Assembly (NCBI GenBank): GCA_028687035.1
Contig: JAQUAX010000008.1
Coordinates: 1-64,000, forward strand
Direction of reading: 5' to 3'
Length of the DNA stretch: 64,000 bases
Origin: Dechloromonas sp.
GTDB lineage: Bacteria > Pseudomonadota > Gammaproteobacteria > Burkholderiales > Rhodocyclaceae
A model generated the notes under the pieces. That model searched no databases. It had not been told where the DNA came from and saw only the letters and a program-made list of their open reading frames with translations. The number at the start of each line of letters is the position of its first letter. The first letter of the stretch is position 1. Positions 1 to 64,000 of this stretch are shown here, in pieces. The position numbers and the translations under genes are program-made.

Positions 1-668
1 CAGCGGTGGAAGCGGCGCGCGCGCGGCATCCGCAGGTGCAGTTCATCGTCACCCGCCACCTCGGCATGGGGCGCGAGCTGTTCGCCGTCCTGCAAGGCCA
101 GCTCGACCGCCTGATGAAGCAACTGGCGGTGCCCGACCCGCAGACCACCGGCGTCGTCCTGCTCGGACGCGGTTCCTCGGATGTCGGTGCCAACGGCGAG
201 CTGGCCAAGATGGCGCGCTGGCTGTACGAGGAAAACGAGCACGAACTGGTCGACCTGGCTTTCACCGGCGTCACCTGGCCGCGCCTGGAAACCATCGTGC
301 AGCGCCAGGCACGGCTGGGCATGATGCAGATCGCCATCATCCCGGTCTATCTGTTCACCGGCGTGCTCATTGAGCGCATCGGCGAGCAGGTCGCCCGCCT
401 GCGCCAGCAGTACCCGCAACAGGCCTTTGCGCTGGGCCAGCATTTCGGTTTCGACGAAGGCATCTTCGCGCTGCTCGACGCCCGCGTATCGCCCGACGCG
501 CTGGCCGGCGGCCTGCTCGAATGCGACGGCTGCAAGTACCGCGAACTGGCCGAGGCCGAGCACCTGCACGACCACAGCCACACCGCCATCGCCAGCCCGG
601 CGCATGCCCATGGCCACGACCATGCGCACGACCACGCCCACCACGGCTGCGCCCACAGCCACGCCTGA
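1..668 (+). CDS. cbiX: Sirohydrochlorin cobaltochelatase CbiX, 5' end outside window
   Basis: The frame is open to the first base, so the N-terminus is missing; the GTG at 6 is probably internal. About 220 residues are visible. They include a GRGSSD motif near residue 55, like the second half of two-domain class II chelatases, and ECDGCKYRE near residue 175. The C-terminal tail from about residue 186 is extremely His-rich (repeated HDHAH/HGHDH). Family knowledge: CbiX inserts cobalt into sirohydrochlorin in the oxygen-independent B12 route, and long forms carry a metal-binding His tail. It is followed after 12 bp by cbiC in the same orientation, which supports a cobalamin role. Confidence 0.85.
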   Translation, partial: AVEAARARHPQVQFIVTRHLGMGRELFAVLQGQLDRLMKQLAVPDPQTTGVVLLGRGSSDVGANGELAKMARWLYEENEHELVDLAFTGVTWPRLETIVQRQARLGMMQIAIIPVYLFTGVLIERIGEQVARLRQQYPQQAFALGQHFGFDEGIFALLDARVSPDALAGGLLECDGCKYRELAEAEHLHDHSHTAIASPAHAHGHDHAHDHAHHGCAHSHA

Positions 669-680
669 CCCGGAAGCCGC

Positions 681-1352
681 ATGTCCAACACCGTCACCGA
701 ACAACTGACCGCCGCCGGCCGCGCCATCGAGCACGACTCCTTCGCCATCATCGACGCCGAGGCCGGCCCGCACGCCTATAGCGCCGAGCAATGGCCGCTG
801 GTGCGGCGGATGATCCACGCCAACGCCGATTTCGAGTTCAACGGCCTCACCGCCTTCCACCCGGATGCGATGCAGGCCGGCATGCGCGCCGTGCTGAAAG
901 GCGGCACGCCCATCGTCGCCGATGTCGAGATGATCTGCGTCGGCCTCTCGAAACCGCGCTTGCAGCATTTCGGCCTGAGCACGCATCACTACATTTCCGA
1001 CGCGGATGTGATCGCAGCGGCCAAGGCCGCGGACACGACGCGCGCCGTGCAGGCCATGCGCAAGGCGCAGCGCCTCGGCAAGCTCGACGGCGCCATCGTC
1101 GGCATCGGCAACGCGCCGACCGCGCTGATCGAACTGGTCCGCCTGATCCGCGAGGAAGGCGTGCGCCCGGCGCTGGTCGTCGGCATGCCGGTCGGCTTCG
1201 TCTCGGCCGCCGAATCTAAGGACCTGCTGATGACCGTCGACGAAGTGCCCTGGGTGGCGATCAAGGGGCGCAAGGGCGGCTCGACGCTGGTCGTCGCCGC
1301 CATCCACGCCATGCTCGCGCTGGCCGAAGCGGAACAGAAAAAGGCCGCATGA
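681..1352 (+). CDS. cbiC: Precorrin-8X / cobalt-precorrin-8 methylmutase CbiC (CobH)
   Basis: The 223-residue protein has the usual family length. It catalyses the 1,5-sigmatropic methyl shift from C-11 to C-12 that gives cobyrinate/hydrogenobyrinate. The whole length fits the CobH/CbiC fold; recognisable segments are the GGTPIVADVEM stretch and the VVGMPVGFVSAAESK stretch near residue 175. Its stop overlaps the ATG of cbiD (ATGA at 1349), which suggests translational coupling. The next gene, CbiD, points to the cobalt-early pathway. Confidence 0.92.
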   Translation: MSNTVTEQLTAAGRAIEHDSFAIIDAEAGPHAYSAEQWPLVRRMIHANADFEFNGLTAFHPDAMQAGMRAVLKGGTPIVADVEMICVGLSKPRLQHFGLSTHHYISDADVIAAAKAADTTRAVQAMRKAQRLGKLDGAIVGIGNAPTALIELVRLIREEGVRPALVVGMPVGFVSAAESKDLLMTVDEVPWVAIKGRKGGSTLVVAAIHAMLALAEAEQKKAA

Positions 1353-2497
1353 GTACCGCCGATAAGCCCGCCAAGGTTCGCAAGGGCGACGGCAAGCGCG
1401 CGCGCGGCAACCGCACCGGCTTCACCACCGGCGCCTGTGCCGCGGCCGCGGCGCGCGCCGCCAGCCTCGGCCTGCTGCTCAGCGAAGTGCCGGAGACCAT
1501 CGTCAGCCGCCTGCCCAACGGCCAGGACCAGGCCTTCCCGGTGCTCGACGGCAGCGTCGAGGAAGCCGCCGGGCTGGCGCACGCCGTCGTCGTCAAGGAT
1601 GCCGGCGACGACCCGGACGCGACCAACGGCGCCCACCTGACCGCCGACGTCCGCCTGCTGCCGCACCGCGCCGGCGAAATCGTGCTCAAGGGCGGCGTTG
1701 GCGTCGGCGTGGTGACCAAGGAAGGGCTGGGGCTGGAAGTCGGCGGGCCGGCGATCAACCCGGTGCCGCGTCGCAACATTCTCGACAACGTGCGCGCCGT
1801 CGCTGGCGAGTTGCTCGAACACGACGGTCTGGAAGTGAGCATTTCGGTGCCCGGCGGCGACGAGATGGCGAAGAAAACGCTGAACGCCCGCCTCGGCATC
1901 CTCGGCGGCATTTCCATCCTCGGCACCACCGGCATCGTCCGCCCGTACTCGACCGCCGCCTTCCGCGCCAGCGTCGTGCAGGCGGTCGATGTCGCGGCGA
2001 AACAGGGGCAGACCAGCGTGGTGTTCACGACGGGCGGGCGCACCGAGAAATTCGCCATGCGCCAGTTGCCCGAGCTCGACGAATCCTGTTTCGTGCAGAT
2101 GGGCGACTTCGTCAAGGCGGCCTTTGCCAGCGCGGTCAAGCGCAAGCTGCCGCAGGTTTACATCGGCGCCATGGTCGGCAAGCTGACCAAGATGTGCCAG
2201 GGCCTGGCGGTGACGCACGCCTGGAAGGCCGAGGTCGACCGCGACATCCTCGCCGACTCGGCGCGCGAAGTCGGCGCGCCGGACGAACTGGTCGAGGAAA
2301 TCCGCGCCGCCGAAACCGCCCGCTTCGCCGCCGAACGCCTGGCGACGCTCGGCCTGTCGGAGGCCTTCCATGAACAACTGGCGCAGAAGGCGATCCGCGC
2401 ACTGAAGGGCCAGTACCCCGGCGCTTACCGGCTGGCCGTGCTGGTTTGCGATTTCGACGGCAATTTCATCTGCCGCGTCGATGAGGAGGCAGTGTGA
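1349..2497 (+). CDS. cbiD: Cobalt-precorrin-5B C1-methyltransferase CbiD
   Basis: The 382-residue protein begins with a basic stretch, then the family motif RTGFTTGACAAAAA near residue 22, and has TTGRTEKF near residue 228. CbiD methylates C-1 in the anaerobic corrin pathway and is absent from the aerobic Cob pathway, so it diagnoses the oxygen-independent route. It overlaps cbiC upstream and cbiET downstream by four bases each. Confidence 0.95.
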   Translation: MSTADKPAKVRKGDGKRARGNRTGFTTGACAAAAARAASLGLLLSEVPETIVSRLPNGQDQAFPVLDGSVEEAAGLAHAVVVKDAGDDPDATNGAHLTADVRLLPHRAGEIVLKGGVGVGVVTKEGLGLEVGGPAINPVPRRNILDNVRAVAGELLEHDGLEVSISVPGGDEMAKKTLNARLGILGGISILGTTGIVRPYSTAAFRASVVQAVDVAAKQGQTSVVFTTGGRTEKFAMRQLPELDESCFVQMGDFVKAAFASAVKRKLPQVYIGAMVGKLTKMCQGLAVTHAWKAEVDRDILADSAREVGAPDELVEEIRAAETARFAAERLATLGLSEAFHEQLAQKAIRALKGQYPGAYRLAVLVCDFDGNFICRVDEEAV

Positions 2498-3780
2498 TGA
2501 GTGCTGGGGTTTTCATCGTCGGCATTCTCGACGACGGCTGGGCCGGCCTCGGCGACGCCGCCCGCGCCGCGCTGAGCGGGGCCGGGCTGGTGATCGGCGT
2601 CGGCCGCACGCTCGACCTGCTGAAAACGCAGTTGCCGGGTGCCGAACTGCGCGCCATGGACGGCGCGCTGGCGCGCGTGCCGGGCTGGATTGCCGAAGCG
2701 CGCGCTGCCGACCGGACGGTTGCCGTGCTGGCGACCGGCGACCCGCTCTGCCACGGCATTGGCGGCTACCTGCTCGGTCAGTTGGGCGGTCCCGGCGTCC
2801 GCGTGTTGCCGGCGCCTTCGACCTTGCAGATCGCCTTCGCCCGCTGGCAGAAACCCTGGCAGGACGTGGCCATCGCCTCCTGTCACAGCCAGGATGCCGG
2901 CGAATGGCAGTGGGGCGCGACGCCGGCGCACGGGCTTTACCCCTTGCTGCGGGCGGTGGCGCTGAACCGCCGCGTCTTCGCCTTCACTTCGCCGGAGAAC
3001 GACCCGGCGCGGCTGGCGCGGGCGCTGATTACCGCCGGCTACGGCGACGAAGTCCGCCTGTCGGTGGCCAGCCGACTGCTGCTGGCGGATGAAATGGTGG
3101 CCTGCGATTTGTCTGCGGTCGACGTCGCCAATCGGCAATTTTCCGACCCCAGCGTCGTGCTGATTGAGCGTTCGCTGGACGCCGCGCCGGTCTTCGGCCG
3201 CGACGACCTTGACTACCTCCAGCGTTCGCCGGAAAAGGGCCTGATCACCAAGCAGGAGGCGCGCGCGCTGTCGCTGGCCAAGTTGCGCCTGAAGGCTGAC
3301 AGCGTGGTCTGGGACATTGGCGCCGGTTCCGGCTCGGTCGGCCTCGAAGCCGCCGGGCTGGCGCCGCTCGGCCACGTCTGGGCGATCGAGAAGAACGCCG
3401 CCGACGCCGCCAACGCGCGCGCCAACGCCGAACGGTTCCGCATCGGCAACTACACGCTGTGCGAAGGCAAGGCGCCGGCGCTGCTCGACACCTGGCCGGA
3501 CCCGGACGCAGTGTTCATCGGCGGCTCGGGCGGTGAGCTGGACGAACTGATCCGCCTGATCCTCGCCCGCCTGAAGCCGGGCGGCCGGCTGGTGATGAAT
3601 TTCGTCACGCTGGAAAACCTGGCGACGGCGACGAGCGCACTCAAGGCCATCGGCGCCGGCTGGGACGTGGTGCAACTGCAGGCCAGCCGCAGCCAGCCGA
3701 TTCTCGACATGCACCGCATGGCGGCACAAAACCCGGTGTGGATCGTCACCGCCTGGATACAAGACAAGGAAGCTCAATGA
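2494..3780 (+). CDS. cbiET: Precorrin-6Y C5,15-methyltransferase, CbiE-CbiT fusion (CobL type)
   Basis: The 428-residue protein joins two domains. Residues 1 to about 215 are a tetrapyrrole methylase (CbiE) with ATGDPLCHGIGGYL near residue 85. Residues 235 to 428 are a Rossmann SAM-dependent methyltransferase (CbiT) with the glycine loop DIGAGSGSVGLEAA near residue 273. Together they methylate C-5 and C-15 and decarboxylate the C-12 acetate side chain. The start overlaps the cbiD stop (ATGA) and the end overlaps cbiL. Confidence 0.93.
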   Translation: MMSAGVFIVGILDDGWAGLGDAARAALSGAGLVIGVGRTLDLLKTQLPGAELRAMDGALARVPGWIAEARAADRTVAVLATGDPLCHGIGGYLLGQLGGPGVRVLPAPSTLQIAFARWQKPWQDVAIASCHSQDAGEWQWGATPAHGLYPLLRAVALNRRVFAFTSPENDPARLARALITAGYGDEVRLSVASRLLLADEMVACDLSAVDVANRQFSDPSVVLIERSLDAAPVFGRDDLDYLQRSPEKGLITKQEARALSLAKLRLKADSVVWDIGAGSGSVGLEAAGLAPLGHVWAIEKNAADAANARANAERFRIGNYTLCEGKAPALLDTWPDPDAVFIGGSGGELDELIRLILARLKPGGRLVMNFVTLENLATATSALKAIGAGWDVVQLQASRSQPILDMHRMAAQNPVWIVTAWIQDKEAQ

Positions 3781-4559
3781 CGCAACAACAACGCTACGGC
3801 AAACTCATCGGCGCCTCGCTCGGCCCCGGCGACCCCGAACTGATCACCCGCCGCGCCTGGGCGGCGCTGCAATCCGGCGCGCGCTGGCTGTACCCGGTGA
3901 AGAAGGCCGAGGAATCGTCCTACGCGCTGGCCATCGTCGAGCGCGGCGGCATCGCCGTGCCGGCCGACGCGGTCGAACTGGTTTTCCCGATGACGCGCGA
4001 CGCCGAAATCCTGGCCAAAGCCTGGGCGCGCGCCGCGACGCAGACCGTCGAACTGCTCGCCAGCGGCCGCGACCTGGTTTTCCTGGTCGAAGGCGACGCC
4101 TCGACCTTCGCCACCTTCGGCCACCTCGCCCGTGTCGTGCGCGAACTGGCGCCCGAAGTCGAGGTTGAGACCATTCCCGGCGTCTCATCCTTCGCCGCCG
4201 CCGCGGCGACCACCGGCGTGACGCTCGCCGAGGAGGACGAAACCTTCGCCATCATCCCGGCCGCCTACGGCGTCGAGGTTATCAACCACCTGCTCGACGA
4301 GTTCGACACGCTGGCGCTGCTGAAAGTGAAGCCGCTGCTCGACGAGGTCATCGACCTGCTCGAACGCCGCGAACTGCTGGCGACCTCGGTGTTCATCGAG
4401 AAAGTTGGCTCGCCGGAAGAACGCATCGTCCCCGACGTCGCCAGCCTGAAGGGCGAAAAGGTCAATTACCTGTCGCTGCTGCTGGTGCAGAACCCCAAGC
4501 GCGTGCGCGGCGAGTTGCGGCGGGGCTGCCGCAAGCGCCAAGTCGCGGCGGTGGCGTAA
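3777..4559 (+). CDS. cbiL: Precorrin-2 / cobalt-factor II C20-methyltransferase CbiL (CobI)
   Basis: The 260-residue protein is a SAM-dependent tetrapyrrole methylase with the N-terminal LGPGDPELITRRAW motif, a VEGDAS motif near residue 103 and IPGVSSFAA near residue 134. It methylates C-20. The start was set at the ATG of the ATGA overlap with cbiET, behind a GGAAG Shine-Dalgarno sequence; an upstream in-frame start at 3738 would lie inside cbiET and add 13 unconserved residues. Confidence 0.92.
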   Translation: MTQQQRYGKLIGASLGPGDPELITRRAWAALQSGARWLYPVKKAEESSYALAIVERGGIAVPADAVELVFPMTRDAEILAKAWARAATQTVELLASGRDLVFLVEGDASTFATFGHLARVVRELAPEVEVETIPGVSSFAAAAATTGVTLAEEDETFAIIPAAYGVEVINHLLDEFDTLALLKVKPLLDEVIDLLERRELLATSVFIEKVGSPEERIVPDVASLKGEKVNYLSLLLVQNPKRVRGELRRGCRKRQVAAVA

Positions 4560-4591
4560 ATCCTGCGGTCGACCGGGAAAATGAGCCAAAA

Positions 4592-5323
4592 ATGAAGATA
4601 GCCGTCGTCTCCATCACCAAACACGGCATCGCGCTGGCCGGCCGGGTCGTCGCTGCGCTTCCCGGTGCGCAACTGTTCGCACCGGAGAAATTCCGCGCCG
4701 ACGCCGAGGCCGCCGCGCCGGGCGCCGCCCATTGCTATGAAGGCAAGGTCGGCGAGCAGGTGCCGGCGTTGTTCGCCGCCTTCGACGGCATCGTCGCCAT
4801 CGTCTCGCTCGGCGCCGTCGTCCGCCTGATCGCGCCGCACCTCAAGGGGAAGGAAGTCGATCCGGCCGTGGTCGTCATCGACGAAGCCGGCAAATTCGCC
4901 ATCCCGGTCCTCTCCGGCCACCTCGGCGGCGCCAACCAGCTCGCCGGCCACCTCGCCGCCGCACTCGGCGCCCAGGCGGTGCTGACCACCGCGTCCGACG
5001 CGCGCGAAACCATCGGCGTCGACCTCCTCGGCCGCGAACTCGGCTGGACCTTCGAAGCGACGCACGACGAACTGGTGCGCTGCAGCGCGGCGATGGTCAA
5101 CGACGAGCCGGTCGCCCTGGTCCAGGAAGCCGGCTCGCCGGACTGGTGGACAAGCCACGCCAACGGCCGGAGCGGGCCGCTGCCGGCCAACGTAAGCTTG
5201 TTCGCCCGTCTCGAAGAGGTCGATCCCGGGCGTTTCGCCGCCGTGCTGTGGATCAGCGAACGGGCGATGCCGGCAAGCTACGCCGCACAACTGGCCGGCC
5301 GCCGCGTGATCTATCGCCCATGA
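4592..5323 (+). CDS. cbiG: CbiG, N-terminal part (cobalt-precorrin-5A hydrolase)
   Basis: The 243-residue protein starts MKIAVVSITKHG and contains the CbiG N-terminal and middle domains (PVLSGHLGGANQLA near residue 105). CbiG opens the delta-lactone ring of cobalt-precorrin-5A in the anaerobic pathway, releasing acetaldehyde. The conserved C-terminal domain is missing here and is encoded separately downstream at 5688, beyond an intergenic repeat. In enterobacteria CbiG is one polypeptide of about 350 residues. Confidence 0.88.
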   Translation: MKIAVVSITKHGIALAGRVVAALPGAQLFAPEKFRADAEAAAPGAAHCYEGKVGEQVPALFAAFDGIVAIVSLGAVVRLIAPHLKGKEVDPAVVVIDEAGKFAIPVLSGHLGGANQLAGHLAAALGAQAVLTTASDARETIGVDLLGRELGWTFEATHDELVRCSAAMVNDEPVALVQEAGSPDWWTSHANGRSGPLPANVSLFARLEEVDPGRFAAVLWISERAMPASYAAQLAGRRVIYRP

Positions 5324-5687
5324 AAGACCACCGCATGCGCAACCGCATACGCAACCACGGAGCGCCACTTCCCCCCTCGCGAGCGCCGAGCAGCGCAGGC
5401 CGGCCGGGGGCAGTCGGTTCGCAATGTCTGAGCCGCAGGCGAGTTTTGCGAACCGCCCGGCCGGTCGAGCAGCGCAGGGAACCGGGCCGACGGCCCGGCG
5501 CGAACGTGGGGGTCGCCTTTCTTTGCTTCCTTTCTTTGGCGAAGCAAAGAAAGGGAGACGCCGGTCAACGGCGGAAAACAGCGGCCGAACTGGAATGCCG
5601 CTCGTTTTCGCCTGGCCTTCGCTGCTTGGCGCTCACGAAGGGAGAGATATCCGCGCTCCGTAGTTGCGCACCGAGAGCGAGGGTATT
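5324..5687 (+). repeat. Intergenic repeat element with long hairpin between the two CbiG halves
   Basis: I see no convincing gene in this 364-bp stretch. It contains a perfect 14-bp inverted repeat, CCTTTCTTTGCTTC at 5516-5529 and GAAGCAAAGAAAGG at 5541-5554, with an 11-base loop. It also has two copies of CGAGCAGCGCAGG separated by about 75 bp. The hairpin followed by a GGTCAACGGCGG stretch resembles dispersed intergenic elements I recall from Azoarcus/Thauera-like genomes. Its copy number here cannot be judged from one window. Confidence 0.6.
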
Positions 5688-6092
5688 TTGAAAATCACCC
5701 TCGGCCTCGGCTGCGACCGCAACACCCCCGCCAGCACCATCGCCCGCTGCATCGAAGAGGCGCTCGCCGCCTGCGGCGCGGCGCCGGACGATGTCCGGGC
5801 GGCGGCCAGCATCGACCTCAAGGCCGACGAACCTGGCCTCCTTGAAGTCATCGCCCGCCACCGCTGGCCGGCGCTGTTCTACCCGGCCAGCGAACTGGCC
5901 GCGGTCGACGTGCCCAATCCGTCGGAAACCGTCCGCAAGTACACCGGCACGCCTTCCGTCTCGGAAGCGGCAGCGCTGCTCGCGGCCGGTGCCGACAAAA
6001 GTCATCTACTCATCGAAAAACACCGGCTGCGCGGCCCGGACGGCCGCAACGCCACCGTCTCCATTGCCAGGATTCCCCATGAACGCACCTGA
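5688..6092 (+). CDS. cobE: CbiG C-terminal domain / CobE-like protein
   Basis: The 134-residue protein begins KITLGLGCDRNTPAST and matches the stand-alone CbiG C-terminal (CobE) domain in size and motifs (SIDLKADEPGLLE, FYPASELAAVDVPNPS). The start is TTG at 5688 behind GAGGG; a TTG at 5664 is in frame but has no good ribosome site. It presumably works with the N-terminal part at 4592. The end overlaps the start of cbiH by 14 bases. Confidence 0.85.
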   Translation: MKITLGLGCDRNTPASTIARCIEEALAACGAAPDDVRAAASIDLKADEPGLLEVIARHRWPALFYPASELAAVDVPNPSETVRKYTGTPSVSEAAALLAAGADKSHLLIEKHRLRGPDGRNATVSIARIPHERT

Positions 6093-7101
6093 CCATCCCG
6101 CCGCCCAAGGCAAGATCATGCTCGTCGGCCTCGGCCCGGGCAGCCACGACCACCTGACGGCGCGCGCCCGCGCAGCAATTGCCGAGGCCGACACGATCAT
6201 CGGCTACGTCACCTACATCCGCCTGATCGCCGACCTGATCGAGGGCAAGGAAGTCATCAAGAAGTCGATGACCGAGGAACTGGACCGCGCCGTCGAGGCG
6301 CTCGACCGTGCCCGCCAAGGCAAGAAGGTGGCGCTGATCTCCTCGGGCGACGCTGGCGTCTACGGCATGGCCGGGCCGACTTTCGAGGTCTTGTTCCAGG
6401 CCGGATGGACGCCGGATTCGGACATCGAGGTCGAAATCGTCCCCGGCGCCTCGGCGATCAACACCTGCGCGGCGCTGGTCGGCGCGCCGCTGACGCACGA
6501 TTTCTGCGCCATTTCGCTGTCCGACCTGCTGACACCGTGGCCGACCATCGCCCGCCGGCTCGACGCGGTGGCCTACGCCGATTTCGTCGTCGCGCTGTAC
6601 AACCCGAAGAGCGGCCGGCGCACGCAGCAGATCGTCGAAGCGCAGCGCCTGTTCCTGCGCCACCGCGACCCGCAGACGCCGGTCGCCATCGTCAAGTCCG
6701 GCCACCGCCCGAAGCAGCGCATCGAGCTGACCACCCTGGAACGCATGGCCGAGGCCGAGATCGGTATGCTATCGACGGTGCTGATCGGCAATTCCAACAC
6801 CTTCGTCAAGCACGGCCTGATGGTAACGCCGCGCGGCTACGCCAACAAGTACGCAGTGGAGGCCGGCGAGCGCAACACGCATGCCGGCGAACAGGCCGGG
6901 CGCTCGTTGTCCACCGGCCTCAACGGCTGGTTGGCGACGATCCAGGCGAGCGGCCGCAGCGCCGCCGAACTGGCCGCCGACTACGGCCTGCCGGAAGACT
7001 ACATTGCCGCCGCGCTGGCCAGCGAACTGCCGGCGGACGACGAAACCAGCGAAGCCGTTGCCGATCTCGTCTTCCTGCAGGCGGAGTCCGGCACATGCTG
7101 A
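6079..7101 (+). CDS. cbiH: Precorrin-3B / cobalt-factor III C17-methyltransferase CbiH (CobJ)
   Basis: The 340-residue protein has a tetrapyrrole methylase domain: VGLGPGSHDHLT near residue 15, SSGDAGVYGMA near residue 88 and IVPGASAINTCAALVG near residue 120. It performs ring contraction with C-17 methylation. The methylase domain ends near residue 260; about 80 further residues form an unrecognised C-terminal extension, longer than the usual 240-250-residue CobJ/CbiH. The start is the ATG overlapping the CobE-like gene. Confidence 0.9.
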   Translation: MNAPDHPAAQGKIMLVGLGPGSHDHLTARARAAIAEADTIIGYVTYIRLIADLIEGKEVIKKSMTEELDRAVEALDRARQGKKVALISSGDAGVYGMAGPTFEVLFQAGWTPDSDIEVEIVPGASAINTCAALVGAPLTHDFCAISLSDLLTPWPTIARRLDAVAYADFVVALYNPKSGRRTQQIVEAQRLFLRHRDPQTPVAIVKSGHRPKQRIELTTLERMAEAEIGMLSTVLIGNSNTFVKHGLMVTPRGYANKYAVEAGERNTHAGEQAGRSLSTGLNGWLATIQASGRSAAELAADYGLPEDYIAAALASELPADDETSEAVADLVFLQAESGTC

Positions 7102-7244
7102 CGCCCTCGCCGTTCCGGCCTGGCAGCGTCACGCTGATCGACAAGGCGACCTGGGCGCCTGCCCGTGAGTTCGCGGTCAACCCGCCCACACGAGCTATCG
7201 GCTCCGTGCTGCCGGCGTATTTGTCCACGACGGCTTTTCAGTCT

Positions 7245-7784
7245 TCAGCGTTCCCGTTCGCGACGTTCGGGCCGTCCGGGCCTGTCGTCGCGCCCGCTGT
7301 CGCGGCGATATTCCCTGTCGGGGCGAGCCTCCGGCTTTCTACGCTCTTCCGGCGGCGAACGATAAACCGGTGCCGGCTCCCTGCGCGGGGCAATTTCCCT
7401 GTCGACGCGGGGCTCCCTGTCGACGCGGGGCGGCGGATCTGCCCGGTGGATCGGAGCGACCACACGTGGCGGCGGCGAGCGGTCGGGTTCCCAGCGACCT
7501 TCTTGATGGCGCCAGCGGTCACCGTCGCGCTCCCAGCGATGCGGCGCCCAGCGATATCCGGGGCGCGGCGCTTCCCAGCGCCCGGGAACCCATTCGTGCC
7601 GGCGGCCCGTCCACATCCAGTAGCCGCCGATCCAGACGTAACCGACCACCGGCGGGTAGCCCTGGTATTCGATCCGGGGCGGCGGCGGCGCGACGGTGAC
7701 GACCGTATCGTACGGCGACGGCGTGACGACGCAGGCGCTGAGCAAGGCCGCCACGGCTCCGGCAAGGATGAGCCTGGTTTTCAT
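7245..7784 (-). CDS. YXWGXW-repeat lipoprotein
   Basis: The 179-residue protein has a lipoprotein signal peptide (MKTRLILAGAVAALLSAC, lipobox LSAC). It is followed by a YVWIGGYWMWTGRRHEWVPG-type segment typical of YXWGXW (PF12779) proteins. The C-terminal half is very rich in Arg, Pro and Glu with low complexity. Start: ATG at 7784 behind GAAGGGAA. Function is unknown; it is probably envelope-located. The 7102-7244 stretch between it and cbiH shows nothing recognisable. Confidence 0.75.
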   Translation of the reverse strand: MKTRLILAGAVAALLSACVVTPSPYDTVVTVAPPPPRIEYQGYPPVVGYVWIGGYWMWTGRRHEWVPGRWEAPRPGYRWAPHRWERDGDRWRHQEGRWEPDRSPPPRVVAPIHRADPPPRVDREPRVDREIAPRREPAPVYRSPPEERRKPEARPDREYRRDSGRDDRPGRPERRERER

Positions 7785-7846
7785 CTGCGTTCCCTTCGCA
7801 ATATCTATCGCTGCAGTATAGACGTCCGGCAGCTCGTGCGGCTTGC

Positions 7847-8602
7847 TCAGGTGCTTTCGTTGCGGCGCGATTGCTGCCAGGCGAGAACGACCTGCCCCGA
7901 ATGGGCAAGAATGGTCCGGTAGCGCTCTTCCGGCATGGCCTGGCGCAGCGCGCCGAACAGTTGCTGCGTCGCGTCGCGGGCGACATCGCTGACTGCGGCA
8001 TCCCCGAGCAGGCTGAACTGGATGCTGGCCAGCGTGTCGGCGACCAGTCGCCAGCCCAGTTGCGGACGGTGGGCATCGAGCGCGACCAGCATGCTGCCCA
8101 GGGCCTGGACGATGGGCTCCGCTTCGCTTTCGGTCGAACAGGCCGCCATCGCGTGCCACAGGGCCAGGTGGATGCCCCGCCGCAACTCGATCTTGAAATC
8201 GATGGCATCGGCCTCGACTCGCTCGATCTGGTCGAAGAACCATTGGAAGCGGGCGTCGGCGCGGGGATCGAGCCGACCGCGCAGGGCGCCGATCAGCGCG
8301 GACAGCGCCGGGATCGCGTTCAGCCCGAACGCCTGGCTGTAGGCCAGCCCCCACTGGTCGAGGCCGCTGATCAGCAGGGCCAGGCGCAGCGCGCGGGCAT
8401 CCTCGCCCTCGCCGGCCTGGCACCAGTTGTGGCAGCGCTGCTCCGCCTCGCCGATCAACGGCGCATCCTGATCCGGCCGGGGGGACGCCGAAATCCGGAA
8501 GGCGCCGGCAAATACGTCCTGGGCCAGACGGGCCGCCAGGCGCTGAGTGTCCGGGCTGGCCAGGGTGGCCAGGCCATCGACGAAGGGGGAATCCGTAGAC
8601 AT
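7847..8602 (-). CDS. Conserved hypothetical protein, 251 residues
   Basis: This is a predominantly helical, soluble protein without a signal peptide or any motif I recognise. The frame is clearly coding: its composition matches the neighbours and no competing frame is better. It shares the minus orientation with the lipoprotein gene and diverges from the deoxyribosyltransferase gene at 8694. Confidence 0.6.
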   Translation of the reverse strand: MSTDSPFVDGLATLASPDTQRLAARLAQDVFAGAFRISASPRPDQDAPLIGEAEQRCHNWCQAGEGEDARALRLALLISGLDQWGLAYSQAFGLNAIPALSALIGALRGRLDPRADARFQWFFDQIERVEADAIDFKIELRRGIHLALWHAMAACSTESEAEPIVQALGSMLVALDAHRPQLGWRLVADTLASIQFSLLGDAAVSDVARDATQQLFGALRQAMPEERYRTILAHSGQVVLAWQQSRRNEST

Positions 8603-8693
8603 CGGTGTGCGGTCGACTATCGAAAAGGGGCGAATTCTACCGCGCCCGCTTCCGCTAGAATGCGCCCTCCTTTCCGAAGCCGGGCATTACGCC

Positions 8694-9173
8694 ATGAATA
8701 TCTACCTCGCCGGCCCCGACGTCTTCCGGCCCGACGCAGCCGACTGGGCCGCCGAAGCCCGCCGCCTGGTCGCCTCCTTCGGCCATTCGGCCCTGCTGCC
8801 GACCGACAACGAGGCCCCGGACGCCCCGGGTATCTTCGCCGGCAACATGGCGCTGCTGCGCCGGGCCGACGCGGTCCTCGCCAATCTCGAGCCCTTCCGG
8901 GGCGGCGAGCCGGATTCCGGCACCTGCGTCGAAGTCGGCTGCGCGATCGCGCTCGGCAAACCGGTCGTCGGCTACCTGCGCGATACGCGGCCGCTGGTCG
9001 AGCGGCTCGGCGCCACGCGCCGCCCAGGCTCCGGGAATGCCTTCGTCGACGAGCGGGGATGGACGGTCGAGAACTTCGCTCTGCCGCTCAACCTGATGCT
9101 CGCCGTTCCCTGTACCGTCGTCGAAGGCGGGCTGGCCGAGGCGCTGGCGCGCCTGCAGCACGATGCGGGCTGA
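8694..9173 (+). CDS. Nucleoside 2-deoxyribosyltransferase family protein
   Basis: The 159-residue protein starts IYLAGPDVFRPDA, the family N-terminus. It has the VLANLEPFRGGEPDSGTC-type motif (acidic plus D-SGT loop) near residue 62 and EVGCAIALGKPVVGYL near residue 82, including the catalytic-type Glu. The family transfers deoxyribose between bases or hydrolyses nucleotide glycosidic bonds in nucleotide salvage or housecleaning. The ATG at 8694 was chosen because upstream starts lie in the divergent intergenic region. Its end overlaps the next gene by 11 bases. Confidence 0.85.
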   Translation: MNIYLAGPDVFRPDAADWAAEARRLVASFGHSALLPTDNEAPDAPGIFAGNMALLRRADAVLANLEPFRGGEPDSGTCVEVGCAIALGKPVVGYLRDTRPLVERLGATRRPGSGNAFVDERGWTVENFALPLNLMLAVPCTVVEGGLAEALARLQHDAG

Positions 9174-9555
9174 GTTGCCTCGCGGCCCGCTGGCCGACGA
9201 CGACCGGGGCAGCCGCGTCGCCCTCCTCTTTGCGCTGGTCGCCGAATCGCTGACGCTCTGGTACGAGCATGGGGCGTGGCCGACCGAGGCCCAGTTGGCC
9301 AGCCGAGCGGCCGACTGGCTGGCCCGCACCCGCCGCTCGCTCGCGCTGGGCGAGCGCCGCCGGCTGGCCGGACTGGCCGACGGCATGGCGCGCCAGATGG
9401 CGTCGACCCTGTCGCGCGAGGCCGGGCTTTACGCCGCCCACGAAATGAACGAGGCGCTCGATCCGAATTACCGCTCGGCGCTGGCCGACAGCCTGCTGGC
9501 GGAATGCGCGCGCCTGCTCGCCGACGACTGGCCGACCTCCCCTGCCCCGGATTAA
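9163..9555 (+). CDS. Hypothetical protein, 130 residues
   Basis: This helical protein is rich in Ala, Leu and Arg, with no recognised motif. The start overlaps the end of the deoxyribosyltransferase gene and alanine dehydrogenase follows 40 bp later, so it probably sits in an operon. No function can be assigned. Confidence 0.55.
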   Translation: MRAELPRGPLADDDRGSRVALLFALVAESLTLWYEHGAWPTEAQLASRAADWLARTRRSLALGERRRLAGLADGMARQMASTLSREAGLYAAHEMNEALDPNYRSALADSLLAECARLLADDWPTSPAPD

Positions 9556-9595
9556 CATCCGGGAAAGGCCCTTTCATCGGGCGACAGGAGGAAGC

Positions 9596-10717
9596 ATGCG
9601 GGTCGGCGTACCGAAGGAAATCAAGAACCACGAGTACCGCGTCGGACTGACGCCGGGCAGCGTCCGCGAACTGACCGGCCGCGGCCACGCGGTGCTCGTC
9701 GAATCCGGCGCCGGCGCGGCGATCGGCCTCGGCGACGAAGCCTATGTTGCCGCCGGGGCGACGCTGGCCAGCGGTCCCGACGAGGTCTATCGGGACGCCG
9801 AACTGATCGTCAAGGTCAAGGAGCCGCAGCCTGACGAGTGCCGGCGCCTGCGCCCGGGGCAGGTCCTGTTCGCCTACCTGCATCTGGCGCCCGACCGCCG
9901 GCAGACGGAATTGCTGCTGGCGTCGGGGTGTACCGCGATCGCCTACGAGACGGTCACCGACGTTCATGGCGGACTGCCGCTGCTGACGCCGATGAGCGAG
10001 GTGGCCGGGCGCATGGCGGTCCAGGCCGGGGCGGCCTGCCTGGAAAAATCCCGTGGCGGCTCCGGTGTGCTGCTCGGCGGGGTCCCCGGCGTGGCCCCCG
10101 GGCGGGTGGTCGTGTTCGGTGCCGGCACGGTCGGCAGCAATGCGGCCCAGGCGGCGGTCGGCCTGGGCGCCGAAGTCGTCGTCATCGACCGTTCCGTCGA
10201 TCGCCTGCGCCGGCTCGACGAACGCTTCGGCAACCGTATCCGGACCCTGCTATCGACGCGGGAACACATCGAGAACGCGCTGCACGGCGCCGATCTGGTG
10301 ATCGGTGCCGTGCTCGTTCCCGGCGCGGCGGCCCCGCACCTGCTCGGGCGCGGCGATCTCGCGCTGTTGCGCCCCGGTTCGGTCCTGGTCGACGTGTCGA
10401 TCGACCAGGGGGGCTGCTTCGCGACCAGCCGGCCGACCACGCATGCCGAGCCGACCTACGTGGTCGACGGCATCGTGCATTACTGCGTCGCCAACATGCC
10501 GGGCGCCGTCGCCCGTACCTCGACTTTCGCGCTGAACAACGCGACGCTGCCGTATGTGCTGGAACTGGCCGATCTCGGGTGGCGCCGCGCGCTGGCCGGA
10601 AATCCGCATCTGCTGGCCGGGCTCAATGTTCACCGCGGCCGGCTGAGCTGCCGGCCGGTCGGCGAGGCGCTGGGCCTGCCGTGGGTCGAGCCCGCGGCAG
10701 CGCTGGCAGCCGATTGA
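9596..10717 (+). CDS. ald: Alanine dehydrogenase
   Basis: The 373-residue protein matches the family length. It starts [19 protein letters not shown], with the substrate-binding Arg and Lys residues. KVKEPQPDE lies near residue 74, [13 protein letters not shown] near residue 98, and the NAD-binding [20 protein letters not shown] near residue 172. It interconverts L-alanine and pyruvate with NAD. A clear ribosome site (AGGAGG) precedes the ATG, and a hairpin terminator follows. Confidence 0.95.
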
Positions 10718-10730
10718 TCCCGGAAAAACA

Positions 10731-10768
10731 AAAGGCCGACTGGATATCCGGTCGGCCTTCTGGCTTTT
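10731..10768 (+). terminator. Terminator after ald
   Basis: A hairpin with AAGGCCGAC at 10732-10740 and GTCGGCCTT at 10751-10759 is followed by CTGGCTTTT. It lies just before the convergent tRNA-fMet gene. Confidence 0.75.
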
Positions 10769-10843
10769 GGTTGCGGGGGCAGGACTTGAACCTGCGACCT
10801 TCGGGTTATGAGCCCGACGAGCTGCCAACTGCTCCACCCCGCG
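10768..10843 (-). tRNA. tRNA-fMet(CAT), initiator
   Basis: The minus-strand product starts CGCGGGGTGGAGCAG and ends CCCCGCAACCA, so CCA is encoded. The anticodon loop CTCATAA gives CAT. The 1:72 C-A mismatch and the three G-C pairs in the anticodon stem (GGG/CCC) are initiator hallmarks. Confidence 0.97.
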
Positions 10844-10885
10844 TCTGTCTGTGATGCGCACCGGCGGTCGGTGCGCAAAAAATTC

Positions 10886-10961
10886 TGGAGCGGCAGAAGA
10901 GTCTCGAACTCTCGACCTCAACCTTGGCAAGGTTGCGCTCTACCAACTGAGCTACTGCCGC
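10886..10961 (-). tRNA. tRNA-Gly(GCC), copy 1
   Basis: The cloverleaf runs from GCGGCAGTAGCTCAG to CTGCCGCTCCA, with anticodon loop CTTGCCAAG (GCC). It appears identical to the two copies at 52087 and 52287. About 195 bp downstream on the plus side (10962-11157) show no gene. Confidence 0.97.
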
Positions 10962-11157
10962 ATTTCCTGGGAATCCGAAAGCTTCGTTTTGCATCAGGAA
11001 GGCGCGCATTATAGCGAGGCTTCCGGGAAAAGCCAAGGCTTTTCGATAGTGCCATGGATTCGTTTTATCCGGCCCCGCGGCGTCGCGTTCCGGGGCTTGC
11101 TTCGCGGACCGTGATCGGCGATAGTTCGTGTTCCGATTTTTCCCCTCCCTCACGCCG

Positions 11158-11268
11158 ATGAACGCATTCCCCGTCGCCCGCTCCGCTGCAGCCCGCGCTG
11201 CCGCTCCGGTCGTCGTATGCGTCGTCGTCGTAGGCGTCGTTACGCACGCGCCGTCGCGGACCGGGTAA
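11158..11268 (+). CDS. ivbL: Valine-rich leader peptide of the ilvBN operon
   Basis: A 36-codon ORF starts MNAFPVARSAAARAAAP and then carries nine Val codons within eleven (VVVCVVVVGVV), ending THAPSRTG. It lies about 25 bp before a perfect GC-rich hairpin with a T-run and about 100 bp before ilvB. This is the layout of the E. coli ivbL-ilvBN attenuator, where ribosome stalling at Val (and Leu) codons disrupts the terminator; here only Val is over-represented. No strong Shine-Dalgarno is visible, and an in-frame GTG at 11128 is an alternative start. Confidence 0.8.
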   Translation: MNAFPVARSAAARAAAPVVVCVVVVGVVTHAPSRTG

Positions 11269-11293
11269 GTCAGACAGCAGTACCGATTTCACC

Positions 11294-11329
11294 AACCCCC
11301 GCCGGCGCCACCGGCGGGGGTTTTGTTTT
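11294..11329 (+). terminator. Attenuator hairpin of ilvBN
   Basis: A perfect 10-bp stem CCCCCGCCGG (11296-11305) and CCGGCGGGGG (11311-11320) encloses a 5-base loop, flanked by AA/TT and followed by TTTTGTTTT. It is a strong intrinsic terminator placed between the leader peptide and ilvB. Confidence 0.88.
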
Positions 11330-11368
11330 GGAGCCCGCCGGCAGCGCCCCAACTGCAAGGAGTACTCC

Positions 11369-13039
11369 ATGAACGAAACGCTGACCGGCGCACAGATCAC
11401 CGTGCGCCTACTCGAACGCCAAGGCATACGCACGGTCGCCGGGATTCCCGGCGGCGCGATCCTGCCGATTTACGACGCCCTCGGGCAGTCGACCGCGATC
11501 CGCCACGTGCTGGCCCGCCACGAACAGGGAGCCGGATTCATGGCCCAGGGCATGGCCCGCGCAACGGGCGAGACCGCCGTCTGCCTCGCCTCGTCCGGTC
11601 CGGGCGCGACCAACCTGCTGACGGCAATCGCCGACGCCAAGCTGGATTCGATCCCGCTGGTCGCGATCACCGGCCAGGTGCCGCAGGCGATGATCGGGAC
11701 CGACGCCTTCCAGGAAGTCGATACTTACGGCCTGTCGATACCCATCACCAAGCACAATTTCCTGGTGTCGTCGGCCGAGGAACTGCTCGAGGTGATCCCG
11801 CGCGCCTTCGCGATCGCAGCGTCCGGGCGCCCCGGCCCGGTGCTCGTCGATATTCCCAAGGACGTGCAGACGCAGGCGATCGAGATCGCCGGCTGGCCCG
11901 AACCCGGCAAGGCCGCCCCGACTCCGGCGGCGGAGCCGGCATCGATCGCGGCGGCGGCGGCGATGATCGATGCCGCCGAACGCCCTATCCTCTACCTGGG
12001 CGGCGGGGTCGTGCATTCGGGCGCGGCACCGCTCGCGGTCGACCTCGCCGAAAAGGCCGGATTGCCGACCGTGATGACGCTGATGGCGCTCGGCGCGATG
12101 CCGGTCGATCATCCGCTGTCGCTGGGCATGCTCGGCATGCACGGGGCGCGCCACACCAACCTGGCGCTCGACGAATGCGATCTGCTGATCGCCGTCGGCG
12201 CGCGCTTCGACGACCGGGCCACCGGCAAGGTCGCCGCCTTCTGTCCGCAGGCGAAGATCATCCACATCGACATCGACCCGGCCGAACTGGACAAGATCAA
12301 GGCCGCCCACGTCGGCATCGTGGCCGACGTCGGGCAGGCGCTCGCCGAGCTGCTGCCGGCGGTCGCGACACGCGCGCGGCCGGCCTGGACGGCACGCATC
12401 GCCGCGCTGCAGGCGGCGTTCCCCCCGGCGCTGCCGGGTTGCGACGACCCGCGGTCCCATTTCGGGCTGATCCGGGCCGTCGCCGCCTGTCTCGACCGGG
12501 ACGCCGTCGTGGCGACCGACGTCGGCCAGCACCAGATGTGGGTGGCCCAGGCCTACCCGCTGCGCCGGCCGCGCCAGTGGCTGACCTCCGGCGGGCTCGG
12601 CACGATGGGCTTCGGCGTGCCGGCGGCGATCGGCGCGGCGCTCGCCGAACCGGATCGAACCGTCGTCTGCTTCACCGGCGACGGCTCGATCCTGATGAAC
12701 ATCCAGGAACTGGCGACCGCCGCCGAGGAGAGCGTCAATCTGAAGATCGTGCTGATGGACAACGCGTCGCTCGGCCTCGTGCACCAGCAGCAGACGCTGT
12801 TCTACGGTGAACGCCTGTTCGCGTCGCAATTCCGCCGGACGCCGGATTTCGTCGCGGTGGCGCGGGGTTTCGGGATATCCGCGGTCGACCTCGACCAGGC
12901 GGCGAATCCCTGTGCGGCGCTGATCGATGCGATTTCCCGGCCCGGGCCCTGCCTGATCCACGCCAGCATTGACGTCGAGCAGAAGGTTTATCCCATGGTG
13001 CCGCCGGGCGCCGCCAACCGCGACATGATCGGAGCCTGA
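11369..13039 (+). CDS. ilvB: Acetolactate synthase large subunit, IlvB type
   Basis: The 556-residue ThDP enzyme starts with the AGIPGGAILPIYDAL motif and has the catalytic Glu in ARHEQGAGFMAQG near residue 52. The FAD-binding middle domain follows, then the ThDP/Mg site GDGSILMNIQELATA near residue 436. It condenses two pyruvate (or pyruvate plus 2-oxobutyrate) in valine/isoleucine synthesis. Length and downstream partner match E. coli IlvB (isozyme I). AAGGAG precedes the ATG. Control by the upstream valine leader is inferred. Confidence 0.94.
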   Translation: MNETLTGAQITVRLLERQGIRTVAGIPGGAILPIYDALGQSTAIRHVLARHEQGAGFMAQGMARATGETAVCLASSGPGATNLLTAIADAKLDSIPLVAITGQVPQAMIGTDAFQEVDTYGLSIPITKHNFLVSSAEELLEVIPRAFAIAASGRPGPVLVDIPKDVQTQAIEIAGWPEPGKAAPTPAAEPASIAAAAAMIDAAERPILYLGGGVVHSGAAPLAVDLAEKAGLPTVMTLMALGAMPVDHPLSLGMLGMHGARHTNLALDECDLLIAVGARFDDRATGKVAAFCPQAKIIHIDIDPAELDKIKAAHVGIVADVGQALAELLPAVATRARPAWTARIAALQAAFPPALPGCDDPRSHFGLIRAVAACLDRDAVVATDVGQHQMWVAQAYPLRRPRQWLTSGGLGTMGFGVPAAIGAALAEPDRTVVCFTGDGSILMNIQELATAAEESVNLKIVLMDNASLGLVHQQQTLFYGERLFASQFRRTPDFVAVARGFGISAVDLDQAANPCAALIDAISRPGPCLIHASIDVEQKVYPMVPPGAANRDMIGA

Positions 13040-13040
13040 G

Positions 13041-13346
13041 ATGAACGCGTCACTACCCGCCGAAAATCAACGCCTGTCCCGCGCCGTGCTGCGCATCGAC
13101 GTGACCGACCATGCCGGCGTGATGTCCCACGTCGTCGGCCTGTTCTCGCGCCGCGCGTGCAACGTCGAAGCCATCCTGTGCCTGCCGGCCGGCGACGGCC
13201 GCCATAGCCGGATCTGGCTGCAGGTCGAGGACAATCCGCGCCTGCCGGCGATGATCCGCCAGGTCGAGAAACTGATCGACGTCCAGTCGGTCGCCCGTTG
13301 CGATGCCGGGATTTTCGAACGCCTGTCCGGCCTGGCGGCCGGTTGA
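13041..13346 (+). CDS. ilvN: Acetolactate synthase small (regulatory) subunit, IlvN type
   Basis: The 101-residue ACT-domain protein contains RIDVTDHAGVMSHVVGLFSRR followed by NVEAI. This is the short IlvN form, not the longer IlvH. It lies one base after ilvB. It is expected to confer valine feedback inhibition on IlvB. Confidence 0.9.
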   Translation: MNASLPAENQRLSRAVLRIDVTDHAGVMSHVVGLFSRRACNVEAILCLPAGDGRHSRIWLQVEDNPRLPAMIRQVEKLIDVQSVARCDAGIFERLSGLAAG

Positions 13347-13369
13347 GACGGCTGAGCGGCCAGCGCCGC

Positions 13370-13825
13370 TCAGTTCAGGTCTTCGTCCTTGATGGCTGGC
13401 AGATGGAGCAGCGCGATACCCTCGTCGCGCAGTTCCTCGCACTCGTCCGCGGTCGCCTGGCCGCGGATCGGGCGCTCCGGCGCCTCGTTGTAGTGGATGC
13501 GCCGGGCTTCCTCGGCGAAGGCGGTGCCGACATCTTCGCTGTGCTCCATGACGGCGCGGACCAGCTGACGATAGAGGGCCATGACCTGCGTTCCCGCCGG
13601 CACCAGGGCCGTCGTGCCATCCGGCATCGGGATGGCGGCGGTGCCCGCATCCGCATCGCGGTGGGACGCGATGGCGACCGCCGACGGCACGCGACGGACG
13701 TCATGGCTGTCGCACTGCGGGCAGCCAACCAGATGCCCCTGGCACTGGCTGTCGAAATCTTCGGCGCTGCGGAACCAGCCTTCGAAGCGGTGTCCGTTGT
13801 CGCAAGTCAAATCGTAGATGATCAT
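13370..13825 (-). CDS. DUF1178 family protein
   Basis: The 151-residue protein starts MIIYDLTCDNGHRFEGWF, with a CPQCDS zinc-type pair near residue 33, as in the DUF1178 family. Function is unknown. The ATG at 13825 lies 10 bp from the left prophage attachment repeat, so before integration this gene lay directly downstream of tRNA-Leu. Confidence 0.85.
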   Translation of the reverse strand: MIIYDLTCDNGHRFEGWFRSAEDFDSQCQGHLVGCPQCDSHDVRRVPSAVAIASHRDADAGTAAIPMPDGTTALVPAGTQVMALYRQLVRAVMEHSEDVGTAFAEEARRIHYNEAPERPIRGQATADECEELRDEGIALLHLPAIKDEDLN

Positions 13826-13835
13826 GGTCTTGTCT

Positions 13836-13859
13836 GTGGTGCCCGGGACGGGACTCGAA
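13836..13859. other. Left prophage attachment site
   Basis: GTGGTGCCCGGGACGGGACT followed by CGAA is identical to the 3' end of the tRNA-Leu gene at 51932-51955. The flanking bases differ on both sides. Confidence 0.9.
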
Positions 13860-13985
13860 TGCCGCGCAATGGCGCGGCGTTCGGCTGTACTCGGGGAATT
13901 TTTGGGGATTGCCACAACAAAGTCGTGCAGCGCATCCAGCAGAAACGCGCGGATGGTAGCACCTTGGCGCGCATCTAAATAAATA

Positions 13986-14025
13986 CGCACAAAACACTTG
14001 CAATTAATTTTTGTGCGCATATAAT
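13986..14025 (+). promoter_or_regulatory. Promoter with inverted-repeat operator near the left prophage end
   Basis: A -35 TTGCAA (13998-14003) and a perfect -10 TATAAT (14020-14025) have a 16-bp spacer. An inverted repeat CGCACAAAA (13986-13994) and TTTTGTGCG (14009-14017) embraces the -35 box and could be a repressor site. It would drive the three small plus-strand genes that follow. Confidence 0.7.
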
Positions 14026-14090
14026 AGAACCCATGGAAGGCAACAACGCCAACCAGCCGCACCTCGGGGAATCAGGGGTAGGAGCAGAAA

Positions 14091-14279
14091 ATGGAATACG
14101 CAAGCGATGTCGCCAAGGTCTATACGGTCACCCTCCCGAACGGAAAGACGCAGAAGTTCGAAGAATGCAAGAATGGTCAGGTTTGCTACGCCGGAACATG
14201 CAAAGTTGCTGACAAGTTCTTCGCTGGCCTTGAGCAAGTCAAGGCGATGGGTGGCAAAGTTGAAGTCGAAACCATTTAA
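14091..14279 (+). CDS. Small prophage protein, 62 residues
   Basis: It begins MEYASDVAKVYTVTLPNGK and has two Cys residues in the middle. It is the first gene behind the promoter at 13998, in a three-gene plus-strand unit between the left attachment site and the lysis genes, where lysogeny-expressed accessory genes (morons) often lie. Function unknown. Confidence 0.6.
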   Translation: MEYASDVAKVYTVTLPNGKTQKFEECKNGQVCYAGTCKVADKFFAGLEQVKAMGGKVEVETI

Positions 14280-14292
14280 TCCGGAGCCAAAA

Positions 14293-14499
14293 ATGGAAAC
14301 TACCAAGACATTTACGCAAGTTCGCCAGGCCAAGAATGGCGCTTTCGGTTGGATTGTCTCAATCCTCGGCGAGGATTACATTCAGAAAGGCACCAAGGCC
14401 GAAGCCTACGAGTCCGCCGACAAAATCAATGAGCGCTGCGCCGGCATGACGATTGGCGAAGTCCGCGAATACTACAAGCTCGGCAACTACCAGAAGTAA
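14293..14499 (+). CDS. Small prophage protein, 68 residues
   Basis: The ATG at 14293 follows a CCGGAG ribosome site. It begins METTKTFTQVRQAKNGAFGW, is acidic and soluble, and ends YYKLGNYQK. It is the second gene of the small plus-strand unit. No family recognised. Confidence 0.6.
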   Translation: METTKTFTQVRQAKNGAFGWIVSILGEDYIQKGTKAEAYESADKINERCAGMTIGEVREYYKLGNYQK

Positions 14500-14511
14500 A
14501 GAGAGGCGGCC

Positions 14512-14877
14512 ATGACCCATACGAACCGTGGCCGCCTTACCGTCAATATCGACGGTAAATGGCGGCTCTACACCAATACCATTCCTGGCGGGTCTGAAGC
14601 TCTCGGGACCGTCACGCAAGGCGAAGGCGACACAGGGGCTCTGGTAAAGCTCCCATCTGGCTTGTACGCCCAGGTCAACGCAGGAGCCATTCGCAACCTG
14701 GACGGACGAAAGGTAGCCGCGGCCCTTGGCACAGCCGGCCGCCCTGCTGAAATGGCTGGCGGGCGAAAGGTCAATACATACCTTGATGCCGAGGCAGTGG
14801 AAACAGCCAAACGGCTGGGCAACGGCAACGTCAGCGAAGGCATCCGCAAGGCGCTGAAGTCGGCAGTCGAAACCTAG
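14512..14877 (+). CDS. Prophage protein with C-terminal ribbon-helix-helix-like segment
   Basis: The 121-residue protein starts MTHTNRGRLTVNIDGKWRLY. The last 35 residues (RKVNTYLDAEAVETAKRLG followed by VSEGIRKAL) look like a ribbon-helix-helix DNA-binding fold. It is third in the plus-strand unit and could autoregulate the operator at 13986, but this is inference. Confidence 0.6.
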   Translation: MTHTNRGRLTVNIDGKWRLYTNTIPGGSEALGTVTQGEGDTGALVKLPSGLYAQVNAGAIRNLDGRKVAAALGTAGRPAEMAGGRKVNTYLDAEAVETAKRLGNGNVSEGIRKALKSAVET

Positions 14878-14999
14878 CGCCACCACGCGCCGAGCAGTCG
14901 CCACCAGGCGCAAGCGCACCGGGCCTGCGCCATCCACAGGCGAACGAGCGGCGGATGCGTCCGCCGCCACTCGGCAAGATCAACGATCCGCGCCGGCAT
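14874..14999 (-). CDS. Very small protein after the endolysin gene, 41 residues
   Basis: The ORF begins MPARIVDLAEWRRTHPP and ends with a Trp/Arg-rich CAWWRLLGAWWR. Its ATG overlaps the end of the endolysin frame by 20 bases and its stop overlaps the stop of the convergent gene. The position fits a lysis-module accessory gene, but there is no lipobox or membrane segment to call it a spanin. Confidence 0.4.
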   Translation of the reverse strand: MPARIVDLAEWRRTHPPLVRLWMAQARCACAWWRLLGAWWR

Positions 15000-15432
15000 C
15001 GCCGCACCCAAGCAGCGCCGCCTCGGCCTTGCGCCGAGCAATCAGGCCGGGCAGCTTCCGGCCGCCGCCCCATACCCATTTCTGCAACTCTTCCGCCGCG
15101 CCGTGCCAGTCGCCAGCATCGACGCGGCGCTTCAGCGTGCTGGCCTTGTAGCGCGTCGTCCCGAGATTGAAGCAGAAGTCGGCGATGGCCGAGTGTTTGG
15201 CGTCGCCTTCCAGCCACAGCACGGGCGACAGCTTGCCGGCGGCGCGGTGGAATGTAGCGGCGTCACGCTCCAGGCGCTCGTCGGCCTTGGCCTGCGTCCA
15301 TGCCGTGCCTTGCCGAACGTCCGGGCCCGTTGCGCCCCATCCGCAAGTCCAGACGCCGGCCGGGCATATGTATGCGCGCAGCTTGCAGCCTTCGAACTTG
15401 CGGATCAGCTTGAGCAGAACGTCGGGGATCAT
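14980..15432 (-). CDS. Endolysin, GH24 (T4-lysozyme/RrrD-like) family
   Basis: The 150-residue muramidase has the catalytic set E14, C23 and T29 (KFEGCKLRAYICPAGVWT), the E-x8-(D/C)-x5-T pattern, with Cys where T4 lysozyme has Asp. WGATG and a FCFNLGTTRYKASTL segment follow. There is no signal peptide or signal-anchor, so it should need a holin; candidate holins lie directly upstream with ATGA-type overlap. It cleaves peptidoglycan at host lysis. Confidence 0.9.
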   Translation of the reverse strand: MIPDVLLKLIRKFEGCKLRAYICPAGVWTCGWGATGPDVRQGTAWTQAKADERLERDAATFHRAAGKLSPVLWLEGDAKHSAIADFCFNLGTTRYKASTLKRRVDAGDWHGAAEELQKWVWGGGRKLPGLIARRKAEAALLGCGDAGADR

Positions 15433-15911
15433 CGGCCGCTCATCTTGCGCAACGAGCGATCAACGAGCCAGAAGCTCGCCACGCTGGCGGCCATCGCCTT
15501 TTCGTCGACGCCGAACGCAGCCCGGAGCGCAACGAGCGGATCGGTGCCGTACTGAACCGCCAGCGCGAAGCCGGCAACGATGACAGCCGGCCACAGCACA
15601 ATGAGCCATTGCAGCGCCAGCACCGGGCGAACCAGCGCATTGAGCGCATCGACCCACTTGATGCCGGTCTGCACGGCCTGCGCCTTGGTCGCCTCTATGA
15701 TGGCCTGCACCTCGGCTGCGCCGATGGCGGCATCAGCCTGCGCGTTGATCTGCGCAATGGCCTGGTCGCCTCTCAGCTTGTCGGCCTCAAGCTGCTTGTC
15801 GAACATGGCAAGTTCGTGCGACCGCTCGTCCTTGCGATCAAGCCACTTGAGGACTTCGGGGGCCATGCGAAACAGGCCGCCGAATACTGTACCGAGTAGA
15901 GTTTCGATCAT
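15429..15911 (-). CDS. Putative holin of the 3TM type
   Basis: The 160-residue protein has a hydrophobic start (METLLG-like segment, MIETLLGTVFGGLF), a charged helical coiled region (residues 22-70), then strongly hydrophobic segments around residues 95-125 (LNALVRPVLALQWLIVLWP). The profile resembles Holin_3TMs proteins. ATG 15911 with AAAGGA was preferred to a TTG at 15932. It overlaps the endolysin gene by four bases. Confidence 0.65.
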   Translation of the reverse strand: MIETLLGTVFGGLFRMAPEVLKWLDRKDERSHELAMFDKQLEADKLRGDQAIAQINAQADAAIGAAEVQAIIEATKAQAVQTGIKWVDALNALVRPVLALQWLIVLWPAVIVAGFALAVQYGTDPLVALRAAFGVDEKAMAASVASFWLVDRSLRKMSGR

Positions 15912-16243
15912 TTCGCAAATCCTTTCGTACAATCAGTCGCCCGCCGCATCCTCGGCGCGCAGCCGGGCCTGTAAAACTGCTCCGGCACCCCGGCCCGCCA
16001 GTGATGCGCCGTCACCATCTCGACCAGGCACACCGCAGCCAGCAGCGCCGCCGAGAACGGGCTCGGCGAGAAGCCGAACGACAGCGGCGCCACCATGCCG
16101 GAGCAGGCGACCACGCCGAGCGCAAAGAAGGCCAGCCGAACGTCGGCGCGCACGATGTCAGAGCAGACGACCAGGCGCTTGAACACCGTGCAGAACAGCG
16201 CCAGGCACAGAAGCTCGTGCAGGATCAGCAGCGCGTCAGCCAT
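15908..16243 (-). CDS. Small membrane protein of the lysis module
   Basis: The 111-residue protein has three probable transmembrane segments (about residues 4-20, 36-58 and 65-80) and a basic Cys-containing tail. GGAGGG precedes the ATG. It overlaps the neighbours by 4 and 8 bases, as in a compact lysis operon. It may be a holin or antiholin. Confidence 0.6.
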   Translation of the reverse strand: MADALLILHELLCLALFCTVFKRLVVCSDIVRADVRLAFFALGVVACSGMVAPLSFGFSPSPFSAALLAAVCLVEMVTAHHWRAGVPEQFYRPGCAPRMRRATDCTKGFAK

Positions 16244-16613
16244 TGCTCTGCCCTCCGACTTTTCCGGCCAGCGCGGACAGGCCTGCCGATAGCCCGCTGA
16301 ACACTGGCCGCCATCCATTGCCGAGCGCTCCGATCAGCAGCGCCACCGGCGCCAGCGCCTCATTGACCGGGATCTGCCACTGGCGCTCAAGGATGCTGGC
16401 GGCGACGCCGGTCATGACGATGGCCGTCAGCGTGCAGCGCAGCAGCAGCCAGGCGCCCTCGGTTCGCGTCGCCGTCGTCTGAGCAGACAGCGGCCACAGC
16501 GCACCGGCCAGCGCTGCGAACGCGATCAGGGCATAAGGGCCGGCGAGCGGCCCGAGCAGCGCGACGAAGATCACCGTCAGGCTGATGCCGCCGGTTGTGG
16601 TTGGTTCGGCCAT
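16236..16613 (-). CDS. Small membrane protein, holin-like
   Basis: The 125-residue protein has at least three hydrophobic segments (VIFVALLGPLAGPYALIAF, then around residues 60-75 and 87-100). It is first in the lysis cluster. With the genes at 15908 and 15429, the phage has three candidate membrane lysis proteins; which one forms the lethal hole cannot be read from sequence. Confidence 0.6.
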   Translation of the reverse strand: MAEPTTTGGISLTVIFVALLGPLAGPYALIAFAALAGALWPLSAQTTATRTEGAWLLLRCTLTAIVMTGVAASILERQWQIPVNEALAPVALLIGALGNGWRPVFSGLSAGLSALAGKVGGQSNG

Positions 16614-16751
16614 GTTGAGCTTTCTTGCGGGCTTTGACCGACATCGCCATCGCGACGCGGCCGGAGTTGGTGAGGATTGCCATTGGTTATCCTGCTGGTA
16701 GTCGTTGGCAGGAATTCTGGCGTCACGACGAGCGAGGGCTGCGGTGGGAAT

Positions 16752-16777
16752 AAAAAAGCCCGCCGGTGGGGCGGGCT
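16752..16777 (-). terminator. Terminator after tailspike gene
   Basis: On the minus strand, a stem AGCCCGCC/GGCGGGCT (16757-16764 with 16770-16777) is followed by a run of six T. It separates the tail operon from the lysis genes. Confidence 0.8.
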
Positions 16778-16788
16778 GTTGCTTAGGG

Positions 16789-19077
16789 TTAGATCGCCGC
16801 GACAATGAATGCCAGAAGCTCTTCGTAGCGAATTGAGTACATCTCTCCGGCGGCGGTGGCTGCAGCAATGACGTTCCCTTCATCATCAAGCTGCTCAGGC
16901 TGAGCGACCCACGAGTCGAAACAGAAAAGGCTGTACTTGCAGGGATCAAGCCCTTCGGCCTCGAACGCCGCCTTGACATCCTGCGCGATCACGCCGACAT
17001 GCCATCTAGCCGCGTCGCCTTTTTCCGAGACGGAGGTATTTAGCTTGTAGGCCCTGATCAGCGATTTGCACCGAACAGCGACGCGATGTTCGGCCTTCGA
17101 CAAATCGCGAACCTGCTGCTTTGTCCGAGCGTCCGAACTAACGTTCGGAGCATTGACCAAATAGCAGTTGTTCCAGCGATACGACGACAGGCCGATATTA
17201 TAAGTCCCCGTTGTTTGAGGCATCCAGTCGCTGTTTGTTGCGAGGCCGATGGTCGCAAAAGCGTAAATGCCATAGGTCAGGGCATTCGTCGTGCCGGCAC
17301 CAAGTTGAATACCAGCGGTCGACCAGTTGATTCTGATGCGCGGGTTTTCGTCGGTGCTACGCTTACCTTCGATGCCGTTTGCGTAAATCCGATAGGTATA
17401 ATCGGTTGCCGTCGCCGATTTGCCAAGGATGTTTGTCGCTGCGGCAAACCCCTGGAAGTGGGCCTGCGCTACGCCGTCTCCAGACGTGTTGTTGATAGCG
17501 ATCGGGTTTTGACAACCGAATGACTGGTCGCCTCTCCCGGCACCGAACTTCGTATTGTTAGACACGTACCCGGCAAACGTGTATTCGAGACTGGTTCCGA
17601 ATTCATAACCGCCGATGATCGTGTTACCGGCACATGAATTCGCAATCGTCCCCTGCATGCGGACCTTCATTTTACTTCCGCCGCTGCTCGCCGAGTCTTC
17701 CCATCGAGGCTGGATAAAAGTGTTGTAACTCGCGTTGTAAAGCTCCAGCGTGAACTCGGTTACGGCGGACGAACCCTCGATAGTCGGCTTGATTAGCACG
17801 TTATCATTGCATTGATCGAGGACGATATTTCGGGTGCCAGCAAACGGAGTTCCACCGTTTCCTTCCGATCCACTGTGACGACATCTGCCGATGTGGTACG
17901 TGTTACCGTTCGACCATGCGCCTGCGCCCTTGGGGCCGATTTTCAAATTTACTTTATTGTCCGCCAGGTAGCCGGTATGAACTTCGTTCGCACCAAACCC
18001 GGCATCTACCCCGCCCGCATAGGCGCCGATGCCGAACCCGGTGACGCTTGGGACATAAACAACGCTGTCGTAGAGATTATCGAGCGACACACCGATGTTG
18101 CTGGCATATGTCGCCCAGCCGTCACCGACAACATGCTCCGCGTTGACAACCCTAGGCAACTTGATATCGATGTTCATCGTGTGCCCGCCGGTCGTTTTTC
18201 CGACTCGGATTGCGGGTGTGATGGACGACCCTGGTACGCTGATCGTCATCATTGACAGGTCGCCGCTGCAGTTAAGGCTGATCGTTGCGCTTGCGGCGAA
18301 CACTCCAGCAGCCCCGGCGATCTTGTGTCCCGCGCTGGCGCAGTAGTCTGCCGCGGCCTGAATAGCGATGACGTTGGCCGAAGCGCTCGCCGCAGTCGAT
18401 GCGCCGAACCACAGCACACTGACCGCACCCGAGAAATCCCGCTTCCACCGCCGCCCGCTGGCATCGACCAGGATCGTCCCGCCGTTATCCGTGCTCGTCG
18501 TGTCGCTCGGATCGACCCGAAACACGCCATGCCCGCCGTCGAAAATGTTGGCGACGCCGCGCACCAGGAACGACGTCACCGGCCCGGTATAAGCCCGCAG
18601 CAGCGCATACGTGCCGATCTCCGGCAGCCGCTCAGCCAGAGCCGCCTCGACCGTCTGCGATCCATGTCCGACCATCGACGATCCGGCGCCAGAAGACAGG
18701 TTCTCTGTATTGATGTCAGGCACGCGCCAGAGCAAGCCGTCAAACCGCTTGAGCAGGTTGTACGTCGTGTTGAAATACTCGTCGCCGGCCGTGCATGGAT
18801 TTCCCAGTGGATCGACCGTCGGGTCTTCAGCGAGCGGCCCGTAGCTCGTCGCGCGCATGGTGTTCAGGTAGCCGAGCGCCTGAGTCGCTGCCGCCTCGGC
18901 ATCTTCGACCTTCTGGTTCAGCTCAGACTCGGCGCTGCGAAACGTCGGCCGCGCCACGCCGAAGCGATCAGTCCAGGTCGCCGCTTCGCTGTGCATGGCC
19001 TTGTCGAGGTTGGCCGCGTTGTCGGACAGATCGCGGGCGTCCGTGCTGCCTAGCGGGTTGCCGGTGTTGTAGGTCAT
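16789..19077 (-). CDS. Tail fibre/tailspike protein with C-terminal S74 chaperone domain
   Basis: The 762-residue protein has an N-terminal helical attachment part (residues 1-110) and a long middle region rich in Gly/Asn/Thr/Ser consistent with beta-helix. A self-cleaving intramolecular chaperone (peptidase S74) starts at NVSSDARTKQQV near residue 650 and continues with HVGVIAQDVKAAFEAEGL. S74 domains trimerise the fibre and cleave themselves off at the Ser-Asp; the SDARTK site is present. It is the receptor-binding candidate. Confidence 0.85.
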   Translation of the reverse strand: MTYNTGNPLGSTDARDLSDNAANLDKAMHSEAATWTDRFGVARPTFRSAESELNQKVEDAEAAATQALGYLNTMRATSYGPLAEDPTVDPLGNPCTAGDEYFNTTYNLLKRFDGLLWRVPDINTENLSSGAGSSMVGHGSQTVEAALAERLPEIGTYALLRAYTGPVTSFLVRGVANIFDGGHGVFRVDPSDTTSTDNGGTILVDASGRRWKRDFSGAVSVLWFGASTAASASANVIAIQAAADYCASAGHKIAGAAGVFAASATISLNCSGDLSMMTISVPGSSITPAIRVGKTTGGHTMNIDIKLPRVVNAEHVVGDGWATYASNIGVSLDNLYDSVVYVPSVTGFGIGAYAGGVDAGFGANEVHTGYLADNKVNLKIGPKGAGAWSNGNTYHIGRCRHSGSEGNGGTPFAGTRNIVLDQCNDNVLIKPTIEGSSAVTEFTLELYNASYNTFIQPRWEDSASSGGSKMKVRMQGTIANSCAGNTIIGGYEFGTSLEYTFAGYVSNNTKFGAGRGDQSFGCQNPIAINNTSGDGVAQAHFQGFAAATNILGKSATATDYTYRIYANGIEGKRSTDENPRIRINWSTAGIQLGAGTTNALTYGIYAFATIGLATNSDWMPQTTGTYNIGLSSYRWNNCYLVNAPNVSSDARTKQQVRDLSKAEHRVAVRCKSLIRAYKLNTSVSEKGDAARWHVGVIAQDVKAAFEAEGLDPCKYSLFCFDSWVAQPEQLDDEGNVIAAATAAGEMYSIRYEELLAFIVAAI

Positions 19078-19093
19078 TTTGGCTCCAGAAATG

Positions 19094-19116
19094 AAAAAGC
19101 CCGCTCGAGGCGGGCT
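19094..19116 (-). terminator. Terminator between J-like and tailspike genes
   Basis: The minus-strand stem AGCCCGC/GCGGGCT (19098-19104 with 19110-19116) is followed by five T. Confidence 0.75.
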
Positions 19117-19140
19117 GGTTTGGCGTTCTTCGGTTGTTGG

Positions 19141-22100
19141 TCAGGCCGGCGGCGAGTTGTCGTCGTCGGCGTAGATTCGAGCGTCGTAATTGACTGCGGT
19201 CACGTCGACCGAGTCTCCGGATGGCTCGATGTCGGTGATCAGTGCCGAGTAACTCCAGGTTGTCGTCTTGCCGAAAACCACGTGCGTCGGCTCCTGCGCG
19301 CCGCCTGTGATCGGAACGAAGTCGAGGTCGTCGGCGATCACCGCCTCGAAGTCGTCGTCGCCACGCATCGCGGCGTAGGGGCCGGCAGCGGTTCCGTCAG
19401 GCCGGCGCAGTGCGATCACATGGCTGGCGCCTTCTTCCCATGCCAGCGGCTCTGACGCGCGCAGCGTTCCGCCTTCGCTGGCCGGCGTCCATTCGGCAAC
19501 CAGCGCCGACTGGCCGTAACCTGGCACGTCGTCGGTGAGCGCGCAGTAGCTTAGGTATCGGCTGTTCAGCGCGTCCAGTTCGGTCGAGAAGCTGTACTGC
19601 TTACGCCGGTACAGATGGCCGCGCCGCGCCCGCATGCCGATGCGCCATGCCCGCGTTCGGTCGGTAACGCCTTCGAGCTTGATCTTCTCGACGCGCACGC
19701 CGACATCGCCCGGCAGGCGACACTGGACGACCTCTTCTTCCCACGTCGTGGCATCGATGTACTCGACGTCGACGCCGTCGTAGTCGTCCGGATCGTGCGC
19801 CGAGAACTTCCGCGACAGCGGCCCGGTCATGTTCTGCGGCGTGTAGATGTGTTCCAGCGCCGTGCGCACCTGGTCGCGCACAGGGCGGATCTGGCCGCGA
19901 TCAATGGTCAGTTCTGACATGCCGGCGCGTAGTGCGGTCGCCAGCGCTTCCTTTACCGTCGTCTGGTCGACGATTGCGCTGTCGTACCAGTCGCCACGGG
20001 CTGCCCAGAGGTCGGCCAGCGCCTGCAGTTCGTCCTCGTTTAGGTCGTCGGCAGAGTAGCCAATCGACTCGCAGACGTAGCGCACCCACTCGGCAATCGA
20101 GCGGGTCGCGGTGCCGCCGAGTTTGCGGGTGACGAGCAGGCTGATCTGGTTTTCTGTCTGGCTGGCGATCTTGTCGGAGCCTTCGAGCGTCAGCGCCATC
20201 GTGGTCACGCCGTCGTAGCTTGTCGGCGCCGGCAGCAGCGAGCGCAGGCCGTACCACTCCAGTCGGTCGAGCGCTTCGATGCTCTCGTCCTCTGCGCCGA
20301 CGCGGCGCATGCGCACTTCGATCTCGCCGGCCGGCGCCGGCAGGTCGATCTGGAACGTCCAGCCGAGTTGGTCGCGGCTCGATCCGGTCACCGAGTAGGT
20401 TTCGCTGTTCCAGGCGCCGCCGGCCGTGCGCCACTGCACGTAAAAATACTTCGTGCGCTCTTCGACCTTGCTCTTCTTGTTGATGTAGCCCAGGCCGCCG
20501 GGCGCGAAGATGTCGAACTCGACGGTCTGCGTCTGCTCGCTGGCCGGCGTGGCGCGGAACGGTCCGAGCCAGCCGCCGAGCGACTGCGTTCCGTCGAAGG
20601 TGATCTCGACCAGCTCGGTCGTCACGTCCGAGTCGAAGCCGGTCCATGCCGTGTCGTCCGAGCCGTCCGGCAGCAGGCGCTGGAATTGCCAGCCGACGGT
20701 GCCCGTCGTCGCATCGGGCAGCGCGCCCGTGATCAGCGACGTGATGCGGTATTCGGTCGGCGTGTAGGTAGTTTCCGTCTTCGTCGTGCCGTTCGCTGCT
20801 GGCGAGGTCGCAGTGCGCACGCGCGGCTTCTGCACGCTGACTTCAGCGAACGTTCCGGCCTTCATCGATCCGGCAGAGACCCATCCGGCCGGCGTGGTGT
20901 AGGTGGTTTCGGTGCTGTAGTCGTAATAGCTCGTGGCCTCCTGCCAGCGGTCGAGCGTCATCTCGTCGTAGGACGACGTTGCCGTGCCGGTCGTTCGGAT
21001 CGGCGAGGCGCCGAGAATGTTGTCGAAGTAGCCGCTGAGCGCGATCGCCGCGCCGGAATACGGCGCGCCTTCGGTCAGCGTGATCACGCCGCCGGTTTGT
21101 GACGCGGCCAGGCCGCCGACCTGGCCGTTGATCGCCGTCACCAGCGCATCGGCGTCGGCATAGTCGGCATCGAGCGTCACCGTGTAGCCGTTGATGTAGA
21201 TCACTGCCGGCTCGGCGGCATAGGCCAGCTGCGCAACGCGGGCGCCGACGATGGTTGAGGCGCTGCCCGGCACGCTGACGGAACTGGTCAGCGTGATGAT
21301 CTTGTAGCGGCCGTCGTTCTTCGCGGTGCCGTCGATCAGGATCTGGTCATTGGCCGCCAGGCCGAGATCGGCGAAGCTGCCGCGCACCTTGTCGCGGTTC
21401 GGCACGGAACCCGTCTTCCCGCCGTCGACTACGGTAATTGTCCTGGTGTAGGCGCGGATTGCGACGACGCTGCCGACTTCCCAGTCCTGCGGGACAACGC
21501 CGGCACCCGGCGGCACGGAGATGGCGTTGCCGTCGATGGTGTAGCGCTCGGCATCGGCCGCCGGCGTGCCGGCCGATCCGGCGACCAGGCGCAGTCCGGC
21601 GGACGACACCGAAGCGCCGACTTCCGGCGCGTTGTACCAGTTGCGGTGCGCCGGGTGACCGCTGACCGTCTGGCCGGGCCCGAAGATGGTGTAGTCGATC
21701 AGGTCGCCGACGGCTTCGACGTCGGTTTCGCCAATTCGAATGTCGGCCGGGTCGATCAGGTACTCGCCGCGGCCGATGCAGAGCATGACGTCGATGGCCT
21801 GCTTCGTCTCGTCGACAAAATACCGGCGCGGCTGACATAGGTAGTCCGGGAAGACGCGATACTGGCCGGCAATTTCAGGGATCACCTGGTTCAAGCGCGG
21901 CGTGTTGGCCTTGAGATCGGCCGCCTTCAGGCTCTGGCCGCGCGTGCCCTGGCTGTTGTAGGTCGGGATCGATGGGCGCAGCAGCACGGCCACGGCCACC
22001 GCGCCGACGACCAGCGCCAGCACGAGCAGCGAGGCGCCACCGTCAAGCGGGTTTGGGCGCAGTTCGACCGTGCCGACCAGCGACAGCATGCCCCACTCTT

Positions 22101-22263
22101 CCGGCGGCACGATGCGGCCTTCGGCGGTCGCCGTGATCGGCTGCGCCGGGCCGGGCCGGTAGCTGCGACAGTGGGCGGTCAGCCAGTCGTGCAGCGTGCC
22201 GGCGGATACCTCATGCCGCTCGATCGGTTCGCCGGGCAGGTTGGACGGATAGACGAGGATCAT
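19141..22263 (-). CDS. Tail tip / host specificity protein, lambda J-like
   Basis: This large (1040 residues) last gene of the tail operon follows the NlpC/P60 gene, the position of J. A hydrophobic segment sits near residues 77-95 (LLVLALVVGAVAVAVLL), as in other J-like proteins. Then come LNQVIPEIAGQYRVFPDYL, typical of J-like N-termini, and fibronectin-like repeats. The start MILVYPSNLPG at 22263 overlaps the NlpC gene (ATGA). Confidence 0.85.
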   Translation of the reverse strand: MILVYPSNLPGEPIERHEVSAGTLHDWLTAHCRSYRPGPAQPITATAEGRIVPPEEWGMLSLVGTVELRPNPLDGGASLLVLALVVGAVAVAVLLRPSIPTYNSQGTRGQSLKAADLKANTPRLNQVIPEIAGQYRVFPDYLCQPRRYFVDETKQAIDVMLCIGRGEYLIDPADIRIGETDVEAVGDLIDYTIFGPGQTVSGHPAHRNWYNAPEVGASVSSAGLRLVAGSAGTPAADAERYTIDGNAISVPPGAGVVPQDWEVGSVVAIRAYTRTITVVDGGKTGSVPNRDKVRGSFADLGLAANDQILIDGTAKNDGRYKIITLTSSVSVPGSASTIVGARVAQLAYAAEPAVIYINGYTVTLDADYADADALVTAINGQVGGLAASQTGGVITLTEGAPYSGAAIALSGYFDNILGASPIRTTGTATSSYDEMTLDRWQEATSYYDYSTETTYTTPAGWVSAGSMKAGTFAEVSVQKPRVRTATSPAANGTTKTETTYTPTEYRITSLITGALPDATTGTVGWQFQRLLPDGSDDTAWTGFDSDVTTELVEITFDGTQSLGGWLGPFRATPASEQTQTVEFDIFAPGGLGYINKKSKVEERTKYFYVQWRTAGGAWNSETYSVTGSSRDQLGWTFQIDLPAPAGEIEVRMRRVGAEDESIEALDRLEWYGLRSLLPAPTSYDGVTTMALTLEGSDKIASQTENQISLLVTRKLGGTATRSIAEWVRYVCESIGYSADDLNEDELQALADLWAARGDWYDSAIVDQTTVKEALATALRAGMSELTIDRGQIRPVRDQVRTALEHIYTPQNMTGPLSRKFSAHDPDDYDGVDVEYIDATTWEEEVVQCRLPGDVGVRVEKIKLEGVTDRTRAWRIGMRARRGHLYRRKQYSFSTELDALNSRYLSYCALTDDVPGYGQSALVAEWTPASEGGTLRASEPLAWEEGASHVIALRRPDGTAAGPYAAMRGDDDFEAVIADDLDFVPITGGAQEPTHVVFGKTTTWSYSALITDIEPSGDSVDVTAVNYDARIYADDDNSPPA

Positions 22264-22658
22264 GGGGCGGTCTTGTCGTGGTAGGTCACCCGCAGATAGC
22301 GGGCCGAGAAGTCGGCGAGGCGCAGCCAGCGCGGGCCGGTAGCGCGGTTGGTTTCCAGTACCGCCAGCCGCCCATCTGCCTCGATGACGATGCCGACATG
22401 CAGGCACAGCGGGCCGCGCCAGACGGCGGCGATGGCGCCCGGTGACGGTGCGGACTCGGCGAACCCGGCGGCGACTACCTGTCCGGCGGCGCCGGTCATT
22501 TTTGCCTTGTCGTCCGGGGCGACCGCGCCGAACTCGGGCAGCCACTCGCCGCGCAGCGCATGGCGGACGATGCGCACCAGCCCCCAGCAATCGGCGCCGG
22601 CCATCGTGCGGCCGTAGGCCACGTAGGGCACGCGCAGCCAGTCGTCGAGCATGGTCAT
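22260..22658 (-). CDS. NlpC/P60-family tail assembly peptidase, lambda K-like
   Basis: The 132-residue protein carries the catalytic Cys in GADCWGLVR near residue 25 and the catalytic His in LHVGIVIE near residue 91. In lambda-like phages this protein is part of the tail tip complex and may help cross the cell wall. The start ATG overlaps the DUF1833 stop. Confidence 0.88.
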   Translation of the reverse strand: MTMLDDWLRVPYVAYGRTMAGADCWGLVRIVRHALRGEWLPEFGAVAPDDKAKMTGAAGQVVAAGFAESAPSPGAIAAVWRGPLCLHVGIVIEADGRLAVLETNRATGPRWLRLADFSARYLRVTYHDKTAP

Positions 22659-23143
22659 GAGAAGTAGCGCAAGCCGGGTGCAAAGTCGGCCGTGTAGAAG
22701 TTGCGCGGCCAGGCGACGTTGATCAGGTCGAAGAAGGCGGCCGTCACGCGCAGCGATCCGCCCTGCATCTCGCCCCCCTTGATGACGAACTTCAGCGGCG
22801 GCTCGGCCGGCGCCGTCTTGTCGGTCGACAGGTAATGCCGGAAGGTCAGATGCACCAGCTCGCCGGCATCGATGGCCTGGTCGATCAGCTGCTGCGCTTC
22901 GCCGGTCACGTTGTCGATACCGAAGGTCAGCTTCTGCGCGCCGGACGTGTCGCGCTTGGGCAGGGCGACGGCGATGGCGGCCGGCTGAAAGGTCAGCGTG
23001 CGCGCATCCTCGGTGGTGCAGGTGTGCGCCTCGAAGCCGTTGCACAGCAGGATCGGCGCATCCCAGGCCGCGCAGGTGATCTCCAGCGTCGGGATGATCA
23101 CTTCCGGACCGCCGCTCGCGAAAACTCGTTCAAGGATCGTCAT
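22655..23143 (-). CDS. DUF1833 minor tail protein (lambda L position)
   Basis: The 162-residue protein has LTFGIDNVTGEAQQLIDQAI near residue 73 and HLTFRHYLSTD, as in DUF1833 phage proteins. It lies between the M-like and K-like genes. Both ends overlap neighbours in ATGA. No iron-sulphur Cys set like lambda L is evident. Confidence 0.8.
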   Translation of the reverse strand: MTILERVFASGGPEVIIPTLEITCAAWDAPILLCNGFEAHTCTTEDARTLTFQPAAIAVALPKRDTSGAQKLTFGIDNVTGEAQQLIDQAIDAGELVHLTFRHYLSTDKTAPAEPPLKFVIKGGEMQGGSLRVTAAFFDLINVAWPRNFYTADFAPGLRYFS

Positions 23144-23601
23144 GCTTCGGGCCACTCCCGGTTCAGCGCGCGGTCGATGATGCTCTGCTGCAGCACGTAG
23201 TCGGGCAGCAGCGTGTAGTCGTAGGGCAGTGCCTGGCGCTCGCGGATCTCGAGGTCGGCCGAGAATCGCCAGCGATCGACGCCGACCAGATCCGGCCCCG
23301 AGTACATCTCAGCGAAGCGGCATTCGTAGTCCTGCAGGCCGAGCGGCGTGCGCAGTCGGCAGTTGAACCACTCGGCGCCGTCGCTCAGCGTCCATTTGAA
23401 CCACGCCTCAAACAACTGCGCCTGCGCCTGGCTCATGAGCCACGATACCGAGGCGAGGCTCGGCACGCTGGTGTAGCGGCGGCGCTGCCGGGCCCGGCCG
23501 GTTTCCAGTTCCGTGCGGATCAGCGGCGAGATGTGATTGACGCCGTACCCACTGCGCAACGGCGCCGGCAGGCCGGCCGGGTAGTCGATTGTTGCTGCCA
23601 T
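23140..23601 (-). CDS. Minor tail protein (lambda M position)
   Basis: The 153-residue protein carries SWLMSQAQAQLFEAWFKW near residue 52 and later DRWRFSADLEIRERQALPYD, features of tail proteins that follow the tape measure gene. It overlaps the tape-measure stop and the DUF1833 start by four bases each. The role is inferred from position and family resemblance. Confidence 0.7.
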   Translation of the reverse strand: MAATIDYPAGLPAPLRSGYGVNHISPLIRTELETGRARQRRRYTSVPSLASVSWLMSQAQAQLFEAWFKWTLSDGAEWFNCRLRTPLGLQDYECRFAEMYSGPDLVGVDRWRFSADLEIRERQALPYDYTLLPDYVLQQSIIDRALNREWPEA

Positions 23602-25937
23602 CAGTATCCCCTGCGCTGCAGGCCGAAGGCCTTCTGGACCGCCTTCGAGCGCGGCCCATCGCCGAGAATGTCGGCGACAAACACGTCGATCTCGTCGCGG
23701 CCGTTGGTGTTTCTTGCCTGCGTCTGGCCGGCACGCCGGCGATCTTCGATCAGGTTGATCGTCGGCCCGCTGTTGCCGCCCAGAGCGCCATTAGGCAGCA
23801 CCCGGCCGGCGGTGTTCGGCACGAAGAGTTCCGGGCCACGTTCGCCGATCAGGTAGGGCATGTCAGCGGATACCGGGCCGCCGGCTGCGCGGGCGCCAGC
23901 CGCTGCCGCGCCGAGCGAGGCCACCGTCGCCACCATCGGCGTTGTTGCTGCGATGGCCGCAGCCGCTGCAGCCGGCGCCATCGCGGGCCCGACAATCGGG
24001 ATCGCCGCTGTCGAGGCAAATGCATTGATCGCCGCCATCTGCTGCGACGCCATCGCCTCGAAAGTCTGCGCGTTCGCAGCGCTGGCCGCGGTAGTCTTGC
24101 CGACGACCATCTGCACGACCTGATACGCCAGCCACTGCGCCGCCATCTGGCCGAGCGCATTGACGACGGATCGCGCCATGCCTTCGGCGAGGCCGGTCAC
24201 CGCATCGCCCAGGCTCTGCGAGTCGAAGATCATCTTCTCGAAGGTGTTGCCGAACTGCCGGCCGAAGTTCTCGACGACGTTGCTGGCCAGTTCGTCGAAG
24301 CTGGTCAGCGATTCTTCCGCCGCCTTCAGCCACTTGTCCCAGTAGCCGCCTTCGTCGTCGCCGACGCCGAGCGCATTCTTCACGGCCAGGCCGTACTCTT
24401 CCGCCGTGATCCTGCCGCTCTCGAAGGCTTCGGCGAGCAGCAGCATGTCGGCGCGCTTCTTCTCGAGGTCCGTCTCGCCGAGCAGGTCGCGCAGGCGCTC
24501 TTGCTGCTTGTTCAGTTCCTCGGTTTTCTTCGCTGCATTCTCTGCTTCGATCGAGAATTCGGCTTGCTGGACGACAGACTGCTTCCAGGCGTCCGGCATG
24601 GTCAGCCATTCCGGGCTGGCGAACAGATCGAGCAAGCTCTGCTGTGTCGCCGTCAGTTCCATCCCGCTCGTCTTGGCCGACAGCTGCGCCTTATTGATCG
24701 CATCCATCGCCGCGGCGTAGGCCTTGGCCTCGTCGGCGAGCGGGTCGATGTAAGCCGCGCCCTTCTTTTTCTTCGAATCTCCGCCCGATGAGCCCTTGCT
24801 ACCGGAAGTAGATGATCCGCTCCCAATAACCGGCGGACCAAATAACTCTGCAGCCTGCTTCCGAGCATTCAGGATGGCTTCGGTCTGTCGATCCACCTCG
24901 GCACGTGCGGCGGCTGCATCTTCTTTCATTGCGTCGCCAATCGCGCTCGCTCCAGCGAAGTCAAGGCGCGCAACGGCCGCCGCCTGTGCGGCAAGCCCCC
25001 CCAGTTCGTTTCCAGTCTGCCGCAGCACATAGGCGACGTTGACGCCAAGCACTGCAACGGTTTCCATGACCGTTGCCAGACCTTCCTGTACGACCTTCAT
25101 CGCCCCGGTCTGGCGGGCATTGTCGGCGGTCGCCGTATTCATCGACTTGATGATCGTTATCGCATCCTGGATCGCTCCAGTCGCGAGCTTGACCGAGTCG
25201 TGAATCAGGCCGCCGGCATTGTTCTGGTTGATCGTCAGGAACAGCTGGTCCCATGTGTCGGCCAGGTTGCTGATCGCACCATCCAGGGTTTTGGCGCGCT
25301 CCTCCATGGCGCCGGCGAACTGGTTGTTGCCGATGTCTGCCAGGTAGCGGGAAATCTCCGCGGCGTTGTTCCCGATGTTTTTGGTCACGCCCTGGAAGGT
25401 AAGCGACACCTTGTCGCCTTCCTGCGTGGCCTTGATGCCGAATTCCTTGAGGCGCTCGAACTCGCCGGTCGTCGCATCGGCGACGGCCTCGATCATCTGA
25501 TTCAGCCCCTTCCCCATCGCCGAGGCGGTATTGCCGTAGGACTGCAGCGAGGCCTGCGACGCATCCAGGCCGAGCGATCGCATCTTGATGAAGGCTTCCG
25601 TCACCTCGGCCAGCGAATATGGCGTCGTGGCGGCGAAGTCGCTGATCCACGAAAACTCGCGCGCCGCGGCGGCGCTGCTTCCGGTAATTGTCACCAGCGA
25701 CGAATTCAGAACATCGAATTCGCGCTGCACGGAAACCAGCTTACCGACCGCGGCGGCCGCACTCAGGCCGGCGAACAGCCTGCCGACGGCCGTGCTGATC
25801 TTCCCCGACATTTCAGTGAAGGACTTCTCGATTGCCTTGGCCCGCTTCTTCGCGATGGCCTCGGCCCGGGCGGTGTCCGTCTCGAACGCGCCCGTTTTCA
25901 TGAGCAGGTCCAGGACTATGCTTCCTGCTGTCGCCAT
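23601..25937 (-). CDS. Tape measure protein
   Basis: The 778-residue protein has the tape measure N-terminus: coiled helices, then TITGSSAAAAREF, TTPYSLAEVTEAFIKMRSLG and SYGNTASAMGKGLNQMIEAV. Hydrophobic and helical segments follow, then an Ala-rich region near residues 640-710. It sets tail length and is injected with DNA. Its length predicts a tail of roughly 115-120 nm if 1.5 Angstrom per residue holds. Confidence 0.92.
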   Translation of the reverse strand: MATAGSIVLDLLMKTGAFETDTARAEAIAKKRAKAIEKSFTEMSGKISTAVGRLFAGLSAAAAVGKLVSVQREFDVLNSSLVTITGSSAAAAREFSWISDFAATTPYSLAEVTEAFIKMRSLGLDASQASLQSYGNTASAMGKGLNQMIEAVADATTGEFERLKEFGIKATQEGDKVSLTFQGVTKNIGNNAAEISRYLADIGNNQFAGAMEERAKTLDGAISNLADTWDQLFLTINQNNAGGLIHDSVKLATGAIQDAITIIKSMNTATADNARQTGAMKVVQEGLATVMETVAVLGVNVAYVLRQTGNELGGLAAQAAAVARLDFAGASAIGDAMKEDAAAARAEVDRQTEAILNARKQAAELFGPPVIGSGSSTSGSKGSSGGDSKKKKGAAYIDPLADEAKAYAAAMDAINKAQLSAKTSGMELTATQQSLLDLFASPEWLTMPDAWKQSVVQQAEFSIEAENAAKKTEELNKQQERLRDLLGETDLEKKRADMLLLAEAFESGRITAEEYGLAVKNALGVGDDEGGYWDKWLKAAEESLTSFDELASNVVENFGRQFGNTFEKMIFDSQSLGDAVTGLAEGMARSVVNALGQMAAQWLAYQVVQMVVGKTTAASAANAQTFEAMASQQMAAINAFASTAAIPIVGPAMAPAAAAAAIAATTPMVATVASLGAAAAGARAAGGPVSADMPYLIGERGPELFVPNTAGRVLPNGALGGNSGPTINLIEDRRRAGQTQARNTNGRDEIDVFVADILGDGPRSKAVQKAFGLQRRGY

Positions 25938-25943
25938 TGCTTC

Positions 25944-26252
25944 TTATCCTCGTGAAATACCGAGCGCGCGAATCGTCGCGATGTCCGCGGCGCTGAAGTC
26001 TTCCTGCCATTCCGGCGGGTGCAGCCAGTCAATCAGCTCCTGCAGATCGCCGCCGGCCATGCGGTGCGCAACAAGGGCAGCCGGCCTGTGGTAGCGGTGC
26101 ATGTCATCGAATGGGTGAGCGCGGTAGAACGCGACCCAGTCGTTGAACTCGCGGCGCGTCATCTTCCGCTGCAGTTCTCCAATGGTCTGGCCGAGCGCCA
26201 AAGCTAGGACATGCCAGAACCAGCCTTCGCCGCGCTCGGTTACGCGTTTCCC
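25944..26252 (-). CDS. Tail assembly chaperone T extension (made as G-T by -1 frameshift)
   Basis: The -1 frame is open from the slippery site at 26246-26252 through GWFWHVLALALGQTIGELQ to RALGISRG. The conserved part includes NDWVAFYRAHPFDDMHRYH, typical of T-like (DUF4035-type) proteins. Read alone, it would need the TTG at 26201. The lambda precedent is that T is made only as G-T fusion by -1 slippage. It lies between G and the tape measure gene, as in lambda. Confidence 0.85.
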   Translation of the reverse strand, partial: GKRVTERGEGWFWHVLALALGQTIGELQRKMTRREFNDWVAFYRAHPFDDMHRYHRPAALVAHRMAGGDLQELIDWLHPPEWQEDFSAADIATIRALGISRG

Positions 26253-26554
26253 GCGTCGCTCCCGTTGCTGACTTCCATCGCGGCTGAGAAAAGCGCATTG
26301 AGCGCGACCGGCTTGAGCGTCAGCGCCTTCTCGTAGCTCATGGCCGGAGTTCCGTCCGAATTACAGACGGCAGAGGCAACGATCTTCGCGGTAGCTCCGG
26401 CCTTGGCGTCTTCGTCGCCACTCTTGAGCGAATCATGGAAGCGGATGAAATCAACAGCCGGCAGTTCGCGGAAGTGCAGGCGAATCGTCTTTTGACCGAT
26501 CTTGACTTCGCGCTCGTGCAACTCACTTGAGACGAAAAGCGATTCGTCGAGCAT
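26240..26554 (-). CDS. Tail assembly chaperone, lambda G-like
   Basis: The 104-residue protein has IRLHFRELPAVDFIRFHDSL near residue 23 and ends NGSDAGNA. It is acidic and helical with the size of G-like chaperones. It lies between the tail tube and tape measure genes. The heptamer GGGAAAC spans its third- and second-last sense codons, allowing the G-T fusion. Confidence 0.85.
   Translation of the reverse strand: MLDESLFVSSELHEREVKIGQKTIRLHFRELPAVDFIRFHDSLKSGDEDAKAGATAKIVASAVCNSDGTPAMSYEKALTLKPVALNALFSAAMEVSNGSDAGNA
26246..26252 (-). promoter_or_regulatory. Programmed -1 frameshift site GGGAAAC
   Basis: In the G frame the codons read G GGA AAC GCG TAA. Slipping back one base gives GGG AAA then CGC GTA ACC GAG, continuing open into the T frame. 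The heptamer fits X XXY YYZ and differs in one base from lambda's GGGAAAG. Confidence 0.88.
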
Positions 26555-26557
26555 GGC

Positions 26558-27034
26558 TTAGGCCTTCCATGTGGTCACGACGGCGCCGGAGCGCTGCAGG
26601 GTCAGCGTGCCGCGCACGATCTCATTGGTGGCCAGGTCGAGGTTGACGTCGGCGACGTAGGCGACGAAGGCGATGGAGGTCCGGCTGGCCGGCGCGACGA
26701 GGTTGTTGTTGCTGTCCAGCGTCGGCGCGGCGGTGCCGTCGGAGAGGCAGACCATCCAGTCGATCTTGTCGCCGGACTCCTTGAGGTCGAACAGCACCTG
26801 GTGCGATGCCTCGGTCGGGTCGAGGTTGAACGGCACGGACACCTGGCCCGGCGTGCCGAGCCCGGCGACGTAGGTCTTGTCTTCGGTCGCATCGAGGCAG
26901 GTGTCCTCGATCTGATCCTTGGCGCCGCCCAGGCCGGACACGCCGGTCGGGCATGCGAGCTTGACGACGGCCGGCGACGAGCCGGAGGCGTCGACGAAAT
27001 GGATGTGGGTTCCTTGGGTCTTGATGGACGGCAT
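26558..27034 (-). CDS. Major tail tube protein
   Basis: The 158-residue protein is beta-rich. It lies directly before the G/GT genes (the V position in lambda), has its own terminator upstream and is expected to be highly expressed. Motifs include CPTGVSGLGGAKDQIEDTCL near residue 28. It polymerises into the non-contractile tail tube. Confidence 0.85.
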   Translation of the reverse strand: MPSIKTQGTHIHFVDASGSSPAVVKLACPTGVSGLGGAKDQIEDTCLDATEDKTYVAGLGTPGQVSVPFNLDPTEASHQVLFDLKESGDKIDWMVCLSDGTAAPTLDSNNNLVAPASRTSIAFVAYVADVNLDLATNEIVRGTLTLQRSGAVVTTWKA

Positions 27035-27050
27035 TTTTCAGGCTCCTGAA

Positions 27051-27077
27051 AAAGAAAAACCCGCCGGGAGGCGGGTT
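27051..27077 (-). terminator. Partial terminator before the tail tube gene
   Basis: The minus-strand stem AACCCGCC/GGCGGGTT (27058-27065 with 27070-27077) is followed by TTTTTCTTT. It lies within the late operon, so late transcription must pass it, consistent with Q-type antitermination. Confidence 0.75.
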
Positions 27078-27100
27078 CTGTTGGTTGGGCAGCGGGCGGT

Positions 27101-27457
27101 TTATCGGGTCAGCCAGTAGTCGATCTGGATGGCGAAGCGGTAGAGGCCGGTTTCCGGCTCGCGGCCATTGAGCGCGATGTTGGTCACATGCGCATGCGGC
27201 TCGATGGCGTTGCGGACGGCGCTGGCGAGTTGCACGGCGGCCGATCCGGATTCGGCCCAGATGTCGATCTGGACGGCCTGGCGGTCGATATCCGGCAGTT
27301 CGGACAAGTTGTTTTCCGGGTCGTCGGCGACGAGAAACCAGGTCACGTAGGGCCGGGCGACATCCTGCGGCGCATCGCCGTGCGGGTAAATGCGCGTACT
27401 GACGATGTTCTTGACGGCGGTATTCGTGCTGAGAATGGTGTAGATCGGCGGGAGCAT
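27101..27457 (-). CDS. Tail completion/terminator protein, DUF3168
   Basis: The 118-residue protein starts MLPPIYTILSTNTAVKNIV and contains RIYPHGDAPQDVARPYVTW and VQIDIWAESGSAAVQLASAV, characteristic of DUF3168 proteins. These cap the tail tube at its head-proximal end. Confidence 0.85.
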   Translation of the reverse strand: MLPPIYTILSTNTAVKNIVSTRIYPHGDAPQDVARPYVTWFLVADDPENNLSELPDIDRQAVQIDIWAESGSAAVQLASAVRNAIEPHAHVTNIALNGREPETGLYRFAIQIDYWLTR

Positions 27458-27459
27458 GG

Positions 27460-27957
27460 TCAGCGTCCTGTGGTTTTCGCGAGCCGCTTCACAATGCGCT
27501 CGATGGACTTGTGCAGTTCGGCTTCCACGGTGTCCAGCGCCTGCTGCTTCTGCATCTCGAATGCCGGGCGCAGCCAGGGCTCGGGTGGCTGCTTGCTGCT
27601 GCCGTACTCGAGCAGCGCAGCTGTCTTGCGCGTTGTCACGGCTTCGCCTTTGCGGCCCGGGTAAGCCTTCCGGCGCACGCGCACCAGGTAGCGCTCGCCG
27701 TTGCTGCCGACGGGCTTCTTGCCGCGGGTCACGACGAGGTTCTTCTCGAGCAGGCCGGTGTTCTGCCGTGCCTCTTCGCTCTTCGCGCCGGCGGTCGCCG
27801 CCATCAGATTTTCTTTCGCCTGGCGATGGATCACCATCGCGCCCTTGCGCAGTGCGGCGCGCACCGGCCCGCCGCGCTTGCTGACGACTTCGGCCGGCAG
27901 CTTGTGCAGCGTGTCCAGCACGCCGTCGAGTCCGGCCATTTTCACTTCGACTTTCAC
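27460..27957 (-). CDS. HK97 gp10-like head-tail / tail completion protein
   Basis: The 165-residue basic protein has GLLEKNLVVTRGKKPVG and ALLEYGSSKQPPEPWLRPAFE, the conserved gp10 C-terminus. The GTG at 27957 overlaps the stop of the small gene before it (GTGA); an ATG at 27939 is an alternative. Confidence 0.85.
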   Translation of the reverse strand: MKVEVKMAGLDGVLDTLHKLPAEVVSKRGGPVRAALRKGAMVIHRQAKENLMAATAGAKSEEARQNTGLLEKNLVVTRGKKPVGSNGERYLVRVRRKAYPGRKGEAVTTRKTAALLEYGSSKQPPEPWLRPAFEMQKQQALDTVEAELHKSIERIVKRLAKTTGR

Positions 27958-28133
27958 AGCTCGGCCCCCTGGTCGCGCTCGCGGCCGAGGATCGCATTAC
28001 CGTCGAGGTCGAGCGCAGGCTCTTCCTGAGGGCCGTCTTCGGCCAGGGCGTCGAGCAACGCGTCGAGCTTGGCCTCGATGCGGTCGAGTTGATCGGGCGA
28101 CAGGTTCGAACATTTGCAGCAGCGGTCAGCCAT
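27954..28133 (-). CDS. Small head-module protein, 59 residues, Cys-containing
   Basis: The ORF starts MADRCCKCSNLSPDQLDRIE, then an acidic helix (AKLDALLDALAEDG). It overlaps the head closure gene by 8 bases and the gp10 gene by 4, so it fits tightly in the late operon. CCxC at the N-terminus may bind metal. Not recognised. Confidence 0.6.
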   Translation of the reverse strand: MADRCCKCSNLSPDQLDRIEAKLDALLDALAEDGPQEEPALDLDGNAILGRERDQGAEL

Positions 28134-28455
28134 TTCGCACCCCCATTTCGCACATCAGCGTCAGATGCCGGCGCAGCGTCGGGTCGGGCAGCACGGCCTT
28201 GATGTTGTAGATGTCGCCGCCGTGTTCGATGCGCATGGACGGCGCCACGCCGCCGCGGTAGCGGATGGTGATACGCGTGGTCACCCCGGCCTGCGTTGCC
28301 TGCGCAGCGACGAACTCGCGGCCGGACAGCGGGACGATCTCGGCCGGCAGGTTGGCAACCATCGGTTGCCATGCCTCGACGACGCCTCCCCACTGGTCGC
28401 GCGTCTGCGTCAGGCCGGCCAGCGTGACGCGGTGCCGTAGCTTCGGGCTCAGCAT
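28126..28455 (-). CDS. Head closure / head-tail joining protein
   Basis: The 109-residue protein starts LSPKLRHRVTLAGLTQTRDQ and has EIVPLSGREFVAAQ and TRITIRYR, the pattern of SPP1 gp16/HK97 gp9-like joining proteins. It sits between the connector and gp10 genes. Confidence 0.87.
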   Translation of the reverse strand: MLSPKLRHRVTLAGLTQTRDQWGGVVEAWQPMVANLPAEIVPLSGREFVAAQATQAGVTTRITIRYRGGVAPSMRIEHGGDIYNIKAVLPDPTLRRHLTLMCEMGVRNG

Positions 28456-28456
28456 G

Positions 28457-28756
28457 TCAGGCTCCGAGGTTGATGCGGTACGGCGCCATCAGCGTCTCGG
28501 CGCACTGGCGAAGCTGGACGATCTCGGCCGGCGTCGCGGCGTCGTACTTCGCCCGCACGAGCAGAAAAACGGCCGCGTACAGGCTCGGGGCGATCTTCTC
28601 GCTGCTGCTCGAATCAGCCACGGTCGGCAGGTCGTCGAGGTCAAGATACTGCAGCGCCTCGTCGACGGCGGCATCGAGCAGCACCTCGAGCAGCGCATCG
28701 TCATCGTCATGCGTGACGCGCAGGTCGCGCTTGATGTCTTCGAGCGAGATGGTCAT
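28457..28756 (-). CDS. Head-tail connector, gp6-like
   Basis: The 99-residue protein starts MTISLEDIKRDLRVTHDDDD, the typical gp6-like opening, followed by helices and LYAAVFLLVRAKYDA. It forms the ring below the portal. The stop of the glycosyltransferase-like gene overlaps its start by four bases. Confidence 0.87.
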   Translation of the reverse strand: MTISLEDIKRDLRVTHDDDDALLEVLLDAAVDEALQYLDLDDLPTVADSSSSEKIAPSLYAAVFLLVRAKYDAATPAEIVQLRQCAETLMAPYRINLGA

Positions 28757-29346
28757 AGCTTCGGTATCCAGGTTTCGCGAGCCTCCCAGGGCCGCGGCTT
28801 GCCGTGAAAGCAGACGACGCGCGCGCCGGTCGGCACGCCGCGCCGGCAGTGCGCCTTGTACGACACGACGGCGCCGGGCAGCATGTCCTGCCAGCGCTGC
28901 GCCGGCATGTATTCCTGCAGAAATCCTTGGTCACCCCAGCGCGGCCACTTGCTGCAGCGGGCCATGTGGCCAACGGGATCTGCGGTGAACACATCCCAGA
29001 CGGCCGATTTGTCGGCCTCGGCGATGTACATCAGGCCGGAGCCGAGGAGTCCGGGGTGGTAGAAGTCGCGCAGCGCTGTCGTCCGGCCTACGGCTTCAAG
29101 TGGCGCCAGATCGCCGAGCACCACGGTATCGAGGTCGAGGTAGAGCAGGTCGCCGTCAATGGCGCCGCCGAACAATTCCAGCTTTGCCCACCAGCCTGGC
29201 CAGCCGGTGCGCAGCGGCACGGTCGGCACGCCGGGGACGGCAACATCCGACAGGCAGACGAGGCCTGGCACCTGGCGGGCCAGCCATTGCACATGCTGCG
29301 GCCCGTATTCCTTGCCGGCGCGCAGCACGCAGACTCTAGTAGCCAA
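28753..29346 (-). CDS. Glycosyltransferase-like protein inside the head module
   Basis: The 197-residue protein contains WAKLELF, then LLYLDLDTVVLGDL near residue 66 (a DxD-type metal/nucleotide-sugar motif), GSGLMYI, WGDQGFLQEY and a C-terminal VVCFHGKPRPWE. This is a GT8/GT32-like A-fold arrangement. The TTG start at 29346 follows GGAG and overlaps the end of the DUF115-like gene; the next ATG would remove core motifs. It lies between capsid and connector genes. The substrate is unknown; virion or host-surface modification are both possible. Confidence 0.72.
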   Translation of the reverse strand: MATRVCVLRAGKEYGPQHVQWLARQVPGLVCLSDVAVPGVPTVPLRTGWPGWWAKLELFGGAIDGDLLYLDLDTVVLGDLAPLEAVGRTTALRDFYHPGLLGSGLMYIAEADKSAVWDVFTADPVGHMARCSKWPRWGDQGFLQEYMPAQRWQDMLPGAVVSYKAHCRRGVPTGARVVCFHGKPRPWEARETWIPKL

Positions 29347-29915
29347 GGGCGGACTCCAACGGGACACGCGGCCAGAATTCGAGCGCCGTGTCGCGGGTTG
29401 CGTTGATGATCTCGACGCCGGCCAGCTGCTTCGCCATCGCGTCGAACTGGCCGAACCAGTGCGGCAGGGAGACGGCATTGCCAAGCCCTTTCGGGTGGTT
29501 GCCGTGCCAGTGCCGCCGGCCGTCGGCCGCGTACTTGCAGTCGTAGCCGAGCATGATGATGCGCCGGGCGCCGAAGTGGGCCGCCAGCGCCAGCGCGCCG
29601 GCCCCGCTGTTGCCGCCATAGCCGAACTGCACGCGGCGGGCGTTGTAGCATCCGGCAACCGGGGCGATCTTCTCGCCATCGAAACCGGCTTCGACTTCGC
29701 GGTGATACTTCTGCCACCACGGCTTGTCCATGGCGTACAGCACGTCCGCCCAGGGCGCGGCCTGGAAGGTCGTGTTGGTGACGATTACGCCTCGGCGATC
29801 TTCTTCCGTCCCCGCTTCGCGCCAGGCTTTGACTCGGGCAACGTCGTCTGCGGTAAGGCTTGGCCCGCTTGCGATGCAGACGACGGTGCGCCAGCGGGCT
29901 GGGTGGGGTGGCTGT
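29336..29915 (-). CDS. DUF115-like protein, start codon not found
   Basis: The frame encodes RTVVCIASGPSL (the GPSL motif of DUF115/MptE-like proteins), GVIVTNTTF, VLYAMDKPWWQKYH and GNSGAGALALAAHFGARRII. The conserved N-terminus (about 29840-29895) overlaps the end of the 29785-30054 gene in the -1 frame. From the upstream in-frame stop at 30023-30025 to GTG 29743 there is no ATG, GTG or TTG, and GTG 29743 would delete the GPSL region. It may be made by -1 frameshifting from the upstream gene, from a non-canonical start, or be damaged. The 5' coordinate is approximate. Confidence 0.6.
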
Positions 29916-30054
29916 CTTGCGGCAGGCTGGCGTCGATCATCACCAGGCCTTTGCGGCGCATCTTTTCGGCTTCGCGGTCGCTCGCCAGAAAGCGGGCACC
30001 CTTGGCGCGGCGCTGGCCGTGGTCAAAGGATTGCAGGGCAATCACATAGGGCAT
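29785..30054 (-). CDS. Small phage head-module protein
   Basis: The 89-residue protein starts MPYVIALQSFDHGQRRAKG and ends with a basic GAKRGRKKIAEA tail. GGAG precedes the ATG. It lies after the major capsid gene, where small accessory proteins are common. Its last third overlaps the DUF115-like frame. Confidence 0.7.
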   Translation of the reverse strand: MPYVIALQSFDHGQRRAKGARFLASDREAEKMRRKGLVMIDASLPQDSHPTQPAGAPSSASQAGQALPQTTLPESKPGAKRGRKKIAEA

Positions 30055-30104
30055 GTTCTGTTCTCCATGCCGGCGACGCCGAAGCGCCGCCGGTTTCCTG
30101 ATGG

Positions 30105-31304
30105 TCAGGAGGCGACGATGATGTCGTCGAAGTCGCCCTTGACGAACGCCGCCGGGCGATACACGGTCAGGCCGATGCGCTCTTCGCAGAGGATCGTGAC
30201 CATGTTCTTCACGAAGTTGTCGCGGTCTTCGTAGCTGATCGCGACGCTGACGTCTTCTCGGTCCCAGCCCTGCACCGCCTGGCCGCCACCGAAGGCGCCG
30301 ACGAGGAAGTCGCCGGAATCCATGCTCTGCGTCGGGACGATGTTGCGGCCCCACAGCGACGGCATGCCGGCCATGCTCGGGTTGGCGAACAGGTAGGCGT
30401 TGTCGGTGGTCTTGAGCAGTTCGATGGATGCCCAGTCGATCGGCGACAGCACGATGCCGTCGGCGTAGTACTCGGACAGTTCGACTTGCAGCAGCGCCAG
30501 GCGCAGGCGGTCGATGCGGGTTTCGGCCTGCACCGTGACGCCCGGGTTGAGGTAGGCAGTGGCCTGGGTGTAGATGCCGTCGATATTCAGGCCGACGCCG
30601 GAGCCCTTGAGCAGCTGCGCTTCTTCCTTGAGCTTCAGGCCGTAGCGCAGGCGGCCGTCGATGTACGACTGCAGCTGCGGGGCATCGGCCAGCACCTGAC
30701 GCGACGCCGGAATCCAGTGGGCGATGGTTGCCACGGGCGCAGTGTCGGCCTCGAAGGTGATGTTCGATTCCGGCTTGTTGCTGTTCGGGTTTTCCGAGAC
30801 GACATTCGCCGAGTTGGTATAGACCAGTTCGCGGGCGAACTCGATGGAGTTGCTGGTGGTGCGGCCCCAGTTGATCAGGTCGCGGATGGTCAGGCGGCGC
30901 TGGCCGGGCGTGATGATGCCCGGCACGCGCTGCGGGACGATCAGGTCGCCGGCGGATGCGGCGCCTTCGGTGATCGCGGCCTTGACGCCCATGCGGAACG
31001 AGCCGCGCGGGTTCGCGGCGAACGCAGCGTACTCTTCGGAGGCGGTGATCTGCTCGCCCATCGAGCGCGGCGCGTGCTGGCCGTGGCCGCTGCCCTGCTC
31101 GAGCTTGACGACCAGTTGCTCGGCAGCCTGCAGGCGGGCTTGCAGTTCGCCCTGGGCGGTCAGCAGCTTGTCGACGCTGGCGCGGGTTTCTTCGGAGAGC
31201 TTGGCGCTGGCCTTGATTTCCTTTTCGGCGCGTTCGGCGTGTGCCTTCAGTTGATCCGAAACTGCCTTGAGCGAGGCGTTGATTTGCTCGATTTCTTGGG
31301 TCAT
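30105..31304 (-). CDS. Major capsid protein, HK97 fold
   Basis: The 399-residue protein has an N-terminal coiled-coil scaffold (delta) domain of about 100 residues, then DLIVPQRVPGIITPGQRRLTI (start of the mature shell domain). FVKNMVTILCEERIGLTVYR and AFVKGDF follow near the end. The ATG at 31304 behind AAGGA was preferred; an in-frame GTG at 31319 overlaps the protease stop. The delta domain is expected to be removed by the upstream protease. Confidence 0.93.
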   Translation of the reverse strand: MTQEIEQINASLKAVSDQLKAHAERAEKEIKASAKLSEETRASVDKLLTAQGELQARLQAAEQLVVKLEQGSGHGQHAPRSMGEQITASEEYAAFAANPRGSFRMGVKAAITEGAASAGDLIVPQRVPGIITPGQRRLTIRDLINWGRTTSNSIEFARELVYTNSANVVSENPNSNKPESNITFEADTAPVATIAHWIPASRQVLADAPQLQSYIDGRLRYGLKLKEEAQLLKGSGVGLNIDGIYTQATAYLNPGVTVQAETRIDRLRLALLQVELSEYYADGIVLSPIDWASIELLKTTDNAYLFANPSMAGMPSLWGRNIVPTQSMDSGDFLVGAFGGGQAVQGWDREDVSVAISYEDRDNFVKNMVTILCEERIGLTVYRPAAFVKGDFDDIIVAS

Positions 31305-31315
31305 GGTGTTTTCCT

Positions 31316-32179
31316 TCACAGGATGCAGGTAAGGGATGCCGCCAGCTCGGCGGTTTCACGAAGTGCGGACGCCTTTCGCGCGCCGCTGCCGGTGGAATCG
31401 CTCTCATCGTTGCCGGCCGAATCGCTCAGGCCGGACTTGAATTCAGAAATCAGTTTTTGCGCTTCGCTGCGCGGCATGCCGGATGCTCGAAGCGCCGACT
31501 CGATGCGGCGGACGGCGACGGCCTGGGCGCGCGCTTGTGCATGTGCGACCTGATCGGACGGCAGAAGCTCGTCGGCGAATCCGCGTTCGATGGCATCGCT
31601 GCCGCCGATCCAGGTTTCGCTGTCCATCAGCTTCTGGATCGCCTTGTTGCTGTCCCCGGTGCGCGCGGCGTAGATGTCGGCCATCGCCGCATCGAATGGC
31701 TCCAGGTAGTCGGCAAACTCGCGCAGGTCATTGCGGTTGCCGGCGGCGTAGATCCAGGCGTTGTGGATCATCAGGAAGCCGGCGCGGGCGATCTGTACCG
31801 TGTCGCCGGCCATGGCAATGATCGATGCGGCAGAAGCGGCCAGGCCCAAGACCTTGATCGTCACCTCGCCATCGTGTTCGCGCAGCAGGTTGTAGATCGC
31901 CAGTCCTTCAAACATGTCTCCGCCGGGGGAGTTGACATTGACCGTGACCGGCCCTTTTCCGAGGCCGCGCAGGGCCGACGCGATGCGCTTTGCAGTGACG
32001 CCTTCGCCGGTCCAGTAGTCGTAGCCGATCACGTCGTAGATGCTGATCGTGCGATCTTCTTCAGCCGAGGCGGCGCGGATGGAAGAGTCCCAGCTGGCGA
32101 GCGCGCGCGGGGAGATCTGGCTTGAAATTCCCGCGCAGGGGCGGGCCTCCGGTACAACCGGAAGCGATTTGATCGACAT
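31316..32179 (-). CDS. ClpP-like prohead protease
   Basis: The 287-residue protein has a ClpP/SppA fold: VNVNSPGGDMFEGLAIYN near residue 82, the nucleophile region LGLAASAASIIAMAG near residue 112 and the His region FLMIHNAW near residue 135. The C-terminal part is charged and disordered. It matures the capsid and is placed between portal and capsid genes, as in HK97-like phages. Confidence 0.9.
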   Translation of the reverse strand: MSIKSLPVVPEARPCAGISSQISPRALASWDSSIRAASAEEDRTISIYDVIGYDYWTGEGVTAKRIASALRGLGKGPVTVNVNSPGGDMFEGLAIYNLLREHDGEVTIKVLGLAASAASIIAMAGDTVQIARAGFLMIHNAWIYAAGNRNDLREFADYLEPFDAAMADIYAARTGDSNKAIQKLMDSETWIGGSDAIERGFADELLPSDQVAHAQARAQAVAVRRIESALRASGMPRSEAQKLISEFKSGLSDSAGNDESDSTGSGARKASALRETAELAASLTCIL

Positions 32180-32191
32180 GGCTGGGTTCTC

Positions 32192-33475
32192 CTAGGCGGC
32201 TTCGTTGAGCCAGGAATTCAGGGCAGCGCGGGCTTGCTGGTCGGCGGTGCTGTTGCCGAGCGTGTCGAGCGGCGCCAGGGCGGTCTGGACGGTCAGCACC
32301 GCGGCGTTCCCGCCCATCGGCTCGCGGTCCTCGAGCTCGCGCACTTCGTCTCGGGTCAGGATGCCGTTATTGACCATCGCGCTGTAGAAGGCGGCGCGGC
32401 CGGCTGAATCGGCGCGCAGCAGGCCCTCGATGGCAAACTTCGGGTAGTAGCGCTGGCGTTCGATCGGCGACAGCAGATCCTTGCTGATCGACTGCTCGAT
32501 GCGGCGCAGCCACGGGCCGAGCGTGAAAGTCAGGAAGCCGATCATCTGCTGCTCGATGCCAGTGCCCCAGCTCGTGCTTTTCTCGGCATGCCCGACCATG
32601 AACGGCGGCACGCGGAACCACCGGCAGACCTCCTCGACGCTGAACGCTCGCGATTCGAGAAGTTGAGCGTCGGCCGGGTCGATCCCGATGGTTCCGACTT
32701 CCATGTCGGCTTCGAGAATGGCCGGCTTCCCGGCGTTCACCGCACCGGACAGCCGGTTTTCGATGAACTCGCGCGCTTCTGTTCTCTGGCTGTCTTTCAG
32801 CGTCTTCGGGTACTTGAACCAGGTCGTCGGAAGCAGACCGCGAGCGAAGGTCCCGGATGCAGCCTGCTCAGCAGACAGTGCAGCGCCGAACACGTTGGCG
32901 CCGTAGGCGATGACCGAGACGCCGGACTTTCCGTCGAGGGAAAAGCCAGGGATGTTCCAGATTCGCTCGGCCGGGATGATGCGCTGCCGCCCGTTCGATT
33001 CGGTGTAGCGGTATTCGGCGCGGCCATCCGCGCCGCGCGTGATCGTCAGGCGGCTCGGGTTGAGGAACTGCAGGCCGACCAGACGGCTGCCGATCATCAG
33101 CTTCTCGGCCCGCGCATTGCCGCGCAGCAGCATGGCGGCAACGGTCGCTTCCCAATGCACTGCGGCCGTGGTGTCGGCGTTCGGCATGTCGTGCAGCAGC
33201 ACATGCAGCGGATGTTGCGTGGCGATGCGCTTTCCGGACGGCGCCCGCTCGTACATCGAGAGCGGCAGCGTGGCGATCGTCTCGCTGATCAGCCGAGCGC
33301 AGGCCCAGACGGCCGACAGGGACAGCATGCTGTCGGCCGTCACCGATTGGCCGGAGGCCGATGAGGCGGCCGAAAATTCGCGCCAGAACTCGACATCGGT
33401 CAGGCCAACAGGAACGCCAAGCCAGTCAAGGATCGCTGCCTTGATCCGCCCGGGTTTTTTCGTCTGTGGCTTCAT
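32192..33475 (-). CDS. Portal protein, HK97 family
   Basis: The 427-residue protein has SLSAVWACARLISETIATLPL near residue 50, HPLHVLLHDMPNADTTA, the SGVSVIAYGANVFGAALSAE region and VEEVCRWFRVPPFMVGH near residue 275. It forms the dodecameric DNA gate. Its start overlaps the terminase stop by four bases. Confidence 0.94.
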   Translation of the reverse strand: MKPQTKKPGRIKAAILDWLGVPVGLTDVEFWREFSAASSASGQSVTADSMLSLSAVWACARLISETIATLPLSMYERAPSGKRIATQHPLHVLLHDMPNADTTAAVHWEATVAAMLLRGNARAEKLMIGSRLVGLQFLNPSRLTITRGADGRAEYRYTESNGRQRIIPAERIWNIPGFSLDGKSGVSVIAYGANVFGAALSAEQAASGTFARGLLPTTWFKYPKTLKDSQRTEAREFIENRLSGAVNAGKPAILEADMEVGTIGIDPADAQLLESRAFSVEEVCRWFRVPPFMVGHAEKSTSWGTGIEQQMIGFLTFTLGPWLRRIEQSISKDLLSPIERQRYYPKFAIEGLLRADSAGRAAFYSAMVNNGILTRDEVRELEDREPMGGNAAVLTVQTALAPLDTLGNSTADQQARAALNSWLNEAA

Positions 33476-35307
33476 CCGTGCACCGGGTTTCTGAAGAATG
33501 ATTCAAGGTCCATGCCGTCCTCGACGTGAATGACTGCCCGGCTCAAGGCCATGACGGTGGATACGATCGGGTCGATTCGTCCGTTTTTCTTGCTGCGCTT
33601 CTTGTCCGGCCGGAAGTTGTCGTTGCTGTCGAACAGCAGCGCGACGTTGCCGGCGGCCCAGCGCAGCACAGGGTTGGCGTTGTGCCGGAGGCGCCTGGCA
33701 TAGACCAGCTCCTCGAGCTTTTTACTGCCCGGGTACATGCCGCCGGTGTTTTGCGGCACTTCGACCAGCGGAAGGTCTTCGTCCATCAGGTCGTTGATGA
33801 TCTGCAGGGCGTTCCACTTGTCGAAGCCGATCTCCTTCACGGCGTAGTCGCGGCACGCCTGCCGGACAGCCTCCATCACCGGCTTGTAGTCGGTGACGTC
33901 GCCTTCGGTGACCGTCAGCCAGCCATCTTTTTCCCAGCGGTCGTAGGGCGCCGCGTCGTCTTCCTGCGCTTCGATCTTGGCCCGTGGGCACCAGACCTGC
34001 ACCAGAACATGCCACTCGCCGCCCGGCTCTTCCGGCGGAAAGACCAGCGCCAGCGCCGTGAGGTCTCGTGTGCTGGCCAGGTCAAGGCCGCCGTAGCACT
34101 CGCGGCCGAGCAGCATGGCCGGGTCGAACTTCTTGCGGCCCTTGTCCCAGACTTCCAGGTCGAACCAGCCTTCGGCGTCGTTGCACCAGACGTTCAGATC
34201 CTTGGTCTTGAAGTTGGCCAGGGCGCTGGGCAGCGCCCGGGCCTTCCGGGCCATGCCGCGCAGGTAGTCGACCGTCTTCGACCGGCCGAGGCCGGGATTC
34301 GCCTTGACCCAGTTCTGCTCGTCGAAGGGATCATCGCCTTCGTCCAGCGTGTAGATGTAGCCGAAGAAGTCGTCGTCCAGGCGGCGGCCTTCGAGCACCG
34401 ACACCAGGTAGGTCCGGATCTCGGTACAGATGCCGTCGAGGATGAATCCGGCGGTGGTGATTGCCGACAGCAGCGGCTGCTGCCGGGCACCGAAGCCGGA
34501 TTCAAGAACGTCCCATTGCTCCCGCGACTTCTGCGCGTGCAGCTCGTCGTAGATGACGGCGGACGGGTTGAAACCGTCCTGCGCGTCGGCATTGCTGGCC
34601 AGCGGCTTGAAGATCGAGGCGCCGGCCTCAATCCGCTCCTGGTTCATGCCTTCGAAAATTCGAAAGCTGCGGGCCATCCCGGAGGACACCCGCCGCCAGC
34701 GCTTGAAGTTCTCGAAGGCCGGCTTGAAGACGGTCATCGCCTGCTCGCGCGTCGTGGCCACGGCATAGACTTCAGCGCCGGGCTCGCCGTCCATCATGAA
34801 CAGGTAGGCGCCCTGCGGCCCCTTCCAGGTGCTTTTCCCGTTTTTCCGGGCGACTTCTTCATACGCCCGGGTGAAGCGGCGGCGACCGTCGGCGCGGCGC
34901 CATCCGTACAGGACGGCGGTCCAGAACTTCTGCCATGGGTCCAGCAGGATCGGCGTCCCGGCCAGCGCCCCTTTGATGTGACAGAAGTAGCGCTCGATGT
35001 ACCGAATGACATGCCAGCCATGCGCCGCGCTGAAGACCAGGCCGCGCTTGTGAGCCTCCTGCAGATCGCGGTAGTGACGCTCGACGGCCAGCATGACCAG
35101 CCGGCCGACAACGATCTCGCCGCGCAGGACCGGCACGCCGTAGGTGCGGTCCCATTCTTCCCAGCTTTCCTCAGGCGGAATCAGCCGTTGACGCTTGGCC
35201 GGGCACTTGCGAACTCGACCAGGTCGGCGAACAGATCGTCCTGCACCGCGCCGCCCGTCTTGCTTTCCTTCAGCCGCGCTTCGATCTGGGACATTACCGT
35301 CAAGCAT
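33472..35307 (-). CDS. terL: Terminase large subunit
   Basis: The 611-residue protein has an ATPase with the Walker A-like RKNGKST, Walker B VIYDELHA and motif SAITTAG. A nuclease domain begins at CYGGLDLASTRDLTALALVF and continues with IGFDKWNALQIINDL. The only conventional upstream start is ATG 35307, which lies within terS and gives about 45 poorly conserved residues; the true start may be nearer 35190. It packages DNA into proheads. Confidence 0.92.
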   Translation of the reverse strand: MLDGNVPDRSAAEGKQDGRRGAGRSVRRPGRVRKCPAKRQRLIPPEESWEEWDRTYGVPVLRGEIVVGRLVMLAVERHYRDLQEAHKRGLVFSAAHGWHVIRYIERYFCHIKGALAGTPILLDPWQKFWTAVLYGWRRADGRRRFTRAYEEVARKNGKSTWKGPQGAYLFMMDGEPGAEVYAVATTREQAMTVFKPAFENFKRWRRVSSGMARSFRIFEGMNQERIEAGASIFKPLASNADAQDGFNPSAVIYDELHAQKSREQWDVLESGFGARQQPLLSAITTAGFILDGICTEIRTYLVSVLEGRRLDDDFFGYIYTLDEGDDPFDEQNWVKANPGLGRSKTVDYLRGMARKARALPSALANFKTKDLNVWCNDAEGWFDLEVWDKGRKKFDPAMLLGRECYGGLDLASTRDLTALALVFPPEEPGGEWHVLVQVWCPRAKIEAQEDDAAPYDRWEKDGWLTVTEGDVTDYKPVMEAVRQACRDYAVKEIGFDKWNALQIINDLMDEDLPLVEVPQNTGGMYPGSKKLEELVYARRLRHNANPVLRWAAGNVALLFDSNDNFRPDKKRSKKNGRIDPIVSTVMALSRAVIHVEDGMDLESFFRNPVHG

Positions 35308-35666
35308 GCTTCGGGTAGCTCCCTCTTGATCTCGTCGCGGGCCTTGCGCTCGTTGTAACTGTGCGGCAGCTCGTACTTGTTGCCGTCCTTGCTTTCGGCG
35401 TACCGGCCATCCTTGATGCAGGCCTTCATGTCATCCGACCAGGCAAGGAAGGTATGCACCAGCAACACGATCTGGATGCCGGCCGCGCCGACCTTCCGGC
35501 CGTCCTTGATCAGCGCCGTGCAGATCCAGTCGTAAAGGCGCCGACCCTGGCGGTCGAGGTTGTGCCCGGGCGGCGGGTCCGGGATCTCGACTCCGGCAAC
35601 GGCTCCACTACCGCCGTTTCCTCCGCCGCCATGCAACGGCACCACTTTCGGCTTTCCGTCGGCCAT
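35181..35666 (-). CDS. terS: Terminase small subunit, P27-like
   Basis: The 161-residue protein has a Gly-rich N-terminus and helical core (RRLYDWICTALIKDGRKVG). It precedes terL in the same orientation and follows an HNH gene, the order of cos-type HK97-like phages. The 153 bp between it and the HNH gene hold no gene and may contain the cos site. Confidence 0.75.
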   Translation of the reverse strand: MADGKPKVVPLHGGGGNGGSGAVAGVEIPDPPPGHNLDRQGRRLYDWICTALIKDGRKVGAAGIQIVLLVHTFLAWSDDMKACIKDGRYAESKDGNKYELPHSYNERKARDEIKRELPEACLTVMSQIEARLKESKTGGAVQDDLFADLVEFASARPSVNG

Positions 35667-35819
35667 AGCAGCTCCAAATCATTCGAAGGGTTCAAAAAAG
35701 GCTCAGCGGCCAATGATCGAAGATCACAGGCCAACTCTTTACCCCCCTCCCCCTTTCAGAAAACGTCCCCATAAATCCGATGATGAGCGGCCGGTCTAGA
35801 GCGAAACGCTCCCAGACTT

Positions 35820-36188
35820 TTACCCACCCCTCCCCGCCGCACGCTCTTCAGCCTGCTTGATCGAGTCGTGGCACGATTTGCAGAGCGACTGCCAGTTCGA
35901 GGTATCCCAGAACAATGCCTGGTCGCCTCGATGGGGGATCACGTGGTCGACAATGGAGGCCGGGGTGACCAGGCCGCGCTCAGCGCATTTGGCGCAAAGC
36001 GGTCGCCGCAAAAGAAAAGTCTTTCGCGCTTTCTGCCATCGGTAGTTGTAGCCGCGCGCCGATGAGGATCCGCGTTTGTCGTCGTAAGCCTTCTGCGCCT
36101 GCTTCCGGTGCTGATCGCAGAACGCGCCGTCCCTGACCAGCGCTCGGCAACCCGGATGGCGACAGGGCTTCGGTGCGGATTTCGGCAT
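35820..36188 (-). CDS. HNH endonuclease of the packaging module
   Basis: The 122-residue protein has CRHPGCRALV and CAKCAERG zinc ligands, the HNH core IVDHVIPHRGDQALFWDTSNWQ and LCKSCHDSIK. Such enzymes act with terminase in cos cleavage. The ATG at 36188 has no clear Shine-Dalgarno and lies in the tail of the preceding terminator hairpin. Confidence 0.9.
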   Translation of the reverse strand: MPKSAPKPCRHPGCRALVRDGAFCDQHRKQAQKAYDDKRGSSSARGYNYRWQKARKTFLLRRPLCAKCAERGLVTPASIVDHVIPHRGDQALFWDTSNWQSLCKSCHDSIKQAEERAAGRGG

Positions 36189-36191
36189 GGG

Positions 36192-36230
36192 GAAATGAAA
36201 AGGCCCGCGGGCTGATCGCCGGCGGGCCTT
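36192..36230 (-). terminator. tR'-like terminator before the late genes
   Basis: The minus-strand stem AAGGCCCGC/GCGGGCCTT (36222-36230 with 36200-36208) is followed by TTCATTT. It lies about 12 bp after the -10 box of the late promoter candidate and before the HNH gene. Confidence 0.75.
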
Positions 36231-36242
36231 CAAGAATTCAGG

Positions 36243-36272
36243 TCTATATTTTCAGATTAACATGGGTGTCAA
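36243..36272 (-). promoter_or_regulatory. Late promoter candidate (pR'-like)
   Basis: A minus-strand -35 TTGACA (36267-36272, perfect consensus) and -10 TATAGA (36243-36248) have an 18-bp spacer. The -35 overlaps the stop codon of the Q-like gene, and transcription would meet the terminator at once, as at lambda pR'-tR'. Confidence 0.75.
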
Positions 36273-36736
36273 CCCCATCCGCGCATTCGAGCGCTCAACT
36301 GCCCCTCAAGCCATTGCTCTGCCTCGATCAGGCAGGAAATTCCATCCCGTACCATCGGCGCCTTGTCGTCGAACTTTCTCTTACCTGTCCCGTTGCACGG
36401 GACGCAGGACATCCCGGACGCTGCGACCACCCCGCGGCCGGCGCAGTGCGGACAGCGCGCATCGCGCCAGAACTCGAACGACGACCATGCCGCATCGTTC
36501 GCCTGCACGCCGACCATGCCGCGCCTGATCAGTTCGGTTGCCAGCAGCAGCACAACCTCCTGCGCCGTCCAGCTCGACGGGCTGTCGAGATACCGCACCA
36601 TCGCGAACCCTAGCGGATTCCGGCGACCGGCGAAACCGAGGGCCGTCGCGACGTCATACGGCCACTTCTCCCAGGTCAGGTTACCGGATGACGTTGCCGA
36701 TACCGCCGACTCGACGCGGACGAGATCATCTTCCAT
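36269..36736 (-). CDS. Q-like late antiterminator candidate
   Basis: The 155-residue protein has a zinc-finger pair RCPHCAGRGVVAASG and CVPCNGTGKR near residues 92-118 (CxxCxGxG), as in lambdoid antitermination proteins. It is the last gene before the late promoter, terminator and terminase genes, the genomic position of Q. The identification rests on motif plus position. An AAAGGGG ribosome site precedes the ATG. Confidence 0.7.
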   Translation of the reverse strand: MEDDLVRVESAVSATSSGNLTWEKWPYDVATALGFAGRRNPLGFAMVRYLDSPSSWTAQEVVLLLATELIRRGMVGVQANDAAWSSFEFWRDARCPHCAGRGVVAASGMSCVPCNGTGKRKFDDKAPMVRDGISCLIEAEQWLEGQLSARMRGWG

Positions 36737-36932
36737 GCACAGCCCCTTTGCTCTTTCCGGCGGCAGCTGCCGCACGATTCAGTTTGCGAAGCCTGGCCGC
36801 CATCCGGCGACGGTCAGTCTCCCTGATGCGCGCCTCTTCGGCCGCCATCGAAACCCGCAGATCGCGGACGCGATCGATTGCCAGCGCCGGGTCGGCGCTC
36901 CACATCCAGCTGCCCGGAACACACCGACTCAT
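36726..36932 (-). CDS. Small basic protein of the leftward early operon
   Basis: The 68-residue protein starts MSRCVPGSWMWSADPALAI and has a strongly basic helical C-terminus (ARIRETDRRRMAARLRKLN). It overlaps its neighbours by 4 and 11 bases. Not recognised. Confidence 0.6.
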   Translation of the reverse strand: MSRCVPGSWMWSADPALAIDRVRDLRVSMAAEEARIRETDRRRMAARLRKLNRAAAAAGKSKGAVHGR

Positions 36933-37174
36933 CGCCCTGCCCTTTCCTGCTGAACCTTGCGCTTGATGCGCTCGGTCATCCCGCGCCGCGAATCGATCTC
37001 GACTGCCTGCGCCAAGGCACAGATCGTCGTCTCGAAGGCGCGCTGATCGACGTTCGCAGCATGGCGGAAAATGTGGCGGTTCCACTCCGGATCGATCCCG
37101 AAGAACGCCTCGACGATGGCCAGCGCCTCGGCAGCGCGGCGCGGAATCAACGGCTGATTCACATCGGCACCCAT
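36929..37174 (-). CDS. Hypothetical early protein, 81 residues
   Basis: It starts MGADVNQPLIPRRAAEALAI, is helical and ends with a basic KRKVQQERAGR tail. It is linked by an ATGA overlap to the following gene. No family recognised. Confidence 0.6.
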   Translation of the reverse strand: MGADVNQPLIPRRAAEALAIVEAFFGIDPEWNRHIFRHAANVDQRAFETTICALAQAVEIDSRRGMTERIKRKVQQERAGR

Positions 37175-37368
37175 TGGTCGTCGTTCCAGGAATCATCGGC
37201 AGCGGCCCGGTCGCCGCGGTCAGGACGCGACCCCGGCTTGGCCGGCCGGACGAACCGCTCGCCGAGAACCGACTCGGCCATTTCGCGGACGGCCGGCGTG
37301 ATCGCGCTATCACCCGCCTCGAAACGCTCGCGGATGCGGCGCCATACGCTCAAATCTACGCTGGGCAT
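37159..37368 (-). CDS. Hypothetical early protein, 69 residues
   Basis: It starts MPSVDLSVWRRIRERFEAGD. The second half is charged and probably disordered (PAKPGSRPDRGDRAAADDSW). It overlaps the O-like gene by 13 bases. Not recognised. Confidence 0.55.
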   Translation of the reverse strand: MPSVDLSVWRRIRERFEAGDSAITPAVREMAESVLGERFVRPAKPGSRPDRGDRAAADDSWNDDQWVPM

Positions 37369-38399
37369 GCCGACACCTTGCCGGGCCGCTTCAGGGGCAC
37401 CACAGCCCCGGCGCGTGCCTTTTTCGCCTGACTCTCACGCTCGGCGAGAACGAACGCCACGCGACCGCGCAGCTGGTCGATCGGTTCGCCCTCCTTGCGG
37501 ACCAGCCCGACCTCTGCCGCCTTGGCCTCGATCCCGGCCTCGGAGACATGCCAGGCCGCAGGCGGCGCAGCATCCACCCCTCTGCAGACCACGCGGCCTT
37601 TCCGCACCCGATGGAGCAGCGCGGCCAGGAAAGGCACGTTCAGCGGCGCCGGGTTTTTCGTCACCTCACGATCGACCCTGCCCATGTCGCACACCTCACG
37701 CAGCTCCGATGCCGTCAGGCCGTCGGCAATCCACCCCGCCTTTTCCACATCGGCCCGGGTCACCCGGGCCACCAGGCCGCGCTTCGCCTCATACCCCCTG
37801 ATCCAGGCCGCCACTATATCTGCATCAAGAGGCTCACGCAGCAGCACCTCTTGCGCGCGTTCACCCTCAGGAGGTAATGCTGCTGCTGATGCTTCTACGG
37901 AGATAGGGTTTACTATTGCTCTTGAGGTGTGCCCCTCATCGCTGTTTTGGGTATGCCCCTCATCGTGCCCGTCATCGGACATAACCGATTGATTGTTATA
38001 AGTATAATCAGCACCCTCATTGTGCCCTTGACCCGTGCCCCTCATGTGCCCCTCATCTTTTTGACGAGCGGAAGCGCGGCGGGCCAATGGAAGAAAAAAA
38101 ACGAGCACTTCGCCGTTTCCGCACGGCATAGCCAAGCCAGCGCGCGCCAGGCCATCCAGCGCGCTGCGCACCGCCTTCTTGCTGGGAGAGCCCGTGTCCG
38201 CCGCATGCCGACCACGCACCGGCTCGACATAAAGCGCCTCGGCAAGGCTCTGCAGGCTTATCCCGCGCACATCGCCGACGCGGCCGGTAATGCGGTCCAT
38301 ATGCCAGCGCAGCACCATGTAAAGCCACCGCTGCAGCATAGGCAGGCCATCGAGCGCCTCCATCTCTGCCGAACCGATCGCGATTGCTTTATTGCTCAT
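37356..38399 (-). CDS. Replication initiator candidate (lambda O-like layout)
   Basis: The 347-residue protein has an N-terminal winged-helix-like region (residues 15-105, LPMLQRWLYMVLRWHMDRI, then ISLQSLAEAL). A low-complexity stretch rich in GH/DEGH (residues 115-160) follows, then a C-terminal helical domain. The low-complexity stretch is encoded by direct DNA repeats (iterons) next to an AT-rich patch, as in lambda O. It is the largest gene of the leftward early operon, downstream of the CII-like gene. Confidence 0.6.
   Translation of the reverse strand: MSNKAIAIGSAEMEALDGLPMLQRWLYMVLRWHMDRITGRVGDVRGISLQSLAEALYVEPVRGRHAADTGSPSKKAVRSALDGLARAGLAMPCGNGEVLVFFLPLARRASARQKDEGHMRGTGQGHNEGADYTYNNQSVMSDDGHDEGHTQNSDEGHTSRAIVNPISVEASAAALPPEGERAQEVLLREPLDADIVAAWIRGYEAKRGLVARVTRADVEKAGWIADGLTASELREVCDMGRVDREVTKNPAPLNVPFLAALLHRVRKGRVVCRGVDAAPPAAWHVSEAGIEAKAAEVGLVRKEGEPIDQLRGRVAFVLAERESQAKKARAGAVVPLKRPGKVSACPA
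37926..38057. other. Putative phage replication origin (iterons inside the O-like gene)
   Basis: Perfect or near copies of GTGCCCCTCATC occur at 37929-37940, 37952-37964 (first base changed), 37965-37976 (one change), 38035-38045 and 38046-38057. Degenerate copies lie near 38011 and 38021. An AT-rich run (37979-38010, ATAACCGATTGATTGTTATA and on) sits between the two groups. Confidence 0.65.
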
Positions 38400-38408
38400 G
38401 GCAGATGA

Positions 38409-38903
38409 TCAGCCGACAACCTTCTTGATCGCATGCCCGGAAGCCGGTTGCACATCACGCACCATGCCTTCCAGCTCGGCGAGCATGCGCATGATCGACG
38501 ACACCGTGCGGTGCGCGCGCAGCCGCATCGCGTTGAACTCTTCCGCATCGATCACACCATCAGCGCGAGCCTCGGTGAACTCCTTCGACAACTCGCCCAT
38601 CTGGCGAATGATGTCCAGGTAGGCCTGCAGCACGTCATCGTCGGCGGCGTCGCACTCAGGAACGGGCATGAACACCCCGCCGAAATGGTCGTCGACTGCC
38701 TCGGCGTAGGCGGTCGTTCCGATCGCATCAGCCATCGCCAGCGCCTCGCGTGCGGTCACCTCGGACTGCGGCATGGAATCGCTGAACTTGTTGTAAAGCA
38801 CCTGCGGCGAGCGCCCGATCACCTTGGCGACGCCGGAAATTCCGAGAGAACTTCCCAAAACAGCCGAGTGCAGCACATCAATGGGGTCACGACGGTGAGA
38901 CAT
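38409..38903 (-). CDS. CII-like regulatory protein (CP76 family)
   Basis: The 164-residue protein has DPIDVLHSAVLGS near the start followed by VAKVIGRSPQVLYNKFSD, the pattern of the phage regulatory CII (CP76/YmfL-like) family. An acidic helical C-terminal half follows. It is the gene after the Cro-like gene on the leftward operon. It probably influences the lysis-lysogeny choice. Confidence 0.75.
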   Translation of the reverse strand: MSHRRDPIDVLHSAVLGSSLGISGVAKVIGRSPQVLYNKFSDSMPQSEVTAREALAMADAIGTTAYAEAVDDHFGGVFMPVPECDAADDDVLQAYLDIIRQMGELSKEFTEARADGVIDAEEFNAMRLRAHRTVSSIMRMLAELEGMVRDVQPASGHAIKKVVG

Positions 38904-39108
38904 GGCGATTCTCCTAAGTTTCTCAATGGGTCGGCGTCGCCAACAATGGCCACACCGTGGAAAAAAAAGCCAGGCGCGAACGCCGGGAAACGCCCCGGCT
39001 CATGGCAGACCGGGAAGCGAGGGATAGAAAGAAGATGACCAGCAAAAAATGCCAATCGGTTAAACTCTGGCCGGCAATATCGCCTTCCGACAAAGGGAAA
39101 ACAGAACA

Positions 39109-39576
39109 ATGGAATTCATTGCTTTTGTGGTCGCCGGCCTCATCGGTCTTTGGCTCATCAAGGCCTTCATGGCCGCTATTGATGGCTCCAGCAAGCAAAC
39201 TGAAAAAACAACCATCCGCAAAGAGCCCCTGCTTGGGAAAATTCGCGGCAATGGAGAGTTTGACCAGGAGGTCGTCGGCGAATCGAACTACCAGAACGCC
39301 ATCGATCACGCCGTTTCTTGCACAGGAAAAAAGCACGGCCCATGGGAAACAGAAGCCGTTCTTCGGCTGGAAGACGACAACCCATACGACGAGCAGGCAG
39401 TCGCCGTTCATATCGGACCGAAGGTTGTTGGATATCTTTCCAAGAAAGATGCTCGACGCTATCGGAAAATGCTTGAGTCCAACAACCTTGCCGCTGGAAA
39501 CTACATCGTCGACGCCAAGATTTTTGGCGGCGGAGAGAAGTCCTACGGCGTTTGGCTTGACATCGAAATTGCGTGA
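39109..39576 (+). CDS. Membrane-anchored HIRAN-domain protein
   Basis: The 155-residue protein has an N-terminal transmembrane helix (MEFIAFVVAGLIGLWLIKAF). Residues 50-150 match HIRAN: VVGESNYQNAI, LEDDNPYDEQAVAVHIG and VVGYLSKKDARRY. HIRAN domains bind DNA 3' ends in helicases or appear alone in phages. It is transcribed against the leftward early operon, between the Cro-like and CII-like genes, so it is probably an accessory gene. AAAGGG lies upstream of the ATG. Upstream 38904-39108 holds no other gene. Confidence 0.75.
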   Translation: MEFIAFVVAGLIGLWLIKAFMAAIDGSSKQTEKTTIRKEPLLGKIRGNGEFDQEVVGESNYQNAIDHAVSCTGKKHGPWETEAVLRLEDDNPYDEQAVAVHIGPKVVGYLSKKDARRYRKMLESNNLAAGNYIVDAKIFGGGEKSYGVWLDIEIA

Positions 39577-39604
39577 ACCGCTGCACAAAAGCAGTTCCAA
39601 CATA

Positions 39605-39835
39605 TCAGCACCTAACCCCTCTGCCAGCTCTGCGCAATACAGACCAATCCACATCTGGCCGCATTTCTTCGCACGTCACCTGCCCGCTTGTCGCCTGCTC
39701 TATGGACGGACAGCGTTCGGCAGGAACCTTCTTGATGCCGTTTTTGAACTGAGATACCAGCGATGGCGCCACGTTGATGGCGTTTGCCAGCCGAACGACA
39801 GCACCGCGAGGTTTGAGGTATTGAGCAAGTTGCAT
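39605..39835 (-). CDS. YdaS/Cro-like regulator
   Basis: The 76-residue HTH protein has QLAQYLKPRGAVVRLANAIN followed by VAPSLVSQFKNGIKKVPAERC, the YdaS/Cro signature. It is divergent from the repressor, with the operator between them, and is the first gene of the leftward early operon. Start ATG 39835 directly follows the promoter. Confidence 0.85.
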   Translation of the reverse strand: MQLAQYLKPRGAVVRLANAINVAPSLVSQFKNGIKKVPAERCPSIEQATSGQVTCEEMRPDVDWSVLRRAGRGVRC

Positions 39836-39841
39836 GGACAA

Positions 39842-39870
39842 ACGATAGCAAATGCTATCGCCGTTAGCAA
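39842..39870 (-). promoter_or_regulatory. Leftward early promoter with operator CGATAGCA-N2-TGCTATCG
   Basis: A perfect 8-2-8 palindrome spans 39843-39860. The minus-strand promoter has -35 TTGCTA (39865-39870) and -10 TATCGT (39842-39847), spacer 17; the operator covers the -10 and most of the spacer. The same motif recurs at 41881-41898 and 41901-41916. Confidence 0.8.
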
Positions 39871-39912
39871 GCGTCAATTGCCAAACAGAACCCGGCCGGG
39901 AGAATCGCGGCC

Positions 39913-40437
39913 ATGACCAAGAACATCTCACCCCAGGCTGAAATTCTTCGGCAACTGGTGATCAACGCCGGTGGCCCGGCTGAATTCGCTCGTACCTATT
40001 CACAGGAGCACGCGGATAAAGCTATTGACCCGACCTATGTCTCCCAAATCCTCAATGGGCACAGAGCTTTCGGAGAGCGTTCTAGGAAACAGATGGCAAG
40101 TCGTGCCGGCCTACCTGATGACTACTTTGAAATCAGGCCCATCACTACCTACCCGACATCTTCGCAGACGGCATGCGAACCTCGGCAGCCAGCAAAGCCA
40201 CGAATTCACGCCCTAATCGAGAAGCTCCAACAGCTCGATGAAAATCATCCTGCTGTTCAGGCGGTCGAATGGGCGCTTCGCGATACGCCAGCGAAAACAT
40301 CTGAAGCATTGGCAGGAAAGGAAGCGCAGACCGCCAATCTTCAACAAGAACGCATGGACGAAACGAAGATGAAAAGGCTAATTGGTGGAATCGGTAAAAA
40401 TGGTGCCAATTTGAAATTGCGCAAAAATAACGGCTAG
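39913..40437 (+). CDS. Phage repressor (HTH, CI-position)
   Basis: The 174-residue protein has an N-terminal HTH (ILRQLVINAGGPAEFARTYS followed by DPTYVSQILNGHRAFGERSR). The C-terminal half is helical and charged; there is no visible Ser-Lys LexA-type peptidase, so induction would not be by simple self-cleavage. It is divergent from the Cro-like gene. It is presumed to bind the GATAGC-N4-GCTATC operators. Confidence 0.8.
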   Translation: MTKNISPQAEILRQLVINAGGPAEFARTYSQEHADKAIDPTYVSQILNGHRAFGERSRKQMASRAGLPDDYFEIRPITTYPTSSQTACEPRQPAKPRIHALIEKLQQLDENHPAVQAVEWALRDTPAKTSEALAGKEAQTANLQQERMDETKMKRLIGGIGKNGANLKLRKNNG

Positions 40438-40486
40438 GTAAACTGCATGCGTTATTACAAACGGCCAATGAAATGGCTGGCGCGCA

Positions 40487-40729
40487 GTGACCAAACCACG
40501 GCTGAGAATCTACAACCCTTCCCGCACCCACCAGCAAGACACTGTTGAAATACTGCGCGACTCATTGCAACACGCACGAGACAATCGAACAGAAGGCGTA
40601 ATCGTCATATTGACGGATCGCCAGGGCAATCCTACCGTGAAGGTCGGTGGAAGGATGGTGCAAGGATCGGCTGCGCTCATGCAGCTATCGAGGCTTGCCA
40701 TGGCTTTCGTGATCGACAGCGACCAGTAG
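40487..40729 (+). CDS. Hypothetical prophage protein, 80 residues
   Basis: GTG start. It begins MTKPRLRIYNPSRTHQQDTV, then VIVILTDRQGNPTVKVGG. It lies between the repressor and a strong terminator, so it is probably expressed in the lysogen. Not recognised. Confidence 0.6.
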   Translation: MTKPRLRIYNPSRTHQQDTVEILRDSLQHARDNRTEGVIVILTDRQGNPTVKVGGRMVQGSAALMQLSRLAMAFVIDSDQ

Positions 40730-40814
40730 ATTGGGATAATTCGCCGAGCTAAGAACAGGCGCCCACGGGTCGCGCACCGACCCCAGTTGCCGGGCCGCCG
40801 GCAGCTACTCCCCG

Positions 40815-40842
40815 CCCGGGCAATGCCCGGGTAATTTTTTTT
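40815..40842 (+). terminator. Terminator of the repressor transcript
   Basis: The stem CCCGGGC (40815-40821) and GCCCGGG (40825-40831) has a 3-base loop and is followed by TAA and eight T. The remaining 40843-41010 stretch has only an AATGA-N4-TCATT palindrome (40900-40913) and no gene. Confidence 0.88.
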
Positions 40843-41010
40843 CATTGTCACATTCGATCAACACACATTCAACCCAGACTTTGGTCATACATAAGTCAAA
40901 ATGAATAATCATTATAGATTCAATGGCGGCCATATGGGTAGCGTTTCGCTACTGGACAAGCCGGCGAATCGCTTGTGTGACAATGAAATGCGCGCCTATA
41001 ACATCGGGCA

Positions 41011-41370
41011 ATGGCCCGAAAAGAAATTCGCCTTCACAACCTGCGCGTCTTGATCGACGAATACGGAACAATCTCTGCTTTGGCAGAAGCCACCGGGACA
41101 AGTGAGAAGTACATTTCACAATTGCTGCACGAGACGCCTCTACCGAGTGGTCGAAGTCGAGCCATGGGCGACGCGCTGGCCGAGAAAATCGAAGCCGGCT
41201 GCCGAAAGCCAAAAGGATGGATTGACTTTGATAGGCGCTCCGCACAGCCCCATGAAGATGGTCCGCTTACAGCTCAGGAAGCAGAGCTTCTTAGGCTTTT
41301 CAAAGCGGCCGACAAGGCACAGCGGCGCGCGATTATGGCTGTTGCGAGGCTGGATTGTTTGAAAAAATGA
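41011..41370 (+). CDS. Second HTH (Cro/C1-type) regulator
   Basis: The 119-residue protein contains NLRVLIDEYGTISALAEATG followed by TSEKYISQLLHETPLPSGRS, a lambda-repressor-type HTH, and a helical tail. It resembles N-terminal domains of phage repressors without a sensor domain. It has its own transcription unit after the terminator at 40842. Confidence 0.75.
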   Translation: MARKEIRLHNLRVLIDEYGTISALAEATGTSEKYISQLLHETPLPSGRSRAMGDALAEKIEAGCRKPKGWIDFDRRSAQPHEDGPLTAQEAELLRLFKAADKAQRRAIMAVARLDCLKK

Positions 41371-41420
41371 CCAGTGGATTATCTGGGGTTATCATCTGCC
41401 ATCTTTGACCAGGTGACAGC

Positions 41421-41828
41421 ATGAAGCACAGTTTCCGCATTCTGATTTCGGCATCCGCCCTACTCCTTTCCGCCTGCGTATCGCATGGTGTCATGGTCAC
41501 TGAGCAGCAGGTAAGCCAAATTCGGCGCGGCGAAACCAGTGAGGCCGAAGTTGTTGCAATACTTGGCCAACCAACGTCGATATCGTCGATTAACGGCCGG
41601 CGCATGCTGATCTACTCCGGCATGTACGCACAACCAAGACCCGCCACCTTCATTCCTGTCGTCGGCCCGCTGGTGGGCGGCGCAGACGTCCGCGCAAGTA
41701 GCGTCGTCATCAGCATCAGCGATGGAATCGTCAGCGACATTTACAGCACGCACACAGCCAGCGCATCGGGAACCGGCCTGGCTGCCGGCGCACCGATCCA
41801 GCAAGTTCCTGACCAGCCAAGAAAGTAG
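41421..41828 (+). CDS. Prophage-encoded lipoprotein, BamE/SmpA-like
   Basis: The 135-residue protein has a lipoprotein signal (FRILISASALLLSAC). QQVSQIRRGETSEAEVVAIL followed by GQPTS resembles the BamE/OmlA (SmpA) fold. A terminator follows immediately. As an envelope lipoprotein in the lysogeny region, it is a candidate for surface modification or superinfection exclusion (inference). Confidence 0.75.
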   Translation: MKHSFRILISASALLLSACVSHGVMVTEQQVSQIRRGETSEAEVVAILGQPTSISSINGRRMLIYSGMYAQPRPATFIPVVGPLVGGADVRASSVVISISDGIVSDIYSTHTASASGTGLAAGAPIQQVPDQPRK

Positions 41829-41848
41829 CCAGACGAAGTTCATACCAG

Positions 41849-41868
41849 CCGCCTACGGGCGGTTTTTT
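41849..41868 (+). terminator. Terminator after lipoprotein gene
   Basis: The stem CCGCC (41849-41853) and GGCGG (41858-41862) is followed by six T. Confidence 0.8.
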
Positions 41869-41880
41869 CATTTCATGAAC

Positions 41881-41919
41881 CGATAGCTATTGCTATCGTT
41901 GATAGCGTTTGCTATTGTT
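41881..41919 (+). promoter_or_regulatory. Rightward early promoter with two repressor operators
   Basis: Operator A is CGATAGC-TATT-GCTATCG (41881-41898) and operator B is GATAGC-GTTT-GCTATT (41901-41916). They overlap a promoter with -35 TTGCTA (41891-41896) and -10 TATTGT (41914-41919), spacer 17, the same architecture as the leftward promoter at 39842. Confidence 0.8.
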
Positions 41920-41947
41920 ATTCCACCAAGTCAAATGAGGAGCCGCC

Positions 41948-42082
41948 ATGAAACTCACCCTCGCCACGCTCCGCGTGCATCTCGCGCACTGCGCGCTGCA
42001 CCCGGCCACCGGCCGCCAGATCGGCCTGCTCTTCACCGCTGACGGCACCGCAGGCATTGCTGCCGTGCCGCAGCGTCATTGA
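41948..42082 (+). CDS. First gene of the rightward early operon, 44 residues
   Basis: ATG behind GAGGAG. It encodes MKLTLATLRVHLAHCALHPA and then TGRQIGLLFTADGTAGIAAV. The good ribosome site and promoter-proximal position support a real gene. Not recognised. Confidence 0.6.
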   Translation: MKLTLATLRVHLAHCALHPATGRQIGLLFTADGTAGIAAVPQRH

Positions 42083-42092
42083 GGGGATGACC

Positions 42093-42299
42093 ATGATCGC
42101 CGCCCTCTTCCTGCCCGACGACGCGACGCTCGAAGATTGCCTTCTGGCGGCCGAAGAGCGCGGCATGCTGCTGATCAGCGACGGCCGGCGGGCGCTGGTG
42201 TCGCCGGTGGTGCCGGCCGGCTATTTCCGCATCCGGGCGAAGGCCCGCGTCCGCTCGCAGGACTACGCCACGGTCGAGGTGCAGCGATGCGCCGCCTGA
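42093..42299 (+). CDS. Early protein, 68 residues
   Basis: The ATG at 42093 was preferred over 42087, as it lies 7 bases after GAGGGG. It encodes MIAALFLPDDATLEDCLLAA with a beta-rich C-terminal half. It overlaps the next gene by 13 bases. Not recognised. Confidence 0.6.
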   Translation: MIAALFLPDDATLEDCLLAAEERGMLLISDGRRALVSPVVPAGYFRIRAKARVRSQDYATVEVQRCAA

Positions 42300-42529
42300 C
42301 CGCCCTGCTCCGCCGCGTCCGCGACAACCACCGCGCCGCGATGCGCGCCCGCCATCTGGCCGACCTCGAAATGCTGCGCGACGAGCTGCTCGCCGAGCGT
42401 GCCGAGATCGACGCCGACCTGCTCGGCATCGAGCGCCGGCTGACGGCGGCCCGCCTCGAAGCCGCCCGTTTTACCCCGTTTTTCGACGTCGACCGCGACC
42501 TGCCCGATGTGGCGCCGCGGGCTTTCTGA
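42287..42529 (+). CDS. Early coiled-coil protein, 80 residues
   Basis: It starts MRRLTALLRRVRDNHRAAMR and then forms a charged helix (ADLEMLRDELLAERAEIDAD) likely to be coiled coil. It ends FDVDRDLPDVAPRAF. Function unknown. Confidence 0.6.
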   Translation: MRRLTALLRRVRDNHRAAMRARHLADLEMLRDELLAERAEIDADLLGIERRLTAARLEAARFTPFFDVDRDLPDVAPRAF

Positions 42530-42576
42530 CGCCAAGTTTTCACCGCAGCACAACCTGAAAAAGGAGTAGCAAACAA

Positions 42577-42934
42577 ATGGCAAAACCTCTGAATGAAAAC
42601 CTGAAAGCCGTCCGCGTAGAAACCGATGAAGGCGATCTTCTGCCGATTATGGATGTCGCCGGCACCAAGTTCAGCGAACTGATCAACGCCGTTACCGCCC
42701 ACAACAAGGCCGGACACGCTGACGCTGAAGATCGCGATCAAGCCATCGACAGCCGGGACGCTCGCCGTCAAGGCTGAATGCAACGTGAACAAACCCAAGG
42801 GTATGCCGGCCGAGTCCCTGCTCTGGCCGACGCCGGAAGGCAACCTCATGGCCGAAGACCCGCGGCAAACCACCCTCGAACTGAAGCAAGTCGCCGCCGA
42901 ACCGGCCCGCGAACTCAAGGCCATCAACGGCTAA
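42577..42934 (+). pseudogene. Early gene with apparent +1 frameshift
   Basis: The first part (MAKPLNENLKAVRVETDEGD to VTAHNKAG) is in the frame of 42577. From about 42713 the conserved continuation DTLTLKIAIKPSTAGTLAVK, then NLMAEDPRQTTLEL and ELKAING, is in the +1 frame and stops at 42932-42934. One extra base near GCCGGACACG would explain it. It precedes the DUF2303 gene, as related genes do in other phages. It could be a true lesion, an assembly error or programmed +1 shift. Confidence 0.65.
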
Positions 42935-42964
42935 GCCATCCATCTCCACCGCCAAGGAAAAACC

Positions 42965-43795
42965 ATGTCCGAAACCATCGTTGACAACGTAACCACCCTG
43001 CTCGAAACCGGCGCCGCCCAGGCCAAGCCAATCAACTTTGGCGCCGCCCAACCGTTCTCCATCATTCCGAGCGGCTACCAGGTCGCCGACCTCGAAAAAA
43101 TGCTCGAGAAGCCGGTGCGCAAGCGTGGAAACGTCACCACAACCGACACCACCAGCTTCGTCACCTACATCAAGAAGCACGGCAGCCTGGACGACTGAAC
43201 GATATACGCCGACATCGATACCGAGGCCAGCAAGTGCAGCCTGGTTGCCGTGATCAACGACCACGGGACCGATACGCCGAAGTGGCAGGACTTCCGCTGC
43301 AACTACGCACCGAAACTCTCCGTCGAGTGGGCGCGCTGGATTGGCAAGAATCACCAGCCCATGAACCAAACCGACTTCGCCACCTGGCTCGAAGACAACC
43401 TCGCCGACGTAGCGGCCGTTACTGGCATGCCGAGTGGCGCCGACATCCTGGCTATGGCGATCGGCTTCGAAGCCAACGCCGACAAGCGTCTGCGCTCGAA
43501 GATCAACCTGCAAAGCGGCGGTGTCCAGTTCGAGTTCGTTGAGGACGAAACCAAGGAAACGCGCACCAGCATGAAGGTGTTTGAGCGTTTCACCCTCGGC
43601 CTTCCCGTGTTCGACGGAAGCACCGACGCCTATCCGCTGGAAGCCCGCCTTAAGTACCGCGAGAAGTCCGGATCGCTGACCTTCTGGTACGAGCTGATCC
43701 GTCCTGATCGCGTTTTCAAGACTGCCGTCACCAGCGAACTTGAACGAATCAAGGTGGATACCGGCTTCACGATTATTCAAGGCTCTTTGAAGTAA
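42965..43795 (+). pseudogene. DUF2303 (YfdQ-like) gene with an in-frame TGA
   Basis: The same frame runs 276 codons but has TGA at codon 78 (43196-43198). Before it: FSIIPSGYQVADLEKMLEKP and TDTTSFVTYIKKHG. After it: TIYADIDTEASKC, VINDHGTDTPKWQDFRCNYA and ARWIGKNHQPMNQTDFATWL, all DUF2303 features. A CGA-to-TGA or TGG-to-TGA change would create the stop. A GTG at 43250 could reinitiate. DUF2303 proteins lie in phage early or recombination modules; function is unclear. Confidence 0.75.
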
Positions 43796-43813
43796 GACGA
43801 TAGGTCGGCCGCC

Positions 43814-44509
43814 ATGTCCAACACCCTTAAATTCCTGACCGTGCTCAAAGAGTGCGGCGTCAGCACCTACCGCGACATCAGCGCGGCTACGGGCATCGAC
43901 ATCAACAAGCTGCGCTGGACGGCGGCCGACCTCAGGGCCGAGAAGGAGATCGAGCAGACGGAAGACCCGGTGACCAATGAAGTCGCCTGGCGCCTGACGT
44001 CGCTCGGCGCCTTCCGCCTGGCGCAGCGTTTGGAAGCACCGGACGGCAAGGCTTCGCGCAAGCCCGTCAAACGCGACCAGGAATCGCCCGAAGCGCTGCC
44101 GGCCAAGCCGGCCGCTGCGCCCAAGGCCAAGGCCGAGCGACCGCAGCCGGCCCCTAAGAAAACCCGCGCCGTAGCGAAGAAGCCCGCGGCGCAACCCGCT
44201 AAGCACGTGAGCACCCCAGCCGGCGGAGGGGCAGATATCACCGGCAGCCAGGCATCGGAATCCCTCGTCGAGGGCAGCGGACACGCTGATTCATCCGCCG
44301 AGGGCCTGGCCATAGGCGACCGCGCACCGCAGGGGGAAGCCCCTGCGGTGCAGCGGGCCGGCGACAAGCCCGCCTTCAGCGCGGCGATCACCACCAGCGG
44401 CGAGCTGTGCGTCGTCGTTTCCGGCGAGGCGCTGATGCTGCCGCCCGAAGCGACTCGCCGCCTCGGCGAGTTCATGTCGGCAACGCATCCGGTCTGGAGC
44501 GCAGCATGA
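43814..44509 (+). CDS. Early protein with N-terminal winged helix and long Ala/Pro/Lys linker
   Basis: The 231-residue protein has residues 1-70 as a winged-helix-like domain (LKFLTVLKECGVSTYRDISA, then INKLRWTAADL). Residues 75-180 are a low-complexity linker (KPAAAPKAKAERPQPAPKK) and the last 45 residues form a small domain (DKPAFSAAITTSGELCVVVS). DUF1627-like. It overlaps the GNAT-like gene by ATGA. Confidence 0.65.
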   Translation: MSNTLKFLTVLKECGVSTYRDISAATGIDINKLRWTAADLRAEKEIEQTEDPVTNEVAWRLTSLGAFRLAQRLEAPDGKASRKPVKRDQESPEALPAKPAAAPKAKAERPQPAPKKTRAVAKKPAAQPAKHVSTPAGGGADITGSQASESLVEGSGHADSSAEGLAIGDRAPQGEAPAVQRAGDKPAFSAAITTSGELCVVVSGEALMLPPEATRRLGEFMSATHPVWSAA

Positions 44510-44814
44510 CCCAGCGCGTCATCTCCGACATCGGTGCCTGCGAGATCAGCAGCCTGCCGGGCCAGAGCCAGGTTGCCGTCTGCCACAGCTTTTTCGTGCA
44601 TGAGGGCAACCGCGGCCAGGGCCACAGCCACACGCTCAAGGCGCTGCAGCGACACGCGCTGCAGGCCATGCACTACGACTTCGCGATCTGCACCGTCGCC
44701 GCCGACAACGCGGCCCAGATCGCCGTGCTTCGGCAAGCCGGCTGGATGCTGCTCGCCGAATTCAAGAACCACCGGAGCTGCGAGATCACCCAGCTCTGGG
44801 GAACGCAGCCTTAA
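44506..44814 (+). CDS. GNAT-like acetyltransferase, short
   Basis: The 102-residue protein keeps motif A (VHEGNRGQGHSHTLKALQRH; RGQGHS binds acetyl-CoA pantetheine) and the later NAAQIAVLRQAGWMLLAEF segment. The N-terminal part of the fold is short. The substrate is unknown. Confidence 0.7.
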   Translation: MTQRVISDIGACEISSLPGQSQVAVCHSFFVHEGNRGQGHSHTLKALQRHALQAMHYDFAICTVAADNAAQIAVLRQAGWMLLAEFKNHRSCEITQLWGTQP

Positions 44815-44826
44815 CCGAGAGCCCAC

Positions 44827-45666
44827 ATGATAAACCCCCTCTGCATCTACCACCACGACTGCGCCGACGGCGTTGCTGCCGCCTGGGCGGTGCGCGAATA
44901 CTACGCCGGCCAGGTCGATTTCTGGCCCGGCGTCTATGGCGACGCGCCGCCCGACGTCACCGGCCGCGAGGTCGTCATCGTCGACTTTTCCTACCCGCGC
45001 GAAACGCTGATCGAGATGGGCGCCAAGGCCCTGCGCGTGCTTGTTATCGACCACCACAAGACGGCCCGCGAAGATCTGATCGACCTGCCGGCCAACGTCC
45101 ATACGCTGTTCGATATGGAGCGCAGCGGCGCGATGATCGCCTGGGCGAACTTCCACACCGGCACGATGGCCCCGCTGCTCTTCGACTACATCCAGGACCG
45201 CGACCTGTGGCGCTGGAAGGTGCCCGGCAGCCGGGAAGTCACCGCTGCGATCTACTCGCACCCGCTGACCATCGACACGATGGCCGATCTGATCAAGACG
45301 CCGATCCCCACCCTGCTGCGCGACGGCGCGGCGCTGATCCGCAAGCAGCAGCGCGACATCGAGGCCATCGTGCGCAATGCCGTCCGCTACATCGCCTTCG
45401 GCGAACTATCGGTGCCGGCCGCCAATGTGCCCTGGTTCCTCGCCAGTGAAGTCGCCGGAGAACTCGCCAAGGGCCAGCCCTTCGCCGCCGCTTACCACGA
45501 CGACGCCGACGGCCGGAAATGGTCCCTGCGCTCGACGCCGGAAGGTGCGGACGTCGAAAGCATCGCCCGCGCGCTGGGCGGCGGCGGCCATCGCAACGCG
45601 GCCGGGTTCAGGCAGACGCGCGACGAGGCGCTGGAGGTTGAGATTATGGGAGGGTTTTTGGCATGA
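44827..45666 (+). CDS. DHH/DHHA1-family phosphoesterase
   Basis: The 279-residue protein has metal motifs IYHHDCADGVAAAW at residue 7, VDFSYPRETL, VIDHHKTARED near residue 74, and the DHHA1 signature ALGGGGHRNAAGF near residue 253. The family includes nanoRNases (NrnA/NrnB), RecJ-like enzymes and cyclic-di-nucleotide phosphodiesterases. It could degrade short RNA or DNA or a signalling nucleotide; the substrate is not deducible. Confidence 0.88.
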   Translation: MINPLCIYHHDCADGVAAAWAVREYYAGQVDFWPGVYGDAPPDVTGREVVIVDFSYPRETLIEMGAKALRVLVIDHHKTAREDLIDLPANVHTLFDMERSGAMIAWANFHTGTMAPLLFDYIQDRDLWRWKVPGSREVTAAIYSHPLTIDTMADLIKTPIPTLLRDGAALIRKQQRDIEAIVRNAVRYIAFGELSVPAANVPWFLASEVAGELAKGQPFAAAYHDDADGRKWSLRSTPEGADVESIARALGGGGHRNAAGFRQTRDEALEVEIMGGFLA

Positions 45667-45986
45667 GCGACAAAAAGCACACGCCGGAGCCTTTCGGCTA
45701 CTTCAAGGCCGAGCCTTTCGGATGGACGGATTGCGCTGAGACGGACGATGGCGCGGTGCCGCTGTACAAGAAGCAGGACATCGAAACGCTTATGAAGCAG
45801 CTCGATCATCTGAATAGATTGTGCGAGTTCAACGAGAGAACAATGGCCGAACTGGAGAAGCAGCGCGACGAACTGCTGGCGGCGCTGGAACGCATTCGCA
45901 AGCAGCAAGAAACCATTGGCGCAACTGGAAACTCGGCATGGACGACTGCCGATTTTGCCATCGCCAGCGCGAAAGGCGGTGCGTGA
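45663..45986 (+). CDS. Early protein with coiled coil, 107 residues
   Basis: It starts MSDKKHTPEPFGYFKAEPFG and contains a coiled coil at residues 40-80 (MKQLDHLNRLCEFNERTMAE). The PFGYF...VPLYKKQ pattern recurs in small phage proteins of unknown function. It overlaps both neighbours (ATGA, then TGATG). Confidence 0.6.
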   Translation: MSDKKHTPEPFGYFKAEPFGWTDCAETDDGAVPLYKKQDIETLMKQLDHLNRLCEFNERTMAELEKQRDELLAALERIRKQQETIGATGNSAWTTADFAIASAKGGA

Positions 45987-46408
45987 TGCGTAAGCACTGC
46001 AAGCGCATCATGCGCCGCTGCGCGGCACCGACCCTGGTCGCGCTGCACCTGAACCCAGAAGTCTGCCTGCAGGAGCGCGCCGCGGTGCTGGCCCTGCGCA
46101 GCGGCTGGGCGGACCGTCCGCACTACAACGTGCTGGCCGACTGCCGCGACATGCTCACTCTGGCCGCAAGCTCGAAGAACGACCGCCAGACGCTGGCGAT
46201 CTGCGAACTGGCCCGCATCGCGCTGGAGAACATCAAGGATCGCTTCGTTGAAAAGCAGCGCATGGGCGCCACCGGCGACGAGCTGCAGGCGCTCGACGCG
46301 CTGTGCGACATCTCGGAAGACTTCTGGCGGCGCCAGGGTGGAACCCTGTTCATCGACGCCGAGGCCGCGCTCAGCCGGGCCCGGGAAGCGTATCGGAGGG
46401 CGGCATGA
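45986..46408 (+). CDS. Hypothetical early protein, 140 residues
   Basis: The basic N-terminus (MRKHCKRIMRRCAAPTLVAL) is followed by a helical body ending ALSRAREAYRRAA. It is coupled to the coiled-coil gene before and the HD gene after. Not recognised. Confidence 0.6.
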   Translation: MRKHCKRIMRRCAAPTLVALHLNPEVCLQERAAVLALRSGWADRPHYNVLADCRDMLTLAASSKNDRQTLAICELARIALENIKDRFVEKQRMGATGDELQALDALCDISEDFWRRQGGTLFIDAEAALSRAREAYRRAA

Positions 46409-46926
46409 CCTGGCTCCTCACCCACTCCGGCCAGCATTTCGACCTGGTCGATCCGCAGCCCGAGATGATCAGTGTCATCGACATCGTCAAGGGCCTGTCG
46501 CGCGAATCGCGCTTTGCTGGGCAGACGCGCTACTACTACACCGTCGCGCAGCACTGCGCGATCGCCAGCACCATCGTCGCGCCGGAATACGCCTTCGAGG
46601 CGCTGATGCACGACGCCAGCGAAGCCTACCTGAAGGACATCCCCCGGCCGCTCAAGCAGCTGCTGCCGGACTACCGGCGCATCGAGCAGCGCGTCGAATC
46701 CGCCATCCGCGCCCGCTTCGGCCTGCCGGAGGAGCAGAGCCCGGAAGTTACCGAGGCAGACCGCATCATGCTGGCCACCGAGCGGCGCGACCTGATGCCG
46801 GAAGACGCTGCCGACTGGCCCGTGCTGGCCGGCATCCGCCCGCTCGACAAGCGGCTGGTCGCCATCAACAGCAACCGGGCCGAATCCCTGTTCATGGAAC
46901 GCTTTTTGGAGGTGCTTACGCAATGA
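46405..46926 (+). CDS. HD-domain phosphohydrolase (YfbR-like)
   Basis: The 173-residue protein has TVAQHCAIAS near residue 47, then ALMHDASEAYLKDIPRPLKQ near residue 66 (HD pair) and a later TEADRIMLATERRDLMP. This matches phage-borne YfbR-like HD hydrolases that act on deoxynucleotides. With the DHH enzyme it suggests nucleotide metabolism. Confidence 0.87.
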   Translation: MTWLLTHSGQHFDLVDPQPEMISVIDIVKGLSRESRFAGQTRYYYTVAQHCAIASTIVAPEYAFEALMHDASEAYLKDIPRPLKQLLPDYRRIEQRVESAIRARFGLPEEQSPEVTEADRIMLATERRDLMPEDAADWPVLAGIRPLDKRLVAINSNRAESLFMERFLEVLTQ

Positions 46927-47222
46927 GCCTTGCCCTTGCCATTGACCAGATCCGCCGCCCTACGTGGTGGTATGAAAACGAGCGGACGCCGAAGCCGAAA
47001 GGCTGCAGCCCGGAGACGATCGAGATGCGGAAGAAGATCCTTGCCTACCTGCGCGAAGCCGGCGGAAAAGTGCCGGCGAGGTCGGTACAGGATCACTTCG
47101 GGTTGAGCAACACCCGGATGTGGCATTACCTGAATGCGATGGTCACCGCCGGTACCGTTCTCAAGTTCAAGCCGAAGCACGACCGCTGCCTGCTGCAGGC
47201 AGCCCCAGAGGTGAAATCATGA
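46923..47222 (+). CDS. Winged-helix DNA-binding protein, 99 residues
   Basis: MRKKILAYLREAGGKVPARS followed by VQDHFGLSNTRMWHYLNAMV reads as a helix-turn-helix with wing. It overlaps neighbours by four bases. Probably an early regulator. Confidence 0.65.
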   Translation: MSLALAIDQIRRPTWWYENERTPKPKGCSPETIEMRKKILAYLREAGGKVPARSVQDHFGLSNTRMWHYLNAMVTAGTVLKFKPKHDRCLLQAAPEVKS

Positions 47223-47491
47223 TCGCAACGAACGAACCTGTGGTCATCATGACACGTCGAGAATTCGACGAGCTGGTCGACCGCGTGGCCAGGCGCGCCG
47301 CCGAGGAAACCGCCCGCCGCCTGCCGGCCAGCCGCCCACAGCACGTCACCAAGACCGACGCCGCGAAGCTGCTGAAGGTCAGCATTCCGACGGTGTCGAA
47401 GATGATCAAGTTCGGCACCCTGTCGCTGAATGACTGCGGTCGGATACCGATCGAGCAGATCGACCGGGCGCTGGAAGCGAGGGCGGCGTGA
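47219..47491 (+). CDS. Excisionase-like HTH protein, 90 residues
   Basis: The C-terminal half (TKTDAAKLLKVSIPTVSKMI, then GRIPIEQIDRALEAR) is a MerR/excisionase-type HTH_17. It is the last phage gene before the cassette array and a plausible Xis for the integrase at 50766. A 19-codon frame (47491-47550) follows with no further support. Confidence 0.65.
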   Translation: MIATNEPVVIMTRREFDELVDRVARRAAEETARRLPASRPQHVTKTDAAKLLKVSIPTVSKMIKFGTLSLNDCGRIPIEQIDRALEARAA

Positions 47492-47546
47492 TGGGATTTA
47501 ACGGCGAAGGTAACAGGCTGGCCGCCCACGAAACGAAACAGGAGCG

Positions 47547-48095
47547 ATGAAGATGGAATCAACCACGAACGACAGCAGCGCCGCTTGCGGCCAGTCCGTG
47601 TTGACCGACGGGTTGGGCATCACCTGCTACACCCTGACCGTGACCAAGGAACAAGCGCAGACCTTGATTCAAGCGACCGAGATTCTGGCGCGGCTTGGGA
47701 TCGGGCAATTCCGCGACGCGCTCGAATGCCTGCCGACGCGGGAGTTTCTGCCAGAGGGCTGGTCAGAAGACATGGACAGCATTGGCCAGTTGCTGTCACG
47801 CCATATGATCGGCGGCATTGACGGCTATCGCTCCAGCCTCGGCATTCACCACAATGACGTGCGGAAGGAGGCCAAGATAGCATGGGACTTATACCAAGTG
47901 CTGCGGCATCGGCTGTCTTGGGATCGCGCTGTCCGTGAGGGGATTGTCGAAAGCGCAGATTCTCCGCGCAAGTGGCCGGAGATGATGCAAACCCACTACG
48001 ACGAGCCGATGAAGGTGAGCGATCAGCCATTGGCGATTGTGATGCCCAACGCCAGCGGTAAGCCGACGGACGCCGCAGGCGGACGGTCGGCTTGA
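47547..48095 (+). CDS. Cassette 1 ORF, hypothetical protein
   Basis: This 182-codon frame starts upstream of the cassette boundary, so its first 22 residues are read from the attC-0 half site. In-cassette starts are TTG 47613 and GTG 47640. The core (TKEQAQTLIQATEILARLGI, then EARLY-type DVRKEAKIAWDLYQVLRHRL) is helical and soluble. The frame ends inside attC 1. No family recognised. Confidence 0.6.
   Translation: MKMESTTNDSSAACGQSVLTDGLGITCYTLTVTKEQAQTLIQATEILARLGIGQFRDALECLPTREFLPEGWSEDMDSIGQLLSRHMIGGIDGYRSSLGIHHNDVRKEAKIAWDLYQVLRHRLSWDRAVREGIVESADSPRKWPEMMQTHYDEPMKVSDQPLAIVMPNASGKPTDAAGGRSA
47560..47618 (+). other. attC site 0 (right half intact, left half degenerate)
   Basis: The 3' part TTGACCGACGGGTTGGGC matches the other sites (L' TTGAC, then R' GTTGGGC at 47612-47618). 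A possible degenerate L'' AACCACGAAC lies at 47560, but no R'' RYYYAAC box is seen. It is the entry point of the cassette array; the cut would be between 47612 and 47613. Confidence 0.65.
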
Positions 48096-48109
48096 CCAAC
48101 AAGTTGTAC
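48044..48109 (+). other. attC site 1
   Basis: R'' GCCCAAC (48044-48050); L'' AAGCCGAC (48060-48067) pairs perfectly with L' GTCGGCTT (48086-48093); R' GTTGTAC (48103-48109). 66 bp. The bases GATGCCCAA at R'' pair with the cassette start TTGGGCATC (47613-47621). Confidence 0.88.
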
Positions 48110-48138
48110 GTCTGGCAACCACGAAGAAAGGAAATGAA

Positions 48139-48564
48139 ATGCTGATTTCAAGACGCGGATTCCTGAAACTTATTAGCGCAGCCCTTGCTTCCGGCGCGAC
48201 CATTCCGGCCATTGCAAAAACGCGAAATCCGTATGTTTCTGAGGGCGAGGCTGTGAGCTACATCGGCCATTGCCCCGGCGGTTTTATTGGCAGCCAACTG
48301 GTGCACAAGGTTGATCCGTGGGATGGCGTTGGCTACCCGGTGCATCTTTGGAACAACGCCTATGGGACACGCCGGGCGACGGAGCGCTACTACGATTTTG
48401 ACCTGTCTAACTTCACACGAGACGTTCCGCATGGGTTCTGGTCGATGCCGGGCAGTGCGAAATACCCGAACGTGCATACCTGGATGAGGGAGCAGCGATT
48501 CGGCGAAACGGTCGCGGAGGCGATGCGCCACCTGAATTTTTCTGGCGTCCGGGCGCCGGCATGA
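48139..48564 (+). CDS. Cassette 2 ORF, Tat-signal exported protein
   Basis: The 141-residue protein starts MLISRRGFLKLISAALASGA with a twin-arginine motif SRRGFLKL and a likely cleavage after AIA. The mature part has YIGHCPGGFIGSQLVHKVDP and HLWNNAYGTRRATERYYDFD. It is unrelated to anything I recognise. AAGGAAATGAA precedes the ATG. Predicted periplasmic. Confidence 0.7.
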   Translation: MLISRRGFLKLISAALASGATIPAIAKTRNPYVSEGEAVSYIGHCPGGFIGSQLVHKVDPWDGVGYPVHLWNNAYGTRRATERYYDFDLSNFTRDVPHGFWSMPGSAKYPNVHTWMREQRFGETVAEAMRHLNFSGVRAPA

Positions 48565-48568
48565 AGAC

Positions 48569-48631
48569 GTACAACGCACTAGCTCAGGCGGACGCCGCTT
48601 GCGGCGTATCGCCTGGAGCGATGGGTTAGAG
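48569..48631 (+). other. attC site 2
   Basis: R'' GTACAAC (48569-48575); L'' GCTCAGGCG (48582-48590) pairs with CGCCTGGAGC (48610-48619) leaving one extrahelical base; R' GTTAGAG (48625-48631). AGACGTACAA pairs with cassette start TTGTACGTCT (48104-48113). Confidence 0.8.
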
Positions 48632-48645
48632 CGCTGGGGTGAAGA

Positions 48646-49038
48646 ATGGAAAAGTGCATGTGGTGTGAAAAGCCTGCAACTCGGTACTGTGACGCAGTGA
48701 TTGGCGTTGAGGCACGAGGCGCAGTACGAAACAAGCAAGGAGGCGTTGATGCGCTGCTTGCTGGTCTTGATGGCGAGATGTGGACATGCGATGCGCCGAT
48801 GTGTGACGACCACGCTCGGCAGGTTGGGCGTATTTCCGGCAAAGAACCGGAAAGCATCGACCATTGCCCGCACCACATTACGCACGGAGAAGAGATATTC
48901 AAGGAGATTGTGATGTTCAAGGACGAGGCCGAAAAGAAACGGCGCAACGCACATGCAGAAATTCGGCGATCACGCATTCGGACAGAGCGCTCTAACGAGC
49001 AAGGTAACGGGCCGCTGCGCGAGGCGGATGGTAAGTGA
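48646..49038 (+). CDS. Cassette 3 ORF, Cys-rich zinc-binding-like protein
   Basis: The 130-residue protein starts MEKCMWCEKPATRYCDAVIG, with CxxC, and a second Cys/His group WTCDAPMCDDHARQVG; together they look like a zinc-binding module. The C-terminal helix is charged. Function unknown. Confidence 0.65.
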   Translation: MEKCMWCEKPATRYCDAVIGVEARGAVRNKQGGVDALLAGLDGEMWTCDAPMCDDHARQVGRISGKEPESIDHCPHHITHGEEIFKEIVMFKDEAEKKRRNAHAEIRRSRIRTERSNEQGNGPLREADGK

Positions 49039-49079
49039 AACGACGGTTGCCGGCGGTCCGGTTGACTGGATTGTTGGGC
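48990..49079 (+). other. attC site 3
   Basis: R'' CTCTAAC (48990-48996); L'' AACGGGCCGC (from 49006) against L' GCGGTCCGGTT with one extrahelical base; R' GTTGGGC (49073-49079). 90 bp. GCGCTCTAA pairs with cassette start TTAGAGCGC (48626-48634). Confidence 0.82.
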
Positions 49080-49107
49080 GTCATTGGGTAACTACGGAGG
49101 AACGGAC

Positions 49108-49458
49108 ATGAAAGACCATGAACTGAAAGAAGCGCACGAAAAGGCGCAAGCATCGCTCATGAACCCGGCGCACCAGGTGTATTTCCGCGCCGGCCTGCTG
49201 GCCTGCCGAGAGCACATAGCGCGATTCGTTGCTGCTCAGAACCCGGAGATTGCGGAGAGCATCCGCGCCAACTGGTGGCCGAATCTTGGCGACGACCCAG
49301 GCGCCCCAAGACTGCTGAGTTTCCACGAAATGATGGACGGAGGAGAGGAAGGCCCATGGACAGAAAAAGAAGTATCGCCCTCCACCGAGGCCCTGCCGAT
49401 CGCGCTCCAATTTTTGACGCCCAACGCAGCGGTAAGCGGGCGCGGCGACGGGCAGTAG
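49108..49458 (+). CDS. Cassette 4 ORF, hypothetical protein
   Basis: The 116-residue protein starts MKDHELKEAHEKAQASLMNP behind GGAGGAAC. It is helical (YFRAGLLACREHIARFVAAQ), then EIAESIRANWWPNLGDDPG and a Glu-rich end that runs into attC 4. Not recognised. Confidence 0.62.
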   Translation: MKDHELKEAHEKAQASLMNPAHQVYFRAGLLACREHIARFVAAQNPEIAESIRANWWPNLGDDPGAPRLLSFHEMMDGGEEGPWTEKEVSPSTEALPIALQFLTPNAAVSGRGDGQ

Positions 49459-49507
49459 AGAAAACGACGGGCGCGTATTCCGCGTCCGGTTGACCAACGG
49501 GTTATGT
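49419..49507 (+). other. attC site 4
   Basis: R'' GCCCAAC (49419-49425); L'' AAGCGGGCGCGG pairs with L' CCGCGTCCGGTT with two mismatches; R' GTTATGT (49501-49507). TGACGCCCAA pairs with cassette start TTGGGCGTCA (49074-49083), 10 bp. Confidence 0.85.
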
Positions 49508-49520
49508 GACTGAGGATGAG

Positions 49521-49793
49521 ATGAGCGAACGATGCAAATACCATGTGTGCGACGAGGACGACGACCACGACCCGGAATGCACCGACTGGCAGATGACGAG
49601 CCGCAACCTCGACAGGGAAGACGCCCCCTACCCAGGCATGGCCGCGGCGTTTGAAGCGCACTACGGCCAAAGCTGGACCGACCCGGACTGGCGGAAGGAA
49701 GCCGCGACGTGGGCAGCGGCATGGAAAGCTGCCCTGTCACATAACGCTGGCAGTAACGGGCCGAGCCGCGACAGCGGCGAAGGTCCGCGTTGA
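49521..49793 (+). CDS. Cassette 5 ORF, acidic Cys/His protein
   Basis: The 90-residue protein starts MSERCKYHVCDEDDDHDPEC, with CxxxxC and clustered Asp/His, then GMAAAFEAHYGQSWTDPDWR. It ends inside attC 5. Possible metal binding. Unknown. Confidence 0.6.
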   Translation: MSERCKYHVCDEDDDHDPECTDWQMTSRNLDREDAPYPGMAAAFEAHYGQSWTDPDWRKEAATWAAAWKAALSHNAGSNGPSRDSGEGPR

Positions 49794-49807
49794 CTGAAAT
49801 GTTGGGC
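49739..49807 (+). other. attC site 5
   Basis: R'' ACATAAC (49739-49745); L'' region TAACGGGCCG; L' TCCGCGTTGAC; R' GTTGGGC (49801-49807). 69 bp. GTCACATAA pairs with cassette start TTATGTGAC (49502-49510), although this R'' differs from the common GCCCAAC, so the pairing is cassette-specific. Confidence 0.85.
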
Positions 49808-49828
49808 GTTTGCCCGAAGGAGAACGAG

Positions 49829-50065
49829 ATGTCCGAAAAAAGCTGGTTCCAAAGCAAGTTCGACAAATTGCCGAAGGATCGCCAAGACCGAATCCGGCGA
49901 CTGCTGGACAACTACAACCCGGAGCCTGTGTTTCGGAACAACGGGGCCGAGCCTGACTGGTCGCATTTGAACTGCCCGATGTGCGGCGGAAGCGGCCATG
50001 TAGATGACGTGACGCCCAACGCTGGCGGTAACGCGACTGAGCGTAGCGAAGGTCGCGTTGACTGA
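49829..50065 (+). CDS. Cassette 6 ORF, small CxxCxGxG protein
   Basis: The 78-residue protein starts MSEKSWFQSKFDKLPKDRQD behind AAGGAG and has LNCPMCGGSGHVDDV, a single CxxCxGxG knuckle. It ends within attC 6. Unknown. Confidence 0.6.
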   Translation: MSEKSWFQSKFDKLPKDRQDRIRRLLDNYNPEPVFRNNGAEPDWSHLNCPMCGGSGHVDDVTPNAGGNATERSEGRVD

Positions 50066-50075
50066 AATGTTGGGC
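50014..50075 (+). other. attC site 6
   Basis: This is the clearest site: R'' GCCCAAC (50014-50020), L'' AACGCGAC pairs perfectly with L' GTCGCGTT, R' GTTGGGC (50069-50075). 62 bp with a TGAGCGTAGCGAAG terminal loop region. ACGCCCAA pairs with cassette start TTGGGCGT (49802-49809). Confidence 0.92.
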
Positions 50076-50093
50076 GGATCTTTGGAGAAAAAG

Positions 50094-50369
50094 ATGGAAG
50101 ACGTTGTACTCAGACATGACCATGAACAGGTGCTTTCGTTGCTGGAAACCGCAAGTGATTACGTGCGCGCCTACAAGTGCGGATGTAACCCGCTTTGGAC
50201 AAAGGACGATGCCAGCAAACTGTTGCGCCAAATTGACGATGCTTTGGCAGGCAGAGAGCCGAAGCCGCCGTGCGACCACAAGTGGGACCCGTGGCCGGTG
50301 GCAGACGAGGGGTGGGTGTGCATGAAATGCGGCGCCCGCGAATACAACGACGAGCCGCCCAACGCTTAG
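50094..50369 (+). CDS. Cassette 7 ORF, Cys-rich C-terminal zinc ribbon-like protein
   Basis: The 91-residue protein starts MEDVVLRHDHEQVLSLLETA. The C-terminal PPCDHKWDPWPVADEGWVCM followed by KCGAREY forms a C-x2-H...CxxC zinc-ribbon-like motif. It ends at attC 7. Unknown. Confidence 0.62.
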   Translation: MEDVVLRHDHEQVLSLLETASDYVRAYKCGCNPLWTKDDASKLLRQIDDALAGREPKPPCDHKWDPWPVADEGWVCMKCGAREYNDEPPNA

Positions 50370-50439
50370 GTGATGGGCCGAGGCAACGCCAGTTGCCGAA
50401 GGTCCAGCGCGAAGCGCGACATCGACCGCCGTGTTGGGC
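50357..50439 (+). other. attC site 7
   Basis: R'' GCCCAAC (50357-50363); inner repeats GGCAACGCCAGTTGCC and TCCAGCGCGAAGCGCG; R' GTTGGGC (50433-50439). 83 bp. CCGCCCAA pairs with cassette start TTGGGCGG (50070-50077). Confidence 0.82.
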
Positions 50440-50478
50440 GGAGTATCACCACCACCGACTTTTGATGAAAGAAAAAAC

Positions 50479-50721
50479 ATGAACACGACACAACAACGGA
50501 TTGCTGCGATTTTCAACGAGTGGGCGCGGCGCTATGCCGAGAACCCCGACGAGTTCGGAGCGATCCTCGACGCTGAAGGAAAGCCAGTTGATGACTACGG
50601 CCAGAATTGCGCGCTCTATTTCGAGAAGATTGCCGACGAGATGGACGCGGCCGGGAAACTGCCACGCCCTGGCATGGTGCCGAAGCCTGCCCCGTGGCCA
50701 GAGCCGCCCAACAAGGAGTAG
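50479..50721 (+). CDS. Cassette 8 ORF, hypothetical protein
   Basis: The 80-residue protein starts MNTTQQRIAAIFNEWARRYA, with FGAILDAEGKPVDDYGQNCA and CALYFEKIADEMD, resembling small phage proteins of unknown function. It ends over the R'' box of a truncated attC. Confidence 0.6.
   Translation: MNTTQQRIAAIFNEWARRYAENPDEFGAILDAEGKPVDDYGQNCALYFEKIADEMDAAGKLPRPGMVPKPAPWPEPPNKE
50707..50713 (+). other. Truncated attC site 8 (R'' box only)
   Basis: GCCCAAC with preceding CCGCCCAA pairs with cassette start TTGGGCGG (50434-50441). No L boxes or GTTRRRY follow before the integrase gene, so the right end of the array has been cut off. Confidence 0.7.
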
Positions 50722-50765
50722 ACGACAAACTGTCCAAATATACAACAAACCGGACACCGCTTCGG

Positions 50766-51791
50766 TCAAGAAATCCTCTTCGCGATATCCGCCGCCGAAG
50801 GGTTGTAGTAAGTCAGCGCCTGGTCGAGCTTCGTCCAGCCGAAAATCTTGCAGAGGTCCATCAGTGCCTGCTGCGCCGGGATGTCGTTCGACTTCATGCG
50901 GCCGGCGATCCATGTGGCCGCTGTGTGCCGGCTGTCGTGGAAGGTGAATCCGGACAACCCTGCCCTGTCCCTGAACTTCCTGAACATCGCATCCAGTGAC
51001 GACGTCTTGACGCCGAAGACTAGCTTCGGATCGAAGCCGCGCATCCGGTTTATCAGACGCTCCGCCTTGGGCGGAAGCGGAACATCGCGCAATGAGGCCT
51101 CGGTGCGGCCGACCTTGTGCGGTGTCGAGCAGTAGCCGGCATAGACGCGGTCCCACGTAAGGCCGCAAAGCTCTCCCGCGCGCATGCCGGTGCGCAGCGC
51201 GACCAGGAACACAATAGCGACGGCCTCTGATACCGTCCGCACCGCCTCACGGCTTGGCCGATACCCCGCCTCGCGCAAGATAGACTTGATCTGCAGCCGG
51301 GTAATCACGACATCCCGATGATCAGGCGCCCGCGGCTTTCGGATGTCTCGCACCGGGTTTCTGGTGACGTATTTCAATTCCAGTCGCGCATGCTCGAACA
51401 CGGCCGAGAGAAGCCCGAGCTCACGCAGGATCGAACCTGCAGAAACTTTACGCTGCCTGGCGTCGCGGAACCGCGCAATATCGGCCGGCTCGATCTTTGA
51501 CATCGGCTTGTCGAGCGGCAGCGATTCGTCGCGCCGGAATGCCTCGAGGCGGATGCGCTCCCAGCGCCGGCCGCGCTTGCTCGGCGTGACCTGGTCGCAG
51601 TAATCTGCCAGCGCCTCATGCAAGGTAACGCAATCGCCGGGCGACTTGTCGAGGCGCTCGCGGATCTCGGTTTCCTTTGCCGCGGCCCATGCCTCAGCCT
51701 CGCGCTTCGTTCGCTTCGTCGCCGACGCGCGCTCGCCAAGCACGTAGACCTGCGCCCGGTAGCCGTTTTCCGTTTTCGTAATCGACGCCAC
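50766..51791 (-). CDS. int: Phage integrase, tyrosine recombinase
   Basis: The 341-residue protein has catalytic Arg in ALRTGMRAGELCGLTWD near residue 200, the HxxR box FTFHDSRHTAATWI near residue 280 and the Tyr in QALTYYNPS near residue 327. The N-terminal part looks like a phage SAM-like/arm-binding domain. GTG start behind GGGGAAACA. It lies 140 bp from the tRNA attachment site, the classic prophage arrangement. It is a phage integrase, not an obvious IntI. Confidence 0.93.
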   Translation of the reverse strand: MASITKTENGYRAQVYVLGERASATKRTKREAEAWAAAKETEIRERLDKSPGDCVTLHEALADYCDQVTPSKRGRRWERIRLEAFRRDESLPLDKPMSKIEPADIARFRDARQRKVSAGSILRELGLLSAVFEHARLELKYVTRNPVRDIRKPRAPDHRDVVITRLQIKSILREAGYRPSREAVRTVSEAVAIVFLVALRTGMRAGELCGLTWDRVYAGYCSTPHKVGRTEASLRDVPLPPKAERLINRMRGFDPKLVFGVKTSSLDAMFRKFRDRAGLSGFTFHDSRHTAATWIAGRMKSNDIPAQQALMDLCKIFGWTKLDQALTYYNPSAADIAKRIS

Positions 51792-51931
51792 TGTTTCCCC
51801 GCTGCGTAATCGCCTGCGTAATTCTTGGGGAGTGAAGTCTAAAATACGTTGCAGTTTGACGCTACTGCACTAAGCGACAATGGCTACAAATAGTTGGTTT
51901 TTATGTAAAACAGAAAACAACTAGAATATAC

Positions 51932-51955
51932 GTGGTGCCCGGGACGGGACTCGAA
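51932..51955. other. Right prophage attachment site
   Basis: This 24-bp repeat of 13836-13859 covers the 3' end (CCA and T-arm side) of tRNA-Leu. The tRNA gene on this side is intact. The 140 bp between it and int hold no gene; a GCAGT/ACTGC inverted repeat lies at 51851-51868. Confidence 0.92.
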
Positions 51956-52017
51956 CCCGTACAGCCGAAGCCGGGAGATTTTAAGTCTCCTGTGTCTACC
52001 GATTTCACCACCCGGGC
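51933..52017 (-). tRNA. tRNA-Leu(TAA)
   Basis: 85 nt, long variable arm (CGGCTTCGGCTG), anticodon loop CTTAAAA giving TAA, encoded CCA. It serves as the prophage integration target. Confidence 0.97.
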
Positions 52018-52086
52018 GGCGGCGCCGTTCGATCCGGCAGCGCCAAGAAAAAAAGGGAAAGCGCCTGGCGCTTTCCCTTTTCGATC

Positions 52087-52162
52087 TGGAGCGGCAGAAG
52101 AGTCTCGAACTCTCGACCTCAACCTTGGCAAGGTTGCGCTCTACCAACTGAGCTACTGCCGC
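52087..52162 (-). tRNA. tRNA-Gly(GCC), copy 2
   Basis: Same sequence as the copy at 10886, anticodon GCC, encoded CCA. Confidence 0.97.
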
Positions 52163-52170
52163 GTGAATTC

Positions 52171-52244
52171 TGGAGGCGCGGGCCGGAGTCGAACCGACCT
52201 ACACGGATTTGCAATCCGGTGCATAACCGCTTTGCTACCGCGCC
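52171..52244 (-). tRNA. tRNA-Cys(GCA)
   Basis: 74 nt; GGCGCGG acceptor stem, anticodon loop ATTGCAAAT giving GCA, encoded TCCA 3' end. Confidence 0.97.
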
Positions 52245-52286
52245 CTGTCTGTCATCGCTGCTTCCACCGGAATGAACCGGAGATTC

Positions 52287-52362
52287 TGGAGCGGCAGAAG
52301 AGTCTCGAACTCTCGACCTCAACCTTGGCAAGGTTGCGCTCTACCAACTGAGCTACTGCCGC
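52287..52362 (-). tRNA. tRNA-Gly(GCC), copy 3
   Basis: Same sequence as copies 1 and 2. It is the first tRNA of the Gly-Cys-Gly-Leu minus-strand cluster downstream of pgsA. Confidence 0.97.
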
Positions 52363-52416
52363 GCTGAACAGAGCGCGCATTATAGGCGATGCCGAATCGT
52401 TGTCAACATTCGGCAT

Positions 52417-52995
52417 TCAATTTTCAGCACTGCGCCGGGCGATCTCGGGCCAGGCCATGCGCAGGTAGTAGCCCATCGACCACAGGGTCAGCAGGGCCGC
52501 GATCCAGATCAGCCAGTTGCCGAGCTCGATCACGTCGACGTCGAACAGTGGCGCCTTGTGCAGCAGCAGCGGGATGGCGAGCATCTGCGCCGTCGTCTTG
52601 ATCTTGCCGAGCATCGACACGGCGACGCTCTTCGCCGCACCGATCTTGGCCATCCATTCGCGCAGCGCCGAGATGGTGATCTCTCGTCCGATGATGATCG
52701 TCGCGATGATCGCATCGGTCCGGCCGAGCTGAACCAGCACGATCAGCGCCGCGGCGACCATCAGCTTGTCGGCGACCGGGTCGAGGAAGGCGCCGAAGGC
52801 CGACGTCTGGTTCAGCTTGCGCGCCAGGTAGCCGTCTGCCCAGTCGGTCAGCGCGGCAGCGACGAAGATCAGCGTGGCGGTCAGGTCGCGTTCGTGGGCT
52901 GTCGCCCATTCCGCCGGGACGTAGTAGACGGCGATGAGCAGCGGGATGGCGACGATGCGCAGCCAGGTCAGCAGGATGGGCAGGTTGAAAGGCAT
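52417..52995 (-). CDS. pgsA: CDP-diacylglycerol--glycerol-3-phosphate 3-phosphatidyltransferase
   Basis: The 192-residue membrane enzyme of phosphatidylglycerol synthesis has the CDP-alcohol phosphotransferase motif DWADGYLARKLNQTSAFGAF followed by LDPVADK (DGxxAR...G...D...D) near residue 52. There are several transmembrane segments. It starts 4 bp after the uvrC stop, the common uvrC-pgsA operon, and reads on to the tRNA cluster. Confidence 0.93.
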   Translation of the reverse strand: MPFNLPILLTWLRIVAIPLLIAVYYVPAEWATAHERDLTATLIFVAAALTDWADGYLARKLNQTSAFGAFLDPVADKLMVAAALIVLVQLGRTDAIIATIIIGREITISALREWMAKIGAAKSVAVSMLGKIKTTAQMLAIPLLLHKAPLFDVDVIELGNWLIWIAALLTLWSMGYYLRMAWPEIARRSAEN

Positions 52996-52999
52996 GTGT

Positions 53000-54811
53000 T
53001 CAGTGTAATGCGGAATGAATCTTCTCGGCCATCTCGCGGCTGATGCCCGGGACTTCGGCCAGTTGTTCGACGCTCGCCGCAAGCACGCCGGGTAGCCCGC
53101 CGAAACGGGCGACCAGCGCCTTGCGCCGGGCCGGGCCGACGCCGGGCAGGCTTTCCAGCGTCGAGGTCTTGCGCGCCTTGCCACGCTGCGCCCGGTGGCC
53201 GGTGATCGCGAAGCGGTGGGCCTCGTCGCGCACTTCCTGGATCAGGTGCAGGGCCGGGTGCTGCGCCGGCAATTGTAGCGGTGGCCGGCCGTCCGGGAAA
53301 ATCAGCGTTTCCAGACCGGGCTTGCGCTCCTCGCCCTTGGCGACGCCGACCATTGCTAGGTGGGTCAGACCGAGATCGGCGAGCACCGCCCAGGCCGATG
53401 CGACCTGGCCCTTGCCGCCGTCGATCAGGATCAGGTCGGGCGCCCTGCCCTCGCCGTTGGCGAGACCGGCGTAGCGTCGGCTGACCGCCTGGCGCATCGC
53501 CGCGTAGTCGTCGCCGGGCTGGATGTCCTTGATGTTGAAGCGGCGGTAGTCGCTCTTCTTCATCTGGTTGTCGTCGTAAACCACGCACGAGGCGACGGTC
53601 GCCTCGCCCATCGTATGGCTGATGTCGAAACATTCGATGCGGGCGATCGCGTCGCCCAGGCCGAGCGCCTCCTGCAGTGCGGCCAGGCGCTGCTCCTGCT
53701 GCGCCGCCGCCTGGCTGCGCGCCAGAATGGCGAGCCGGGCGTTCTGCAGCGCCATCTCGACCCAGGCCTTCTGGGTCAGCGTGCGCGCCTCGCCGAGCGG
53801 CACCGCGCGGCCGGCCAGTTCGGCCAGCGCGGCGGCGGTTTCGTCGGCCTCGTCGTCGGCCGGCGCCGGGGCAACCAGCAGGCGGGCCGGCGCCGGCTGG
53901 CTGGCGTAGTGCTGGCGGATGAAGGCGGCGAGCGCCTCGGCGGGGCTCGATTCGCCGGCGTTGCTCGGGAAGAACGGGCGGTCGCCGAGATGGCGGCCGC
54001 CGCGCACCATCGCCAGGTTGACGCAGAGCAGGCCGGATTCGCGCGAGGCGACGACGATATCGACATCCTCGCCCCGGCTGCTCGACACGAACTGCTTTTC
54101 CTGGACCTGGTGCAGCGACTGGATCTGGTCGCGGTAGAGCGCGGCCTGCTCGAAGGCGAGCCGCGCCGACGCTTCCTCCATGGCCTGGGTCAGCCGGCGA
54201 TGCACCTCGTGCTGGCGGCCGGACAGGAACATCGCCGCCATCTGCACGTCGGCCGCGTAGTCTTCCGGCGTCACCAGGTCGACGCAGGGACCGCTGCAGC
54301 GCTTGATCTGGTACAGCAGACAGGGCCGCGAGCGGTTGGCGAAGACAGTGTCCTCGCAGGTGCGCAGGCGGAACATCTTCTGCAGCAGGTGGATGCTGTC
54401 GCGCACCGCCCACGACGACGGGTAAGGCCCGTAGTAGTCGGCCTTGCGGTCCGGATTGCCGCGGAAGAAGCCGAGGCGCGGGAAGGCGCTGCGCGACAGC
54501 ACGATGTAGGGATAGGACTTGTCGTCGCGGAACAGGATGTTGTAGCGCGGCGCCAGCGACTTGATCAGGTTGTTCTCGAGCAGCAGCGCTTCCGCTTCGG
54601 TGCGCGTCGAGGTCGTCTCGATCGCCGCGATCTGCGCCACCATGTGCGCGATGCGCGGGCTCGGCAGGTTGTCGCGGAAATACGACGCAACCCGCTTCTT
54701 CAGGTTCTTCGCCTTGCCGACGTAGAGCACCGCGCCGTCCTCGCCGAGCATGCGATAGACACCGGGCAGCTCGGTCAGCGTCGCAAGGAAGGATTTGGCG
54801 TCGAAAGCCAC
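53000..54811 (-). CDS. uvrC: Excinuclease ABC subunit C
   Basis: The 603-residue protein has the N-terminal GIY-YIG domain (LPGVYRMLGEDGAVLYVGKA), the Cys motif RSRPCLLYQIKRCSGPCVDL, a UVR region, then the RNase H-like nuclease (IECFDISHTMGEATVASCVV). The C-terminal HhH repeats are SLPGVGPARRKALVARFGGL and EVPGISREMAEKIHSALH. It makes the dual incisions in nucleotide excision repair. Confidence 0.96.
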   Translation of the reverse strand: MAFDAKSFLATLTELPGVYRMLGEDGAVLYVGKAKNLKKRVASYFRDNLPSPRIAHMVAQIAAIETTSTRTEAEALLLENNLIKSLAPRYNILFRDDKSYPYIVLSRSAFPRLGFFRGNPDRKADYYGPYPSSWAVRDSIHLLQKMFRLRTCEDTVFANRSRPCLLYQIKRCSGPCVDLVTPEDYAADVQMAAMFLSGRQHEVHRRLTQAMEEASARLAFEQAALYRDQIQSLHQVQEKQFVSSSRGEDVDIVVASRESGLLCVNLAMVRGGRHLGDRPFFPSNAGESSPAEALAAFIRQHYASQPAPARLLVAPAPADDEADETAAALAELAGRAVPLGEARTLTQKAWVEMALQNARLAILARSQAAAQQEQRLAALQEALGLGDAIARIECFDISHTMGEATVASCVVYDDNQMKKSDYRRFNIKDIQPGDDYAAMRQAVSRRYAGLANGEGRAPDLILIDGGKGQVASAWAVLADLGLTHLAMVGVAKGEERKPGLETLIFPDGRPPLQLPAQHPALHLIQEVRDEAHRFAITGHRAQRGKARKTSTLESLPGVGPARRKALVARFGGLPGVLAASVEQLAEVPGISREMAEKIHSALH

Positions 54812-54826
54812 GGTCGACCGCGAAAA

Positions 54827-55480
54827 TCAGCCCAGAATAGCGCGCACGCCGGCGAAAACCGCCTCGAAGCTGTCGCGCGTCAGGCGGCCGGTGCGCCAGT
54901 TGTAGCCGCTGCAATGGTAGCTGTCGACCAGCAGCCGGCCTTCCGGCAGGTCGTGGCGGACGTCGTGGCCGAACTTGTAAGCGGCGGGCTTGAGCCCGTG
55001 CGCCCACAGCACCGCCTGGTGGGCGACGGTGCCCAGCGCGACGATCACCTTCAGGCGCGGCATCGCCGCCAGTTCGGCGCGCAGATGGCCGTTGCACTGG
55101 CGGATTTCGGCGGTGACCGGCTTGTTGGCCGGCGGCAGGCAGCGCACGGCGTTGGTGATCCGGGCGTTGTGCAGTTCGAGCGCCGGGTTGGCCCAGCCGT
55201 CGGGGCCGAGCGCCTCGCCGGCGGTCGCGAAGCCGAAGCGGTGCAGCGCCGGATAGAGCAGCTCGCCGGCGACGTCACCGGTGAACGGCCGGCCGGTCCG
55301 GTTGGCGCCGCGCTCGCCGGGGCCGAGGCCGACCACCAGCAGTTCTGCGTCGAGCGGGCCAAAGGCGGGCACCGGCAAGGCGTGCCAGTCGGGGTCGCGG
55401 CGGCGGATCGCCGCCAGGTGTTCGGCCAGGCGCGGACAGGCCGTGCAGGCCAGCGGATCGAGGAATTGGGGTGCAGACAT
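54827..55480 (-). CDS. Uracil-DNA glycosylase, type 5 (UdgB-like)
   Basis: The 217-residue protein has motif A GLGPGERGANRTGRPFTGDV near residue 53, iron-sulphur Cys residues (CTACPRL at the N-terminus, then CLPPANKP) and motif B YHCSGYNWRTGRL near residue 190. It is unlike type 4, which has Glu-rich motif A. ATG 55480 was chosen over the upstream start, which overlaps the divergent earP. Confidence 0.85.
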   Translation of the reverse strand: MSAPQFLDPLACTACPRLAEHLAAIRRRDPDWHALPVPAFGPLDAELLVVGLGPGERGANRTGRPFTGDVAGELLYPALHRFGFATAGEALGPDGWANPALELHNARITNAVRCLPPANKPVTAEIRQCNGHLRAELAAMPRLKVIVALGTVAHQAVLWAHGLKPAAYKFGHDVRHDLPEGRLLVDSYHCSGYNWRTGRLTRDSFEAVFAGVRAILG

Positions 55481-55505
55481 GGGGCGCGATGTTAACATGC
55501 CGGCC

Positions 55506-56582
55506 ATGCAGCTTCATTGGGACATCTTCTGCCGGGTCATCGACAATTACGGCGACATCGGCATCTGCTGGCGGCTCGCCCGGCAACTTGCGGCCGAGCA
55601 CGGCAAGCGGGTCCGCCTGTGGGTCGACGACCTGGAAAGCCTGCGGCCGCTGTGCCCGGCGGTCGATCCGGCGCTGGCGATGCAGCGCGCGGCCGGCGTC
55701 GAGATTCGCCGCTGGGCGGGCGATTTCGCGGTCGACCGGGTCGCCGACGTGATTATCGAAGCCTTCGCCTGCGAACTGCCCGAAGCCTACGTCGCGGCGA
55801 TGGCCGGGCAACCGGCGCGGCCGGTCTGGATCAATCTCGAATACCTGACTGCCGAGGCCTGGGCCGACGGCTGCCACGGCATGGCCTCGCCGCATCCGCG
55901 CCTGCCGCTGGTCAAGCATTTCTTCTTCCCGGGATTCACGCCGTCGACCGGCGGCCTGCTGCGCGAGGCCGGCCTCTTCTCCGAGCGCGACCGCGTCGCC
56001 GCGCCGCCCGGCGACCTCCTGGAAATCAGCCTGTTCTGCTACACGACGGCGCCGCTCGCCGGCTGGCTGCGCGCGCTGGCCGATTCGCCGCGCCCGGTGC
56101 TCTGCCACGTGCCCCCGGGGCAGCCGCTGGCCGCCGTGCGCGCCTGCCTGGGCGGCGACGGCCCGTGGCAGCTCGGCCTGTCCCGCCTGGTTCCGCTGCC
56201 CTTCCTGCCGCTCGACGACTACGACCGCCTGCTCTGGCGCTGCGCGATCAATTTCGTGCGCGGCGAGGATTCCTTCGTGCGCGCCCAGTGGGCGGGCAAA
56301 CCTTTCGTGTGGCAGGCCTACGTGCAGCAGGACGATGCCCATCTCGACAAGCTCACGGCCTTCCTCGACCGCCATTGCGCCGGCCTCGATGGGGCGGCGG
56401 CCGCTGCGCTGCGCGCCCTTTTCCTGGCCTGGAACACCGGCGCCGACCCCGGTCCGGCCTGGCGCGACTATCTCGCCGAGCTGCCGGCCATCTCGCGCCA
56501 TGCCGCCGCCTGGTCCAGGCAGCTCGCGACGATGCCGGACCTGGCGACAGGCCTCGTCAACTTCTGCGCAGGCAAGGTATAA
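55506..56582 (+). CDS. earP: EF-P arginine rhamnosyltransferase EarP
   Basis: The 358-residue GT-B fold protein has the DNYGDIGICWRLARQLAAEH motif near residue 12 (catalytic Asp region) and the dTDP-rhamnose-binding RGEDSFVRAQWAGKPFVWQA near residue 253 followed by YVQQDDAHLDKL. It rhamnosylates EF-P Arg32, which is present in the adjacent efp. It is divergent from the glycosylase gene, sharing 25 bp of intergenic DNA. Confidence 0.94.
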   Translation: MQLHWDIFCRVIDNYGDIGICWRLARQLAAEHGKRVRLWVDDLESLRPLCPAVDPALAMQRAAGVEIRRWAGDFAVDRVADVIIEAFACELPEAYVAAMAGQPARPVWINLEYLTAEAWADGCHGMASPHPRLPLVKHFFFPGFTPSTGGLLREAGLFSERDRVAAPPGDLLEISLFCYTTAPLAGWLRALADSPRPVLCHVPPGQPLAAVRACLGGDGPWQLGLSRLVPLPFLPLDDYDRLLWRCAINFVRGEDSFVRAQWAGKPFVWQAYVQQDDAHLDKLTAFLDRHCAGLDGAAAAALRALFLAWNTGADPGPAWRDYLAELPAISRHAAAWSRQLATMPDLATGLVNFCAGKV

Positions 56583-56583
56583 T
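56555..56583 (+). promoter_or_regulatory. efp promoter candidate
   Basis: A perfect -10 TATAAT (56578-56583) overlaps the end of earP, 38 bp before the efp ATG. The -35 region (56555-56560, CGTCAA) is weak. It would allow strong efp expression independent of earP. Confidence 0.55.
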
Positions 56584-56620
56584 TTAACGTTTTTCTTTTT
56601 CTGCTTTTGGATATCTGCAC

Positions 56621-57178
56621 ATGAAGACCGCTCAGGAACTCCGCTCCGGTAACGTGATCATGGTCGGCACTGAGCCGCTCGTGGTCCAGAAGACCGAATA
56701 CAACAAGTCCGGCCGCAACGCCGCCGTCGTCAAGATGAAACTCAAGAACCTGCTGTCCGGCAACCCGTCGGAAGCGGTTTACAAGGCCGACGACAAGTTC
56801 GAGGTCGTTGTCCTCGACAAGAAGGAAGTCACCTACTCCTACTTCGCCGACCCGATGTACGTGTTCATGGACGCCGAGTACAACCAGTACGAAGTCGAAC
56901 CCGACAACATGGTCGACGCGCTGAAGTACCTGGAAGCCGACATGCCGTGCGAAGTCGTCTTCTACGACGGCCGCGCGATCTCCGTCGAACTGCCGACCAG
57001 CGTCGTGCGCGAAGTCATTTACACCGAGCCGGCCGTCAAGGGCGACACCTCGGGCAAGGTCATGAAGCCGGCCAAGATCTCCACCGGTTTCGAACTGCCG
57101 GTGCCGGCCTTCGTCAGCATTGGCGACAAGATCGAAATCGATACGCGCACCGACGAATACCGCAGCCGCACCAAGTAA
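56621..57178 (+). CDS. efp: Translation elongation factor P
   Basis: The 185-residue protein has domain I with the modification loop KSGRNAAV carrying Arg32, the rhamnosylated residue in EarP-type systems, then two OB-fold domains. It relieves ribosome stalling at polyproline. A strong terminator follows. Confidence 0.96.
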
Positions 57179-57196
57179 TCCGCGACGGACGACAGG

Positions 57197-57226
57197 ACGG
57201 GCAGCCCAGGCTGCCCGTTTTTTTTG
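57197..57226 (+). terminator. Terminator after efp
   Basis: The stem ACGGGCAGCC (57197-57206) and GGCTGCCCGT (57209-57218) is followed by eight T. Confidence 0.9.
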
Positions 57227-57311
57227 CGCCGCCGGAAAGTTTGCCTGCCTCCGGGGATTGGCCGACAATGGAGTGGCCAGCCGCCCTTCTCCCGCTTTCG
57301 ACGGCGAGCCG

Positions 57312-58181
57312 ATGAAAATGCCAAGCGCCATGAACGCCATGACTTTCCTCCGCGGATTTTTCCTTGCCCTGCTGTTGACCGCGGCGGCATCCGGAACATC
57401 GGTTCTGGCCGAGGAGGCGCCGTTGAAATTCGGCATCATGCCGTTCAACAGCACGCTGGCCCTGATCAAGACCCACCAGCCCCTGACCGCCTACCTGGAA
57501 AAGCGGCTGGGGCGTCGCGTCGTCGTCTATACGTCGGCCGACTACTTCACCTTCGTCAACCAGCTGCTCGACGGCCAGTTCGACGTCGCCATCGCCGGCC
57601 CGCATTTCGGCAGCATGGCGGCGGAACGGGGAGCCAAGGTGCTGTTCCGCTACCGCGCCGACCTGCAGCCGGTCGTCGTCGTTCGCGCCGGCTCCGGAAT
57701 CCGGACGCTGGACGACCTGCACGGCAAGCGCATCGGACTGTCCAGCCGGCTGTCGATTTCCTCGATCGGCGGCGTCAAGTGGCTGCAGGACAACGGTTTC
57801 CAGCTCGACCGCGACTACCGGCTGTTCGAGCGCGCGACGCACGGCGCGGCGATCGCCGGCGTCGCGGTCGGCGACCTCGACGCGGCGCTGACCACGCATA
57901 CGCCGCTGAAGCAGATTCCGGAGGACATCCGGGCCAAGATATCCATCCTGCCCCTCGACATCCACGTCCCCCACCTGATGACGCTGGCCGACGCCCGGCT
58001 AAGCGCTGCCGAGGTGGCCCGGATCCGCGCCGCATTGCGGGATTTCCAGGGCACGCCTGAGGGACAGGCCTTCTTTTCCGAAACCGGCTATCTCGGCTAC
58101 GCCGAGGTGTCGCCGGCCGACATGAAGGCACTGCAGCCCTTCGTCGAACTGACGCTGCAGATGATGAGGCTCGGCCGATGA
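57312..58181 (+). CDS. PhnD-like periplasmic binding protein
   Basis: The 289-residue protein has a signal peptide ([20 protein letters not shown], cleavage near VLA-EE), then [32 protein letters not shown] and [19 protein letters not shown], matching the phosphate/phosphite/phosphonate-binding (PhnD) family. There is no transporter gene; it overlaps a hybrid histidine kinase by ATGA, so it probably senses a ligand for that kinase. ATG 57312 was chosen; 57330 is an alternative. Confidence 0.85.
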
Positions 58182-60883
58182 GGCTGCCCGCCTTTGCGCA
58201 CAGCCTGCGTTTCAAGCTGCTGGTCGCGACGGTGCTGGTCGAGATCACGGTGATGTCGGTGCTGGTCGGCAACAGCCTGCGGCTGATCGACGAGCACCTG
58301 ATCCGCCATGCCGAACGACGGATCACGGCGATCGAACTGGCCTACAAGACCGCCGTCGCGCTGCCGCTGGCCGCCCGCGACTACGCGACGCTGCGCGACA
58401 TCCTGGATGGCTGGCGGCAGGCCGACGACGTCGATTACCTGGTCGTCGCCGACCCGGAAGGAAAAATCCTGGCCGCCTCGGCCTGGCCGGAAGGAAAGCC
58501 GCTGCCGCCGGCTTCCCGGGACTTCCGGGAGCAAGCGGTGCTGCACGTCGTTTTTCCGGTCGACGTGCTCGGCCAGCAGTACGGCACGGTGCACTACGGC
58601 CTGTCGCTCAAATTCCTCGAGCAGGCCCGCCACGACCTGATGATGCAGGGTGCGCTGATCGCGCTGGCCGGCCTGCTGTCGAGCTTCCTGGTGCTGCTCG
58701 GCATCGCCTTCTGGCTGACCCGCCACCTGGTCGGACTGGCCCGGGCGAGCAGCGACATCGCCGCCGGGCATTACCGGACGCCGCTGCCCGCCGCCAGCCC
58801 CGACGAGATCGGCCTGCTGACGCGCAACTTCGGGCAGATGGCGCGGGCCGTCGAGGAACGGGTCGTCGAACTGGATGCCCACCTGTCTCGCCAGCGGGCG
58901 ATCTTCGAGGCGCTCGGCGAAGGCGTCTACGGTCTGGACGGCGACGGGCGCTGCATCTTCATCAACCGCGCCGCGCTCGACATGCTGGGCTTCGCCGAAG
59001 CCGACGTGCTCGGCCGCTCGACGCACGAACTGTTCCACCACAGCCGGCCCGACGGCAGCCCCTACCCGGCCGCCAACTGCCCGGTCTGCCTGACCGTCCG
59101 CGACCGCCAGCGGCGCAGCATCGAGGATGTTTTCTGGCGCAGGGATGGCAGCTGCATCCCGGTGGTGTTCACGGTGACCCCGATGATCGTCGACGGCGAA
59201 GTCCAGGGCAGCGTCGTCGCCTTCCGCGACATGACCGAGATCCACAAGGCCGCGGAAGCCCTGCGCGACAGCAGCGAACGCCTGGTCAGCTTCATCAACG
59301 CGCTGCCCGACCTGGTCGTGCTGAAGGACGGCGACAGCCGCTGGCAGACGATCAACCGGGCCGCCGCCGAAATCCTGCAACTGGGCGATTTTCAGTGGCA
59401 GGGACGCACCAACCGCGAGCTGGCCGAACTGCGTCCGGATTTCCGCGCCTTTCACGATGCGGCATGGCAGAGCGACGAGGCGGCCTGGGCGCACGGCGAC
59501 ATCATGCTGGACATCGAGAACATTCCCGGCCGCGACGGCGAGCCGCTCCTCTGCGAGGTGCGCAAGATGCCGCTGTTCGCCCGCGACGGCAGCCGCAAGG
59601 CGCTGATGGTGATCGCCCGCGACATCAGCGAGCGGCGGCGCAACGAAGCCGAGCTCGAACGCTACCGCCAGCATCTCGAGGAACTGGTCGCCGAGCGCAC
59701 TGCGCAGTTGGCGGTCGCCAAGGAGGCGGCCGAGTCGGCGAACGTCGCGAAGAGCGCCTTCCTGGCCAACATGAGCCACGAGATCCGGACGCCGCTCAAT
59801 GCGATCACCGGCATGGCCCACCTGATCCGCCGCGGCGGCCTGACCCCGGAACAGGACGAGCGCCTCGACACGCTGGAAGCGGCAGGCAGTCACCTGCTCG
59901 ACATCATCAACGCGGTGCTCGACCTGTCGAAGATCGAGGCCGGCAAATTCACGCTCGAGGAAAACCCGCTGCGCATCGACGCGCTGCTGCGCAATATCGC
60001 GTCGATGCTGCAGGGGCGCGCCGAGGCCAAGGGGCTGCGGCTGGACATCGAGGCCGACGCCTTCCCGGCCGACCTGGTCGGCGACGCGACCCGGCTGCAG
60101 CAGGCCCTGCTGAACTACGCCGTCAATGCGATCAAATTCACGGCGCGCGGCGGCGTCACGCTGCGCGTCCGGGTCGTCGAGGAGGACGCGGCGGGCGCCA
60201 TGCTCCGTTTCGAGGTCGGGGACACCGGCATCGGCATTGCGCCGGAAGTCCTCGGCAAGCTGTTTACCGCCTTCGAGCAGGCCGACAACTCGACGACCCG
60301 CAAGTACGGCGGCACCGGGCTCGGGCTGGCGATCACCCGCAAGCTCGCCGAACTGATGGGCGGCGAGGCCGGCGCCAGCAGCACGCCGGGGGTCGGCAGC
60401 ACCTTCTGGTTCACCGCACGGCTGCGCAAGGATGCCGGCGTCCATGCCGACACCGACGGACCGGCGCCCGGCAACGCCGAGCAGGCGCTGCGCCGGGATT
60501 TCCCGCAGCGGCGCATCCTGCTCGCCGAGGACGAACCGATCAACCAGGAAATCACGCTGATGATGCTCGAGGATGTCGGCCAGCGCGTCGATGTCGCCGA
60601 GGATGGCCTCGCCGCCGTCGACCTGGCGACGCGCAATGCCTACGACCTGATTCTGATGGACATGCAGATGCCCAACCTGGACGGCCTCGACGCGACCCGC
60701 CGGATCCGCGCCCTGCCCGGCTACGCCGAGGTTCCCGTGCTGGCGATGACGGCCAATGCCTTCGTCGAGGACAAGTCGCGCTGCTTCGCCGCCGGGATGA
60801 ACGATTTCATCGCCAAGCCGGTCCGCCCGGAAGACCTGTTCGCGACCCTGCACAAGTGGCTCGGCCGGAGCAAGCAGCGCTGA
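58178..60883 (+). CDS. Hybrid sensor histidine kinase with response receiver
   Basis: The 901-residue protein has TM1 (residues 10-32), a periplasmic sensor of about 110 residues, TM2 (about 150-182) and HAMP. Two PAS domains follow (from [20 protein letters not shown] and [20 protein letters not shown]). HisKA carries the H-box [20 protein letters not shown], then HATPase ([20 protein letters not shown]) and a C-terminal receiver with phospho-Asp in [20 protein letters not shown]. It is coupled to the PhnD-like gene. No separate output protein is nearby. Confidence 0.93.
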
Positions 60884-60949
60884 TCGCTCGAAAGCGCCGG
60901 CCTTTTCTGCCAGAATCCCGGCTTTGACCATCACCCGCAGCGGATCCCC

Positions 60950-61900
60950 ATGACCTACAAAGTCTTTGTCGACGGCCAGGAAGGTACCACCGGCCTGCAG
61001 ATCAACGAATATCTCGCCCAGCGCAGCGACGTCACCGTCCTCAAGATCGATGCCGACAAGCGCAAGGACCTGGCCGAACGCAAGCGCCTGATCAACGAGT
61101 CCGACGTGACCTTCCTGTGCCTGCCGGACGATGCCGCCAAGGAATCGGCCAGCCTGGCCGACAATCCGAAAACCTGCATCATCGACGCGTCGACCGCGCA
61201 CCGGGTCAATCCGGACTGGGTGTTCGGCCTGCCCGAACTGGCCGCCGACCAGCGCGCCAAGATCCGGGCCAGCAAGCGCATCGCCAACCCGGGCTGCCAC
61301 GCCACCGCCTTCATCCTGGCGCTGCGCCCGCTGGTCGCCGCCGGCCTGCTGCCGGCCGCGACGCAGATCGCCGCGAACTCGATCACCGGCTATTCCGGCG
61401 GCGGCAAGAAGATGATCGCCGACTACGAGGCGGCCAGCGCCAGCCCGACGCAACTGAAGGCGCCGCGCCCCTACGCGCTCGCGCTGGCCCACAAGCACCT
61501 GCCGGAAATGCAGGCCTACACCGGGTTGACCGCGGCACCGATCTTCCAGCCCATCGTCGGCCCCTTCTACAAGGGCCTGGCCGTCACCGCCTACCTGCAC
61601 CCGCAGCAATTCACCCGCCCGGCCGGCCCGGCCGACGTGCAGAAGATCCTCGCCGACTACTACGCCGGCGAGCGCTTCATCAACGTGCTGCCGGTCGACC
61701 TCGAGGCGACCACCGACGGCGGCTTCTACGACGTCGAGGCCAACAACGGCACCAACCGTGTCGATCTCGCGGTGTTCGGCAACGCCGAGCGCATGCTCGT
61801 CGTCGCCCGTCTCGACAACCTGGGCAAGGGCGCGTCGGGCGCCGCGGTGCAGGCGATGAACGTGCACCTCGGCGTCGAGGAAAGCCTCGGCCTGATCTGA
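60950..61900 (+). CDS. argC: N-acetyl-gamma-glutamyl-phosphate reductase, type 2
   Basis: The 316-residue protein, the short type 2 form, has the NADP-binding start [18 protein letters not shown], the catalytic Cys in [16 protein letters not shown] near residue 118, and [14 protein letters not shown]. It catalyses the third step of arginine synthesis, giving N-acetylglutamate semialdehyde. Confidence 0.94.
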
Positions 61901-61913
61901 GCCGGGAAGGACG

Positions 61914-62114
61914 ATGCGCGAGGTGCCGGAAGTCAGCTGCATGCGCTGCCGGCACCACGCCATCACGCACGAACTCCCGTTCCGTTACCGCTGCGATGCG
62001 CTCGGCTTCAAGAGCGCCCGCCTGCCCTGCAAGGACGTGCTGGAAAACTCCGGACTGCCCTGCCAGTATTTCGCACCGCGCCAGCCCGGCGATCCGCCGC
62101 GGTCGAAGGCCTGA
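61914..62114 (+). CDS. Small Cys-rich protein, 66 residues
   Basis: It contains VSCMRCRHHAITHELPFRYR, then CDALGFKSARLPCKDVLENS and CQYF: five Cys with His, suggesting metal binding. It follows argC by 13 bp. Unknown function. Confidence 0.65.
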   Translation: MREVPEVSCMRCRHHAITHELPFRYRCDALGFKSARLPCKDVLENSGLPCQYFAPRQPGDPPRSKA

Positions 62115-62190
62115 GACGCCGTCCCCGGTCGATCGCGAACGAGCGCCGTTTCAGCGCAAGCGGCGCCGCCTCAAGCTACCAGCCTGAACG

Positions 62191-63096
62191 ATGAAAAATC
62201 CCCGCCCCGCTCTCCGCCGACTTTGCCTGGCCTCGTTGCTGATCATCCCCCTGCTCGCCGCCGCGGCGGAACCTGCGCGGCCGGCGCCGAGCGGAGACCT
62301 CCCGCCGGGCAGCCAGGCCGCGGCCGGTCGGTCCGGAGCCGCCGGCGACCTGCGTCTCGCGTTGCTGCATTTCGATCCCGTGCCGGGCGACGTCGCGGGA
62401 AACCGGGCGCGCATCGAGCAGGCGATCCGGGAAGCGGTCGGCCATGGCGCCGACTGGGTGATCACGCCGGAGCTGGCTGAAACCGGCTACAACTTCGTAT
62501 CCCGAATCGGCACCGGCTGGATCGTCCCCTTCCCGGACGCGTGGATGGGCAAACTGGCCGCGATCGCCCGCGACCACCGCGTCGCCCTGTTCATCGGCTT
62601 CGCCGAACGCGATGCCGCCACCGGCAAGCTGCACAACAGCGTCGCCGTCATCGACCGCGACGGCAGGCTGCTGGGCACCTACCGCAAGCAGCGCGTGCAC
62701 GGCGGCGTCGAGGACTGGTCGGTCGCCGGCAGCGGCGGATCGCCTTTCGTCGTCGATGGGCTGGCCGTCGGCACCCTGATCTGCGCCGATGCCTACGCCG
62801 CGGAGCCGGCCGCCCGGTTGGCCGACCAGGGCGCCGAAATCCTGCTGGTCCCGGCCAACTGGCCGTCGATCCGGGGCATGGGGCCGGGCGACGTCTGGGA
62901 GCGACGAACGCTGGAAACCGGGCTGCCGCTGATCGCCGTCAATCGCGGCGGCAGCGAGCCCGAACTCGATTTTTCAAATGGCGAAACCGTCGTCTCGCTG
63001 AACGGCGAACGCCTGCACCAGCTGACCGCACCGAAGGGCGGAATTTTCTACATCGACTGGGACCGCCGTCAGGGTTTCCGCGCCGTTCGTCCTTAA
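62191..63096 (+). CDS. Exported nitrilase-superfamily hydrolase
   Basis: The 301-residue protein has a signal peptide (RRLCLASLLIIPLLAAAAEP) and linker, then a carbon-nitrogen hydrolase domain. The catalytic triad is Glu in ITPELAETGYNF, Lys in TYRKQRVHGGVEDW and Cys in TLICADAYAAEPAA. Export is unusual for this mostly cytoplasmic family. The substrate (amide or nitrile) is unknown. Confidence 0.82.
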   Translation: MKNPRPALRRLCLASLLIIPLLAAAAEPARPAPSGDLPPGSQAAAGRSGAAGDLRLALLHFDPVPGDVAGNRARIEQAIREAVGHGADWVITPELAETGYNFVSRIGTGWIVPFPDAWMGKLAAIARDHRVALFIGFAERDAATGKLHNSVAVIDRDGRLLGTYRKQRVHGGVEDWSVAGSGGSPFVVDGLAVGTLICADAYAAEPAARLADQGAEILLVPANWPSIRGMGPGDVWERRTLETGLPLIAVNRGGSEPELDFSNGETVVSLNGERLHQLTAPKGGIFYIDWDRRQGFRAVRP

Positions 63097-63120
63097 CCGG
63101 TACGGCCCCCCGGCGGGAAC

Positions 63121-64000
63121 TCAGCCCGTCAGCCCGCAAACCGTCGCCAGCGCCGCCAGGTAGCGCGGGAGCGCCTGCAGGGTCGCCCAGTCGGGTGCCG
63201 GCGCCGCTTCGAGCAATTGCTGCACGCGCGCGCTGCGCGCCGGATCGATTTCGGGCTGCCAGCCGTCCAGCACCTGACCGACCGCCTCCGGCGCGTTGCA
63301 GACGAGCAGCATGTCGCAGCCGGCGGCGTAGGCGGTGCGCACGCGGGCCAGCATGTCGCCGACGACGCCGGCCCCGGCCATCGACAGGTCGTCGGTGAAA
63401 ACGACCCCATCAAACTTCACGTCGTTTCTCAGATAGTCGATCCATCTATTTGAAAAAACTGCCGTATTGCAGTCGAAACACGAATAGATCACGTGTGCCG
63501 CCATGACCCCGTCGAGAGGCAGTTCGCGGTAGGGACGCAGGTCGTCGGCCATGTCGGCGAGCTGGCGGTCGTCGACCGGCAGTTCGACGTGCGAATCGGG
63601 AATGACGTAGCCGTGCCCCGGGAAATGCTTGCCGCAAGTCCCCATGCCGCCTTCGCGCAGCCCCTCGCCGAGGGCGCCGGCCAGCGCGACGACGGCGGCC
63701 GGATCGCGGTGGAAGGCGCGGTCGCCGATCACCCGCGACGGACCGTAGTCGAGGTCGAGCACCGGCGTGAAGGAATAATCGACGCCGCGCGAGCGCAGCT
63801 CGGCGGCCAGCACGTAGCCGACGTCGCGCGCCGCGGACAGCCCGGCCGCCGCGTCCCGGTCGTACGCCTGGCCGATCGCCCGCATCGGCGGCAGCCGCGT
63901 GAAGCCGTCGCGGAAGCGCTGCACCCGGCCCCCTTCGTGGTCGACGGCGATCAGCAAGGGGCGCAGCGCGTGGATTTCGGCGGTCAGCGCGGTCAACTGC
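63121..64000 (-). CDS. nagZ: Beta-N-acetylhexosaminidase NagZ, 5' end outside window
   Basis: About 292 residues are visible, lacking roughly the first 50. Motifs: AVDHEGGRVQRFRDGFTRLP, the substrate Lys-His of GTCGKHFPGHGYVIPDSHVE with the catalytic Asp-His loop, and FTDDLSMAGA near the end. The TTG at 63996 is internal. It removes GlcNAc from anhydromuropeptides in cell-wall recycling. Confidence 0.92.
   Translation of the reverse strand, partial: QLTALTAEIHALRPLLIAVDHEGGRVQRFRDGFTRLPPMRAIGQAYDRDAAAGLSAARDVGYVLAAELRSRGVDYSFTPVLDLDYGPSRVIGDRAFHRDPAAVVALAGALGEGLREGGMGTCGKHFPGHGYVIPDSHVELPVDDRQLADMADDLRPYRELPLDGVMAAHVIYSCFDCNTAVFSNRWIDYLRNDVKFDGVVFTDDLSMAGAGVVGDMLARVRTAYAAGCDMLLVCNAPEAVGQVLDGWQPEIDPARSARVQQLLEAAPAPDWATLQALPRYLAALATVCGLTG

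Follow-up and report, generated by a model that had tools for sequence, protein, structure and literature searches.

If an array of integron-type gene cassettes is present within a prophage, then the question arises of how its cassettes are gained and lost and in which direction their genes are read. This question is raised by a locus in DNA from Dechloromonas sp. (GCA_028687035.1, contig JAQUAX010000008.1, positions 1 to 64,000 of the forward strand), the whole 64,000-nt length of which is referred to here as the window. The prophage is identified as a tailed phage by the presence of terminase, portal, tape-measure, tail and integrase genes, and the array is located between an excisionase-like (xis-like) gene and the phage integrase gene (int), inside 24-bp attachment repeats (Table 1). 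An earlier reading made from the letters alone (the sequence-only reading) had described integron-type cassettes in a phage genome, between early genes and integrase and within tRNA-Leu attachment repeats, and it is borne out in all of this, the nature of the cassettes being indicated by eight attC sites recovered with a covariance model and by paired cassette ends. Against PHROG, the xis-like gene matched excisionase (2.6e-4), yet it scored better for terminase small subunit; its homologues in relatives end adjoining int. Each cassette contains a single plus-strand ORF. When 50,697 phage records were searched by BLAST, no match to the array was obtained, and a search with the cassette-8 protein likewise gave none; for the cassette-2 protein there was a match in one Methylobacterium plasmid (47%).

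Table 1. Positions of the array, its flanking genes and the attachment repeats in the window
Feature	Position	Strand	Remarks
Left prophage attachment repeat, 24 bp	13836..13859		exact match to 51932-51955
Excisionase-like helix-turn-helix gene (xis-like)	47222..47491	+	Pfam DUF3853 at cut-off; HTH_17 below
attC A	47496..47618	+	R'' box ATTTAAC immediately 3' of xis-like stop codon
Cassette 1 ORF	47547..48095	+	alternative start 47640
attC B	48044..48109	+	end pairing, R3
Cassette 2 ORF	48139..48564	+	N-terminus resembles Tat signal peptide (by eye)
attC C	48569..48631	+	end pairing, R3
Cassette 3 ORF	48646..49038	+	phrog_10082, 8.6e-8
attC D	48990..49079	+	end pairing, R3
Cassette 4 ORF	49108..49458	+	
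attC E	49419..49507	+	end pairing, covariance models
Cassette 5 ORF	49521..49793	+	
attC F	49739..49807	+	end pairing, R3
Cassette 6 ORF	49829..50065	+	
attC G	50014..50075	+	end pairing, R3
Cassette 7 ORF	50094..50369	+	phrog_6094, weak (0.007)
attC H	50357..50439	+	end pairing, covariance models
Cassette 8 ORF	50479..50721	+	phrog_32159, weak (9e-4); stop codon within attI-like site
R'' box of last cassette	50706..50712	+	its complement = GTT core at attI
attI-like site	50710..50740	-	predicted crossover G^TT, 50712
Phage tyrosine integrase	50766..51791	-	phrog_1, 3.7e-46
Right attachment repeat in tRNA-Leu	51932..51955		24-bp partner at 13836

The array consists of eight full attC sites spanning 47496-50439 and one end with an R'' box only. 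The sites of the sequence-only reading are thus real, but its count of seven full and two partial ones is not, as its first partial site is complete and its last is the attI-like junction. R''/R' boxes, L''/L' boxes and extra-helical bases are present in 8/8 sites. In all eight cassettes the two ends can pair with each other over 9-12 nt, and the observed pairing sum is reached by 4 of the 40,320 permutations of cassette ends (the observed order counted in). When a covariance model was trained on sites B, C, F and G, the next-ranked matches in the 64 kb (both strands) were E, H and A, the match to A having its left arm shortened, and D was missed. A later model, R3, whose training set consists of phage sites, recovered 8/8 sites at full length, including D, which lay outside the training (E 0.009). 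Among 89 loci (1.14 Mb), all 28 matches of R3 up to E = 1 are within arrays. In an alignment of 17 sites drawn from 5 phages, paired cells make up 86.1%, as against 72.7% after shuffling and 31-41% with slid partners, this alignment having been fitted to the structure and hence being biased toward it. Site F shows 92% identity over 73 nt to one attC of a prophage array (L174) in a same-genus genome. An Rfam scan gave only tRNAs above thresholds.

The direction of the ORFs relative to these sites is the main result of this work. Read on the ORF strand, the extra-helical base of the L box is in the right arm in 8/8 window sites; of 46 sites in ordinary integrons, 42 have it in the left arm and none in the right (4 unclear or tied). 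As the model strand was used for reading the phage sites but the opposite strand for the bacterial ones, outside the window this count partly repeats the model, and its independent part is the ORF strand. In 103 phage cassettes, the longer ORF is on the same strand as the attC model in 49, on the opposite strand in 8 and undecided in 46 (seven of them are from the window: 4 same, 0 opposite, 3 undecided), and the corresponding numbers for 40 cassettes from ordinary integrons of relatives, one locus of which (L221) has an intI fragment only, are 1, 31 and 8. The opposite-strand cases (8 of the 57 decided phage cassettes) are possibly noise. The real ORF strand was also tested with PHROG, apart from attC: the 103 phage cassettes have 101 sense ORFs, with matches to 59 families, and 73 antisense ORFs, with a match to 1 (1.4e-5). 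The usual ORF-to-attC orientation of integron cassettes is not found in the window; as judged from its sequence, the ORFs run the other way round with respect to attC, heading for the attI-like site.

The assignment of the attI-like site is based on the following observations. Position 50710-50740 is the best in the window against the attI of one same-genus integron (21/31, 17/22) and by this single-attI comparison ranks 1 of the 1342 GTT sites; with a profile of ten attI it ranks 80 of ~127,900 positions, the match resting on one among the ten. Upstream of intI, an inverted repeat such as TAGACACC-N6-GGTGTCTA, followed by six bases and GTT, is present in 10 of 15 distinct loci, and the remaining 5 have different upstream sequences. 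Among six other phage arrays selected through their integrase, independent of attI, the reverse complement of this element is located exactly at the last R'' in three (L017, L053, L174), weakly and by eye in L086, and is absent in L047 and L099; it is also absent on the examined stretches of 13 array contigs from an attC-pattern search. A search of viral contigs with the element's pattern gave 24 stretches, several probably due to chance, with attC matches in 13 of the 23 searched, and in 199 family genomes the pattern occurs in one genome at two places, once next to intI and once next to a fragment of it. The attC strand relative to this element is constant in 13/13 viral loci with attC matches (near copies L189 and L194 included) and in 2/2 bacterial loci, from which it follows that only the ORFs are flipped. 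With eight attC and intI not nearby, the array has the features of a CALIN (at least two attC, intI not nearby), as the sequence-only reading labelled it; however, with the attI-like site at its end, it would be more than a CALIN.

Based on these results, we consider it probable that this prophage carries eight attC cassettes with reversed ORFs ending at an attI-like site, which a host IntI would likely insert and excise, and which the upstream phage operon is predicted to transcribe toward attI. The attI-like site would accept the cassettes, and their insertion and excision would be due to host-made IntI supplied in trans, since none was found in its own genome. The reversal of the ORFs may have been selected because the phage reads this locus from the xis side. 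If the R'' box of the left-most attC is what an ordinary insertion left of the original phage attI, namely its far half (GTTAAAT), then this site would require no special origin. An ordinary host cassette in the phage attI would be antisense to the operon, and other phages would therefore be likelier partners for useful exchange than host integrons.

A different and rather unlikely interpretation is that a piece of an array was captured once by illegitimate recombination and is now inert, as the accessible text of Qi et al. 2023 (PMC9892861) proposes for other phages. It is in accordance with this that intI over cut-off is absent from this genome, in which the sequence-only reading had proposed to look for it, although 47 of 76 genus genomes have it; elsewhere the genome has a solitary attC and a fragment of 58 codons resembling IntI, which suggest past integron activity. 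The host-genome attC searches scored 150 of 7649 (R1) and 150 of 9534 (R3) candidates, so further attC may be missed; the weak matches C4 and C1, without attC boxes by eye, and likewise C6 were taken as chance. However, arrays beside intI in relatives run forward. Further, the same xis-int junction in related phages carries different cassettes or none, in agreement with the variable content anticipated earlier: xis and int are separated by 7 bp in L018 and L038, L017 has a single cassette and L047 eleven R3 matches. Some of these cassettes adjoin attI. Three cassettes recur in different phage contigs and are bounded at, or close to, the crossover R boxes, which again argues against an inert relic; examples are those in L047/L160 (91% over 735 bp) and L164/L166 (85% over 672 bp). 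A point against the interpretation preferred here is that attC arms diverge fast, both flanking arms being different in two shared cassettes. An attC-arm pattern was found in 17 viral contigs, 13 of them with model matches.

It is quite improbable that top-strand recombination at a TAAC site of the phage brought in ordinary forward cassettes tail-first, with ORFs toward the target and the last attC seemingly truncated. The complete left attC with a phage R'' and the right end at the AAC of R'' (window, L017, L053, L086, L174; the right end of L047 also stops there) would be explained by it. However, it predicts a normal ORF-attC relation, whereas the extra-helical base shows that attC keeps its normal relation to attI but is inverted with respect to the ORF, and this earlier working idea of ours was overturned by these bases and by the bacterial attI at L210. 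That the repeats, which are hairpins between small ORFs, are only intergenic terminators of the phage operon is hardly credible in view of the cassette-end pairing, the conserved boxes with one extra-helical base and the restriction of model matches to arrays, the same model recovering ordinary integrons beside intI.

Returning to reversed cassettes handled by a host IntI, we lean slightly towards a wider proposal, namely that temperate phages parasitise host integrons through platforms of attI and attC without intI, on which reversed phage-gene cassettes, readable from the operon and silent behind an ordinary integron promoter, would be recombined by host IntI, shuffling methyltransferases and other accessory genes among the phages. 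If this is true, then there are two integron cassette pools, separated by orientation, and phages shuffle genes with their hosts' integron integrase while carrying none, a route that would supply them with modification genes such as methyltransferases. It would also permit a direct test of what sets cassette ORF orientation and would give virome cassette surveys reason to record ORF-to-attC polarity.

In relation to known systems, what looks new is this polarity and not an array in a phage as such. The sequence-only reading, right about phage-borne cassettes and their variability, missed the ORF reversal and regarded no well-described phage as carrying such an array, but CALINs and integrons in phages are already published (Qi et al. 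2023, PMC9892861), with attI1 recombination in 5 of 6 tested attC. Those phages are similar in having attC arrays, methyltransferase cassettes and CALINs without intI, but reversed ORFs are not described in the accessible text. When tested here, Vibrio phage p16 gave six attC matches opposite to mostly plus-strand ORFs and TJE1 one match opposite to its ORFs (possibly other than the published site), so that both look ordinary; phage H101 gave no match to the attC model. No earlier report of reversed cassette arrays was found in the passages of the accessible literature consulted. Chromosomal integrons of the sedentary type in this genus (G032 and G040, for example) resemble the window array in the form of attC and of the attI-like site and in cassette size, but unlike it they have intI and forward ORFs; the intI gene of a complete integron was not found here. 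In G032 the ordinary integron (L223) occurs together with the reversed prophage array L174. Reverse integrons of Treponema (PMC3607928, PMC6557892, PMC7691350) likewise show an atypical orientation within an integron. However, as far as their accessible text describes, it is intI that is flipped, being transcribed in the cassette direction, and the cassette-attI relation is normal, whereas in the window array it is the ORFs that are flipped, with respect to both attC and attI, and intI was not found in the genome. Lastly, single reversed cassettes such as symE in Xanthomonas (PMC12444791) also have an ORF opposite to Pc, but this is presented, in the part consulted, as an exception among forward cassettes, whereas here nearly whole arrays are reversed.

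In ordinary attC sites, the extra-helical base of the L boxes is on the left arm when the ORF-sense strand is read. Of 46 ordinary sites, taken from Vibrio phage p16, TJE1 and the integrons of relatives, 42 showed this arrangement and 4 were unclear or tied. In the window, this base is on the right arm in all eight sites, as it is in 57 of 63 sites from twelve other phage loci (6 unclear); in these counts, the model strand was used for phage sites and the opposite strand for bacterial ones. The covariance model R3 (trained on 17 sites from five phages) matches the phage sites on the ORF strand, whereas the integrons of relatives are matched on the other strand. When the ORF strand was decided by length, 103 phage cassettes were same, opposite or undecided relative to the R3 strand in 49, 8 and 46 cases (4, 0 and 3 for the seven from the window), versus 1, 31 and 8 for 40 cassettes from relatives (eight loci, among them L221, where intI is present only as a fragment). 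As a separate test of strand, PHROGs were searched with the longest sense and antisense ORFs from these 103 cassettes: 101 sense ORFs matched 59 families and 73 antisense ORFs matched one (1.4e-5). Methyltransferases make up 13 of the 25 families listed, although the same proteins are perhaps behind part of these; the others listed include a Mom-like protein, RNA ligase, HNH endonuclease and directionality factor. The contigs were selected via integrase, attC-arm pattern or attI pattern, three criteria that are independent of the direction of the ORFs. Of flanking proteins checked in eight contigs (one per contig), 6 matched terminase, tail, helicase or integrase families, one matched a metallo-phosphoesterase and one had no match. 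In the homologous cassettes of contigs L168 (1319-1626) and L170, the attC upstream of the ORF is common to both and the downstream attC is not, as expected if the upstream attC travels with the reversed ORF. Very long arrays are present in two viral contigs, viz. L156 (16 attC matches, divided between two blocks of opposite orientation) and L199 (15 attC matches and two attI matches).

The sequence-only reading had placed the cassettes inside a phage and before its integrase, and this is borne out, as an excisionase-like gene (xis) and int enclose eight attC sites, together with eight small ORFs on the plus strand. The tailed prophage spans about 38 kb, from a 24-bp repeat at 13836 to a second copy of it at 51932, within the 3' end of tRNA-Leu; its genes include those for terminase, portal, tape-measure and tail proteins and the integrase. 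The best PHROG match of the excisionase-like gene is a terminase small subunit.

Features at the cassette locus of the prophage
Feature	Position	Strand	Remark
Excisionase-like gene	47222-47491		Basis: position and helix-turn-helix
attI-like site	50710-50740	minus	Predicted place
Phage integrase	50766-51791	minus	

Each cassette start is the reverse complement of its own end over 9-12 nt, and this sequence differs between cassettes. When the ends were permuted, the observed sum was reached in 4 of 40,320 arrangements, including the observed one, the ties arising because GTTGGGC is common to several cassettes. In a search of the whole window, a model built on four of its sites ranked three of the remaining four next, and site D was not recovered. 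The proposed attC identity holds with R3, which recovers 8/8 window sites and whose matches with E <= 1 among 89 loci (1.14 Mb) were all (28/28) inside arrays, viz. those of the window, L017, L047, L053, L086 and L099. On 17 sites from five phages, pairing with covariation was seen (86.1% of cells paired, versus 72.7% after shuffling and 31-41% when partners were slid), in an alignment fitted to the structure and therefore biased toward it. In the loop of attC A, AGGAG and then ATG are present (47540-47549), and thus the ORF of cassette 1 can start within attC.

Upstream of intI, the inverted repeat TAGACACC-N6-GGTGTCTA, followed by six bases and GTT, was found in 10 of 15 distinct loci. Its reverse complement follows the last R'' in the phage arrays of L017, L053 and L174, and in 13/13 further viral loci (found by the attI pattern, with attC matches) this reverse complement is downstream of the attC matches on the same strand; no attI match was seen in L047, L099 and the attC-pattern contigs. 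The polarity of attC to attI is identical in bacteria and phages; the cassette ORF points away from attI in the bacterial locus L210 and runs toward it in phages. The candidate site in the window is the top match to the attI of genome G040 among all window positions on both strands (21/31; 17/22), and it heads the 1342 GTT sites if each is scored by the best of ten attI. Against this, a ten-attI profile places it only 80th; we call it attI-like. The intI genes at loci L211 (G034) and L212 (G051), from environmental relatives, are about 56% identical to the L210 IntI, and the sequence upstream of them reads like attI1 of class 1 integrons.

If a host IntI were to recombine cassette circles into a phage attI, then the inserted ORFs would be co-directional with the phage operon and would be read from the xis side. 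Ordinary forward cassettes at this attI would be antisense, and due to this phage and host cassettes would form separate pools. The left-most attC fits plain insertion; its R'' would then be the second half of a phage attI that insertion had divided.

Of the host intI and cassettes sought, no intI above the cut-off was found in the window's own genome (present in 47 of 76 genomes of the genus), but a 58-codon open frame (L002, G000:C11:184960-185127), whose similarity to integron integrases is confined to their N-terminus and which is likely an intI remnant, was found, as was a lone chromosomal attC (L152, G000:C16, ~58437-58504; R'' GCTCAAC, R' GTTAGAG, E 8.6e-5). By eye, transposase-like DNA lies about 600 bases from the latter. 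Some cassettes are common to different phage contigs: for a methyltransferase cassette in L047 and L160 (91%, 735 bp), the similarity stops precisely at R'' on either contig, for one in L164 and L166 (85%, 672 bp) its limits coincide with R' and R'' to within two bases, and one in L168 and L170 is 79% identical over 311 aligned bases. Complementary ends of at least 7 nt are present in 66 of 80 internal cassettes.

Among 83 rows of integrase relatives, some being copies of one contig, an xis match was present in 43, and in 24 of these the ends of xis and int are 6-20 bp apart. The anticipated variation in content was observed: with a gap of 7 bp, the locus is empty in L018 and L038; a single cassette is present in L017 (integrase 66%), L174 (a prophage of G032, same genus, integrase 50%) has three attC ahead of int, and L047 (integrase 61%) has eleven R3 matches, its last cassette being a DNA methyltransferase. 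The arrays in L053, L086 and L099 are near xis-like or ssb-like genes; in these array-bearing loci, gene names were assigned partly by eye. No attC array was found in the inserts of L039, L046, L059, L067 and L070.

A literature search, with most subscription journals outside it, found no published phage arrays with reversed ORFs beside attI. Earlier work describes reverse integrons, in which it is intI that is flipped (PMC3607928, PMC6557892, PMC7691350), and single reversed cassettes (PMC12444791).
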